From Zingiber officinale (Eukaryota; Streptophyta; Magnoliopsida; Zingiberales; Zingiberaceae), in contig NW_024589883.1 of the NCBI RefSeq assembly GCF_018446385.1, positions 28,249 to 92,248 on the forward strand: a stretch of DNA of 64,000 nt. Direction: 5' to 3'. Shown in pieces: positions 1 to 64,000 of this stretch (position 1 is its first letter; every line of letters begins with the position of its first letter). Below the pieces are notes generated by a model, which worked only from the letters and a program-made list of their open reading frames with translations, did no database searches and had not been told where the DNA came from. Made by a program: the position numbers and the translations under genes.

Positions 1-654
1 GCGGATCTCTTCGGCGTCAATGACGATGGACCAAGAAGAAGCTCTTTCTTCTTCCCCAAGTGGCGGCGGCGAAACCAGACCTCCCTAGTGGCGGCGCTGC
101 GGAGAAGAGGAAAGGAGGTATAAGAGAGGAGGAAGGGAGCGCCGGCGGCTTCGTCGGCGCAGGCGAAGGGTGCGAGTGGGAGAAAGCGCTCCTTGGCTGG
201 CGGCGGCCCCCTCCCTTTTTCCTCTCTGTGAACAGTGCTTTAAGCACTAAAACCTTAAAGGCATTAACCCTTAAAGGGACGAAAATGCCCCCTTCCCTCT
301 CCTTAATTCCTCTCATGTCCTAAACTATATCCGGATCAATGATAAAATAGTATGAGATACAGTTTAATGACGTAAAAGGATTCATATAATCGACCTCATC
401 TAATAGGATAAGACTTGATTGTTGTTGTTTAGTCGATAAGTGATGAATAGAATAATAGAAAAAACAATTGATCATCTTGTTGACTGATACTATTGTAAAA
501 TTCACGTATTGTGCTCTGTATGTAGATTTTTGTGCATACTTTTCATATGATCTTCCTTTTGTGTTTCATAACGATTTCATCTTCCATCGACACTCCATCC
601 TGTTGCCTTCTCTTGGGCAATAAGCATCCACTTAGTCACAAGTTGACCTTGCAG
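1..654. other. Left edge: probable intron/flank, no recognisable exon
   Basis: Bases 1-320 are GC-rich with many CGG/GAG triplets and short open frames on both strands, none resembling a known protein. Bases 320-654 are AT-richer. Because a probable last exon starts at 655 behind an acceptor (TTGCAG), this stretch is likely the final intron of a gene whose earlier exons lie left of the window, perhaps with an inserted repeat at 1-320. No exon could be identified here. Confidence 0.4.
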
Positions 655-804
655 GTTAAGTCAGTGAAGATTAAGCCTGGGACGGGCACTCACAACGGTT
701 GCGGTATCGATGGGGAACTTCTTCGTGTTAAAGGACAGGTTATGTGTTCTTTGCTTCCGACCCAATGCAGACTCATCGGCCGCCCCGCCGAAGATTGTAA
801 ATAA
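655..804 (+). CDS. Sphingoid long-chain base / ceramide kinase-like, C-terminal last exon (partial)
   Basis: The exon opens after the acceptor TTGCAG at 649-654 and encodes 49 residues to a TAA at 802-804. The peptide begins VKSVKIKPG, carries NGCGIDGEL and ends near QCRLIGRP. The xDGE motif near the C-terminus is characteristic of the lipid-kinase (DAGK-catalytic) families that include sphingosine and ceramide kinases, and the SLLP-QCRLIGR ending resembles plant long-chain base kinase C-termini as I remember them. Such enzymes phosphorylate sphingoid bases or ceramide at membranes. The catalytic domain is not in the window, so the specific substrate cannot be settled. An open frame continues upstream from 532, but that part looks intronic. 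This could be an intact gene cut by the window edge or an orphan exon. Confidence 0.55.
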   Translation, partial: VKSVKIKPGTGTHNGCGIDGELLRVKGQVMCSLLPTQCRLIGRPAEDCK

Positions 805-3800
805 CTCTATATCTTAAACTCTGAGATCTGGATTTCTAAGACGAATTCTGACCTGCAAGCATCGAGTCGAAGAAACAAACACTGTTCCTGATGTTCATAT
901 GTGTGAGTGATCTTTTCTTTCTAAATCCCCGGAACTTTTGTTGTATGCTTTCCTGTTGTATTACGAGCATAGCATTCCCTCCCTCCCTCTCTCCCTCTCT
1001 TTCTTTTTCTTTTATTTATTTCATTTTTTCTCGGTTTTTGTATAAACAACTTATTATTATCTGCTAATATCCAGATGCTTCTGCTGATTGCATTCTTACT
1101 TGTTCAAAAAGGCCGATGGAATTCCTAAAAGGCACCCATAACTTTCAAATTTCTGAAAAAGGCATATTTATTTCTCATTTTATCTCTCCCATTAATCATT
1201 ATGTGTTATATTATGGTGTTGATTTTTAAAATTCAATACCATTAGTCACTGCATAAATCTTTAAACCATTTTTGTTATAGTGTTGATTTTTGAAATGTGT
1301 TGCATTGTTATAGTGATTGACGGCAGAGATAAAACAAAAAAACAAATGTGACTTATTTGATCAATTGCCGAAATTTCATATATCAAAGGCAATCGTTAAG
1401 TCCGCAATATCTGCTGCATTTGCTACTCTTTATCGTGCATGGCTCCTGTAGCAGAATGAACATGAAGCAGTAGTAGTACACAGAGAAGGAGTCGGTCGCT
1501 GCCGTTGATGATCGAGTTGTCACGCTCAGAGAATGAATGCATGGACTTGGCCTTGTTCATGGTCGACAAGATCGTTCCTCCTCGTTCCGCCCTTTTTACT
1601 ATTCACCTCGAGAACCCTCTTCTTGCACAAGTCAAGCGGGATTCTGATTGAGAGAGAAAGAGGGGACAGCGAGTGACGATGGTCTGCATGAATCCCGCCG
1701 CTCAAGACGCGGTCAGTCTGCGTTCGGACGACGTGGGTTGGGCAAGGTACGCAGCTGCTGACTTGACTCCTTTTACTGCTATTGCGCTGCTACAAAATCC
1801 AAGAGGAGGACTCTGTTATAGTGCTCAAAAACATCTGATTAGCAAGTACTGGAGATCTACAAAACAAGTACTGGTGGAGTGGACGTTTACGTGTTGTAGG
1901 GTTGTGAGTGATTGTGTGATGGATGGATGGATGGATGGGTTTGGGAGTGAGAAGACAATTGGTTTGACTTTTGAATAAAGGGGAGCCGGCAATTAAAGAT
2001 TTAAAGGGCCCGGTGAGGAGTCTGAGAACTGGGAGGGACGGGAAGGGAGAGAGGGAAGAAACACAATTAGAATGAAAAGTGATAAAGAGAAAAAAAAATT
2101 AATTATGTCTTCTTTATATAATTATTATCGGTTAATTTTAATAAAAAAAGTTTGCTTTAGCTGGTAATTAAGTTTATATATATATTAATGATCGTGTAAT
2201 ATAATACATTGAAATCACATTAACACTTTATAATGAAATTATATTAATTAAAGTATTTTAGTATTTAAATACTAAAATAGAATCATTAGGGTAAAGTACT
2301 TGATTTTTGAAAATATGAATTATTTGGATCACCCTTACGACTTCCCTATAAAAAAAATTAATTTAATTTAATATTATACTTATCTTAGAAAAAAAATTAA
2401 GAAAAATATATTTTTTAACATTGTTGGTCTAAAATATTTATAAAAATTTCTTTGATCATAGTATTGTCAATTCTAAGATGTGGGACTAAAGAGAATTATA
2501 TTTTTTTTATATAAAACAACCAAAGAAAATTAATGATGAGAAAAATTCATAATAATATACCGCAGCTGAGTCTCAAACTCTAGATCACTGATTATTTCAC
2601 TTGTAGAATTACTAATAAACCTTGAAATTATTTTAAGTGTGAATAGAAAAAAGGATATTAACGTAAATTCATTTTAGGCTTCACAAAAATTAGTTAGTAA
2701 AGGAGGAGATTTTTAATAAAATAGTAATATATATATATATATATATAACCATAAAATTATTGTTGCTGCTTGACGTTGAAGTCACATGTTCTAGTTATAC
2801 AAATAGTCTTTTATAAAATGAATTACAAAAAATATAAAGGAATATTTTAAATGTTAAATATATAATTTTTAACAGAAGAATGTTTTTTTACTATATATAT
2901 ATATATATATATATAAAATGAGTTTTGTTATCCTGTATACCATTCATAAGTATCTAGTGTTATTTTTTTAGGACCTAGGGTTTAAAATGGAAGTTAGAGT
3001 ATAATATTTAGGTTAAAGAAAATGAAAATTAAAAAAAAATATTAATACTAGCTATAGGTGCTCACTATTGGAGATGTAGGATAACAAAATTTATATTATA
3101 TATGATTTGTTGTACACCTTATATCCTAAAACTTAACTTTCTAAATCCTAAGCTTGGAAGAAAAAAAAATACACAGCTCACGAGGTGTGCAGCAACTAAT
3201 TAATTTGTTAGCATTATCTTCGCCTCTTCCTCTCTTCTCAATCTATTAGATTCCAAACATAACTTTTAGATGTTAAACAAAGTGTCAAAGAAAATGAACA
3301 ATTGTAATTAAGAAGGACTAAAAAGGAGAAGGATGAAGAGAGGAGAAACCATAAATACATCGCCGGAGATTATAACATACCACGCACAATATCGACCGAA
3401 TGCAAAATTATTTTTTTCATTTGAGACCAAGAGTACAACCCTAACCCTTAGCAAAAAGTTATCCCATTGGTAAATATGCTCATAGGCTCACTATTGCACG
3501 ATGACATCCTTTATCTTCCTCTTCCAAACTCCAAATTAACACTCTCCCCCTCAACCCTGCAGAGTGTTTATCTGAAGAGGCATGATCGTCGTCGTCGTCG
3601 TCGTCTTAAGGAAGCTTTTCATTTGAGGGGAATGCTGTCTGCGTCGAGGCCTCATATCGAACAATCATAGTTTTATACAACTCCATTTTCTTTCTATTAT
3701 ACATTATTGTTCTTATGATCTCGGACCAGGCTTCATTCCCCTTAAACGTAGCTTCCAATCCATCTCTCTCCTCTGCAACTTTTTTTTTTTATATATACTG

Positions 3801-4268
3801 ATTTCTTCGATGATTCTGTAGGTTTCTCCATATCAGAAATCAAGGTGCTGTTTCTGAACTTTAATATTTAGTTTTCAGTGCTTCTGTTTGTGCTTTTCTT
3901 CATTGAGAGAAGGAAGAAAGAGGTTTTAATCATGATCTCATCATTTGAAGGGTTTATTTTGATGCTGTTTTTTCTTTTGGATTTTTCTAATGTTTTTAGT
4001 TTTTTTAAAGAGAAGGTTTCAAAAAACAATTTTTTAAAAAAAATCTAATGAATTTTCAAAGGTAAAAAAGGAGTAATTTTAGAGATATATTTTTTATAAA
4101 AAAAATAAAAATTTGTTTAAATGCATTAATAAGATGTATCAATTTTTTTTTTTTTGTATTAATTTTCAATGGACGGCTCTGATAAGCGGATTTAAAAGGA
4201 AGAGGCCTCCCGGTTTAAGTTTTAAGCCGAAGCAAAATCGGCACCAGAGCGAGACGCCGTCGCCGACG
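805..4268. other. Gene-poor AT-rich intergenic stretch with repeats
   Basis: The first 150-200 bases are probably the 3' UTR of the kinase-like exon. A pyrimidine-rich run lies near 965-1020. Bases 1490-1980 are more GC-balanced and hold an unsupported 101-codon frame and a GGAT tetranucleotide run at 1919-1938. AT dinucleotide runs sit near 2729-2748 and 2894-2916. From 2000 to 3450 the sequence is strongly AT-rich with no coding signal. A CGT triplet run lies at 3587-3604. Bases 4140-4268 are probably the 5' UTR of the downstream RPC11 gene. Confidence 0.6.
2387..2740. repeat. Dispersed repeat, diverged copy A
   Basis: This AT-rich stretch aligns by eye with 22770-23065. Shared blocks include AAGAAAAATATATTTT, AAAATATTTATA, a TAGTATT-TCAATTCTAA block, GATATTAACG and AATAAAATAGTAATAT, in the same order and orientation. 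The two copies are well diverged. No terminal repeats or coding capacity were seen, so the element class is unknown. Confidence 0.55.
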
Positions 4269-5567
4269 ATGGAGTTCTGCGCAAGCTGCGGGAATCTGCT
4301 GCAGATCCAACCGGGGATTGGCCAGAGGGTTCGCTTCTATTGCCCCACTTGCCCCTACGTTTGCACCGCCATCAATAAGGAGCGTATCGATCTCTGATTT
4401 CTCCTTTTTTCCACTCTTTCTAGGGTTCTTCTCTGGTTCATGGTCACGCGTTGATCGCTCATTTTAATGTATAAAAAAAAACCTTTTTTTCTGCTTCGAT
4501 TGTTCAGATTGTACGGAGGCAACGATTGGTGAAGAAGGAGTTGGACCCCATCTTCAGCGGAGCCGACGCCATGAAGTTTGCCTCTAAAACCCAAAGTACG
4601 TTGTCTCTCTCTCTCTCTCTCCATTTATTTTCATCTTTTCGAATTGAATTTCGTGCTGGGAAGGACACCAACATCTGTATGTTTGGCTTGTTCCGGTGAA
4701 GGTTCTCCTGCACTTTCTTGCTTGTTAAAATGCTACTGTCATGGTTTTGCAAAACCACCCCAAAAAAAACAAATTTTTATTTGTAATTCAGAATGAAGAA
4801 GGTATTTCATTCATAGGTCTGATGCAGTGATGCAAAAGAATGTATTAGCTTCTTTAGGTCTGATGCTTTGCTCTAGGATTGAGCCAACGCTAAGAATTTT
4901 TCTAGATACCATGATATGTTGCACATCTTGTTAGAGCAATCTCTATATTTCAAATTTGATCAACGACATATACCATCATTTATTTTTCATATTGGTAAAA
5001 TTTGTATACTAGGCTTTTGCAAGAAGAATCTGTTCTGAATGCTTTTTTCAACAAATTGTTCATACCATTGTATCATATCATATTCTCTTGGTCTAATGCT
5101 TTGCTCTAGGATTGAGCTAACAATAAGAATTTTTCTAGATACCATGATATGTTTCACATCTTGTTAGAGCAATCTCTATATTTCAAATTTGATCAATAAC
5201 ATATACCATCATTTATTTTTCATATTGGTAAAATTTACAAACTAAGCTTTTGCAAGAAGAATCTGTTCTGAATTCTTTCTTCAACAAATTGTTCATACCA
5301 TCGTATTATATCATGTAATGCTTTCTAATCTTCAACTGGAAGGTTGTGTTTTTGTAATCTTCTACAGCAAACAATGATTTGTAGTTTCAAAATATTGATT
5401 GGACTCTCTTATGAACCTCTTCTCTCATACCTACAGCAACGTGCCCAAGATGCCATCACGGAGAGGCGTACTTCAGGCAAATGCAAATTCGATCGGCCGA
5501 CGAACCAATGTCGACATTCTACCAGTGTTGCAATGACATATGCAACCATCAATGGCGAGAAGACTAG
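4269..5567 (+). CDS. DNA-directed RNA polymerase III subunit RPC11/RPC10 (POLR3K type)
   Basis: Small TFIIS-like subunit of RNA polymerase III, needed for RNA cleavage, termination and reinitiation in the nucleus. The model has three exons, 4269-4379, 4508-4595 and 5437-5567, giving 109 residues, the usual size for the family. The N-terminal zinc ribbon shows MEFCASCG (C4, C7) and CPTCPYVC (C25, C28). The C-terminal ribbon shows CPRC (C69, C72) and C97/C102, with the invariant acidic hairpin QIRSADEP (D88, E89) that acts at the polymerase active site. The end WRED is typical. Oddity: the expected first donor reads AAG|GAGCGT, so intron 1 would start GA, not GT. A canonical GT at 4359 (TAC|GTTTGC) would also keep frame but deletes seven residues (V31-K37). 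Without splicing the frame stops after ERIDL. Identification is strong; exon 1's end is uncertain. Confidence 0.9.
4857..5317 (+). repeat. 233-bp tandem duplication in RPC11 intron 2
   Basis: Copy 1 (4857-5089) and copy 2 (5090 to about 5317) share long identical blocks, for example around GGATTGAGC, ACCATGATATGTT, CATATTGGTAAAATTT and AAGAAGAATCTGTTCTGAAT. They differ by scattered point changes, so the duplication is not brand new. It lies wholly inside an intron and carries no splice consequence that I can see. Confidence 0.9.
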
Positions 5568-5818
5568 TAATACATAAGTTGCAACTGGAATAGCCGAGTG
5601 ACATCTATTACTGAACTTATTTCTGCTGTCTGGGATTTCAGAGTCAATATTTTAGTTTTACTTTGTGCATTATCAGTAAATTAAAGTTGATTTTATTGTC
5701 CCTAAACTAGGTTAACACTTATTACACTTATCTAATCCATATCATCACTGTTACGGATTAGCAAGTAAATTAGTGTCTTATGTTAATACTTAAGTGTGCC
5801 CTTTGAGGATGTTGGTGT

Positions 5819-7451
5819 CTAAACCTCTTGAGGTTGAGGCCTCACTGACTCATCTTGGGGGACTACGGAGGAGTAGGAGGAAGCCTTCTTCCTGTCGAGG
5901 CTCGGCTCAAAGCTCGCGAGGCGCGCGAGCACGCCTACTGCCTCGACGACACTCTCAACCCGTTCGGAGACCTCGATCAGCAGGGAAGCTGCCGTGACGA
6001 GCGGCATGGCCTCCATCAGTGACAATGTCGCTCTATGCTTCTTCACATGGTCAGTGGGGAGTGACCTGAGAGCAACTTGCAACTCTTGCACTCCGTTCTT
6101 CATCTCGACAACCAAGCAGTGGATGCTTCGAGACTCTTTCATCGACATGATGGAGCTTGATAGCTCCTTCAAGACGTTCGATGAGTCCAAGCTCAGTTTG
6201 ATGCTGGCGCCGCGCAGATGGCTCTTCACGTCCTCCGGCGCCTATTCAGTAACGAAATGGAACTCCGGTAAGCTTCTTAAAACAGGTTGAAGATTGCATT
6301 AGGCTTAAACACAGTCATGTTATACCTTGATCTCAGAGGAGATGCAGCCATTGAAGGCCTCCATGCAATATGCACAATACCTCATGGCGGCTGCCACCTT
6401 GAGGTACTGACTCCATGGATGCCGAAACCTAAACCGGCCATGCCCGGGCTCCCACTTTGCCAAATTGGCCTGAGAATCTTCGGTCGCTTTCGAGTTGAGG
6501 ACACACTTGTAGCCCTGCGACTTCGCGGTGGGCAGCTCCTTTCCTTCCTCGGCCTCGTCCTCCATGAAACACTCTTCCACTAGGCCTTGTAGGGAATCTG
6601 CGAGCTTCACCAGGTTGCCGGAGACGAGGAGATGGAGTTCTTGGCCGGCCCAAACAGGGCAAACGAGGATGCAGACAATGAGGCAAATGCCGACGCCGAT
6701 GCTGATGGTGTACACGCGCTCCTGCGCGAGAAAGAGCAGTTGGTCGACTCGGTACCCGGAGACGGCCACCAAGCTGAAGGTGAGGATGAAGATGGTGATG
6801 CCGTAGTCGAACCGGGCTTTGATCGCCGGAATGAATCTAGAAAATGTGGCGGCCGAAGCTGAAATAGGCAAATCAAGCAAAGCACACAGAAATCATCAGA
6901 AAACCAATCTGTTTGCTTCGAGAAGGAGAATTAGGATGAGGGTCGATCGAAGCATCACCGAGGATGAACACGGAGGCACTCAAGATGACAGGCTCTGCTT
7001 TCTCCCCTGCTTTACTCGCGGCCCAGTGGATGCCGACGGCGAGGAATCCGGCGGTCGACGTCGCGATTGATCGGTTGAATCCTTTGCACAGGCATCCACC
7101 GACGGTGTATTCGAAGACCACCACGACGGTCATGACCGCCCACATAGCCCACCCTCCCACGCCATCGTAGAGTGGCCTCGTGTAGTAGAACAACGACACT
7201 AACGTGAGTCCAGTCCCCACCTTGACGCCATGCACCACTCTCCGGGGATCGTCGGAGCCGACCGACCAAGCCTTCCTCCCGAACCCGACCGCCTTCGATA
7301 CGACAGCCAGCACGATCCCGGTCAACCAAGCCCATGCTCGGTCGACCCAATCGGGCTGAGACTCGACCACCACAGCCAATGAGCCTTGAGGCACCCTCAC
7401 CCGCCATTCCAAACCGTCCTGCACTTCCTTCGCAGAAGTAGCCATAGCCAT
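5819..7451 (-). CDS. Aluminium-activated malate transporter (ALMT family anion channel)
   Basis: Plant anion channel of the ALMT/FUSC-like superfamily that passes malate and other anions across the plasma membrane or tonoplast. On the minus strand the exons are 7451-6959, 6858-6326 and 6241-5819, all GT-AG, giving 482 residues. The N-terminal half contains about six hydrophobic segments (roughly residues 76-92, 99-115, 118-141, 152-166, 180-197 and 208-227). The ARFDYG and SGYR stretches follow, then the family-typical WEP motif near residue 300 with GHGRFRFRHPW behind it (PHGRF in most members). The C-terminal half is soluble and helical. The N-terminus EWRVRVP recalls the ALMT10-type subgroup, but I would not assign a subfamily. 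The start chosen is the first ATG; a second in-frame ATG lies two codons on. Transcribed toward RPC11, so the two genes converge. Confidence 0.93.
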
Positions 7452-7575
7452 AATTGGCGAATCCCCGGCGGTCGGAGACGATGCCGGAGGTCGCCGGAGC
7501 CTATTGTATATCGTCGAAGGAAGGAGTTGCGACGGCCAATTCTTTGCACGTAGTGGAAGAGCTAGCGTCTATGGG

Positions 7576-7583
7576 TTATATAA
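7576..7583 (-). promoter_or_regulatory. Possible TATA box of the ALMT gene
   Basis: Read on the minus strand the sequence is CTTATATAAC, about 125 bases upstream of the ALMT start codon, a plausible spacing for a plant TATA box plus a short 5' UTR. This is inferred from motif and position only. Confidence 0.4.
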
Positions 7584-7683
7584 GTGGCGAGGGCACTAAG
7601 AAGGTGACAACGGATAGGGCATGTAAAGGCCATAGGACTCAGTGGAAGGACCAAACCTTAGACAGGATATTTTTGTAGAGTAC

Positions 7684-8369
7684 GTGTATCGCTCAATTCG
7701 TATACGTCGTCCCTAAGTGGAAAGTTTCTATATATACAGCTAGCTTTTTAGTTTCGGGATGTCAAAGCGATGAAGTGACGAAAAGGTTAGATGAACAATC
7801 AGGTTAACTCGTGTACGAGTGTGATCTACGAAACACTTGGAATGCCAAACCTTGAGGCAAGCAAAAATTACCTAAGTAATGCATTCGATGAGCTATGAAC
7901 AATGTGTACTTAGTTGCTTATGTTGTTGAGCTATTATTGTATCTTAGGAAAAGAAAGTCTGACTCGGTCCAGTGTCCTGAGCATTTTGACTCGGTTTAGT
8001 CGAACATAAAATATATATATATATATATATATCGCATGGTTAAGATATTTGTAAGGCATTTGTCGGTAGCTAGAAAGGCAGGAACATGGCCTAGTGCAAG
8101 TTGTTCGAGAAAGAGAAGGAGATTGTTAAATGAGAGCTAGAAATATGATGAGAAGGAAAGCAAAATCAAATGAGACTACTTGCGCCAAAAGATCTAGCCG
8201 TGAGTTAGTGTAGTAGTCAATGCGCCGATCCAAGCTGTCATGCATAAGACTTCTTCCCCTCTCTCTTTTGATTTTGTTATTTTTTTCCTTTTTTGGGGTG
8301 TATAGTATAGAGAATTGTTGGTCATGAGTGGATAGCTTGACTCTGTTTTTTTTTTAAAAAAAAAACTTA
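7684..8369. other. AT-rich intergenic DNA, no feature identified
   Basis: No protein, RNA gene or clear element was recognised. An AT dinucleotide run lies at about 8010-8031, and an A/T-rich patch at 8347-8370 precedes a degenerate repeat copy. Confidence 0.5.
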
Positions 8370-8880
8370 AATTTAGTTGAAGCTTGACTCAATGTTGGTT
8401 CATCAGCTCTCAATTTAAGTTTGTTTAATTTGAAATTTTTATATTTTAAATTTATTTGGTTAATTATTGAATTTGATAATATAATTTTTTTTTAAAATTT
8501 TATTTATTTATTTAGCATGTTGATAAAAGTTTTATTGATGAATATTATTTATAAACGTTATTCACGTATATTAACGAGTTGAATACATATGTTTAAGTTT
8601 ATTTGTTTAATTTACGAGTTGTTCAAGTTTGTTCATTTAATTGATCTTCTGTTTATTAAACGAATATAAATAAGTTCTTACCAATTGTGGTACAAAAAAA
8701 AAGCGAATACGCTCGCCCCCAGCGTCCCCGCCAACCCGTCCCAGGGCCAACACGGAGGAGATAAATCACGGGCGGCTACTAGCCTTTGGAATAGTGGCTA
8801 GCACATAAGGGAGGTATTTACCTCGACTTTGTAAATAAACTCTTACCAAGTTAAATATCAAGGTTGTTCACGAACGTTTG
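8370..8880. repeat. Degenerate copy of the GTAAACGA / GAGCTCG repeat family, with a SINE inside
   Basis: Blocks such as TTTACGAGTTGTTCAAGTTT, TTCACGAACGTTTGATTCATT and ATTAAACGAATATAAAT resemble, in decayed form, the interior of the repeat at 13296-14043. The SINE at 8685-8832 splits it. Boundaries are uncertain. Confidence 0.4.
8685..8832 (-). mobile_element. SINE-like retroposon, 5'-truncated copy
   Basis: The body matches, by eye, the SINE at 10071-11037 (shared CGCTCG, CCCGCCAAC-CGTC, AACACGGAGGAGATAAATCA and GAGG-ATATTTACCTCG-type blocks). It is flanked by 17-bp direct repeats with two mismatches (8668-8684 and 8833-8849, around AAATAA..TCTTACCAA). The minus-strand 3' end is a T run, as in plant SINEs that end in T. 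The tRNA-like head seen in the other copy is missing here. Confidence 0.6.
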
Positions 8881-9214
8881 ATTCATTAACAGTCCTAAGG
8901 TTAGCTACTAGGGTTTAGGGTATCACTAAGAAGGTTAAAAACATTCGAAGGGATTTAGGTCCAAAGATTCCAAGGAGGCTAAGTTATGTTAGATTAAGTT
9001 AGATTTAGCAAGGTCTTATTCGGTGCTCGTGGTATTAATTACATCTCATGGTAATTTATGCATGAATGAATCTAACTAATGATTCAATGATCATGATTTT
9101 GATTAAGTATTTCTTTAAACTAACAATTTAAATGGTTATTAATGTGACAAATATATGTAGCCTACATGTAACGCCACCGGATCAGTCCGAAGTGAAGTTG
9201 AATTACAATTTGGC

Positions 9215-9500
9215 CACCCCCGATTCCTTGAGCTTGGTAACGTACCCCTAACTCACTTAGCTCTCCCATCCCCCCTCCAATTCCATTAGCTCGGTCCCCC
9301 ACAACTCACTCAGCTCGGTCATTCTCGACTTTCTCAACTCAGTCAAGCTCAACTCCCTCTACTCAGCGACACTCGACTCACTTAGCCAGGTCACGCCCGA
9401 CTCCCTGAGCTCAGTCACGCCCGACTCCCTGAGCTCGGTCACCCCCGACTCACTTAGTTCGGTCACACCTGACTCCCTCAACTTGGTCACATCAGACACC
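9215..9500. repeat. Minisatellite, about 24-bp degenerate unit
   Basis: The unit has the consensus form GACTCCCTGAGCTCGGTCAC plus a few bases and is repeated about ten times with variation in the central CTGAGCTC/CTTAGCTC part. It is much more GC-rich than the surrounding sequence. No reading frame is maintained, so it is unlikely to be coding. Confidence 0.8.
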
Positions 9501-10070
9501 CACAGGTCAACTCTTTCCACATACCTCCGGATGCAATGGCAAGAAATGTGGGTACCGTGACAAGCGAAAAAGGTGGAGAGACTGGATGAGGGTAAGTGGG
9601 CTCACATGATGGTCTCATGCCCTATGCTAACCTTTTGTTGAGTGTTTCAAAGACCCCGAGAGCTTACTTCGCCACTAGACCTTCAAGACTTCTCTCCACG
9701 GTAGTTGCTCCCTAATGACTCACCTGATAACGATCTCAAATAGGGACAATTATATTTTTATAATAATAATTTTTTGAATCAACTTATAATCTTAAAACCT
9801 AAGATGTGAACACACTCGATCGAATGTTTGAAGGTGTCTGCAAGAATGGTGATATTGTCCAACGTGGATACCACTCCTTTTTAGGATATTAATCCAACGT
9901 ATGAATAAAGAAGGCATGCACCTTATGACCTAAAAAGTTTCTATCGATAGATAGATATTATCTAGGATATTCAAGCAAGAATTATCTTCTTGAAATTAAG
10001 TTGTAAATTTAAGAATATTGATGGTGTATTTGTTTTGCAAGAATAATATTTTTATATGTCTAGTATATAT

Positions 10071-11037
10071 GATGGAAAAAGTGATTATATTACGCTCGTC
10101 CAGCGCCCCCGTCAACTCGTCTCAAAGTTAACACGGAAGAGATAAATCATAGGTGATTACTAACTTTTAGAATAATGACTGATATATGAGGGAGATATTT
10201 ACCTCGGCAATCAGGGACGGAGCCACGTTGATGATTGGTGCATGGGGCAACTGCCCCACCTCAATATTTTGTAAATGTCCATAGATATTAGAAAATTACA
10301 ATCTTGCCCCAGTAAAAAATAAAAGTAGGGCTTGCAAGTTGCAACCCTCATCCTGAATTTCCCTCCTCGCTACCCTCTCCTTGCGCAGCTGCGCACCGCC
10401 TGTGCTCCCTGAGACGACCCCCTAATCCCTATCCATCTTCATCAACGGCGACTCTAAGATTTTCTCCGCCCTCCTCTTCCTCCTCCGCTCCGGTTCTCAA
10501 GTATCTAGTTCTAAGATTTTCGGCTAAAAATATTTCTTCTCATTTTGATGCTTATTTTTTGCTTATCATCAGTTCAGAATATCTTATTTGGTCCTTTTAC
10601 ATGTTCCAGAATTACTGTAACTATGTCATAGGTAACGATACTGAGGTTTTATTTTACAGTGCTAATTCTATTCTTTCACTAATCATTTTTTTCCTAACAC
10701 TTGATGTTTAACGTAATCCTTATATATCTTGTTTTGTTCCCATTTACATGGCGAAGCCCTGATTTTTTTTAAAAGAATCGTAGGTGGTTAAACCGTTAAA
10801 GATCTATGAGTCACTGTTTTTTCTGATACTGCACAAATTTATCAAAATTTTCTATGTTCATTAATGTAACTTTTATTTATATTTGTATTAGATCATTGAG
10901 GATCAAAAACTCACCAACTTCATAATCAACAATGACATTCATTGCCCCATCTGTTATAAGGGGCCTAGCTCCGCCCCTGTCGGCAATCATGGTAGCAGTA
11001 CCTCATACGTGAACCACTAGACCATCCTGAGAGGATA
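10071..11037 (-). mobile_element. tRNA-derived SINE interrupted by a hAT element
   Basis: The SINE parts are 10071-10203 and about 10988-11037. Read on the minus strand the head is GGATGGTCTAGTGGTTCA, which contains a tRNA-type A box (TGGTCTAGTGG). TCTAGTATATAT lies on both sides (about 10058-10070 and 11044-11055) and is the likely target duplication. The body matches the copy at 8685-8832. The hAT element at 10212-10979 later split it. Confidence 0.6.
10212..10979. mobile_element. Non-autonomous hAT element (768 bp)
   Basis: The termini are CAGGGACGGAGC on the left and the inverse of CAGGGGCGGAGC on the right, typical plant hAT ends. Both sides show a perfect 8-bp target duplication TCGGCAAT (10204-10211 and 10980-10987), the hAT hallmark. 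The interior has no transposase frame. It holds a GC-richer patch near 10330-10500 that could be captured genic or untranslated sequence. The target was the middle of a SINE, which dates this insertion after the SINE. Confidence 0.9.
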
Positions 11038-11055
11038 TATATATCTAGTATATAT

Positions 11056-12939
11056 CTTGGTGAAATAATATTGCGCGTGCTTAGTTATTCTAAATTTTTA
11101 GACAAAATGAGTCAATCATTTTTTCTAGATATCTAATTTTTATGATCTAACTAATTTTTAAAATGATTGATCCAACCATATAATATCATGTTTAATATAT
11201 CTTGAATAAGATTTAAACCCTCGTTATCAAAGTAAATAGATAGTTAGAAATGCACCTTCACTCTTACAATCACACCAAGCCAAAGCTTAGACCAAGACAA
11301 TTGTAGCTAATTTTATTTCGCATCAAGAAAAAATATTTGAAAATGAAAAAAAAAATCTAAAAAGACTACAAACTATCAAAATGAAATTCGCCTTTTCAAA
11401 TATCTTACTTCGATATTTATATATCATTTTTTTTAAAAAAAAATAAATAACTATGTCTAAATTACAAGAAAATTAATGCTCGACAGCTTGATTGACATAA
11501 GAACAAGTGCGTACAAGGTCATGATGAGAAAAAAAAAATGACGATATCTTAAAAGAAAAATGTGTCCTATAAAGTTGCACTAGCCACGACCTAATTTACT
11601 AATCTCTCTCTTTTCTTTTCATTTTTTATAAAAATATATAGATATATTTGATACTATCAAAGTCATCAATAACCTTTTTCCTTTAGGAGACAATCACCAC
11701 ATAGGTACAAAAAGTAGAGAAGGATAAAAAAAAAAATTAAAATTAAAATTAATATTATCTTAGAAAAAAAGTTACTACTAAGTTTTAAATATTTTCAAAA
11801 TGACCTAACTATGCAAAAATATGATTAATAGAAAACGACTACACGACACGTCTTAGAGGAGCTTTACGATGATGATAAACATGGTTGATCAGGAGATTAG
11901 TGATGCTCAAACTTTGCCTAATTACCTTCTTTTACTCAATGGGTTAAGAACAAACTTATCAACTAAGCATATCCTCCTCGACTTTTATCTTCGCTTTTCT
12001 CTCTAATTAGGTAAGCACACTAACTAATTAACTCTCCTTTGAACAACAATCCACAAAGTCCTTTTTTATCTATTTATTACTTGTTAATTAGGGATTAGTG
12101 CTTGAGAATGACCATTACTTATCCTTAGGTTTGGTGAATGTTTCTTATTTGAGAACCGAACTCAACTATCATCGCCACAACTAGAGAGAAATAGTTGTGC
12201 TTCCTAAAGGAATGGTCGGGGATCAGTGCATATGTTGACCTCTAACTCAAAAGAAAGTGCTTAATTAGGGGTCTAGATAGGTCAAGTGCATGCTTAGGGG
12301 TCCCTTTCGTCTTTGGGGACTAGAGAAGTCGATCGGAAAAAGAGAGGTCAAGTGCTTTGTACGAAAGCGTTGTACGATAAGCTAAGAGAATATTCCCTCG
12401 CACGAGAGACAATGAAAGGTAAATGGTGAGTTCTTAGCTATTCGAGAATGGTGGTTAAATTTAGCCTTTTGAATCTTTTAGTGGAAGGAGGGTGAGAATG
12501 GGCGGTGTTTGTTTGTTTGGTTTTTATTGAAAAATGGTTGGATTTAAATTGCTAATTTGTGTTGAATTTTCTTTCTAAAAGGTTGTTAAAAGGAGGAAGA
12601 AGGAAAGAAGGAGAGAATTATTGTTTTATATATAACTACCTTTGTATTTGGCCAATGGATTGAGTTGTATAAGTTCACAAGCTTATCGACCAATGACTTT
12701 TGTCTTTTTTGACTCCGTGAGGATCTAATCGACTCAATCATGTTCAAACGATTGATACCCTTTTAATTCTAATTGAAAGTGTTTACTTGATCATGAAATT
12801 CTAATTGATCATGAAGTCAACTAAGCTTCCCAATTAACTTAGATAAATTTTAACCCTTTTAATCCTCCAAGATCGTAGCTCATACTTAGATGATAACAAA
12901 GAGTTCATGTTCCTTATGAAGACAATCAATTAAGCATAT
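11056..12939. other. Intergenic DNA, no feature identified
   Basis: AT-rich sequence with homopolymer runs and no long open frame. No terminal repeats or known gene motifs were seen. Bases 12180-12420 are somewhat GC-richer but unrecognised. Confidence 0.5.
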
Positions 12940-13295
12940 CTAATTGTTAGTACACTTTGGGAGATAGAGGAGATGATTAACTTCAATCGCTTCGTCTATA
13001 ATGATTTGTAGTGGAAATTTGAAGCAATGCTAACACAATTAATTTTATTTAGTATTCACCTCCTTGAGATGACTAATCCAAGGGTTCGTTTCTCACACTC
13101 ATAGCTCTACTATGAACATCTCTTCCCGAAGGCGGAGAAGCAAATACATACAAGAACATACAACAAGAAATACAACCAGAACAAGTAAATAGATATAAAA
13201 ATAAGGAACCTTGCTCTTGATATCTTGTTGCTATGGATTGACTCTTGATCGGTTGAAAAGTGCAGTAACATTTGTCTTCCAAAAGGTCAAAAATA

Positions 13296-14043
13296 GGGAT
13301 GTAAACGAATCGAACTGAGCCGAACAATATTAAGCTCGAGCTGGGCTCATTTAAGTTACATTCGGGCTCAAGCTCGAATCAAACTTTTATCACAAGGCTT
13401 GAGCTCGGCTCGTTTTGGAATTACCAAGCTCACAAACAGTTCGAGTTCGGCTCGTTATTAGCTCGATTATCATAGTTAACGAGTCTAACTCATTAAGCGA
13501 GCTCGGGCTCATTTTTTAGCTCGTTTTAAGGCTCATTTTAGAGCTCATTTTGCAGACTTGTTAAGCGAGCTCAAAAACTCATTTTGAATAAATATTCAAC
13601 AAACCTAACAACTAAAATAATATAAACTCAACATATCATTGAGCATCCCAAACTACTACATTAAATTTCCAAACTTAACATATCATTGAACATGTTCGCA
13701 AGTCCTTTAATCGAGCCGAGCTCGGGCTTGAGTTCACGAGCCTATAAACAAACATGTTCTCGAGCCCTTTAAACGAGCCAAGCTCGAGCCTGAGTTCACG
13801 AGACTATAAATGAACATGTTTTCGAGTCCTTTAAACGAGCCGAGCTCGAGCTCGCGAGCCTATAAACGAACATGTTTGTGAGCTCACGAGCCGAATATCC
13901 TTAAACTCGAGCTCGGTTCGATAAAACTGTCGAGCTCGAAATCGGGCTCGAGCTCGGCTCGATATGATAAATGAACAAACTCAAACGAGTTTTTTACCAA
14001 ATTGATCTCCGAATAGCTCGCGAACCATTTGATTCATTTGCAT
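13296..14043. mobile_element. GTAAACGA / GAGCTCG-rich repeat with inverted ends
   Basis: The left end is AGGGATGTAAACGAATCGAA and the right end, inverted, is AGGAATGCAAATGAATCAAA. The interior is dense in GAGCTCGAGCTCGGCTCG-like words and contains three repeats of a block with GAACATGTT and CCTTTAAACGAGCC. No clean target duplication was found. The same family recurs at about 59305-59736 and, decayed, at 8370-8880. Superfamily not assigned. Confidence 0.55.
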
Positions 14044-14239
14044 TCCTCTACTCAAGAATCGACAACTTTGAATGCTTGCGAGACATGCTTCGAAATATCC
14101 ATAAAAATCCTTTTCTAGGGTCAGTCAACATCTCCCAATCGATTTAGCTTTTCCCTAATTGATTGTCACGCCATCCGATCATTTGAAAACCTACAAAACG
14201 ACTCTTTTCCTGAACCCTATTCGATTGGTGATTCATCCA

Positions 14240-14690
14240 AATTGATTAAAAAGACTTTAATCGATTGCCCAATTGATTACCTAACCTTTTGTTTTCTCGC
14301 GAAAAGTCTTAATCGATTAGCCCAATCAATTAACAATGTCTTAATCGATTGCCCAATTGATTACCTACCTTTTTGTTTTCTCGCGAAAAGTCTTAATCGA
14401 TTAGCCCAATCAATTAACAGTGTCTTAATCGATTGTCCAATTGATTACAAACCCTACTGTGCTTCATGAGCTTCTTCTAATTGATTCCCCAATTCACCGT
14501 ACTTCTCACAACAAACAACTCTTAATCTATTAGCAATCGACCTAATCAATCAAGATCTTCTTAATCAATCATCCCAGTTGATTAATATAGCTGAAATTGA
14601 TTGCCCCAATTGATTCTGGCACCTTTGTGAGAAATGCTACTCTAATCGATTACCCAATCGATTAGCCATGTCCCAATCGATTGACTAACC
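14240..14690. repeat. Palindrome array (AATCGATTG type) within solo LTR copy 1
   Basis: Repeated inverted motifs of the type AATCGATTGCCCAATTGATT and AATCGATTAGCCCAATCAAT are spaced roughly 25-60 bases apart. Part of the array (14260-14430) is also a direct tandem duplication of about 92 bases. See the findings on covarying inverted repeats. Confidence 0.75.
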
Positions 14691-15354
14691 CTAATTCACT
14701 TGATTCGAGTCTAGGGTTTTCCTTACACAACATCTAATCAACTGTGACTTGTTGGGTCTTCCTTTAAGTGTCTGATCAACTTTTTGACTCACTTAGAGTT
14801 TTTCTTATACCAAGTGTCTGGTCAACATTTGACCCACTTGGACTTTTTCTTTGCTAACTTCTCGTTGGACTTCTGATCACCAAGTGCACGGTCCATCTTC
14901 ACCCATTTGAATGCCCCTCTTACCTAACCATAGCTCGGGCTTTCCTCTTGTCTGCGTGTTGTCCTGCTTGATTAACTTGAACTTTCGTTTGCTTAATCGT
15001 AGTTAAGACTTTCCTTTGCCAACGTGTGACCCTCCTTGACAACTTGGACTTCCCTTTGCCTAACCGCAATTAGGACTTTCCTTTGCTAATACGCGGTCCT
15101 CCTTGACTCATTTGGATTTTTCTCTATCTAACCGCAGTTAGGGCTTTTCTTTGCCAACCTGCGGTTCTCTTTGATCCACTTGAATTTTCCTTTGCCTAAT
15201 CGTCGAGTTAAAAGTTTGTCTTGCCTAACCTGTAGTTAAGACTTTAACCTTGTCTAACCCTTGAGTTAAGACTTTTTCTTACCTAACATTTAGATAGTAA
15301 TTTATCAGTTAAGTATTCGGTCTTTCATAACCTACTTTACTTCTCTCTTACTTA

Positions 15355-15986
15355 GGCTACGTTTGATTGGGTGTAATGTAATCTACCTTGTAATGTAATC
15401 AAATTTGTAATGTAATGTAATGTAATCTTGATTACATTACTACGTTTGGTAATGTAATGTATGTAATCTTTGATTACAAAGGTGATTACATTCTTTTGTT
15501 TGGTGTCCATTATTTTTTATAAGGAATGTAATTCATATTATTATAAAATGACAAAAATATCCTGTGACCTCTATCGGCGGTCGCCACACCTCTGCCGGAG
15601 TTTGCGGTAGCCATCGGCAACCAGCTGCCCCCGCCACCGTCGGTCGCCGCAGCCGACCAGCGGCGGCCGGCGGCCGGCTACCGGCGGCCGGCTACCGGCG
15701 GCGGCGACCGGCGGCGGCGGCCGGCGACGAAGGTCGGCGACCGGTGGTGGGCGGCGGTCGATAACAGACTAGGGGTATATTCGACATTTAAACTTTGGTG
15801 AAACAATGACCTCGTAATGTAATCGGATTACATAGCATTTGCTTTGTAATTCAGATTACAAATCTTCACTACCTTTTGTAATCCTGATTACATTACAAGT
15901 TTTAAATCAAACCAAACAAAATAATCAACTTTGTAATGTAATCTGGATTACATTACAAGGTAGATTACAGGCTACCAAACGCAACC
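15355..15986. mobile_element. Harbinger/Tourist-like MITE with GC-rich core
   Basis: Ends GGCTACGTTTG and, inverted, GGTTGCGTTTGG are followed inward by TGTAAT-CTACCTTGTAATG on both sides, and the element is flanked by TTA (15352-15354 and 15987-15989). Both arms consist mainly of TAATGTAATC-like repeats. The core at about 15564-15770 is extremely GC-rich, built of CGGCGGCCGG words, in sharp contrast to the AT-rich arms. The 66-codon frame there is low-complexity and probably not a gene. Confidence 0.8.
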
Positions 15987-16802
15987 TTATTGTCAAGTAT
16001 TCGATCAATCTTGATCTTCCTAACCTCTTCTTCATATATTTTCAAAATATCAAAACTCAAACTCGAATCAACTCGAGTTTAGTCAAATTAACCAACCTTA
16101 ATCTGAGGAAGATTACAACAACGATCTCCTAACACCAATGTGAAATCTTGAATCCAAAGTTACAAAATCTTTCATACTTCATGTTATTTGTCATACTCAA
16201 TTAAGCATCTACGTTCTCTTGCATATCTCATATCATTTTTTTCTAAAATCCTACGGATCTCTCGAGCTTTGAGTTGAATTACTTTTATCATCCTAAGTCA
16301 ACGCCACACTACTCGATTTTGTCAGGTCGCAAACTCTGTGAAAATCATTGGTTCGACACTATAAAATTTTTCTACTTACCATAAAAGATAAATTAAAAAG
16401 TACTTATAATGAAAAATAAAAAAGTCCAACATATTTTAATTACGCGCTCCATAAATCACAAACGTTACGAGCTTCATGTGCACAATAAGTCCCTACAAAA
16501 TTAACACATTAATTTATTATACCAGGGAAGTCCCTGCAATTTGAAACTAACCCATAACTTATTAAACCTATAAAATTTATTATACAAATATGGATTTTAT
16601 ACAGTTTATTATACGTAGAGACTTAGGAATTTAAATCTCAATTGTTTAAACTGAATTTCTAAAATTTCTTAAAATTAATTGAACCGTGTAAATGTTAATT
16701 TTATGCAATTAAAAATATGGATTTATAAAAATATGTATTTGGAAAATATGACTCTATAAAGTTTTTTTTAATGTAAAGTTCCTTTAAAAGTATTATTTAC
16801 AA

Positions 16803-17131
16803 TATAAATAAAACTAAAATTTGTATTTCCAAAAAAAATCTATTAGAAGATGAAGAAGGATTAAAAAAGGAAATAATAGAGAAGCGTTTTTTAATGTTTT
16901 TTTTTCTAAAAAAAACTTTTAAAAATTGGCCTTTTTTTTTATAAAAAACTTAATTTTAGTGCGCTAGAAGGTATAAATAAAACTAAAATTTGTATTTCTA
17001 AAAAAACTATTAGAAGATGAAGAAGAATTAAAAAAAGGAAATAATAGAGAAGCGTTTTTAATGTTTTTTTCTAAAAAAAAACTTTTTAAAACTGGGCCTT
17101 TAATAAAAATCTTAATTTAGTGCGCTAGAAG
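16803..17131. repeat. Tandem duplication of the tRNA-Asn 3' flank
   Basis: Units of about 160-170 bases (about 16803-16971 and 16972-17131) begin TATAAATAAAACTAAAATTTG and both end in TAGTGCGCTAGAAGG. The final GCGCTAGAAGG is the last part of the tRNA-Asn gene, so the duplicated segment includes the tRNA 3' end. Copies differ mainly in homopolymer lengths. Confidence 0.9.
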
Positions 17132-17146
17132 GAGGGCTTGAACCTC

Positions 17147-17179
<33 letters not shown>

Positions 17180-17196
17180 AACTGAGCTATTCCAGC
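17123..17196 (-). tRNA. tRNA-Asn (GTT)
   Basis: On the minus strand the gene reads GCTGGAATAGCTCAGTTGG at its 5' end, an A-box-containing D arm. The anticodon loop is CTGTTAACC with anticodon GTT, followed by a T arm GGAGGTTCAAGCCCTCC and an acceptor strand TTCTAGC plus a G discriminator. The acceptor stem GCTGGAA/TTCTAGC pairs over seven positions with one G-T. Length is 74 without CCA and there is no intron. The T loop has TTCAAGC rather than the common TTCGAGC, which is still functional in principle. Confidence 0.95.
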
Positions 17197-17760
17197 TTGT
17201 TATTTCAATTATGGTATTAATTTATTATATCTAATTATATCATAATAATTACTTTGTAAATCAAAGATTTAGTCAGATTTAAAGGCAAAAATCGAAGGCG
17301 TCCTTTTTTTTAAAATATTTTTTTAATAAAAATAAATGAAGATAAAGCTGAACGAGGATGGGAAACCTGGTTCTGAAGCGCAACGAGAGAAGATGTACCC
17401 ACACCGATCTCCCTGGCATTTGTCGGTCTCTTATAGGCTTCACCCGACGCTCATCCGATCAAAGAGCGGGTACGCATGAAGGGTGTAGAAAATTGAAGAA
17501 CAAATCTCAAAAATGATTTTATTTTCCTTTATTTTAGTCCATTGCCTTTTTGCCGCCGAAGGGCTCGGTCGGCTTCAGTTCCGTCGTCTTTTTCTAGGGT
17601 TCCCTCTCGATCGGATGATCTCGCTCTGTGGATTCCGCTTCCGTCCTCATTGTTGAATCCAAGTAGAAGGATCTTTCTTTTTCCCTGGCTGGCCGTGTAA
17701 TTCATTGTATTGATTTGGTTGACGGGATCTGATCTTGGAGGCGGCTCCCGGGAATTGTTG
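17197..17760. other. Upstream region and 5' UTR of the F-box gene
   Basis: AT-rich up to about 17340, then more balanced sequence that is probably the promoter and 5' leader of the F-box gene. A longer open frame runs into the F-box start from 17710, but homology-like similarity begins only at the ATG at 17761. No other feature was seen. Confidence 0.5.
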
Positions 17761-20361
17761 ATGGAGAATCGCTGGGATTTCTTACAATGGCTGGGACCGG
17801 ATGCGTCTACCTCCGTGTTTACGAGGTTAGATGAACCGGCGGATCTGGTGCGGGCTAGTGCCGTGTCGCGATCGTGGCGTCGGTTCGGTACGTATTCCTT
17901 TCTTCTCGAGTTTGCTTTGGTTCGATATCGAAGAAAAAAAAGTTTTTTTTGTGTTGTTGTTCCTTGCTGTTGTATCATTTGCGAATGAAAGGAATATGCT
18001 TAGTGATGGCGAATGTACTGACATTGCTTCCATTTTCATTAAATTTAACACTTCTGCCAATATCAGGATAATGACGTATTGCAAGAATTTTGTTAGTCCC
18101 AGGTTTACGATTTGATTAGCCGATACCAAGCTGATTATAAATTTATCAATGCTCACTGGTTGATGCAAAGGTCAAATGTAGGATAGTCATCCCAGTTGAA
18201 CTTAATGATTAGTAGCGAAGTCTATTTATCTGTAAATTTGCTTGTGGTTTATAATAGAATTTTGTATTGAACCTTGTGACAATTGTTAGGAATTTAAATA
18301 CCCGTGTATTTGGTTCTTAGTTTTGTACATCGATGTATCACACTCCTTTTAACGGAACTTTTTTGGCACATTACAGTTGTAGAACATGGTCTTAGTAGGA
18401 GTTTGTGTACAAGAAAGTTTCCTGAGGTATTAAACTTCTCCAATGTCATTAACGAAAGCAATGCGGATGTGGAGTGTAGCAGTTCATATGATTGGACAAG
18501 CCTGGAGAAAAGGCACATATTATATTCCCTTTTATGTCATTTAATTTCTTCTCCTGAAGGTAAAACGGATTGCATTGATCTGGGGATATTTGCTTCCAGC
18601 ACTGATGATGAACCATTTGAAAGCATTCAGAATACTTTGGTGGCAAATGAGATAGTAGGTGGCCTTCCTTCATATTGGTCAAGTGGTGGACAAAATGATA
18701 CTGCAGTGCCTGAAACTCTTACCTACAGATTGATCTCTGACTTCTGTGTTGTGGACGAAATAAAAATCCAGCCATTTAAAGGTTTTTTGTTGCATTAATG
18801 AATTTTCAGTAACATCATTAATTCTTATTTATTGTTTCTCTGTGCATACTATCTCTCTTATTATCTTTGATGCAGCTTTCTTCCAGGATGGCCATCCCAT
18901 ATATTCCTCAAAATTTGTTCGGTTTCGTTTTGGTTCTAGATCAAGAAAAGCTATCAGTGCATACACCAACAAATCTCTACAGTTAGATCATAGTGAGAAG
19001 TACAACTGGACATATGTTTCTCCCAAATTTGCAATGATACAGGTGATTTCTTAGCATCTCAGATATTAAAGTCTGTCGAGTATTGGCATTGTCATGGATA
19101 TTGTTCTAGGTGTCTGATGCTTATATATGGTCAATGGTGATGTTGTGCCTCACTAAGAGCATTGATGCCAGAGTGTCTGGTGTTCAAAATGAGTATAGGG
19201 TAGATGAAGGGTCTGTCATATATCATAGCATTTTATTCATGTGTGAAATCGCATATTCAGTAATAGCAACATAACAATCTTACTGGTTTATTTGTTTCTA
19301 TGAGGGTTCATAGATTGGTCATTGAATAGTCATATAATGCAGGTTATAGATATCATTTAATGTATAATATTTTTGTTAGCCCATTCAAATTTCATATTCT
19401 TCACCCCAAGGCGAATTGTCTTGGAATTGGAAGCTAGCTTGGGCTGCTTCTAATTGTTCTCCCAGGTACAAGCAAGGTGATATAGGATTTTCCCAAGGTA
19501 CTTTCTTTCCTTGGCAGAAATAGAGGGTGGAAAAGAAAATAATGTTGAAATCTTTCAGTTTGCCTCAATTATGCTTCAGTTCGATTTGTATGGATAAGTC
19601 TTCCCATGCAATGGAGCTTAAAATTTCAATTTTTTTTCAAGCCCATATATATATATATTTTTTTTTTTTACTTTTCAACAAAGAAAAATTTATGCTCTCC
19701 TTCCTCTTCCCTCCCAAGGAAATGATTGGAATGAAATTTTGCTTCTAGGAAAAATTTTCTAATACCCCTATCATTTTTTTCCCCTAGACATTTTTTTTTG
19801 CCTAAGAAGGAAATAGGATCTAAATAAAATGTTCTTTGCCTCATCTGTATTATCCACACAAGGTTTAACTTAATAAAAGAACAAATGTTTAGTGGCAAAA
19901 GATTTGCCTCATGAAAGTAACTGTTTTAATTCATCCTGATTTGTGCAGGAAAATGTATTGCAATCTTTCAAACTTCCGCATCCAGTCGTCTGCATTGGTG
20001 GAATCTTGCAGATTGAACTGATGGAAAGGGTCCAGAGGCAAGCAGCAGATGGTCTGTTTTACATATGGTGAGTCTGTTTGCCCAGTGCTATTCTACTAAA
20101 GTTTGGATATTATGCTGAAGCATCTGCCCGGCATGTGTCTAGTTTGTCATCATCCTTATCAAGCCATGTTTCTCTAGATCAACTCTATGAATTGTATCCC
20201 TCCATGACTACGTGTTAATGTTTTTCCCCTCTTTTTTGCCATTTTGAAGCGTGTGCCATGTCGAAGCAATTGGAAGATCGCTTTCGCCTCCCTTCCAAGT
20301 TATTAATCTTCTCACTCCTGGGAGTATGGCACTATGGTACCTGCGGAGAAGTTGTGTATGA
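17761..20361 (+). CDS. F-box protein, At4g00755-like
   Basis: Probable substrate-recognition subunit of an SCF ubiquitin ligase. Five GT-AG exons, 17761-17887, 18377-18781, 18876-19042, 19949-20067 and 20250-20361, give 309 residues. The N-terminus, MENRWDFLQWLGPDAS followed by DEPADLVRASAVSRSWRRF, is the F-box helix region that contacts SKP1. The body carries SSTDDEPFESIQNTL, PSYWSSGGQNDTAVPETLTY, then WTYVSPKFA and VCIGGILQIEL. This order matches the Arabidopsis At4g00755-type family as I remember it. Substrates of this family are not known to me. The exon 5 end (RRSC-V-stop) is somewhat different from the family end, so the last few residues are less sure. The gene converges with the HIPP-like gene downstream. 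Confidence 0.88.
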
Positions 20362-20789
20362 TACACGACTCAAAATTTTTGTTTGTTATGTATGATCCAA
20401 TGCGAGGATTGATTTACCATATTACTTGAAAATGGACTCTTCAAATTTTGCATCTTTTGAATTACAATTTGTTGTGCAAAATAATTTTGTGGACATGGTG
20501 TTTGTGAAAGCTATGAGAAATAAAAAAAGATGGCATATTTTTCATGATTAAGAGTTGCTTTCATGTGTTAAGTATACAAAAATATAATCTCTTTTACATT
20601 AGTATACTATTGTTTGACCTTAAACACTTGTCATGCCTTAATTTCTTCTTTGTTTCTTCTCCAACTTCTAAACCTAACCATCCTCTAATGATTAACAGTT
20701 GACATTCATTCAAGTGGCATGTTTATCAATTCAACAACTACATAGTTGATTTGTTTTATTTGGATAATATTTTTTTGACTAAACATAAC
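20362..20789. other. Convergent intergenic spacer (F-box and HIPP 3' ends)
   Basis: AT-rich sequence that probably contains both 3' UTRs. Nothing else was recognised. Confidence 0.5.
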
Positions 20790-21362
20790 TTACATGACCA
20801 CACAAACGTTTGGATTCGCTTCCGCAATTTCATCACAGTATTCGATGGGCACGTAAGGGTAACAATTCTTATGTTGAGGCGGCATGCACGGGTTACAATA
20901 GTTTTCCGAAAGGATTTGTTTGATCATCTTTTCAGTCTCTTTTTGCTTCTCCTCTTCTTCTTTCTTCTTTTTCTCCTCTTCTTTCTTCTTTGTTTCCTCG
21001 TCTTTCAGTTCTTCCTTTGGTCCGACCGTGACTATCTCGGTCGGCCACCCTTTTCTCAACTTGCCCACGACATCAATGGCATCAACGTCTCCGATCACGG
21101 TCATCTTCCTATCTTTCATGTCAACGGAAATGGACTCGATCCCTATTCATACAATAAAGATCTAGGGACCAAGTTAAGCAAAGACAAAGTCGATCGATAA
21201 TGAAGAATGAGATAGGTAGAACCTTGAAGAGTAGAGACTTTTTGCATTGCCTTTGCCTTCTCCTTGTCATCGGGCACATCCACCCTCACCACGATTTTCT
21301 ACAAAGAAAATGCAATTAAAACACAAACATTCTACAAATAAAGAATGAAGTCTCACCTTCAT
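20790..21362 (-). CDS. Heavy-metal-associated isoprenylated plant protein (HIPP-like)
   Basis: Small HMA-fold protein expected to be prenylated and membrane- or nucleus-associated. Minus-strand exons are 21362-21357 (only Met-Lys), 21298-21223 and 21142-20790, giving 144 residues. The two-codon first exon is typical of many HIPP genes. Residues 1-70 form the HMA domain ([20 protein letters not shown], then [20 protein letters not shown] and KLRKGW). A lysine/glutamate-rich helix follows at about 75-100. The protein ends CVVM, a CaaX box for farnesylation. The usual metal-binding MxCxxC of the HMA loop is absent (the loop reads [10 protein letters not shown]), so direct metal binding through that site is unlikely. 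Some family members are known to lack it. Cysteines in the NYCNPCMPP segment could play another role. Confidence 0.9.
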
Positions 21363-22297
21363 ATCTTGTCTCGCAATAGACAAGGAAAAAAATGCTAGTC
21401 GAGCAATGTACGAGAAGTTAGAGACGAAGTGGATGAGAGATGGAGTGGGTCTAAATACAATTTCTCTCATGGAGCATCAAGTGGTTTCGATTTTAAAATT
21501 CTTAATTGCCATAGTCGATATGCCTCTTCTGTTGTTATACAATTTTATTCTTTCTTTTTTCCTTCCACTTTCGTCACGATTATGACCTACTTCTTCGAGT
21601 TAGGTTTTGCGTTAAATCAATCGAACAGAGAGAGATCAATCCATTTTCGACTTGATCTCTTAGTAGACAACGAATTCTTTATAGTTGATAATCAATATCT
21701 AAGAGGAAGGTAATGTGGCAATAAAATGAAAAAAATGTAAAATTAATATTTAATTAAGCTTTAATTATTTAAAGTGATACTCTCTCATGGCATTAACCTA
21801 ATCATATTTCAATCCATCACTTTGTTTCTTCTTTTTGAACTTCAACTCATCGAAGAATTATTATTATAATTACAGCACATTAAAATATAAGATGAAGTTG
21901 GTGTCTTGTCACAAACAATCAATCCATCAGTGAGGTTAAGATGTAGCAAAAATATTTAATAACAACAAACACTTTGTTTTTTATGTAAAGTATTTTAATT
22001 TAAGCCATTGTTTTTGTTTTGTGTTTTCTGTCTCCGTTAGTCACTTTCCATAAAAACAATTTATGTGTCTATGGGATAAAATATCCATGTTATCACCTAA
22101 GAATCGAAAGGAAAGCCTTTGAACTATTTTTTGTGATATGGAGGATGCTTCTTTTGTATATATTAATAGGGATGGATGATCCGTATTTATAAAATAGGTG
22201 GAGATCATTTATCCTTATCAATACATGTAAAGGGAGCATCATCTGGATCACAAAAATGATCCAGAGGATCTCGCCTCCTAAGAATTTACGATTATTT

Positions 22298-22500
22298 TTT
22301 CTTCTAAATGGAGGGCGCAACTAAAGGATGTTGGACCTCTGAGCTGGCTGTCGCATGTATTTTCCGATTTATCCTGATGGTTAATGGAAAACTTTCGTGA
22401 GGCCAAGTCGGTCACCCATAGTCAATGAGACTAACTGGGATTATCATTTATGCACATGCGTTGCGTAACCTAGACTCTTATATCAGGTGGGGAGATCTAA
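22298..22500. repeat. Dispersed repeat, also at 61290-61500
   Basis: The TTTTTTCTTCTAAATGGAGG block, then GCAACTAAAG, GATTTAT-CT and GGTTAA words occur in the same order in 61290-61500. Divergence is high and the class is unknown. Confidence 0.45.
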
Positions 22501-22769
22501 GGGAAAAAGAATTGACCTATAAAAAATAATTTTAATTTTTGATAATTGCTCGTACTTTTATTTTTTTATTGAGGTAAGACTATAATATTTTTATAATTTT
22601 ATACACCACTAGAGGTAGTTACAAAAAATTGAAGTGGGGCAACTGCCCACCAAAACATTAGATATTAAATTGATAAGAATAAAGACTACACATAGTTTTA
22701 GCTAAAAGATCGTCCATAAATTAGGTAAAAGTGCACCCCGTACTCATGTAATACTAGAGTGACTTCGAG

Positions 22770-23065
22770 AATTTAAAATTAAGAAAAATATATTTTCTAA
22801 TATTATCAACCCAAAATATTTATAGAAGTTTCTCTCCTCGTAGTATTATCAATTCTAACATATGAGGTTGATTTTTTTTAAATATTTAATTAATTAATAA
22901 AAAAAATCTCAATAATATAACTATGTTTCGAATTATATATCTGATTAATACGTTTGTTATATTTTCAGTGTTATCAGTGTTAATAGTCAAAAAGAATATT
23001 AACGCACTTTTATTTGGGGTTCACCAAACTTTGTTAATAAATAAAATAGTAATATTTCTTATTAA
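22770..23065. repeat. Dispersed repeat, diverged copy B
   Basis: Pairs with 2387-2740. See that entry for the shared blocks. No ends or coding capacity recognised. Confidence 0.55.
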
Positions 23066-23489
23066 ATTATGATGAATTTTAATCTAATTTTTTATTAAAT
23101 ATAAAACACGTTCTCTCTATATATTTTTTTAAATAAATTAAATTTTTTTATAACGGCTATGTTTGACTTGCACGTTTAGGTGGAACTAGCGTTGATAGCA
23201 ATAGTCAAGATGACGCCGTTTCATCTAAAAGTCGGCCTGTGTGGGCTTCCGGCTCTTAATTTGTACGGTCGGTTCGGGTTATTTTTTTTTTACCGTAAAT
23301 GGTAAACAGGTCGTGGGCTTTTCTGAAAAGCAAGAAGGCCCATTTTTGGTCTCTCTTTCCACTCTTCCCGCTCAAACTCTTTTGAAAGTCACCGGCTGCC
23401 CGATCTTCTCGCTTCTGCTCGTTTGCCGTTCCGGCGGGAGAGGAGGGCGAAGCGGAGGCATCGCTGTCGCCAGCCCTTGTCTCACAAAG

Positions 23490-26400
23490 ATGGCCTACGA
23501 CCCAAAGGACGACGCTGACCGACTCTTCGCTTGCTTCAAGTGCGGAGTCTCCACCCCCGGTGATAAACCCTAATTAATCGCCATTTCGATTCCTTGGTTA
23601 TCCTTAGTTTAATCATTTGAGGCCTGATTTTGGTCTCTTTCTCTGTAACCGGCTTGATCTTGGGAGATATTTATGTGCCAGAATCGGCAGTCAGAGAAAG
23701 AAGGCTCTCGGTCGCGAGACTCAAGGCGACCTCGGGGAGAGGGGAGGCGCCTGAAGTTTCAATGCCAAGCTCATCTAAGCGATCCTGTAAGGATTCGGGT
23801 GAAAAAGAGAAGGTATTTGCTGCATTTCTCATTTCGCATTAAAGTGGAAGTCTAATTTCTCTACATGTATTACTTATTGCCAGAAAGAAGTCTGATGTCG
23901 ATCCTTCTGTGAATTTTGTATTTGAACTTGTCACCATTTTTCTCCTGTTGCCATTCTAGTTATTGTTACACTGTTTCTTCTTCATCTTGTAATGATGGAT
24001 GTGTTGCAGAATTTCCTTTGTCATGGTTAATCCATAACTTTTATCTCAGTTATGCAATGTTATTCTCAGAGGATTATAGTGATGCTTCCTAACTAGAAGG
24101 GCATTCAGAATTTCAGATCCATTTAATCACCTTAGCATTGTTACGGAATCATTAATATCATTAACTAAGATCAATTCTCATATTTAACAGCACACTTGAC
24201 CAATTTTCTCTCCAACGTTGTAGAAAACATGATATATGTCGGGTTTCTTCTGAACTTATGTGCATGTAGTTACACACTTGCATCCTAGCATTGTGGTCAT
24301 AAGAAATATTTTCCACGTTTACCAAGTCAGTTAGTTTCATTGGTTTATCAGGTGAATCATTTTCTTAGAGTTTTGTAACAATAAGAAGATGATAAATCAT
24401 TGTTTTGTTAGGGCCAATTTATTATATGAATAGTTTCTTTATTTATTTTATCAAGGGTTGAAATCTCTACCCATGTCAAACTTTTTGTTTTTGATTGGAA
24501 CAATACGTTTTCATTACTATGTTGGAGTGTTGATGCATGTTGTTGTTGGTAAATTGGGAAGGATAGAAGGAAATGAAGAAGGAAAGTCAACTATAAGCTT
24601 GGGGGCAATTATTGAAGTATTATTCTATGGAATAATGTTCTGATTTACAACTAGAATAGCATTGTTTTGTCGATTGAGCATCATATTGTGCTGACACTTA
24701 GCATGCTTTGGCAAACAGGCTTCAATTTTGACATATGTTAAAGTATTGCGATATGAATTTTAATGAATACTCACTTAATCCTTTGTCAAGTAGTTTTTTT
24801 TTAAAAAAAAATTGGTAAGGATATATCAATTAGTAATTAAATTTAAAATGGTTTTATTTTATTTTAATTCAATGCATGTCAGATTGAATTCATGTGTACT
24901 ATTATAATTTTTTCACTTAACTTATTTACTTATAAAAAAAATTATTAGGTAATCGTATTAAAATTTGAGAGAAACAAGGCTAAAAAAGAAGCATTACTAG
25001 AATTCACCTTAACACGTATTGTAGTATGCCAAGGCATGCTTGGTATTGGCTTGCTATGATAGTCATCAACATGATCGGTGCATGCAACAAAAAGAGATTA
25101 CTAGTGTCAAACAGTATTCGATTTTAGTAATATATTGGATCGATATATTTTGACAAACCCACTTGGTACTGCATGATGCCATCTAGTATGGTATGGGATC
25201 TTAAATAATGTATTATATTATAAAATCACTTTTCTAAAGATGTATGTGCTTATTTTGAGGAACAGTTTGTGTAACCCGAATAGTTTGAAACAAGACCTTG
25301 TGAATATGTGAGTTACTTCTTAGCCACTTAATTTCCATAAGATGTTAGTATTGCAACCTTTAGTCATCAAACTTTTAAAAATTATAATCATTGTTAATTC
25401 TGTCATTCATCTTCTCAGCATGGTGCATATATGTCTGCAGCAATCAAACTAAAGAGCGGAAAGCAGATTTCTCCTATTATTTTTTATGGGTCTCCACATG
25501 GAGTCCCACTTAAAAGACCATCACGATTGCTTCGATTGTTGCATGAGATTCATGTTGATCTCAATGAAGAAAATGACTTCATTTCAAGGTAACTCTTTAT
25601 GCTACACCCTGTTAGATGCTTTTTCTCTCCTCCCAATACCACTATATTGTTGTTATAACATTGATGGCTAGCATTCTTCTTATTCTCTATGATTCTGTAT
25701 CCTAGTGGGTTGAATGTTGATATTTGTTTGGACTGGTAAATTCCAGTTGGTTCATACAAGGCTGACCATCATTTTAAAATATAATATTTTGAACTAAATT
25801 TTGTTCATTGTCTCAGTTAATTGTTACACCTTATACAGGAAAGGTGTCTGGGCAACTTTCCCAAGACAAGAGGAAGCAATCAGATTCTTGAAAGGGCATA
25901 CGCAAGCTAAACTGTTTAGTTATCAAGATCACTTGAGTGGACAAAGAAGGTTTCTTGCCTCTACATACAATGAATTCTGGACAAGGTTACCATGTGATGC
26001 TGACTTTTCATACTCTGAAATGTTAAATTTGAATGCTATTTATTCACTAAGACCATTCATATGTTCTTCTGATTGCAAAGGTAGAATTACCTGAGAACTC
26101 AAAATAAAAACATGATTGGAGCATTTTCTGGACACTATATAGCAATATGTTAAAACACTCAAATTACCATAATTCCTTTTCAGTAGTTTGTCTGAATTAG
26201 TTTCTGTAGAATGTGAAAGCTTATTTTTCCATTGCAGGTATATAGGTATGGATTCTAAGTTACGTCATCACTACGAAGTCATTCAAGAGGTGATAGTTTA
26301 CCTCCTAGCATGTGTAAAGGAGTAAAAATGACAAGCATGCTACTTAATCATATGAAATAGAATCACTCGTTTGATTAATTTCTTTATAATACCATACATG

Positions 26401-29400
26401 CCTTTCTTTTTTAAATTTGTAATATGCTAAAAATAACTTTATTTTTCACAAGTTAATTTTGACAGGGTATGCCTTGCCACTTATATTTTGATTTGGAGTT
26501 TGATAAGAAAGTCAATGCTGACAAAGATGTTGATGAAATGGTGGACATTTTGGTATCATTTACTTACGATCTCTTATTTGACAAGTATTCAATTGAAGGA
26601 AATAATGGATGGATCATAGAACTTGATTCATCCACGTCAGGTATCTTATTTGTGTTTGTTCATCTACATATTGTCTGTTACTGTAATCTGTCCTTTTTGT
26701 CTTAACATTTTTTCTGTTACGTCAGGTATCTGTTACTTTCTATGATGCAATCTACCTATATCCTAGTTCTGATATTAGTTAGATCCAATTTGTATATAGA
26801 TTTGCATTACCTTCATATGTCTAATCAGTATTATCATGATCATCAATGTTCACTTTTATAATGCATTGATATAATTGGAGGTGTTATGTTATGCAAGATT
26901 TGACTAGAAAACATAAACAGTTTTGAAATGTACAATTATTGTGTGATATTAAACTGTATTAACTTATTATTCATATGGAATTCATTCTCTTGAACTTTTT
27001 TTTTTTGCCTATTTCTTCTGAATTGTTGGTCCAAAGAAACTAGCATAGGACTGATTACATTTGCACTTATAAACCATGAGTTAATTGTTCAATTTGGATA
27101 AAGTAAATTTTATTTTGCAGTAAAATTTTCACGCCATGTGATTATTCGCATACCAAGAGTTGCCTTCAAGGACAACTCACATGTTGGTGCATTTGTTATG
27201 GAGGTACTTGAAGATTTATAAAGTCATTGTTTTCTACATTCTTGTAACTTTTATGATATCAAGAAATTTCTCATTGTTATTATTTCTACATAAATTTGTT
27301 AACTATAGTGACCAATTTATATTCCAAGCAAGTTTTTGTTATATTTCAAAAAAGAGAGAATCTCATTTGGGGTTTTCCCGGTTCAGGAAGTATAGGTTTT
27401 TGTAATGAATAAAAATCTTATTAGTAGAACATCTTATTCTAATTATTCTCGTAAAATATTTCTGCCTATAGAGTTGTTTGCCTCAAAATTTGTTAGCTCA
27501 AGTCCCTTGTAAAAATTTGTAAGACGCCATTAATGTTTCCACTTACAAGATTGAAGAGAAGTTTCTCCCAAGGTCCATGTCATATTAATTCCTTAGTTAT
27601 AAAGTGAATCCATTTCTTTTAAGAATAACAGTAAGTAGTTTTCCTATGCAACTTATGTCAGATGCTTCTGACCCTGCCATGCCACCTGACCCAAAGCAAC
27701 TACAACTGTAAAATTGACACTGGTGGCATCAGTTGATAGCTTTGTCATGATATTAAGTATTTAAATGTTCAAGTTCGAATTTAGAGAATACCTGTCTGAC
27801 AAGCAACTGATTAACAATCAATTATAGTTGGGCGTAACCAGGAGAATAAATGTTGATAGTGGATTTGTCCAACAATGACTTTATTATGATATTTGAGAAC
27901 CTCTTGGAATTTTTTATGCTGTTTTATATTCATTATGCCACTGGACTGAAAATTTATTATGATTGCATGAGATTTAGGCTTGATTTGCAGGTTTAGCTGT
28001 GTAGCAGCTTCTTTGCTTCTACCTGATTAATCAAATTACTTAAAAGGTTTGAGTTCCAATTTGGGAAATTAACTGTTTCATAAAGTAGTCTGAACAATTA
28101 TGTTAGAGTTATATCTTATAACTGGAAAATGAAAACAGAGTATTTTTACAAGTTAGAATGATTTCTATGTCCCTTTGGACTGCTTATGCTGTTTTACATG
28201 CACCTGCTTTCTTTACCTTGTTTAGAATTTTGATAGATGAAAGACCTAAAGCTGCTGAAACAAAAGGTTGCATAAAATAATTGAAAACGAAAACCTCAGA
28301 TTTGCAAGGTTGTCACTGACAATATTTGAATTTCTTTATTTGTCCTAATTTATAAATTGTCAAATTATTCCTACTAAAAGGGAGTATTGTTGGAAGCTTT
28401 GTTTATAATTTCATCAATTTTAATTATTGGATATTTTGTATTTTTTGCTTAGTTATGTAAAATGTATATATAACGGTAAAGTTGGCGCAACGGTAAAGTT
28501 GTAGCCATGTGACCAAAAGGTCACGGGTTCGAATCTTGGAAACAACCTCTTGCAAAATACAGGGTAAGGCTACGTACAATTGATCCTTCTCCGGAATCCT
28601 GCATGGCGGGAGCTTCGTGCACCGGGCTGCCCTTTATGTAAAATGTATATATGACTCTCACTTTTTGCTGATTAGGTGTGTTCTCGTATCACCAGTCAAA
28701 GGGGAAGTGCCCCGCAGGTTGACAAATTGTATGTCAAGAAAGACGCTAGCTCTTCTGATCGTCAGCCTTTTCTTGACAATGCTGTCTATTCTCGAAATCG
28801 TTGTTTCCGTCTAGCTTTCTCTTCAAAGGCCGGGAAGAATTCTTTTCTTTTGCCTACTGAACGCTTTAAATGTAAGAACATGGTGAGTATGTCTTCTTCA
28901 ATAATGTTGCTGCTACTTTTTACCTATTTAGGAAAATGGCAACTGCAGCCTATGCTTTTCTCCTGTAACTTTGTTTCAGTTGTACAATAAACAGGTCATA
29001 TTATTATGACTTGTTTGTGTTGGACTTATCTGTATTTGTACTCATTAGATAGATTTTGAATCACAAACCACAAATTCTTTTTGTGAGAAAATTTCTAGTA
29101 TTTTAATTGAATTAATCATCTTATTTGCATGTGCATTTCCAACACCAGCGAAAATAGATAAGAAAATTCCTTCTGGAGAAAAATTCTGATCATAATCGCA
29201 GGACATTTAAGACTTGACAATTTTTACTGTGTTGGGTGTACCTCCTACTAGGCTGATTAGGTGGCTTATATGTTCATTTGAATTTTCACTTGACTCGGTA
29301 CAATAACCTGATTCCATTGACTTCACTAATTCTTCTATTGCAAGACTGATGCAAATTATACAGGTAGTCTAAAGTTGTCTTACATCCTTCATTCTCCTTT

Positions 29401-32400
29401 TTTATTAGCTCATTCAAGCTCAGTATTCATGATTTATCTCATTTTTCCTTCATTATTCTATTACAGAGTAAACAGGACGTGTTCATGGAATCCTTAATCT
29501 GCAGAATGGACTGTGATTGCAGTAAACTTTTAGTTTGTCAAATAGATGCGGATTGCAGAAAAACCTTGTGCTTTGATTTTGAGGTTATCTACTATTTGTG
29601 TGTTATCTTCTTCATAGATTTTTTTTACCAAGTGATCGAAGAAATTTTTACTGTATGGTGTAGTCAATAGTTTTGCCAAGTTTATATTAGGAACAAATAT
29701 CATAGGGTGGCCTAACCTACTTTAGTACGCGAGACAATATAATAATACTGAATGATATTGTTGAGTTGAAAAGACTTCAGCACTTTACTGATATGAACTG
29801 TTTGATTGTCATAATATAATTTTCCTCCAGCAAACTACTGTATTTGAATACATATGACTTAACACCGCCTATCTATATCTATTCAACTCTTTTGAAATGA
29901 TGTTTTTAGTATTAGTTTGGTTACTCGATAAAAAAAAATACTAATCTCAATAAACAGTAGGACATAGTTTATTGAGGTTTCCAAGAATAGTATGTCACTT
30001 TAGAACTATAGAGTTCATCAAGAGCCATTTTTCTCAGCGTAAAGAAATGATGTAGTTTGAAATTCTGCTATAGATACAATTTCCTTCTTTATTCTGATTG
30101 AAAATAGCTTATTACTTTTTCAATCTACAAGTTCTGGTTCCTAAATAAATATCCAATTATACACACTATTAACTTGTAAAAATCATTTCTGATATCCATA
30201 AATCATCGCATGGATCCTTCTATAGTATAATGGGAATCAATTAATCTAAACAACATGTTCACTTATCACACAAGGTGCAAAATCGTGTCATTTCTTAGTT
30301 AGTTAGGAGTGTAACATTTCTTAGTAGTGTTGTGCTGTAACAATCTGGTTCTGAAATGGCACAATGTTTGAGCAGCAAATGTCGAATGTAATCTGGCATT
30401 TCATGGTGTTTTGAGTTGCTGTGTAAGTAATCATGTCATGGTTTACCAGAGAATGCTGTGATGTTTGCAATGGCAAGTGCTTGTCTTTATCATGTTTCAG
30501 ACCTGTTCTTAAGAAATTCTGATTGATATACTTTTTTTTTCAATTTTTTATTCTATTGTTTAAGATAATGTGGTGCCTTATGAAATCAACACTGTGCAAT
30601 TGTTTGTGTAAAAATTTTTTGCCTCTTCATTTTATCACCATTGTGCTCTTTTAAAAGTCTTGGTTGTTATTACATAGCAATTCCTTCTTTGTATTTCTTA
30701 AAACAGAGTGTGACCTAATGAAACCAGTTTTCATCTAGTGTTTCTAACTTTCTATTGAATTTGTTGCCTCTTAATTTTCTTAGTATTGTGCTTTCTAAGT
30801 CTTGATTGTTTGTAGATCAGGTTCAACAACAAGCTCAAGATGTTTCACAATATGCTGCATTTGATGTATATAGAAGTGATTTCCCAAACACATTTACTTC
30901 AGGAAAATCTCCATTTCCAGCTTTAGATGCATTTGTGGAATATATAGCATCATCAGGGAATGCTTTAGGTATTCCTTTAGATACTCTTATGTAATGAGCC
31001 TCCTGAATTTTTTGTATTTATGTTTTTGGGGCCCTTGGATTTGGCTGCTGGTATATGTTGCTACCTCACATACAGTTCGACATTTGGTATAGGTATTTAT
31101 GGTTTCATGATTACATAAATCTGGTATTGACTTGATGATTTTTTTTGTTCCAGGAAAAATTCGAAGTTGGTATTGGTTTTCATCACACGGTCTAATTGTT
31201 TACAGTATGTTAAGAAGCAGATATTGTGAGAGGATTGGTAGAGAACATAAAAGCAATCATGGTAACTTGTTTGTTGACCATTGCTCTAGAATCTTTCCTT
31301 GTGTACAACGTTTGCTCAACTTGCTGTGGTTTTGTTGTTTTCTGTTAATAGTTGATTCAAATCTATTCTATCAAATGGTCTTCTCAAGAATTAGAATCAT
31401 TGCGGTATAAATATTCTGAAGTGTCATTTTTGGCTTCTAATACATTATTTTGAAGTCTGTATCATGGTTTAAGGTCTCATAGTCAAACTTGTATCATGGT
31501 TTAAGGTCTCATAGTCAAACTTGGGACTGGACTGGTTTTGGTAGTTGATGGTCTCTTTTTCTGTAACGACCCGCCTTCTACTGACTAGGCTGTGAGGCCG
31601 ATCGCTACATTATGCTGTGCTAAATTACTATTGCGGAAATCTGGATTGATTAAAATTTTACTAAACTGATTACTGCAAAATCTGAACTTAATATTCTAGG
31701 TGTACCTAGGAGTTGTACACATGCTAGGGAAGATAATCTATACCTCTCGGATATCCTGCTAGCTGTAATCAGGCATTTCAATCGATCCATGAATCGATTG
31801 GGCTGTCGGATCGATCCAGTGATCGATCCAGCTTGATACCGGCACGGAGAGAAACTCTGGATCGGTCGGCTGACCGATCCACAAGCCATCTCGCTTCTGT
31901 ATGCGGCTGGATCGGTCTACCGACCGATCCAGGAGTACACTGATCGGTCGGTAGACCGATCCAGTGGCTCACTGATCGGTCGGCTGACCGATCAGTGAGC
32001 TTTGTACTTCTCTGTTCGCATCTGGATCGGTCGGCTGACCGATCCATAACAGACGCTAACTCTCTGTTCGCGACTGGATCGGTCAGCTGACCGATCCAGT
32101 GGCACAACCCAACTCTGATCAATCTGGGTTTCTGATTTCGAACCAGAACCCCTGATTTCAGCACTATTTCGTGCCTCAATCACATTACATGTTCTAAGAT
32201 GGCTAGGAAACACTCTAACAACCACAACTAACATTCTAACATCATAAAGAACAATGTTCTAAGCATAATAGAGTGCATGGTTAACTAATTCATAGCGATC
32301 AACATACTAAAGTGCAAATTGCTAAAATACTAAAAAGTACTAATGTTTAAACAAAGCTTGCTAGAGTTCCCTAAGATCTTCTTTCCAAGTTCCTGCCCAC

Positions 32401-35400
32401 ACACATCTTCGTAGCATTGTCCTCCAGCCTCCGCTAGTCCATCTTTCCTTTACCTTTATCTGCAGTATAAGGAAAAGAAAGTATCTATAAGCTTTCGCTT
32501 AGTAAGAAACCATCTACCTCACTAAAACATGCATTCGATGCAATATGCTTTTAAAACATGCTGTTTGAAAGTGCACTGATTAGACTGAAACATGGCATGT
32601 TATCATACATAGAAATCAAAGCTAGTCATGGCATACTATCATCTAAACATGTGTAATAAAAGCTGAACATGAAGACTAAAGCATAGCATACAAAGCTAAC
32701 CATAACTATCATGTGTAACAACAAGGAAAACTGAGCTGAACATGAATTAAACTAGTCTGGAACTGAATTCAAACTCAACTAACATAACTGATCTTTGTGA
32801 GTTTTGAAAAACTATAATATAATAGATTAAAATACATAATCATACTGCTAATGGGCCCGACAACTGTACATGCTATGCGCGCATCCTCAATTAAACCCGG
32901 GGTTGCAAATCCCGAATTTAGCAAGGTTTACTAGGTTATTTAAAACTAGGGACCGACTATGGGAGTCCAGCCCAATGGATATCTAATCCTGTCTGCACTA
33001 TAAAATAAAATAAAATCTGCAATTAATCGCTTCTATGCTTCGAATTCAAGAAGAACAAAGGTCCGAAACTGTACCGACCCGACCCTCTTGGCCCATTTAA
33101 ACTAAACTATTTAAATGCTTATAGCTATTAAAATGCCTAAGTTGCATTTTTCTGTGCTAAATAATTTAATCGAACACTTAGTATGCACTAATTCGCATCC
33201 TTGTGCCGAAAGTCTACATATAACTAAACTAAAACATGGAATTCACACGGAAGCTACTTATACTGCAGGTGAGGGGTTTCTTACCTCGTATGCTAATTTC
33301 CTTACAATTCTATTCGCTAGAATTCCGGTGGAGACGATCCTTTCGACAATCTCCCCGCTCCAACGCGTTCTTCTCGCGGAGGGGAACGTTCTTGTGCTGG
33401 AATCGCTGCCGGAAGGTGCTCTTAGGGCCCTAGGGAGAGAACCCTAGGGTTGGCGCCGAGAGGAAGAAGGAGAGGGGGCGGCGTGTAAGGTGAGGTCTCG
33501 GTGGAGAATTCCCGAACCAAAGAAATAAACCAAACCCACTCAAGTTTTCTATTTATTTTAAGTGGGTATTTCGGCCAATTTTAAACTTAAATATAAATGT
33601 TTCCCTTTCCTTTCAGCACGGCCCTGCTGGGTTCAACTGGTTACTAGAATTACCCGTAAACCATAGGTCTCGGGTTCAATTCCCGTTTAGGCCGTTTTCG
33701 TTTTCTATTTGTTTTTGCTACTTCCGCTACTCTAAAAAATTATGTAAAAATATCCTAAGATTCCAGAAAAATAATAGAATATTTCTAAAATAGTTTTGAG
33801 AATTTTCGGGCGTTACATTTTCCGTCAGCTTGGGCTCCTCTTCTCTAGAAAGCTATGTCGGCCTTCCAACTTGCGAAGTTCAATATCCTAAGATGTAATA
33901 TAGATTAGAGCTTGGACCGGCTTACCGACACGATCCAAGATAGTCATCGGAAGAAGTGGAAGAAGAAGAAGAAAATGCAAAGAAGAGGAAGAAGAGAGCT
34001 TATTGGAGAAGAGTTGTCTCTGTTTATGAGAATAAGAATACCATACCTCTGACTTACTTCCCTTGGTGAGCGGCATCTCCTCGTTAGACATTTCACGCCC
34101 TTTTATTTTTTCCCATGTGAATTGGTGAAAATGAGGCCTCTGACAATCCGTTATCGTTCCTCCACACATTGATCGCCATGTATTGAGAGGAAGACATCAA
34201 GAGAATCAATTCTGACATCCACTACTTGTTTCTCCATTCACTGATCATCACGTATGGAGAGGAAGGAATCTAGGGAACCAACTCTAATTTCCATTACTTC
34301 TCCATTCACCGATCGCCACGTATGGAGAAGAAGGAAGCAAGGAAACCAACTCTGACATCCATTACTTGTTTCTCCATTCACTGATCACGGAGAGGAAGGA
34401 ATCAAGGGAACCAACTCTTACATCCACTACTTGTTCTCCATTCACTGTTTGCCACATACTCTTAAACAGAAACTTCGGATCTTTTGATGCTCGGTGAAAG
34501 TTATACTTGATGCTCAGTAGAAGATAGCTATGTTAATAGAATTTAGCCATATTGCTCGGAAGAACTTAATCATATTACTCAGCGGAACTTATCCATGCTG
34601 CTCGAAAGAACTTATTCATGTTGCTCAGAAGAACTTAGTCATATTGCTCGAAAGAAGTTAGTCGTATGGCTCGGCAGAACTTAGTCGTATTGCTCAGTGG
34701 AACATGCCGTATTGCTTGGAAGAACTGAGCCATATTGCGCGATAGAAAACTTAGCCATATTGCTCGGTGGAACTTAGCCATATTGTTCGATGGAACTTAG
34801 CCATATTGCTCGGAAGAACTTAGAAATATTACTCGGCATATAATCTGGATCCCATAAGATGTTTCTCCTTCAAGTTGGGCAATGGCGGAGGCAAGGGGAT
34901 GCGAGGGTGTGCGGAAGCACCCCCTTGCTTCTAGAAAAAAAAATAAAGGGTACAATTGTGATTTTTCAAATTTATTGGATTTTTTCAAAAAAGTGCCACT
35001 AAAAAAACCACAGCCGAACCTTCCCATGAATCATCCCTTTTTCCAGCCATGATCCACGATCTCTTCAAACCAAAAACCCTAATCTCTAAGAGATCTCATC
35101 ATTGCTCCCTTAAACCGTTGACCTCATCTATGTCGCCTCTTCACTTTGTCAACACCACTATTGTTCCGTCAACGCCACTGCTATTCTGTCAACGCCGCTA
35201 CTGCTGTGCTCCGTCGTTGATCCTCCACTACAAGCAAAATCCCTTCAATTTAGGTGAATCTGGTTCCTTATTTCATTTGATTCCTAATTTCGTGATTTAT
35301 ACTTGGTAGTACTATAACTTCTATGTTGATTGCATAAATCAATAATTTTGATAAATTGACATAGGTTATGGGGAAATTTTTAAAACAAAGTGTTTAGTCT

Positions 35401-38400
35401 TCTAAGAGTTCTAATGTAGAAAATAGTAAGAGAAAACATTCTTACGTTGAATTCAACCCGGAAGATGTTGTTAGTGATCCAAGGCTACACAAACCAATTA
35501 ATGAATTTGATGTTTCTATTAGAGATCATATTCGAAAGGGCAACCCAGTGCACTAAGCTCCCGTTATGCGGGGTCCCGGGGAAGGATCCATTGTACGCAG
35601 CCTTACCTTACTTTTTGCAAGAAGCTATTTATAGGATTCGAACCCGTGACCTTTTGGTCACAAAGCAATAACTTTACCGTTGCGCCAAGGCTTCCTTTCA
35701 GAGATCATATTTGAAGAGAATATTTAATTAGAGGACCTTGTCAACCATTTGGCCATAGTTATCCCTAAAGATAATTTGGTAAAGAGCATAGAAGTTTTCA
35801 AATTGCTTGGTTTAAAAAATTTTCATGGTTAGAGTACAACATATCAAAAGATGCAGTTTTTTGTTTTTGGTGCTATTTCTTTAAAAATTCTCATAGAGGA
35901 TGTCGAGTTGGAGATTAGGCATTTACTAATTCAGGGATGAATAATTGGAGAAAAGCAATGGAAGTATTTAACACATGTTGGTGGTGTAGCTAGTGCTCAC
36001 AATGATGCAAGGACATAACTTGAGGCTTTTCAAAATCAATGACAAAGCGTGTCACATTTGCTACAAGCACAAGGGCATGGAATGGAGATTGTATATCGCA
36101 CTCGATTAACGACAACTTTGGATGTTACAAGCTTTCATTTGAAACAAGGTTTGCCTTTCTATAGACTTGACGAGTCATTGAGTTCCTCAAATAGAGGTAA
36201 TTTTTTTTTTTTGAATTGATTGAGTGGTATACCCAAATAAATGAAGAGGTTGCCAAGACAATGAATGAGTTTGCCCCTGTAAACAATCAAATGAAGTCTC
36301 CAATAGTTCAAAAAGATTTAACACGGGCTTGTGCTGCTGAAGTCACAAATGTCATTCTTAATGATATAAAAGACAATATATTTTCTCTTATGGTTAATGA
36401 GTATCGAGACATTTCAGTCAAAGAGCAAATGAGAGTTATTTTAAGATACGTAAACAAACATGGATGTGTTATTGAAAGATTTCTTGCTATTGTGCGTGTC
36501 TGATGTTGGTGCAACCTTAGGTCAAGGTTGACCTGGTTGCCCCGACTCGAGTTGACTTGACTCGAGTTGTATTTTGATGTTTGACTTGGGAAGATTGTTG
36601 ATGCAACTTTAGGTCAAGATTGACCTAGTTGAGTTGCATGTTGATGTTTGACACTCGTGAGAGAGTTCTATTCTTGATATGGGACAAGAATAGATGTTTG
36701 GGAGATTATTGGTGCAACCGTAGGTCAAGGTTGACCTGGTTGACCTGATTCGGGAAAAAGTCCAAGTATGGAGACTTGGCAACGGAAAAGTCCAAGCAGG
36801 GAGCTTGGCACTAAAAAAGTCCAAGTATGGAGACTTGGAACTGGAAAAGTCCAAGCAGGAGCTTGGCGCGAAAAGTCCAAGTATGGAGACTTGGCAGGGA
36901 AAAGTCCAAGTATGGAGACTTGCATGGAAAAGTCCAAGTATGGAGACTTGGCGGAGAAATCAAGCAGGGAGCTTGGCGCGAGGAAAAGTCCTAACTGGAT
37001 GTTAGGCGGTGTGGAAAGTCCCAGTGAGTAAACCGAGTGAGTGAGTGAAGCTAGGTGAAGGAGAAAGTCTAGCTGGGATGTTAGGCGGTGTGGAAAGTCC
37101 CGTGAGTGAAGCCGAGCGGTGGAAAAATCTAACTGGGATGTTAGGCGGTTGGAAAGTCTGGTGAGTGAAACCAGGCGAGGAAAATCTAGATGGATCGGGA
37201 TGATCGGACTTCGTGTTGGAAAATCCGGATGGATCGGGGATGATCGGACTTCGGTGTTGGAAAGTCCAAGTAGGTCGAAAGGACTGGACACTTGGGAGTG
37301 CGTCACGGGAGTGACCGGATGCTAAGCGTGATGAACCAATAGGTCAGGTTGACCGGATATTGGTTTGAAGTCTTGGGACTTGGTTTGGGCAAAATTGCTA
37401 CGGATCGGTCACCGACCGATCCGATGTCTGTTGCTCGATCGGTCGGTGCCGATCGCATCTCGGCTCTTTCGATTCTTGATCGGTGACCGTCGGCCAACAG
37501 GCGAAAGAAAGCGGTGATCGGTCCGCAGGCCGTCGAGGTCTGACGGTGCGGGACCGATCGAGACGATGTCGCGAGCACGGCGGAGTTGGGATCGATGCGT
37601 GGACCGATCCGGTATCTGATCGGTCCACCGATCGATCGCGATGAGGCTCGTGCGGCGGTCGATCGGGGGACCGATCGGCCAGTCTGATCGGTCCGTGACC
37701 GATCGAGTTCTAGCGACGCGGCTAGTTTCTTCATTGTTTCTCCTTCGCGGTATAAAAGGGTGAGGGCTTCTACAGGCGAACTCTTCTTTTCTTCTTGAGC
37801 TTCGCTCTTCACTACTGAGCGGCTGGTGTGCTCTTGAGCTTTCCTGAGTATTCTTTGAAGCTCTGCGTGAGTTTCTTGCTGGTGTTCTAGCTGGAGAAGC
37901 TGCTGCTTCATCAAGGTTCCAGTCGACAACAAGAGGCAAGCAAGTGTTTTACAATTTCTATTGTTCTTGTTTGTTGTCTCTATTGTTGTACTCCTTTGTT
38001 TGCTGTTGCAAAAGATTGTGGTGAGGTTTCTCCACCCACAAGGAGTATATTATTAGCCGGTTCTCCGGGGACTCATCCACCGACGGATTGAGAGGCTTCG
38101 TCCACCTTACGGACACGCCGAGGAGTAGGAGTATCATCTCCGAACCTCGTTACATCGACGCGTTGAGGTTTGATCTTCTTGTTTTCGTTTCCTTGTTTGT
38201 TTTTCCGCTGCGCTAACGAATTGTAGGAAGAAACGCGATCGATTTGGGGTCGGCTATTCACACCCCCCCTCTCTAGCCGTACGAAGGATCCTAACATCTG
38301 ACACTTCTGTTATTCCTTTGATGAAGGCTATTGATGAATTGTTTGCAAAACATAAGTTGTCATTATCAAGATTGAGAGGTCAAGGATACGACGGGGCTTC

Positions 38401-40953
38401 AAATATGCGAGGTAAGTATAATGGATTGAAAGCTCTCATATTGAGGAAAATTCATTTGCAAGGTATGTCCATTGTTTTGCTCATCAACTTCAACTAGTTG
38501 TTGTAGCAGTTGCTAAAAGCAATCGAATTGTGAGTGATTTCTTCCGATATGTTGCTATGATTGTGAATATTACTGGTGCTTCATGTAAAAGGAAAGACTA
38601 GTTTAGACAACTTGAATATGACAGACTTGTAGAATGTTTGGAGAAAGGAGATATTGTTTGTGGAAATCAGTTTAAGACGACCAGGGGATACTCGTTGGGG
38701 TTCACATTACATGACTATTGTCCGTTTGATGTCTACATGGACTTCAATTTTACAAGTGCTTGAAAATGTGTATGATGGTGGTACTAATGATGATAATATA
38801 GTGGTATCGTCGTTGGTTGATAAGATGGAGAGTTATGAATTTTGATGCATTTGATGAAATCGTTATTGGTAATCATAAATTAATTGTCGCTTGCCTTACA
38901 ACAAAAGGATCAAAACATTGTACTAGTTATCAGTTTGATCAAGACGATGAAAGTTTGATTACAAAAATTTAGAGAGGAAGAATGGGAGAATTTTTTTTTG
39001 GATGTCATCAACACCAAATCTGGAAAGAAATATGAGAACTCGTGGTAATAGCAGACGTAATGGGCAAATGATTACTAATTTTTATCACTATTGTGTTGAA
39101 CTCTTTTTCTCAATTTGACATTGGTAAGCTACTCCGCCTTGCTGAACTTTATCCAGAGGATTTTTCATTAACTGATCGTGTAATACTTGAGGACCAACTT
39201 GAGATTTACATTTAAAATGTACGAGATGAATTTTCTATGATTGAAGATTTGGGAAGTCTTGCTAAAAAGATGGTTGAAAAGGGTAAGAATATATAGGTTT
39301 TTCGTTGGTATATGGTTTGATCGAGTTAGCATTGATTTTACCAGTTGCAACTGCTTTTATTGAAAGGGTTTTTCCTGTGATAAAATTTATCAAGACTGAT
39401 TTGCATAATGAGATGGGGGATGAGTGGATGAATGACAGTTTGGTAGTATATATTAAGAAGGATATTTTTGTCACAATTGAAAATGAACAAATTTACAACA
39501 TTTTCAACAGATGAACACTTGTAGGATATAGTTGCCTCCTCTTGTTTATATGCCTAGACCTGGTATTGGTAGTTCAAGTATCAAGAAATAATTACTTTAT
39601 TGGTATGCACATATTTTTATATCTATATTATTATCGTTATCAATTCAGTACTTTTTTCTTAGGATATATTTATTTGATAGCAAGAAATATTGTTTTAGTC
39701 TTCTTTGAGCACCCCTTTAAATTTTTATCTGGATCCGCCACTGAAGTCGGGAGTACAATTGAATGAAGTCCAATTAAGTGTGAAGTTTCCCCCTCTCTTA
39801 CCTTCGTGTAACTCCTATTCTAATTATGATGACCCCTTCTGATGCTCAGCGTATAATCTGGATCCCATCAGTAGTATGCCTGACTGCTGTACTGTGCATC
39901 TTATGTACCGCTGCTAGCTATATTGCACCTTTGCCAGGTAGTACAGATTGAGATTTGAAGTTGTCTCTTGAGATACTTGTTTTGATTGTGTCAATGTTTT
40001 TGGGACAATAATTTTGCTGGTCCTCTCTACCCCACCTTAGAGTGTCAGTGATTAGAATGTTTGCTCTCTTTTCTTTCCATTGCATGTAGGGCTTCAAGGT
40101 GGGTGGCTATAAATTCACGATTCTACTTCTTGTTGCATGCTTGATTGTGATTCAACATTCATTTATTACTTATCAGTATTATAGTTGCCTAACATCGTAA
40201 ATATCTATCATTGGTCTCACCCGAATGTGGTTCAGTTATGTACGTTGCGGATCTTCATAGAGCTGTGTATTACCAGAAGTGTTATGATCCTGATTGCAGA
40301 GGTATGGTTTGTCATTCTGATATAATTATCGAACAGGCTTTTTTACACTACTTAGCATACTACTTGTAACAGGCTATCGATCTCCTTTACGGCCATTACC
40401 ACATGATGTGATTCCTGACAATGTTCCATTTCTGAATTCAACTGAGGTGACGATGACAAACATCAATGGTGATCTTGGTGGAAGCCATTTGGAACTTTAC
40501 TCAAATGACAATGACAAGTTGGTTACCGAAAGCTGTATGGAAGAAAATAGCTGGTTGCAGGAAGCCATGAAGTATGCAGATTGTGTCGAAAATTCGAGGA
40601 ATGCACCTGATTTTGGAATTCAGGTTAGACCTTACTAATTTTCATTAGATTTGTGTACGGTGAATAACAGTAGCTAGGATGCAAGATTCTATATGGCTAA
40701 TTATGGTCTGATTTAGCCACTGGATTTCTTTAAAAGACACCACAATCAATCAGATCTGCCCACTTGCCCCCTAAACAATATGCAAACTAATCACGGAGAG
40801 CAAGGAAATTTGTGACCTAGCATCTATTAGACTTAATAATTTACTAGTTTCACATTGTTTGCCACTTTGCAGAACGAGGAAGCTGTTGAAGACTGCAGCT
40901 GGTGGATGGATGTGGAACTGCTGGTGTCACAGGTTGAAGAAGGGATTGGTTGA
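23490..40953 (+). CDS. PRIMPOL: DNA-directed primase/polymerase PrimPol (CCDC111 homologue)
   Basis: Archaeo-eukaryotic primase that reprimes stalled replication forks in nucleus and organelles. Fourteen exons: 23490-23559, 23682-23812, 25419-25588, 25839-25985, 26238-26289, 26466-26640, 27121-27203, 28676-28882, 29467-29583, 30821-30968, 31154-31261, 40236-40301, 40373-40623, 40873-40953. All are GT-AG and in frame, 601 residues. The catalytic centre is visible: motif I FDLEF (D199, E201), motif II FSRH (S252, H254) and motif III FLDNAVYSRN (D310). The UL52-type zinc finger is C458, H465, C485, C490, with the same spacing as human PrimPol. The N-terminal 65 residues are low in similarity. 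Exon 10 has two nearby acceptors; only the second (after ATCAG) keeps frame. Intron 11 (9 kb) holds nested transposons between the two halves of the zinc finger, so splicing across it is essential. Confidence 0.95.
28472..28634 (+). mobile_element. Au-type SINE in PrimPol intron 7
   Basis: tRNA-like head with A box GGCGCAACGGTAAAGTTG and B box GGGTTCGAATC, then the Au SINE body (GGGTAAGGCTACGTACAAT, CATGGCGGGAGCTTCGTGCA) and end CCGGGCTGCCCTT. It is flanked by a perfect 18-bp target duplication, TATGTAAAATGTATATAT, at 28454-28471 and 28635-28652. The insertion ends 41 bases before exon 8. Confidence 0.95.
31459..31524 (+). repeat. Short tandem duplication (about 34 bp, two copies) in PrimPol intron 11
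   Basis: The phrase beginning GTATCATGGTTTAAGGTCTC and ending TAGTCAAACTT occurs twice back to back with no change, just left of the solo LTR. A recent slippage or repair duplication is likely. Confidence 0.85.
31780..32102. repeat. Palindrome array (GATCGGTC...GACCGATC) in solo LTR
   Basis: About eight inverted repeats of the form CTGGATCGGTCNNNNGACCGATCCAG, spaced about 30-50 bases, with unrelated sequence between them. Outer arm bases change in matched fashion between units (for example CTGG/CCAG and ACTG/CAGT around the same core). The minus-strand frame that reads DRSADRS repeats is a by-product of the array. Confidence 0.85.
33619..33694 (+). other. tRNA-like segment inside the solo LTR
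   Basis: A 76-base segment starts CGGCC and ends GGCCG, giving a 5-bp acceptor-like stem. A T-arm-like CGGGTTCAATTCCCG (stem CGGG/CCCG with loop TTCAATT, a good B box) and an A-box-like GGTTCAACTGGTTA are present in order. The anticodon arm is not convincing, so this is not annotated as a functional tRNA. It may be a SINE head or a pol III promoter relic. Confidence 0.5.
34159..34840. repeat. Two adjoining minisatellites in PrimPol intron 11
   Basis: Bases 34159-34460 hold three to four copies of an 80-90-bp unit (TCTCCATTCACTGATC..., GGAGAGGAAGGAATC, AACCAACTCT). Bases 34510-34840 hold about ten copies of a 26-bp unit of the form GAACTTAGCCATATTGCTCG. The phrase TATAATCTGGATCCCAT occurs at both 34841 and 39851, left and right of the hAT element, so the hAT probably inserted into this larger repeat. 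Confidence 0.75.
35538..35699 (-). mobile_element. Au-type SINE inserted in the hAT relic
   Basis: On the minus strand it shows GGCGCAACGGTAAAGTTATT, the B box GGGTTCGAATCC, GTAAGGCTGCGTACAATGG and the CGGGAGCTTAGTGCACTGGG end of Au SINEs. Target duplication of about 17 bases (AGAGATCATATT-GAA) at 35521-35537 and 35700-35716, with two mismatches. Confidence 0.93.
36504..38296 (+). mobile_element. Solo LTR (TGTTGG family, copy 2) inserted in the hAT relic
   Basis: Ends TGTTGGTGCAACC...GATCCTAACA with a perfect 5-bp target duplication TCTGA (36499-36503 and 38297-38301). A TATA box TATAAAAGGG lies at about 37751, fitting plus orientation. No internal domain. It carries a short hairpin array at 36755-37160 and degenerate GATCGGTC palindromes at 37400-37710. 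It is the youngest visible layer of the nest, since it splits the hAT coding remnant. Confidence 0.9.
36755..37160 (+). repeat. Array of short covarying hairpin units in solo LTR copy 2
   Basis: About a dozen units of 25-40 bases start GAAAAGTCC and contain an inverted pair: CCAAGT...ACTTGG, CCAAGC...GCTTGG, CCTAAC...GTTAGG and CTGGT...ACCAG. The arms differ between units but stay complementary within a unit. Confidence 0.85.
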
Positions 40954-42177
40954 TCTCTAGTGTCAAAAATTTGTAACAATTCACCAACTCACTTTGATCC
41001 TTTTTCGGTTGATTAATTATTATTTTTCTATGCTACGTAAAATAAAAGGCTCAATCTGTTATTATCCTTCTGGGAATTTTATTTTTAATTCTGAATTCAA
41101 CAAACCAAAAGAAAATATGGTGATGGAAATTACTAAATTTTTCTTTCTGTTTTTCCTTGTCATCGAATTTGTGATGTATTTATTAATTACTTATTTTTAG
41201 AATTAATTGTAAAACTAAAAGAGTGAAGAAATGGTCAAACATTTGTTATTATTGATTTGGATTGAATTATGGACATATAATATATAATTTTTTAAATGAA
41301 TGGTTTTATGATTAAATCTGAATTAAAAGTTATAATTTTTTAAAATTTATGTTTCAATACATTGTTGTTGGTTTTTGTTGTTAATCTTTTGAATATTGTA
41401 TTGTTGGTCTTTGTTGCTGATCCTATTAGTAACATGTAATAGATATGAAATCTTAGTTGTTTAATTGTAAGATATAACTATAAGAAATCATAATTTTTGT
41501 CCAGTTGAATTATGAGATGTATAATATATTAAATTAAAGATCATTGATTAAATTTTGATTTGATTTATTATGTGTCTTATAGTTAAACTTAAATCAAAAG
41601 TTATGATTTTTTAAAGTTAAATTTATAGTTGTATCAATCACGATTTTGTATTTGTTAGAATGTGTATGTTGAGTAATTTTTTAGAAATTATAATTTTTAA
41701 CTCAGGTTGAATTATAAGACACATTATATCAAACACAAATGTGATACAATGTATTCAACCCAATTATTTTCCCACTCATTCTAGCTATTAAAAATGAAGT
41801 TGTAAGCTTACTATAAATAAAATGATGATGATACTTATTATCTAAGATCGCAAATAAAATTCATTGGACATTCCTATATTAGACAAAATTAAATTTTTTT
41901 ACTATTAGAATAATCTAAGTCCATCTGCCGATTTCGTTCCAAAAATGAGTAATAGATCTAAAAATCTCCCAAAAATGAGTAATAAAACTTGAAATATATG
42001 AAATCAGGATTGATGTACTCATCTTATAAAATTTCATCAATAATTTTATTACAAATATGTATTAAAATAATAATATTTTCAAAAATAAGTACAAGATTAT
42101 TTTATAATATACTAAATATCTATTTATAATGGGCAGTCTAGTGTATGAATCTTTTATCATACGTGGTCTTGAAAAAT
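40954..42177. other. PrimPol 3' flank, AT-rich, no feature identified
   Basis: The first few hundred bases probably hold the PrimPol 3' UTR. The rest is strongly AT-rich with poorly conserved repeated words (TTGTTGGT, GAATTATGAGA) and no gene signal. Confidence 0.5.
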
Positions 42178-42290
42178 GATCCATTATAAACAATTTTACC
42201 TTACTTTTTGCTGGAGGTTATTTCTAGGATTTGAACTCATGACTTTTAGATCATAAAGTAACAATTTTATCGTTACGCAAAAGCTCCCGT
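42178..42290 (-). mobile_element. Decayed Au-type SINE
   Basis: On the minus strand: GCGTAACGATAAAATTGTTA, then a B-box-like GAGTTCAAATCC and AAAAGTAAGGTAAAATTG. These align with the Au SINEs at 28472 and 35538 but with many C-to-T-type changes. The 3' part is missing. Confidence 0.75.
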
Positions 42291-42401
42291 TCATGATATT
42301 TTAATAATAATAATCTAATAAAAAATAATTATCATACTAATATATATATATATGCACACACACACAGAAACGTTAGGCTACGGTGCTTATGCTGCGGTTT
42401 C

Positions 42402-42750
42402 GTCCATGTCATCTGCGTGAGAATTGAGCTATGTAAAGGGTGAGAAAAAAAAACGCGTTTCGTTTCCCTCAAACCTCTCCCATGAGCCCAAGCAGAAGCG
42501 ACGCTCAACCCTTAGCACATCACGAGCCATCTCCTGCCGCAAGTCACGAGCTATCCCACTCTTCGCACACCTTCCTCTCCGCGAACCCTAGCAGAAGCGG
42601 AGGCGAGCTCTCCCACTCTTCGATGGCTCGCGATGTGCGAAGGGTTGAGCGCCGCTTCTGCTAGGGCTCATGGGAGAGGTTTGAGGGAAACGAAACACGT
42701 TTTTTTTTCTTGCTCTTTACACAGTTTCATTCTCACACGGATGACGTGGA
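42402..42750. mobile_element. Foldback element with 130-bp arms
   Basis: Left arm 42402-42533 and right arm 42621-42750 are inverted copies (for example CTCAAACCTCTCCCATGAGC against GCTCATGGGAGAGGTTTGAG) at about 85-90 percent identity by eye, with an 87-base loop. The loop has a small direct repeat (CCCACTCTTCG). Transcripts would fold into a long hairpin. The 74-codon frame inside is probably not a gene. Confidence 0.85.
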
Positions 42751-42767
42751 TTTATTAAAATGTTTGG

Positions 42768-43257
42768 TTGGGGCGTCTGTATTTAATCCAGGCGCCTCGA
42801 CTCTATTTTTTTTTTAAAAAAAATAAAAAATAAAAAATTTCATAAAACATCCTAAATACATATAATATACCTCGTGAGAACCTAAATTTTTTTATCTTGA
42901 ATATTATAACCTATGAGGGAAGCTTGAGCCTAAAAGGGAAATCTTATTAGCTTAAACTCATTATAACCCAACTTTTAAATCCTAAATACCTATAATATAT
43001 TCCCTGAGCATTTAAATTTTTTAATTTTGAATACTATAATCTAAGAGGAAAATCTGAACCATAGAGAAAAAAATCTTATTAGCTCAAACACATTATAAAC
43101 CAACTCCTAAATTTTAAAATTTTAAACCTTAAATATATATAATATACCCCTAAATAAATAAAAAAAAATACTTAGATGAATATAAGCGCTTGGAATCATT
43201 CCAGGCGCATGTACAGGTTGACTCACATGCGCCTGGATTAATTCCAAGCGCCCCAAG
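42768..43257. mobile_element. Inverted-end element with 127-bp internal tandem repeats and a terminal hairpin
   Basis: Ends read TTGGGGCGTCTGTATTTAAT and, inverted, TTGGGGCGCTTGGAATTAAT, both followed by CCAGGCGC. The interior (42845-43135) holds two to three copies of an AT-rich unit of about 127 bases (CCTAAATACATATAATATAC..., CTTATTAGCT-AAAC-CATTATAA). At the right end a 27-bp stem (43186-43212 with 43225-43251) has two mismatches and a 12-base loop. Confidence 0.7.
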
Positions 43258-43440
43258 TGAAGTCCGGATGATCTATAGTCAGGTCCGTAACATATATATA
43301 TATATATATATATTACAATAATAATAAAATATTATGAATAATTTTTTTTTTTTTGAAGATTCATAGCAAATCAGTCATGTTTATGATTATATTGACTAAG
43401 AAATGTGGAGTTCTACACATCATCCAATAAAAAAAATTAA

Positions 43441-43818
43441 AGGGGCGTTTGGTTTGCGTTTTCCACATTCATTTTTAAGAAAATGATAGAGTGTTTTCTA
43501 CGAAAATGAAAAACGCGGAAAAGTTATTTTCTAAAAAACGAAAAATGTACGGGTACGTTTGGTTTGCACCGTTTTCATTTTCATTTTCTGGAAAATGTGC
43601 GTTTTTTTAGAAAACAGAAAACGACTTTTTGTCATTCTCTGTTTTTCTAGAAAACGATAGCCAAATTTTTAGAAAATACGCGCGAAAAACGCAAACCAAA
43701 CACCGTTTTTCAGAAAACGCGCGTTTTCCAGAAAATGAAAATGGAAAACGCGTGTACCAAACGCCCCCTACATTTTTCAGAAAATGAAAATGAAAATGGG
43801 ATAAACCAAACGCACCCT
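43441..43818. mobile_element. Nested pair of MITEs
   Basis: The outer element starts AGGGGCGTTTGGTTTGCG and ends, inverted, AGGGTGCGTTTGGTTTATCC. An inner element (about 43550-43768) starts GGGTACGTTTGGTTTGCACC, ends, inverted, GGGGGCGTTTGGTACACGCG, and is flanked by TA (43548-43549 and 43769-43770). Both are rich in TTTTCATTTTC/GAAAATGAAAA arms, so the inner looks like a relative inserted into the outer. Confidence 0.75.
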
Positions 43819-43915
43819 AAATTTTCCAATCTTTCCAAATATCTTAGATGGCTCAAGTGATACTCCTTAGATTCAACATCTAAAGATCAATCTAGAAAGA
43901 TAGAAAGACAATGAA

Positions 43916-44259
43916 AACATATAAAAGCTAAAAATAACTTACTAACAAAAATTCATAATCAATATAAGAAAAACTTAAAAAATAGAAAATAGAATAATAA
44001 TTCACATATGAAAAATTGATTATTTTTTTTTGTATGTTATGAATATCATATTAGACACATTTTTTGAAAATTACATAAATTTTAGGTAAACATATAAAAG
44101 CTAAAAATAACTTACTAACAAAAATTCATAATCAATATAAGAAAAACTTAAAAAATAGAAAATAGAATAATAATTCACATATGAAAAATTGATTATTTTT
44201 TGTATGTTATGAATATCATATTAGACACATTTTTTGAAAATTACATAAATTTTAGGTAA
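43916..44259. repeat. Near-identical 173-bp tandem duplication
   Basis: Copy 1 (43916-44088) and copy 2 (44089 to about 44259) differ only in the length of one T run (near 44024 and 44197). No coding content. Such identity indicates a very recent event, or possibly an assembly artefact. Confidence 0.92.
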
Positions 44260-44849
44260 GGCAAATGGAAATTTTTACTTTACATGTTAAATTATTGATA
44301 CTTCATTACTCATAAAGAATTAGTGACATGGATCTTGTTAGGGTCGGTTTGTGTTAGAGAAGAGGCGGCGGCGGCGACCCGGGGGTGGGGGGGGGGGTGA
44401 ATAGCTCACCGCGCTTGTTGTCTTGCTTCGTGATGATTTGCAGTGGAATAAAACTTGAAGCAATCTCTCCAATGCCAATACTAGGGATTTACTTGGTATC
44501 CACCTCAAGAAGAGGTGACTAATCCAAGGATCCACATACAACATGCTCTCCACTATCAAAAACACTCCTTCTCGGTAACTACCGAAGGTGGAGAAACCTC
44601 GTACAACACTCACACAACAAATACAACACACACAAGATGAAAAATACAAGAATACAAATACAAACTCTTTTTTTCTTGCTCACTTGTTGTTTGTTGATGC
44701 CTCTTGAACCTTGGAAGTGCACCTGCACTTGTCTCCAAGAGCTTCCAAGAACTGGCGGTGAATGTCGTGGAAGAATGCGTGAAGATCGGGAAGAAGGATT
44801 ACAACGTTTGAATGCTTCGCCGCCTTTATATCTGCGCTTCTAGGGCTTC

Positions 44850-45266
44850 CAATCAATTGGGGCTCCTTCCAATCGATTGCCATGTCAGATCCCAGCAATC
44901 TCGGCCGTCCAAAACCTGTATCCTGTACAACGGTCGTATCCCAATCGATTGATTAATCGATTGGTGAGACTTGAATCGATCGGTCGATCGATTCAGAGTG
45001 CCTCTGTGCTCTTGCTGGAAAAGCCTGAATCGATCGACCGATCGATTCAGCATTTATCGTGATGCCGCAATTTCCAGCCCCCTAATCGATCGGCCGATCG
45101 TTTAGCGGTGCCCAATCGATCGGCTGATCGATTGGGGAAGCTTTTGTGCTTGTGACAATTGCTCCCAATCGATCGATCGATCGATTGGGCTGCTGCTTAT
45201 CACAGCACTCTCCCAATCGATCGACCGATCGATGGGGCTTAGGTCAATCGATCAGTTGATCGATTG
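44850..45266. repeat. Palindrome array (AATCGATCG...CGATCGATT) in solo LTR copy 3
   Basis: About nine inverted repeats of 20-27 bases such as TGAATCGATCG/CGATCGATTCA, CCCAATCGATC/GATCGATTGGG and CAATCGATCA/TGATCGATTG, spaced about 30-50 bases. The outermost arm bases change in matched pairs between units. Confidence 0.88.
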
Positions 45267-45309
45267 TCCCAACCTTGACTTGCCTAAACTCAAGTCCAAG
45301 GTTCCCAAA

Positions 45310-45642
45310 CCCAACATCTAGTCAACTGTGACCTGTTGGGACTCCTTTTGCCTAGCATCTAGTCAACCTTGACCTGTTAGGACTTCTTCACCCAGTGTCT
45401 GGTCAACCCTTTGACCCACTTGGACTTTTCTCCTTGTGCCAAGTGTCCGGTCAACCTTGACCCACTTGGACTTACTGTCTTGTGCCAAGTGTCCGGTCCT
45501 CCATGACCCACTTGGATTTCCTTCCACCAGATGTCCGTCATCCTTGACCCATCTGGATTTCCTTGTGCCAAGTATCCGGTCAACCCTTTAACCTACTCGG
45601 ACTTTCCAACACCAGGTGTCTAATCAATCTTAACCCACCTGG
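45310..45642. repeat. Two-tier hairpin array in solo LTR copy 3
   Basis: Units have a 7-bp outer stem, a 2-3-base bulge and an inner GGTCAA/TTGACC stem. Outer stems are CCCAACA/TGTTGGG (45310, 45334), CCTAGCA/TGTTAGG (45351, 45375, one G-T), CCAAGTG/CACTTGG (45439, 45463 and again 45485, 45509), CCAGATG/CATCTGG (45527, 45550) and CCAGGTG/CACCTGG (45612, 45636). Arm spacing is 24 bases in five of these six. Confidence 0.88.
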
Positions 45643-46466
45643 ATTTCCACGTGCCTGACTTCACTCACCAGGTATTTCCACTGCCCGACTTCACTCACCG
45701 GAACTTTCACCTGCCTAGCTTCACTCACTAGGACTTTCACCTAGCTTTACTCACTAGGATTTCCCAAGTGCCTAGCTTCACTCACTAGGTCTTTCACCTG
45801 ACTTCACTCACCAGGATTTCCAACTGCCTAGCTTCACTCACTAGGACTTTCCATCTGCTCGATTTCACTCATCAAGATTTTCACAACTGCCTAGTTTCAC
45901 TCACTAGGATTTTTACAACTGTTTAGCTTCACTCACTAGGTCTTTTATCTAGCTTTACTCACCAGGATTTTCAGTCCGTCTGGCTTCACTCACGAGGACT
46001 CCCCAGTCAAGTATCCGGTCAATCTTGCCCTACTTGACTCTTCTTCACATCTAACTGATCAATCCTTGACCAGGGGGGAATTGTATCAACAATTTTCCCA
46101 AACAGACAATTGCATTTGCAATCTCCATGTATTGTCAAACATCAAAACTCAAATACTAAGACTTAAGCTTAAGCCAACTCATGTTTAGTTAATTTGGTCA
46201 ACCTGACCCAGGGGATATTGCACCAACATATCCTAGTATAAATTTTTTATGCTTATAAGTACGTTTGATCAAATATATATATAGTCTTATTTGTTTCTAA
46301 AAAAACCTAATCTTCCATTCATCCTCCTTTATTTTTGTCTCGACAAATTTTTTTCATCGTTGTTCACATTGACATTTCATCAAACAACTATCAGTTAAAA
46401 AATAAAACCATCCTAAAACACATAAAATTCACATCTTTAATTTGAAATTAAAAACTTACTTTACCA

Positions 46467-46873
46467 CTAAGAACACATCGACACTCCTATGATCGGATTC
46501 TCCCTCCGGCGAAGAATTGATGAAGTTAGTCTCATCCTCTGGAAATACTCATTTTCCTCCTCTGTGATCGGCTTCTTCGACTTGTAAGGCTTTACCTCTA
46601 ATAATAACAAGAAATTTAAAAAAGAGATCAAATACTGAAAAATAAACACAAAAATACAACGCAACGATATATAGATCATGAAAAGAGAGTGAACAGAGTG
46701 TTAGAGTTAGGATGGATTAGGAAAGCTCACCCCCATTGCCCTTTTAAAAATAAACAGAGTTGATTACTATGAATCGGTGTAAAGCTCCGTCTTGATCTCA
46801 AATTGTTGTCGACTTACCGTGTCTCTTTGATTTGTTGGACAGAGGTGAAGGGATGATGACAGATAACTACCAT
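46467..46873 (-). CDS. Tentative small protein gene, unrecognised
   Basis: Minus-strand model: exon 1 46873-46818 (MVVICHHPFTSVQQIKET plus two bases) ends in a strong donor, ACACG|GTAAGT. A 10-base microexon at 46740-46731 is followed by GTGAGC. The last exon, 46595-46467, encodes VKPYKSKKPITEEENEYFQR and ends GVSMCS-stop. This closes in frame at about 64 residues. The last exon has protein-like composition and codon use (a charged EEENEYFQRM helix). I do not recognise the family. It could be a small gene sharing a divergent promoter with STE24 (start codons 543 bases apart), a decayed fragment, or chance. The microexon is the weakest part. Confidence 0.3.
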
Positions 46874-47416
46874 CGGTGCTCCGATGATGGAGGAAATGGA
46901 GATGAAAGAGAAAGACTTAGAGATTTATTTTATTTTATTTTTTTTTGAAAAAAATAAAATAAAAAAGAGGGGTATTATGAAAAATAAAAAAAAATTACAT
47001 GATTTAGACAATTTAAAAATGTGCTACTTGTTTTTTTTTTTTTATATAATATGCGAAACCCGCTGCGTCGTTTGGTAATTAATTATAATGATAAAGTCAA
47101 TATAAAAAAACTAAATACAGACAAGTTCACGGTTTATACTTTATACTTTAAAAAAGTTTTTCTCGGGCAGCAATTAAGCAAAACTAATAAAATAAAGGAC
47201 CTATTTAACATGAAATTTACGGTCATTAGGTCGCAATTAGTTCCCCATCGAGCAGTTTCTACGCGATCGCAGACGACGCAGTTCTCGGCAACGTCGGCCG
47301 CTTCTCTCCATTCCCCCGACCAGACGCTGCTCTACACGGCTGCTGTAGTCTCCGACAGCCGCTGTTCTTCTTCTTCTTCTTCCTCTTCTTCCTCTTCCTC
47401 TTCCTCTCCGCAAAAG
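46874..47416. other. Upstream region of STE24, with a CTT/TCC microsatellite in the probable 5' UTR
   Basis: AT-rich with A/T homopolymers to about 47220, then GC-balanced sequence that is probably the 5' UTR. A run of TTC/TCC trinucleotides occupies about 47366-47408, immediately before the start codon. Confidence 0.55.
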
Positions 47417-50400
47417 ATGGAGTTCCCTTACCTCGAGGCTGTCCTAGGTGGGCACTTTCTCTTGCCTCTGTTGATCTCCCATGGGTTTTGGGGTTGACCC
47501 ATTGGGCTTGCTCGATTTCGAGTTCCTGGTTCATCCACGAGATTTCGTGATTGGGAAATGCAAGGCGTTTGTCGGATTTTCGCCCTTCTATTTCTGCTGC
47601 TTCAATTTTCATTTCCATGTTGATTTTTTTTCTTTTTTTAAAAAATATAGATCGTTGTTTATTTTGGTGTCTGCGATATAAGGAAGACACCTGAGGTGGA
47701 TCAAAAGTCCTGTTTCGTTCGATTTGTGTTGTTCATCTCATATTTCAGTACCGTGATTGGTCACTAGGTTTTATGAACAATGTCTTGAAAAGACTGAGAC
47801 TTTCCTTCTACCAACAACGAAAGGACGTGAGTTCAAATTATTTGGGTTTATCGGTATGAATTTGATCCCACCATTGAACTTCATTGAGGTTTTCCTGCTA
47901 GATTCAGTACAAATATTAATACGTTTTTCTTTCTAAAATGATTGGACCGTGTACTGGAATATGGAGAATCTTTTCACATTTTCATCCTTTGTGATTAACA
48001 TCTTGCTAAATTATTAACTTCACATTTCACATACCAGCAAATTGACTCACCATATTACAATTCAGTGATCTATGTCTGATATGAAACCTGATTTGCAGTT
48101 TTTCTTACACACAAAGGCATTGGGATTTCAACAGTTCTTAATTGTACAAGATGTTTGTTGTGGATCATTTGTTCTGTAGATGATGGATATTCTTGATGAT
48201 TTGAGCAATTTACTGGTTGCATTTTTTTATTCAAAATTGGATGAGAAGATGGTCTAGTGTGTTATTTTGTCATTGACTAATTTTTCACTTTATGGCAGGC
48301 TTTATGATCTGTATGTATATCTTTGAAACATACTTAGATATTCGGCAACATGCAGCTCTTAAACTACCCAACTTACCTAAGCCGCTGCTGGGAGTAATTA
48401 GTGATGAAAAATTTGAAAGAGCTCGAGCTTATAGCATCGATAAAAGGTTTATTTTATTTACTTATCTTATTAATACTGATGATTTTGCCCCAAATGATGC
48501 AGTTTTAGTAATGTGCGGTCTTTTGTGCACAACCAAATTTAATACTTATTGCTTTGGTTTAGGTTACTTTTCAGGTATTATGTTAGCTAGACCATTTTTC
48601 ATCTTGATAACATGTCTCTTGTCTTTGATTCTTCAGCTACTTTCACTTTGTTCATGAAGCTGTGACCATAGTGATGGACACTGCAATTCTATACTATAAA
48701 ATATTACCTTGGTTTTGGAAGGTAAAGTAATAGCCTTTGTTTTGTTTTATATTTAACATTTTCTTATTATTGTTTCATTTGTAATATATATTTCACAACA
48801 GCTATCTGGGAACTTTGCTTTGTACATCGGTTTAAATCCAAAGAATGAAATCATACATACATTGTCATTTCTGGCTGGTGTTATGGTTTGGTCACAGGTA
48901 TGTATTTATTCTTCTTAACAACCTTCAGGTCATCAACATTTTTTTCTTCTGATATTTACCCTCATTAACATTCTTGCATACTCATGATAGTTGAACAAGA
49001 TCATAATATAGTTCTTTTAAAGTTCAAATGAGTATGACTTAGTGATATTATTCAGTGGTTTTTAAAGTTCAAATGACATTCTTGCACCAGTCCAATTTGG
49101 TTATGGTGTGAGCAACTTTACAAAGAATTGGAGCAAAAATTTAAAAATCTAAGATCTCACCTAAACCATTAAACTGTACTTTTGTTCTTCATTCTGTTGC
49201 ACTTAAAGTATCTTCTGAATTTTGCATGTTTGAATCTATAAGCTATTGGATAAATATGTTAGGGAACCTAAGCAGATTAGTGTGACATCATATCTATTTT
49301 TTTGCTGTTATGAAGGAAGTTCAATTGGGTTACTTCTTGACAATTATTAAATTTTAGAATTAAAATTACACTTACTATTGGCAATTGCTATTTTTGGTGA
49401 TAAACTTTGTGCTCAGGGATTCTCTTTTACACAATAATGTATTTACCCCTATGGCTTCCATCGTGCAGATAACTGATTTGCCATTTTCGCTTTATTCTAC
49501 ATTTGTGATTGAGGCACGACATGGGTTTAACAAGGTTTGTCAACTTCAATTCTCTTTTCTATATGATAATTTTGTAATTTTTTTTTTATGATTTTGATCA
49601 AAACTTAGATGCTAACTTAGGTTAGTTTTAATTTTGTGCACTTTGTGCAGCAATCACTACACTTAGTTTTAATTTCGTGCACTTCGTGCAGCAATCACTA
49701 CGGCTTTTTCTGATGGACATGTTTAAGGGAGTTTGCATCTCTATCTTCCTTGGCCCACCAATTGTTGCAGCAATTATAGTCATAGTCCAGGTTATAATCT
49801 TGAGCCATTTATATAAGCTGATTGTTGGCGAGATTGAGGCTTATTTTCTATAATTTGTCAATATTTTTCAATTTTTACTCTGGTTTGCTGCAGAAAGGAG
49901 GTCCATACCTGGCAATATATCTTTGGGTTTTCATCCTTGTTCTTTGCCTCGCGATGATGACAGTGTATCCCATTTTAATAGCGCCTCTGTTTAATAAGTT
50001 CACTCCTGTAAGTATCTTTTTGCCACTTAGTCGCTTAGTTGTTTGTATGCAGAGCATATAATGGCATAATGCTAATTTACTTTCTTATATGTTATAGATT
50101 ATAATATGTTGAAGAATACTCCGGCTATGACTTGACACGATGGTCTTCTAGGCTCTAGCAATTAGTAGATAAAAAAACACAAATGCAGCACACACTTTTT
50201 GCATTTCATCCATCACATATGGACCCTTTATAGTCTCAATTATTTGAAAGCTTTTTTCTCTAGCTAGTATTATAAGTTGCATGTTTTTTTGTTATTAAGC
50301 ATTAATAAACTTATAGAATTAAGGCAATCCAAAATATATTTATTAGCTTGTGTAATCACTTTTTAACAGCTTCCCGCTGGAGAGCTGAGGGAGAAAATAG

Positions 50401-53400
50401 AAAAGCTTGCTGCTTCACTGAAGTTCCCTTTGAAGAAGCTCTTTGTTGTTGATGGATCGACAAGGTCTAAACATAGCAATGTGAGCGATTTTTTTTATAT
50501 GAAACTTGAATTTCGTTTTTTACTAATAATATTATATGTTTTATTCAGCATTGAATCTCGCTGATGATTTCCTTATTTCAATCCCATTGTTGTAGTAGTT
50601 GTCTGTTCAATGTAAATTTTCTTCATGGTTAAACATACTATTTGTGACAAAATGAGTGAAAGTGGCTTCTTATCTGAGCTGTTTGAGAGGTAGTGAATAA
50701 AACTTACCCATGACACAGATCCATCCTGTTTTAAGATGAAGTCAGAAGTTGTGGACAGACCTTTTTAGTAGCCAAATGTTAGATAGTTTCTCATTGCTTA
50801 GCATTGAATTTGCCACGCTTGATACATATTCTTTGGGCTATGTGTTGTTTGTGTTTTTGACAATCGTGGGAATCTTGTCCAGCATTCAGTATCTGTGCTT
50901 CTCAGGGTAATTAAATTCTCATGGTTGGTTCTATTATGTTCACATTCTGCTCATTGCAAATTCTTGGTCTATTTTTGAGGCAATTGTCCATTATATTGTG
51001 AAAAATGACAATGAAATTGTGGAAAGCTGACTTATGTTGACTTACAATGGTTTCTTTAAAAGTAAAGCTGCAAAAGTAAAGTGCGGCACATTAAGCATAC
51101 CCTTGATCCTGCAGTGTTTTGGGTTTGTGCGTTTGGTGGCTATTGACATAGTTTCTGTATCGGGAAATTCTTTCGATAGATGAATTGCATATGTTGATGA
51201 AATGTAGTTGCTGTCCTTAGTGTCTCTCTCTTGAAGTGTTTTGAATGATATGTTTAATTGGAAAAGATTTCTTAGTCTTAACAAATTGTCCTTGATATCA
51301 AGTATGATTTCTTTGATTGATTTGCAAGAGCACAAGTCAGCGTCTCTCTGAGCAATAGTTTCTTACTGTTGCTTCTCATATAGAAGTCTACCTAAGTTAT
51401 AATCTTTACTTGTTAGCTGCTCTTCAAGCAATCTGAAGATTTACCAGATACTGTGCATTAGACATTGGTTTGACAATGGACCTATTTGATAAAAGGTTTC
51501 TGGATCACGAATTTATAGTCCTATTTGTGTAAATATTTTTAACTTACAGACCTAAATGCACAACACTGCAGAAAAATTCTTGTATTGGGAGCTAAATTTT
51601 CTGTACTACGAGTCTGTCCCTCTCTTTTGTATTTACATAGTATAGGCTCTGGTACAAAGTCTGGGTACTGGTGAATTCCATTCTCTTACTACTTCCACAT
51701 ATATAGAATATTACCTGCTATCCATGTGATCGCATATTGCTTCAATCAATCATTTGCCTTATCTAGATCACACTAATTTGCTCCTTCACATAAATACTTT
51801 TGATATCCATTAGAACAAAAAATATTTTTTTCCCATACAATTGGCAGTATTTTAGATGTTATTTGCATTTGTTATTCATCCTATGATAAGTGAATTTTAT
51901 TTTTTATGATTTTATTATGTTGATTAAGCTCTTAAATATTATGTAAATCATATTTTACTTAACAGGATTGCATATGTATCTGTGCATGTGCTTGCATAAT
52001 GCAAATGCACTATGCAATGATTTAACCTAATATCCACCTCACACAAGCTCTAATTCTTTATGTATTTTCTACTCAACAGGCTTATATGTATGGATTTTTA
52101 AAGAATAAACGTATTGTTCTCTATGACACCTTGATCCAACAGGTTTGTTTTGGTTCAACTTTCATTTGTATTTATTTTTCACTTCATTATCTGTTGGCGC
52201 TCTTCATAAAATGAACGAAAATATAACAAATTTCTTCTTCTTGTAAAATTCTTCAATAAGAAACAAATAGTTTGCTTAACAGATATAGGAGAAACATGAA
52301 TCTCATTGTGTGAATATATTGACTTAGTTCTTTAGGATCTTGATAATTTAAATTGAGACATTAGCATGTTAGTCCTAATTTATTTTGCCTTATCAGGAAT
52401 CATGTTCGAACTAACTGTCAACCTAGTTATTATTCACCAAGTTTTGATATCTCTGCCTTATACAATATCTAATTTCTCGTAATGAAATGGAAAATTTGCA
52501 GCATAATTGAGTATTTATCAGCATAATTGAGAAAAAAGAACTTTGTATTTCTTTCTGTGTTAAAGCTTATTATGATGACCTTATTTCAGTTGGTTCCAAG
52601 GTGGTATTTCTTTTGCTCGACGTGATGCTTCATTTCTAGGATTACTTGATTTTCTTGCTTCTCTCTCCATGCTCAATCTACCTTTACAATAGTTCTCTTT
52701 TATCTTTCTCTTTGTGAGCATCCCATGTTTTGATTTGTAAATTAATTACCCAAGGCTTTGTTGATATGCAAATTTTGCAAGGTTGAATTTCATTCTGATC
52801 GTGTTCCTATTTAAAAGTTAATTTTCTTCCATATAGAAATTGAACTCACTCAAAATTACCAATTTTGTTAATAATAAACTGGTTGATCAAATATGTTACT
52901 TAGATGAGTCTGATGACTGAGCACAAACACTATTGATATTTCATCGGAACTAAATGCTTTTCCATTGCTGAATATTTAAAATAAAAAATTTTGGTAGTGC
53001 AAAGATGAAGAGGAAGTTGTTGCAGTTATTGCCCATGAACTTGGACATTGGAAACTCAATCACACAATGTATTCTTTCATTGCTGTTCAGGTGCTTTTTT
53101 ATACTCCACTTCAATATTTCTGAAGCTTCTTATCATGTTTAATGCCATAATATTTGTAAAATCATGATTTTGATTTTGACATCTGATATAATTTAGTTGT
53201 TTAAGTTGCTAAGCATGTGTATTTTGTTAATTAGGAGGATTAATTTACAGCATTGAATTAATGTTACTACCTGCAATAGGGAGTGACTTAATGAAGACTT
53301 TCAAATTTGCTTGCTAAATCCTTTTTTGCCTACTTAAGCTTTTCTTCCCCATTTTTTCTTCTTTCCTTTTTTTTTTTTACTTATAGGCATCCCCAAGGTT

Positions 53401-56400
53401 CTCTCATTTTTGGTCACGTGAGGGGTGCAGGGGCCACACCCTTGCTTCCTTCCCAATTTTATACATTAAGAGGTACTGGATTTTGGCAGGCTTGGTAATA
53501 GTAGCTTCCTGTCCTTCAATGAAAAGTAGTGTCATGAAGGAGTAAGGAGAGGTATAGGGCATAGAAGCTGTGGGTAGTGTTGAGAAGTTTCATGAAGGAG
53601 ATAGGTGAGAAAACAAGTGATTAACAGAGTAATCCTGGTTACTGGGTGGCAATTTGGAGGACACGAGGATAAGCATCATAAGGGCAGGTCTCACAACTTA
53701 TTGAATGTGATTGCTACAAGCAATGTATTCGAAGGCACTAGTCCAACTAGGTACTAAGACATAATAGGACCTAAGAGGCAAGGTGCAAGGCGTAGGAACA
53801 TGCATAATTGTTGAATCATACAAATTCACAATTTGTATCATTGATGCACATTATAATTCACATATGAAACATTCAATTTTCACCCATGAATCAGAAATCA
53901 AAAGAATGGGATAAATATGTGGTTTTAATGCTCATCTACCTCCTATGTACTATCTAAAAGATTCAATTATCCTTGTCATGCAAAAAATTATATTGTCATT
54001 AGCATCACAAGGCTTCTAACTTTCATCACAAGACTTGTATTTTTTTTTCTGTTGTTTGTCATCTGTCTTCTAAGATGGAAGATGCAAAAAAATGGTTACA
54101 GCACAAACTATGAAAAGCATTTTGCATGCATTATGACGGAAAGATACTTATTGGAGGATTTTAAGTTATTCTCTAGGTGGGTTTAGTGTGCCATGGAGCC
54201 TTTTTACACTTTGGTGAACTCACGATGCCTCAATTTAAAGGTGCATAAGAACTGGAGCCTAGACGCAGATTCAAAATATTGGCTGCAAGGCCTGGATCTT
54301 AACTGGCATTTAGATTTGTCAAGGTGTTGATTGGATCTGTCGTGTGGTTGTGAGCATTATTTTCACCCAATCTGAGGATTTTGTATTTGATTTTCAGAAC
54401 AAAGATCTAGAGGAAGCAGCAAAGGTGTGATCTAGGGATTTAATGACCTGGTTCGCATTGCATGATACACAAAATAGGTGTAGCCAGGGATCATGCAGAA
54501 ATAGAAAGTAGGCTGTGATAGTGTGGTTGGTCTTGATCCTATCATTCAACATTTTTTGGCTCATGGATACAATGGACCAATGGTATAAGGAAGGATTCTG
54601 TGAGGATTCATGCTACATGCTATCTAACCGCCAAGAGTTGGTAGATATCATGATCTGTGTGTGTGTGTGTGTGTGGGGGGGGGGGAATGAGGAGAACAGC
54701 GGAGGTAAGGTCGTATGATTTCAATAGATTTGAGCCCTCCCCTCAAGGTGATCGAAGTGGAAGAAATCTTTAATGTAATATTTGTTCTGATTTGTACAAC
54801 TATATTTGAGGCCTAAATAAAATACCTAATGGCTAAACTTGCGATATGAAATCAATTAACTCAGATAGAGAATAATTACCAAATGGTAGTTATTAAGATT
54901 GCAAATGCCCACGTATATCTTGATAATGTTTGTAAATTTGAAGGATTTCTGTTTAGTGCTTATCCCAAATGTTTTCTCATCAATTTTTACCAAGGATCAG
55001 GACAATTTTCTCCGGCTTCAATGAGCACAACCATGAATATGTTCTCGTAATTGCTTTGTTGTAATAGCAAAGATAGATAAATTTGATTGTAAGAATCATG
55101 TTTTTATCTTTAACATTTATCTATCAATTATTTTATTCATGATAAATCATGTCCATCTTGAGCATTTGTGTATCAATTGTTTTATCCATGATAATTGGAG
55201 AGTTATGTCTCTGTTCCTTAAACATATCCTATTAAATGCATATATGCAGTAGTAAAACATCCATTAAAGTTACCCTTCGGCAATACTATTTGTTTTAGGG
55301 ACTGATGCAATTGTATTGGTATCAAAAACATGAAGATTATGTACTAAATACTTTTGGTTCCTTTACTGGTAGACTTTTTTATTTTTGTTGTGGTAAGAGG
55401 CTCAGGTTGAGCTTTTATAAATTGAGAAAGCTAAAAGTTACCTTTGTCTGATATCCTAATACTACCTGACTGCTATGACTTAATAACTTGTTTATTTATT
55501 TTTGCAGATTCTCACACTTTTGCAATTTGGAGGATACACTCTTGTGAGGAACTCAAAAGATCTTTTTGAAAGTTTTGGCTTTGATACTCAGCCAATACTT
55601 ATTGGTCTCATAATATTTCAGGTGTCTTTCCTCTGCATTTTGTTTTATTTTCAATGCTTTCATTATAGTAACATCTCTTCTATTAGTAGTATCCTTACCA
55701 GCGTTCTACATAATATTTACTAATTTCTTTTTCTTTTTTTTGGACTTAAAAGTTAGTCAGTTGACTTTAGTATCCCCTTAATTTACTTTGCAACTAACTT
55801 GGAAAGTTATTCTTAAGTGAAAGTGGAGTTGGTACAGCATGTTGATTTTAATTGAAGATCATGTTTAATTATAGAAATGCTGATAATTTTAACAATAATA
55901 ATAGCAAATTCACCTTTGTTCAATTTGTTCCAATTCATGTTGAAAATGACACATGCGGAAAATTTGAACTACAAAATTTGAAAGGGTAGAACTATGTAGC
56001 TTTCTGAGGTCGAGTACTATTTCTGCTTCCTTTGTTTTGGTATTGTCTGTCTGTTCAGTGTCTTGAAGATTGGAATAAATGAATAATCCTTGTAAGAGGT
56101 ACTGTGGTATATCTTGAAATTAGAACTTGTGGATGGAGCAGTGTTATAGATGAGAAATATTACTGCACTAGTAGCTTTGAAACGAACAAAATGTTTGACC
56201 AAATTATACATGACATAGATGGCAAGTCAAACCAAGTGCCTTGAACTTTCATCATGGCATGACTCTTTAATTCTGTATCTTAAATCTCATGTAGATATCA
56301 CTGCCTTGTTTTTAATTATTAGTGCAGGTTCCTTATTGCCATGTGTCTACACAGGAGCACCATGTGCAATGTGTTTAGATTGACAGCATCACATTGTACT

Positions 56401-57001
56401 AATTTAGAGTATCTTATTTCCAGCATACTGTTATACCCCTCCAGCACCTTCTGAACTTTGGTCTCAATCTTGTAAGCCGGACATTCGAATTTCAGGTACT
56501 TTAGTTAGTATGTTATTATCCTGTAACAATGGAGTTATTTGGTTTCCATCATAGATGTTCATATTGTTTTCTTACCTCGGTACGCCGTGTATTCTTAAAT
56601 GTAATTTTATGTGCATAATAGGCTGATGCTTTTGCCAAGAAACTAGGTTATGCCAAACCGCTTCGTGCAGGCCTTGTCAAATTGCAAGTGAGTTTTAGTA
56701 ACCTTCTCTTTGCATTTGATATTCCTTCATCGCCTCGCGTTTTCTTATCTAGATTGCAACGTAAACACTTGAGTAGTTTTCTGCTTTCCTCTGCTAATCT
56801 CCGAATGCCCGCTGATAGAATTTATGATTTGAGATATCATTCTGGGTCACACATCTTTTTTTTTCCGTCCCCATTCAGGAGGAGAACCTTTCTGCCATGA
56901 ACACTGATCCATGGTATTCAGCATACCATTACTCCCATCCACCTCTTGTTGAAAGATTAGCTGCAATCGAAGAACCTGAGACAGCTAAGAAAGAGGACTA
57001 G
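47417..57001 (+). CDS. STE24: CAAX prenyl protease 1, STE24/FACE-1 type
   Basis: Integral ER-membrane zinc metalloprotease (M48) that removes the aaX tripeptide from prenylated CaaX proteins. Fourteen exons: 47417-47447, 48299-48446, 48637-48721, 48802-48897, 49469-49534, 49692-49790, 49894-50007, 50370-50480, 52080-52142, 52998-53090, 55508-55621, 56424-56495, 56622-56687, 56879-57001. All are GT-AG and in frame, 426 residues, close to the plant family length. The zinc site HELGH is at 284-288 and the third ligand is E362 in FEFQADAF. Several transmembrane helices include FMICMYIFETYL, SIFLGPPIVAAIIVIV and AIYLWVFILVLCLAMM. Other conserved blocks are KSYFHFVHEAVT, DLPFSLYSTFVIEARHGFNK and KFPLKKLFVVDGSTRSKHSN. 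Oddity: the acceptor of exon 6 is duplicated (see repeat at 49620-49702). Confidence 0.97.
49620..49702 (+). repeat. 41-bp tandem duplication spanning the exon 6 acceptor of STE24
   Basis: TTAGTTTTAATTT-GTGCACTT-GTGCAG followed by CAATCACTAC occurs twice, with acceptors at 49650 and 49691. Only the downstream acceptor keeps the frame. Use of the upstream one adds 41 bases and leads to a stop (TTT TTC TGA) soon after. Confidence 0.93.
54655..54686 (+). repeat. GT dinucleotide plus G-run microsatellite in STE24 intron 10
   Basis: About ten GT units pass directly into a run of about eleven G. It is inside the 2.4-kb intron 10 and has no coding role. Confidence 0.9.
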
Positions 57002-57459
57002 TGCGAATGCGTATTGCTCTTAGAACATGAAAAGTTTTGGCCATGTGGTTCAATCGGTTTACATGGATGATATAGATTGCTGCTATGTGCAATGGTAGAC
57101 CGTATTTCTTCATGGTAGTTATCGACGCTGTTTGTTTCCTAGAATTAGGATTGTTATATGTGAATTTGCAAATCTTTCTACTCCTTTAGGATGACACATA
57201 GTGAAAGATGTATTTGCAGATTAATTGGGCATATTTTGAACTGTCTTATTTTTGCTGTGTGGATTAGGGATTTGGAGCTGATAGCCATGATGCTGGTTTA
57301 TTCATTGCAATCAGACTCAGGGATAAAATTTGGAATTGAAAATCTAAGAAGAAATGAAAAGAGAGATTGTTACACTTCACAGATTACGATATATATTTGA
57401 AATAAGGACTGTTTAGTGTTCTTTGGGGTTATTTTGTTCTAGGATATTTTCAATATTAA

Positions 57460-58009
57460 GAGGTTGTTTGGTTAAACTTATTAAAAATAGTTTATAAGTT
57501 GTTTTAGGAGTTTATAAGTTGTTAGATTTTATTTTAAAAATAAGATATTAAAGTGTTTGGATGAATTTATTTTAAATAATTTAAAGATATTAATGTGTTT
57601 AGTATTATAAGATTTTTTTATTAACAAAATTATTAAAAAAAAGATATAATACTATTAAGATATTGTATATAATAGTTTATAATTTTATAATGGGTTAAAC
57701 TTAGATAAAAAAATAAAATTATTTAATAGTTTGATTTAGATTCTTTCAAAAGAATTTAATGATATCATTAATATTTCAAATAAAAATTATAGTTAAAAAT
57801 TGATCAATAATATATATTTGACACTTTTATTTTTCTTAATCTTAAAATAAAATTAGAAAAAAAAATTAAATTTTAATCAAGTCGGAAAATTTATGTATCG
57901 GGTATACTGGGAAAAGAAGTAGGCGTAGAGAGAGAGATTTGAAGAGCTTATAATTTTTAAAATAATTTATAAACTATTTTGTAGAACTTAAGCAGAGCCA
58001 AACACCCTC
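57460..58009. mobile_element. MITE (550 bp) between STE24 and the DUF2358 gene
   Basis: Ends GAGGTTGTTTGGTTAAACTT and, inverted, GAGGGTGTTTGGCTCTGCTT, then AGTTTATAA on both sides. Flanked by TAA (57457-57459 and 58010-58012), a Harbinger/Tourist-like 3-bp duplication. AT-rich interior without a reading frame. The remaining spacer, 57002-57459 and 58010-58509, probably holds the STE24 3' UTR and the promoter of the next gene. Confidence 0.8.
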
Positions 58010-58509
58010 TAATTTAGTAAACAATATAAACTTTTTTATTTGTTACTCATGGAATAATTATCATTTTTATCCAAAATAGCACTTAGTAATTAACTATTAT
58101 AGTTGCACTTTTTAGAGTAGCAAATAAATGGCGAAATTTTATGAAATATTAATTTTATTTAAATTCGAAGTTAAATTTGGTTTGCATTGTTACATCAATT
58201 TGAAATGACAAATTCAAGTATAATTTGAATTATTCAAAGTTGAATGGAAACATATTGGAAATTAAAGTATATTTATTGTATAATATAATAGAGAATAATA
58301 AATATATAAAGTTCATCAGCGGCTGGCAAATAATTGGATAAAATATCGTGTGTTTAAATTTGTCTTGAAAAATTATTAAACATGTTCGATTTTTGAAAGC
58401 CAGGCAACGAGTCTGAGGAGAGAATGGAAGCGGTGACAGGAACTCTACTCTCACCGTTACGGCAAGTATACCATTTCCTTCGCGTTGCCCAGGGCAACAG
58501 TGAAAAGCC

Positions 58510-60824
58510 ATGGCTTCGGTCCTCCGCCTCTCGCCCGCACCACCCCGCATCGTCTGCTTCCGCCGCCAGGCAGCCTCCGGGAGGCCTACTCAAGTCCGGT
58601 GCGAGGGCAGGAGCCCTTCGCCTGCGAGCCGCGAGGGGTCCAAGTCGGAAAACGTTGTTCTCAAACTGGCCTGGTACGGCTCCGAGCTCCTCGGTATCGC
58701 CGCTTCTCTCTTCCGGCCGTCTCCGCCGACTGCCCCCGCTGAGGAGATCTCCGCCGGCGCGATCGGATTGTTGACTGGCAGAGCGCAGGTTGCGGAAGCC
58801 ATCAAGGAGGACTTCGCCCGCTCCTACTTCGTCACAGGTTTGTAAAAGAACTTCCATTCCTAGGGTTTCCAACGAAGAACGTTTGCATCTGTTGAACTTT
58901 TGGATTTAGTCTGCTACACTTTTTAATTTCGTTTCCATTCATGAACTATAAATTTTGGATTGATGGATTTTAGGCCGCTACTCTTCTTTTCATGCTCATT
59001 CATGAACTAAAATTTTGGATTGGCATAGGATCGAAACTAATTTAAACTTCATGGAAGTTTGTGTAATTTCATTCACCAGCATAGATTTATGGATATTTTC
59101 TACCAATCTTCTGACTCTTATGATATATTCGGTGACACAAATACCACAAGATTGCATTTTGTGGTTAACTTTGTTGTAAATCACGTGAATTTGGTAGCTA
59201 CAACACTTTTCGAGATTTTATCAATAGATATTGTGGGGAAATGATTGTATTCAATATCATGTAGGGAACAATTGTGATGGAACATAGTAATATATCTAAG
59301 GCTGTAAACGGGCATATTATCCATTAACAAGATTGATATTCACTCAATAAGAGCTTAACTTCGATAAAGTTCGTGAATAAAGCTTCCAAATATTTTACGA
59401 ACCAAGTTATTTGTAAACTTATCTAAAGTTACATTATGATCTTAGTTTGTTTGGTTTTTAATTCAAACATTTCAAGAATATAATCTGAGTGTTGTGTCTT
59501 TTTTTACCTTACAAATGTTACCCTTTTTGATTATCTATAATGTCAGTAATAATGGAAGTTTTATTTATTTTGTCAATAGGTTAACTATGGGTAAACATGT
59601 TGCTAGTTGAGCTCAGCTGATGCTTCACCTTGGCTTGAGCTTAATAGCGAACAAGCTTGAATAAGCTCGATAAGATAAACAAACGAGCTTGAACATCATC
59701 AAACTCAACTCGGTTCAGCTCGTTTGTAGCTCTAAGAATATCGATGCAAATCAGCAGGAGATTAATAATATTCCTTTAACAAGTGCTATCCTTGTAGTTC
59801 ATGTGGGAAAACATCACTTCATCAATCTGAGTGTTTAAATTTCTGTCACACATCAACTGGAGTTACTCTCCAGAAGCATTCGATACTTCCCTTGCCCACA
59901 ATTATAGGCACTTGCTTATGAGTATTATTAAAGTGCAACAATGACAATTTTTATGGGCCTTTTTAGATCATTCTAAAATGCTTGTCTATTAAGACAGGTA
60001 AGTCTTTGATCTACTTTCGACATTCACTTGTAAAGTCTATTTTGTCATTGGTTTTGATACAGGGAACTTGACACTGAATGCTTATGAGGATGACTGTGAA
60101 TTTGCTGACCCAGCAGGTTCCTTCAGAGGTCTACCTCGTTTTAAAAGAAATTGTTCAAATTTCGGATCACTGCTTGAAAAATCTAACATGAAACTCACAA
60201 AATGGGAGGATTTTGAGGTAAAGTGGTTTTCATATTTGGTAGGATATGATCTCTCCCCAAGTAAATGCAAGGCTGCAAAAGTTGCATGCATCTCACTCGT
60301 CAGCTATCATCCTCATTCTGAGTTGATACATTTGTATATTTATCAAGCATTACAGCCAAAGTAGTTGATCTCAGGATAAATCAATTGGACATTGGCGTTT
60401 CAGTTGCATCATGTCATTTCCTTGGAGACCAATTCTTTCCGGTATATCTGATCCCGCCTTCAAGAGTATACTTTTTCTGTTATCCCCCCATATGATTAAT
60501 TTCTTGATTATGTACATGAAATTGATGTCCTTTGTGTTACCTGAGTATTTCATTCCAACTTCTCGATACATTCATTCTCTCGTTTCATCTGTTGTTTTTG
60601 TGCAGCTACTGGCTATACAGAATACTATTTCGATGCTGAATCCGGGAGGGTTTGCAGGCAATGAAATTATTCTGCAACCGCAAAGTCAATAGGAGTTCGA
60701 TTTTTCATGAACAAATGATTGAGTTTGGTTCTTATGCAGGCATGTGGAGCATTGGAATGTTCCAAAAATGGCACTTCTTAAGCAAATATTCAGACCAAGC
60801 CGCTGGGTATGGGAGACGCGCTGA
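58510..60824 (+). CDS. Plastid-targeted DUF2358-type protein, function unknown
   Basis: Five exons: 58510-58837, 60063-60217, 60375-60441, 60606-60657 and 60740-60824, giving 228 residues. The first 50 residues (MASVLRLSPAPPRIVCFRRQ...) are Ser/Arg/Pro-rich with few acids, like a chloroplast transit peptide. The body has LTGRAQVAEAIKEDF, then NAYEDDCEFADPAGSFRGL, RFKRNCSNFGSLLEKSNMKL and GHWRFSCIMSFPWRP. It continues with TGYTEYYFDAESGRVCRHVE and HWNVPKMALLKQIFRPSRW. This pattern is the SnoaL/NTF2-like fold of plant DUF2358-type proteins, whose biochemical role I do not know. Intron 4 starts with GC (AG|GCAATG), the known minor GC-AG class; no GT donor there keeps the conserved RHVEHW stretch. 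A repeat of the 13296 family sits in intron 1. Confidence 0.9.
59305..59736. mobile_element. Copy of the GTAAACGA / GAGCTCG repeat family in intron 1 of the DUF2358 gene
   Basis: Left part GGCTGTAAACGGGC and right part, inverted, GAGCTACAAACGAGCTGAAC resemble the ends of 13296-14043. The interior has ACGAGCTTGAACATCATCAA and AACTCGGTTCAGCTCG words. Boundaries are approximate. Confidence 0.5.
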
Positions 60825-61525
60825 AAGACTTCAATGCAAAGATTTGAAATTCGTAGAGCCATGAGAAATCTCAGTTGGTACTAATGGTTGGCAAAGGTCC
60901 GCCGCAAAGCTGTTCCATGGCGTGTTCTTTCTCATCTCTAGTATATAAATGTCAATTAGAAGCTCATTAGGCTGTTTAGGGAATCAGTGAGTGATGCCAT
61001 AAAGTGCATGACTATGGCACTGGAATGCAGAAAAACTCAGAAAGCATGCGGTATTTCCTTCTGATAGAAAATGTGGTTTCGTAGCACTTAATGGCTATTT
61101 TGTCATTTGGTATCAATTTACATGTAGGTTTCTCTTGGACATAAAATTTAGAATCACTTCAAATCAAAATCGATGGACTCTTAGACGCTTACTAAATCTA
61201 TTTATACTCTTGATTTCACATATCAATTCTTAATTATGACAGCCTTCGGGACTATAATACACTTCAAGTTGTTTTATAAATTTTTTTTTTTCTAAATAGA
61301 GTGTGCAACTAAAGTATATTAGATTTTCTGGTCGTTTGTCAAGAGTGCATTCTGATTTACTTATTAAGGTTAACTGAATTTATTTATTTATTTTTAATTG
61401 TGACACATTTAATCTTAATCTAGTAAAAAGACAATTGTTTGTAATTCTAGATTTATCTTAGTGAAAAATTTCTGCGAGCCGGGATCAATAACATCCGATA
61501 TTAATGGATTCGAACAGTAAGATGG

Positions 61526-61562
<37 letters not shown>

Positions 61563-61657
61563 TAAAGGAAGAGTCAAGGTCGCTCCAGCTCATCGTCATA
61601 TACAAAGCAGATCCTCTTAAGGGAGTTTTGTGAGAGAGAGATCAGAATTGAAAAGCA
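60825..61657. other. Spacer: DUF2358 gene 3' UTR, dispersed repeat, PIRL promoter
   Basis: Bases 60825 to about 61150 are probably the 3' UTR and flank. Bases 61290-61500 match the dispersed repeat at 22298-22500. Bases 61528-61560 are an AAT trinucleotide microsatellite of about eleven units. A TATAAAGG motif follows directly at 61561-61568, 90 bases before the PIRL start codon, and is the best TATA-box candidate. Confidence 0.6.
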
Positions 61658-63897
61658 ATGGGGAATCCAACACAATCAACCTCCGTTGGGGTGATAGAGG
61701 CTGTGGAGGAGATCATGATGGCCTACAGGTCCCTGCCACCAAGGCCGTCCATAGAGGAAGTTGAGGCAGCCATAGCTGTGATCAGGACAGCAGACAGTGA
61801 GCAGGAGCTCAGAGTTTGGGAGATTGCCAAGACGCAGAGGCCCCCTGATGTTCCGCAGAAGCTCTTCTCTTTGCTGCAGGAGGTCAAGAGGAACCTAGCC
61901 CTGTTGCAGAGCCAGCAGCATAGGAGGGAGGCCATGGCCTTGGTGGAGCTGGATAAGAGCCTTCAAGTGTTTGATGAATTGATTCAGAGAGTATCTAAGA
62001 CTGTCTCAGGAGAGGAAACCGAAGAGGAGGAGGAAGAGGAGAAGTGGAAGGAGGAAGTTAACGATGGGATTGGTAGAAGTTTGAGTTTGGTCGAAAAATT
62101 GAAGGATGAGAAGAAAGAGGAGGCGAATTCTTTATCAAAGCTTGATGATGCCTACTCAGGTCAGTTTATTCTCTGCTTTTGCTTATTTTCTCTGCAATGG
62201 TCGCTTTCTTTGCTTAATTCTTTCTTCAATTATGTTGAAGTAAGTTTGTTGATTGAATGATTGTTTGTGAAGAGTGCTTCTTGAGCTCATAGAGTTGTAA
62301 GCACGGGGCAATTTGAAGGTCCCAAGGCAAATTTTTCTTCAAGCCTTTCGAATTCCATTGCCATTTTGCTAAAATAAATAAGTAAAAAAGAGCAAGATTC
62401 ATGCCAACCTTTAAGGTACTATCTAACAATTTAAGATCATGCATGCCTTTGTGATTAACCATTTGATTGTTGCTAGGTAAAAAATCTTAGGTAATATTAT
62501 TATATTTTCTTACTTGTTGCCTTGTTAAAGATTCAACTTGGTGTTTTGGAATGCTCAAAGACGACCTAGATTTCTTAACTTGATGGATTGGCTCATTTAG
62601 AGTTTAAAGTATGATTAATCTAAGCGACCTTAATTTGTTTAGCATGATAAGATTCACTCAGCCAAACTCAAACTATTGGGATATAAATTTGTTGTTTCAT
62701 TGTGTCTATTCACTCTACATAGATATTTGAATTTTTGGTATCCTCATGCTCTCAAAATCTGTCTCATTCTCCCTATAGTTAATGGCGATACAAAGCTAAG
62801 CCTCATCCAAGTGGCAAGCTTAATTGAAACTTCAGCTAAGAAAGGAGTTCGAGTCATTGATCTCCAAGGCAAGCTAATGGACCAAATTGAGTGGCTTCCA
62901 AACTCACTTGGAAAATTACAAGAAGCCACTGAATTGAAGATATCAGAGAACCGAATCATGGCTCTTCCAACGTCTATTGGAAGCTTGAAATGCGTAACAA
63001 AGCTTGACATCCACTCCAATCAACTCATAAACCTACCTGAATCATTTGGAGAACTATCCAATCTGATCGATCTCGATTTGCATGCAAACCGCCTAAAAAC
63101 TCTGCCTTCTACATTTGGGAACCTTACAAATCTAGTCAACCTCGATCTGAGTTCTAACCAGTTCTATGTTCTTCCCCACACAATAGGGAACCTAACAAAT
63201 TTGAGATGGTTGAACATCGAGACAAATGAACTTGAAGAGCTCCCTTACACTATTGGATCGTGTACTGCTCTCATCGAGCTCAGGTTAGATTTCAATCAGC
63301 TAAAAGCATTACCTGAAGCGATCGGGAAACTCGAGTGCTTGGAAATTCTTACACTGCACTACAATAGAGTTAAATCATTGCCTAGTACTATGTCTTCACT
63401 TTCTAAGCTTAAAGAACTCAATGTCAGCTTCAATGAGCTTGAGTCGATCCCTGAGAGCCTTTGCTTGGTCAAAAGTCTAGTAAAGTTGGATGTCGGAAGG
63501 AACTTTGCTGATTTGAGAATGTTGCCGAGATCAATCGGGAACCTAGAGATGCTAGAAGAGTTGGACATAAGCAGCAACCAAATAAGAATATTGCCTGATT
63601 CTTTCAGTCTTCTGGCGAAACTAAGAATGTTCAATGCAGATGAAACTCCGTTGGAAATGCCACCGAAAGATGTTATTAAATTAGGAGCTCAGGTAAATAT
63701 AAGTCTTGTTCTTTAGTTCTTTCGATACAATTATGATTCTTTCTTGACAAATTCATTGTTTTTTTTTTGCTCGGTAGGCTGTTGTCCAGTACATGGCCGA
63801 TTCAGTTAGAGCAAAGACTGAGGGTAGTCAACAGGCTGAGCCAAAGGATTGTTTGTTTTGGTTGTGTTCATTATGTTCGACGATAGAGGAAGAATGA
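61658..63897 (+). CDS. Plant intracellular Ras-group-related LRR protein (PIRL)
   Basis: Cytoplasmic leucine-rich-repeat protein of the plant PIRL family, related to animal Shoc2/Sur-8 scaffold proteins. Three GT-AG exons, 61658-62159, 62779-63692 and 63778-63897, give 511 residues. The N-terminal 165 residues are helical with an acidic stretch (EETEEEEEEEKWKEE). Residues from about 170 carry VIDLQGKLMDQIEWLPNSLG, then about ten repeats of the typical 23-residue form (LxxLxLxxNxLxxLPxxIGxL), for example LIDLDLHANRLKTLPSTFGN. A C-terminal AVVQYMADSV segment follows, ending in a Cys-rich CLFWLCSLC tail that could be membrane-facing. Similarity suggests the PIRL4/5/6 group, but I do not assign a number. 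An ORF running 62676-62778 into exon 2 is intronic. Confidence 0.93.
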
Positions 63898-64000
63898 CAA
63901 GCGAAGTATACAATTTGTTGCACTTTTGTTTGATTTTTGCACATTGCAATCATCTTTGAGTTTAAACTCTTGTTTGTTTGTAAGAGCCAAAAATAATGTA

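Follow-up and report, generated by a model that had tools for sequence, protein, structure and literature searches.

An LTR in the ginger (Zingiber officinale) genome carries an array of palindromic units whose outer arms differ in sequence from unit to unit and between lineages, and yet are mostly complementary within each unit. The array (array B, 45310..45642) was found in a stretch of 64,000 nucleotides, referred to below as the window, and is almost certainly part of a Sirevirus-type (Ty1-copia) LTR. It is most likely an array of promoter modules whose symmetry is weakly maintained. As an overall explanation we favour, by a small measure, modules that act as promoter DNA, with a W-box core and a weakly favoured dyad symmetry.

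A preliminary description of the window had reported six two-tier hairpins in array B, each with a 7-bp outer stem around an inner GTCAA/TTGAC stem. All six outer stems were verified: slot A at 45310..45340 (CCCAACA/TGTTGGG), slot B at 45351..45381 (CCTAGCA/TGTTAGG, with one G-T pair), two units with the arms CCAAGTG/CACTTGG at 45439..45469 and 45485..45515, one with CCAGATG/CATCTGG at 45527..45556, and one with CCAGGTG/CACCTGG at 45612..45642. Outer arms are 24 bases apart in five of the six, as had been stated, and 23 apart in the 45527 unit. The seventh, near-miss unit of that description is slot C, at 45391..45423. Two further units had been overlooked, one at 45568..45600 with a single mismatch (CCAAGTA/TACTCGG) and an outlying perfect unit of the array B design at 46007..46037 (TCAAGTA/TACTTGA). 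All of these units are assigned to the minus strand. The inner stem is less uniform than described. It is intact in slot B, in slot C and in the 45439 unit, which has an intact GGTCAACCTTGACC core, shortened in the units at 45310, 45485 and 45527, and decayed almost to the point of loss at 45612. Among 24 members of the window's LTR family, the most frequent form of slot B is CCTAGCA/TGCTGGG (8/24), with one non-Watson-Crick pair, and that of slot C is CCAAGTG/CACTTGG (16/24); the 45568 slot reads CCAAGTA/TACTTGG in 14/24. Altogether 45310-45642 contains seven perfect 7-bp stems with loops of 14-20 bases, five inside units and two between neighbouring units, whereas 500 dinucleotide shuffles contain 0.19 on average and never more than 4. 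The recurrence of the unit at 14810-14841 was also confirmed (CCAAGTG/CACTTGG), in another LTR family of the window. In that family (14257-15330), an 84-base repeat of TCGATT-type palindromes is followed by two-tier units and a 68-base repeat with CCTAACCGCAGTTAGG.

The LTR that contains array B runs from approximately 44336 to 46228 on the minus strand and has no internal region. Of 9,345 candidate copies in the genome, 40 were scored, and the edges of the window LTR are the ones it has in common with copies that show a PBS or a polypurine tract at their ends. In the sense direction it begins with TGTTGGTGCAATATCC at 46228 and ends with CTAACA at 44336. Long matches to it, the window itself excluded, are 87-90% identical. 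In a copy on contig C17, one LTR is followed by CTAACAAGTGGTATCAGAG, the PBS junction, and the other is preceded by a purine tract; these two LTRs are 87.7% identical. A candidate TATA box (TATAAA, 44825..44830, minus strand) is present in the window LTR, and the motif is also found in both LTRs of the C17 copy. A polyC stretch in CTATTCACCCCCC context, the Sirevirus integrase signal, lies at 44385..44397 on the minus strand. The sense order is therefore LTR start, outlying unit, array C, array B, array A, TATA box, polyC and LTR end. As arrays A, B and C are all upstream of the TATA box, they are located in U3, which enters the retroelement transcript solely via the 3′ LTR. Because the LTR reads on the minus strand, the units as written in the preliminary description and above are antisense, and the G-T pair at 45351, although present on the plus strand, is an A-C mismatch on the sense strand. 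The designation as a solo LTR holds in part: neither a PBS nor a polypurine tract flanks the window LTR, but the flanking 5-mers, GGATA and AGATC, do not match, so that the LTR is without a target-site duplication.

Sirevirus identity is read from three sequence signals, all of them hallmarks of the group according to PMC2829016: an LTR/PBS junction of CA/ATTGG (or AGTGG) followed by TATCAGAGC, several AGGGGGAG tracts upstream of the 3′ LTR with AT/TG after the last one, and a polyC-rich signal roughly 21 bp from the 3′ end of the LTR. The junction CTAACA-AGTGG-TATCAGAGT was found in the C17 copy and in L003, and similar forms occur in L004, L010 and further loci that bear arrays. AGGGGGAGATTG is present at the LTR start in the window-family copies L005, L076, L078 and L086, and additional upstream AGGGGGAG tracts occur in L076 and L086; the C17 copy also has upstream tracts, the last of them altered. 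Many copies carry CTATTCACCCCCC near the LTR end, and the window LTR has a longer, interrupted stretch farther from the end. Pfam searches of L010, a copy of the window family, placed a copia-type gag match near its PBS, at an E value of 6e-5 that falls short of the curated cut-off. Five related loci gave zinc knuckles, and the locus L055 gave integrase-type domains. No reverse transcriptase was recovered, and eight pieces of the broken C17 element gave just two weak, unrelated Pfam matches. Three other array-bearing elements (L051, L071 and L074) have LTR copies of one core only about 5.1-5.5 kb apart and are possibly non-autonomous; L051 and L074 contain a gag-like ORF with a zinc knuckle.

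Although the preliminary description could name no element of such design, Sirevirus LTRs are already known to carry palindromic arrays upstream of the TATA box, described by Bousios et al. 2010 as repeated motif (RM) arrays (PMC2829016). RM arrays share with those described here a position in the first half of the LTR, before the TATA box, and a build of numerous palindromic units; from element to element their sequence differs but their symmetry does not. In the published arrays each element has one short palindrome, which in all except Tnd-1 has a CGG-CCG core, and the arrays mostly mark CpG islands (PMC2829016). The units of array B, in contrast, are about 31 bases long and two-tier, with a one-sided 3-base bulge, a core made of a TTGACC pair, and arms that vary by unit, and three unlike palindromic arrays are found within the one LTR. 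Array A (44944..45266, minus strand) is made up of TCGATCGA-type palindromes such as AATCGATCGGTCGATCGATT, and resembles the Tnd-1 motif ACAATCGATTGT (PMC2829016). Array C (45653..45993, minus strand) consists of short palindromes about a TTCACTCA loop, with the arms CCTAG/CTAGG and CCTGG/CCAGG and variants of these. RM arrays have at least eight palindromic units upstream of the TATA box; here there are nine two-tier units, which differ in motif, together with arrays A and C. The palindromes of arrays B and C are not built on a CGG-CCG core, and those of array A are so in part, as judged by eye. Neither array B nor array C forms a CpG island (CpG observed/expected 0.26 and 0.38), whereas array A is CpG-rich (1.42, measured on 44940-45270). 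Palindromes of maize Sireviruses (2016, Genome Research) are, according to PMC10760457 and PMC5311732, likewise highly variable in sequence and predicted to form strong secondary structures, and they cluster in the LTR's regulatory part; the maize motif CACCGGACNNNGTCCGGTG is a single-tier palindrome, unlike the two-tier units. In the small part of the literature covered, the two-tier unit, mixed arms in one array, and three palindromic arrays per LTR were not found, and the open-licence PMC literature yielded nothing on Sireviruses in Zingiber or on palindromic W-box/WRKY sites in retrotransposon LTRs, though with palindromes left aside two papers matched W-boxes, WRKY and retrotransposon LTR promoters. 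Palindromic arrays in Sirevirus LTRs are known, and what looks to be new is the mixed-arm, two-tier version.

The two-tier core is an inverted pair of TTGACC, which we take to be the W-box bound by WRKY factors. GGTCAA-N(0-6)-TTGACC occurs at 161,256 sites in the 3.09 Gb genome, against 515 for a reversed control pattern. Within the LTR, TTGAC[CT] sites number nine in array B (0.27 in shuffles) and five at the LTR start (0.15 in shuffles), with one in array A and none in array C or downstream of the TATA box; the whole window has 100 (71 in shuffles). Arms were scored for 101 cores in 25 stretches, each taken from around sites listed for the beginning of contig C1. Perfect 7-bp arms at the same offsets (3 bases on one side and 0 on the other) flank 37 of them, 50 adjoin an LTR start (two of these also having arms), and 16 do neither. 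Perfect arm pairs at other offsets (0-5) were found on the same diagonal only, where they continue a longer stem. When the cores were oriented by the spacer instead, 32 of the 101 paired at all seven positions. The window LTR has a second inverted W-box near its start, without outer arms, at 46196-46208 (GGTCAACCTGACC); such arm-less cores are present in many loci, for example L074, and in other families read GGTCAACCTTGACC.

Dyad symmetry about a W-box core might mean that a single protein dimer binds each unit as a rigid site with two equal half-sites, and binding of nuclear factors has been raised for Sirevirus repeats in PMC2829016. However, the arms are 23-26 bases apart and the core gap is 1-5 bases, a variation that argues against one rigid dimer site. 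Moreover, the half-site sequence changes while the symmetry stays, as 13 perfect arm types were found, three of them in a single unit. We consider a rigid dimer site quite unlikely.

Matched changes in the two arms, noted in the preliminary description, are real between units and at the same slot across lineages. The window and 90 loci supplied 247 unit candidates, some of them false, in which 76% of arm positions pair, compared with a mean of 59% (maximum 63%) when the right arms were redealt and 15-32% when they were slid. Counting each arm pair type once gives 60% paired against 48% redealt (maximum 52%). Some related units have partial arms only, for example GCCAACG/CACTTGG, with three of seven positions paired (5 units). 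Exact counts over the genome, both strands included, gave for arm pair 2 C-G 18,435, T-A 1,922, T.G 450 and C.A 1,571, and for arm pair 7 G-C 18,435, A-T 8,775, A.C 398 and G.T 2,599. The corresponding odds ratios, 50 for pair 2 and 156 for pair 7, include lineage linkage, because a single double change that was spread through thousands of copies adds thousands to the count.

Equivalent slots in different families were recognized by eye, from their order and flanks. Slot A has CCCAACA/TGTTGGG in the window family, and ACCAACA/TGTTGGT or ACCAATA/TATTGGT in other families. Across families slot B has CCTAGCA/TGCTAGG or CTTAGCA/TGCTAAG, and slot C has CCAAGTG/CACTTGG or, in L071, CTAAGTG/CACTTAG, of which decayed forms are found in L052 and L072. 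Patterns that permitted mixed states, and whose matches are assumed to represent the same slot, matched 14,505 sites for slot A (7,258 forward and 7,247 reverse) and 7,945 for slot B (3,988 and 3,957). Among the first 100 matches listed of the 14,505, slot A pair 1 was A-T in 96, C-G in 4 and mixed in none, and pair 6 was C-G in 65, T-A in 27, C.A in 5 and T.G in 3. Among the first 100 listed of the 7,945, slot B pair 2 was C-G in 40, T-A in 57, T.G in 3 and C.A in none. In slots A-C the ten variable sites of 42 include four doubly variable pairs (P 0.0024), and in the window-family units at 45439, 45527, 45568, 45612 and 46007 the eight variable sites make up four whole pairs (P 0.012); both values are rough and post hoc, with sites treated as exchangeable and states read by hand.

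The array could in principle have arisen by tandem duplication of a single hairpin together with chance, its pairing not being maintained. Array B is indeed a degenerate tandem repeat (TRF period 46), and copies of a slot within the window family change without covariation. However, the arms match in differing sequences across units and lineages, so whole-unit copying alone is insufficient: copying cannot yield different matched arm pairs, nor does it account for matched states of the same slot in different lineages, and both rough P values count against random placement. This origin therefore seems very improbable.

Within the window's family, changes were scored in 24 copies (the window and 23 others) over nine units. 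The 1,491 cells included 149 one-sided and four two-sided changes, with no covariation beyond chance; two of the four were complementary, and about four two-sided cells are expected by chance at an equal per-side rate. Thus the arms mutate independently in this family, an outcome that the preliminary description had named beforehand as refuting its interpretation. Lack of covariation within the family is as expected of copies decaying after insertion. Putative LTR pairs, defined as same-strand sites 4-8 kb apart with equal state and counted without a chance control, numbered 0 for T.G, 29 for C.A, 12 for A.C, 58 for G.T and 70 for T-A per 100 listed sites of each. Three of the four one-sided states look to have been inherited by active elements, and it follows that pairing is not strictly needed and single mismatches are tolerated. 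That some elements apparently carry a one-sided state in both LTRs suggests stepwise change.

Array C-type modules were also analysed, on 740 TTCACTCA-loop anchors (at most one mismatch), many of them present by chance, from the window and 91 loci. The arms were CCTAG/CTAGG in 85 and CCTGG/CCAGG in 67, with 12 and 7 of the mixed forms, and 55% of positions paired compared with 39% (maximum 41%) after the arms were dealt out anew. This class is likewise matched and varying, so matched variable arms are not special to the two-tier units. Its likeness to array B would suit a mutational process, such as template switching or quasi-palindrome correction during reverse transcription or replication, that copies one arm to the other without selection. 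Watson-Crick pairs make up the matched states found in slots A, B and C, and the preference for one strand is inconsistent (see below), as such a process might produce. Against it, one-sided states seemingly inherited in many elements indicate stepwise change, and no correction was seen in window-family copies, although its absence there would be expected if the process required reverse transcription. We regard arm copying as unlikely.

The preliminary description had taken the matched changes as a signature of maintained pairing, with an RNA structure as one possible role. The units would then be hairpins in the sense transcript, in the U3 copy at its 3′ end, acting as a source of small RNAs or in packaging, with pairing selected in RNA. 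The sense strand of array B folds better than its shuffles (z -3.69, with 0 of 100 shuffles equally good), single units have predicted energies of -7.1 to -14.4 kcal/mol on this strand, and the maize Sirevirus palindromes are described as small-RNA hotspots in PMC10760457 and PMC5311732. The antisense strand, however, folds equally well (z -3.88), and since an array-free stretch of the window LTR also reaches z -2.41, whole-array folding is weak evidence. When the array is folded in silico as a whole, some arms are predicted to pair with sequence beyond the unit they belong to, and no Rfam family matched 44300-46300 at the gathering score. If selection acted on the sense RNA, a sense G-U pair should be the favoured intermediate. 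This is true at pair 2, where C.A exceeds T.G (1,571 to 450), but fails at pair 7, where G.T exceeds A.C (2,599 to 398) and the wobble falls on the antisense strand. The sense-RNA reading of the wobble states was therefore rejected. With strands that fold about equally, one-sided states carried by active elements, and a commoner one-sided state that switches wobble strand between pairs, the matched changes do not establish selection for RNA pairing, and RNA hairpins are a doubtful explanation.

In the promoter-module reading that we prefer, the TTGACC pair and its location before the TATA box stay constant, and it is the arms that vary, mostly without losing symmetry. The units would be upstream promoter modules acting as DNA, and their TTGACC pairs, as W-boxes, would bind host WRKY factors. 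In active elements the dyad symmetry of the outer arms would be weakly favoured and, after one-sided changes, restored stepwise; in dead copies drift would erase it. Symmetry may act as duplex DNA, as an extruded hairpin, or within the 3′ LTR copy of the transcript. As a mechanism, modules acting as DNA with weakly favoured arm symmetry are a serious possibility suggested by sequence patterns, though we would stop short of calling it probable. More speculatively, the selected trait might be arm complementarity itself, and not arm sequence, in at least two U3 module classes of ginger Sireviruses. The arms would then drift via one-mismatch intermediates to new matched pairs around a constant W-box core, and the promoter would keep hairpin-capable units of changing sequence that may slow sequence-based silencing.

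Sirevirus LTR palindromes have been linked earlier to silencing and promoter function, and the array described here lets one ask what keeps the arms matched. With more than 160,000 cores, several matched-arm lineages, and intermediates that can be dated by LTR pairs, counts of this kind can separate selection on DNA symmetry, selection on RNA pairing, and a copying mechanism.

Other repeats were observed in the window. An LTR-like stretch on the minus strand at 36700-37300 contains the short palindromic modules CCAAGTCTCCATACTTGG, CCAAGCTCCCTGCTTGG and CCTAACATCCAGTTAGG with similar ACTTTTCC spacers. At 31910-31993 a 32-base repeat beginning with GATCGGTCGGCAGACCGATCC resembles the CGG-CCG Sirevirus motif CGGTCAGACCG given in PMC2829016. 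A 23-base unit, AGAACTTAGCCATATTGCTCGGA, is present in 13 copies at 34538-34836, and a 24/72-base array of ACACCCGACTCCCTGAGCTCGGTC lies at 9277-9491.
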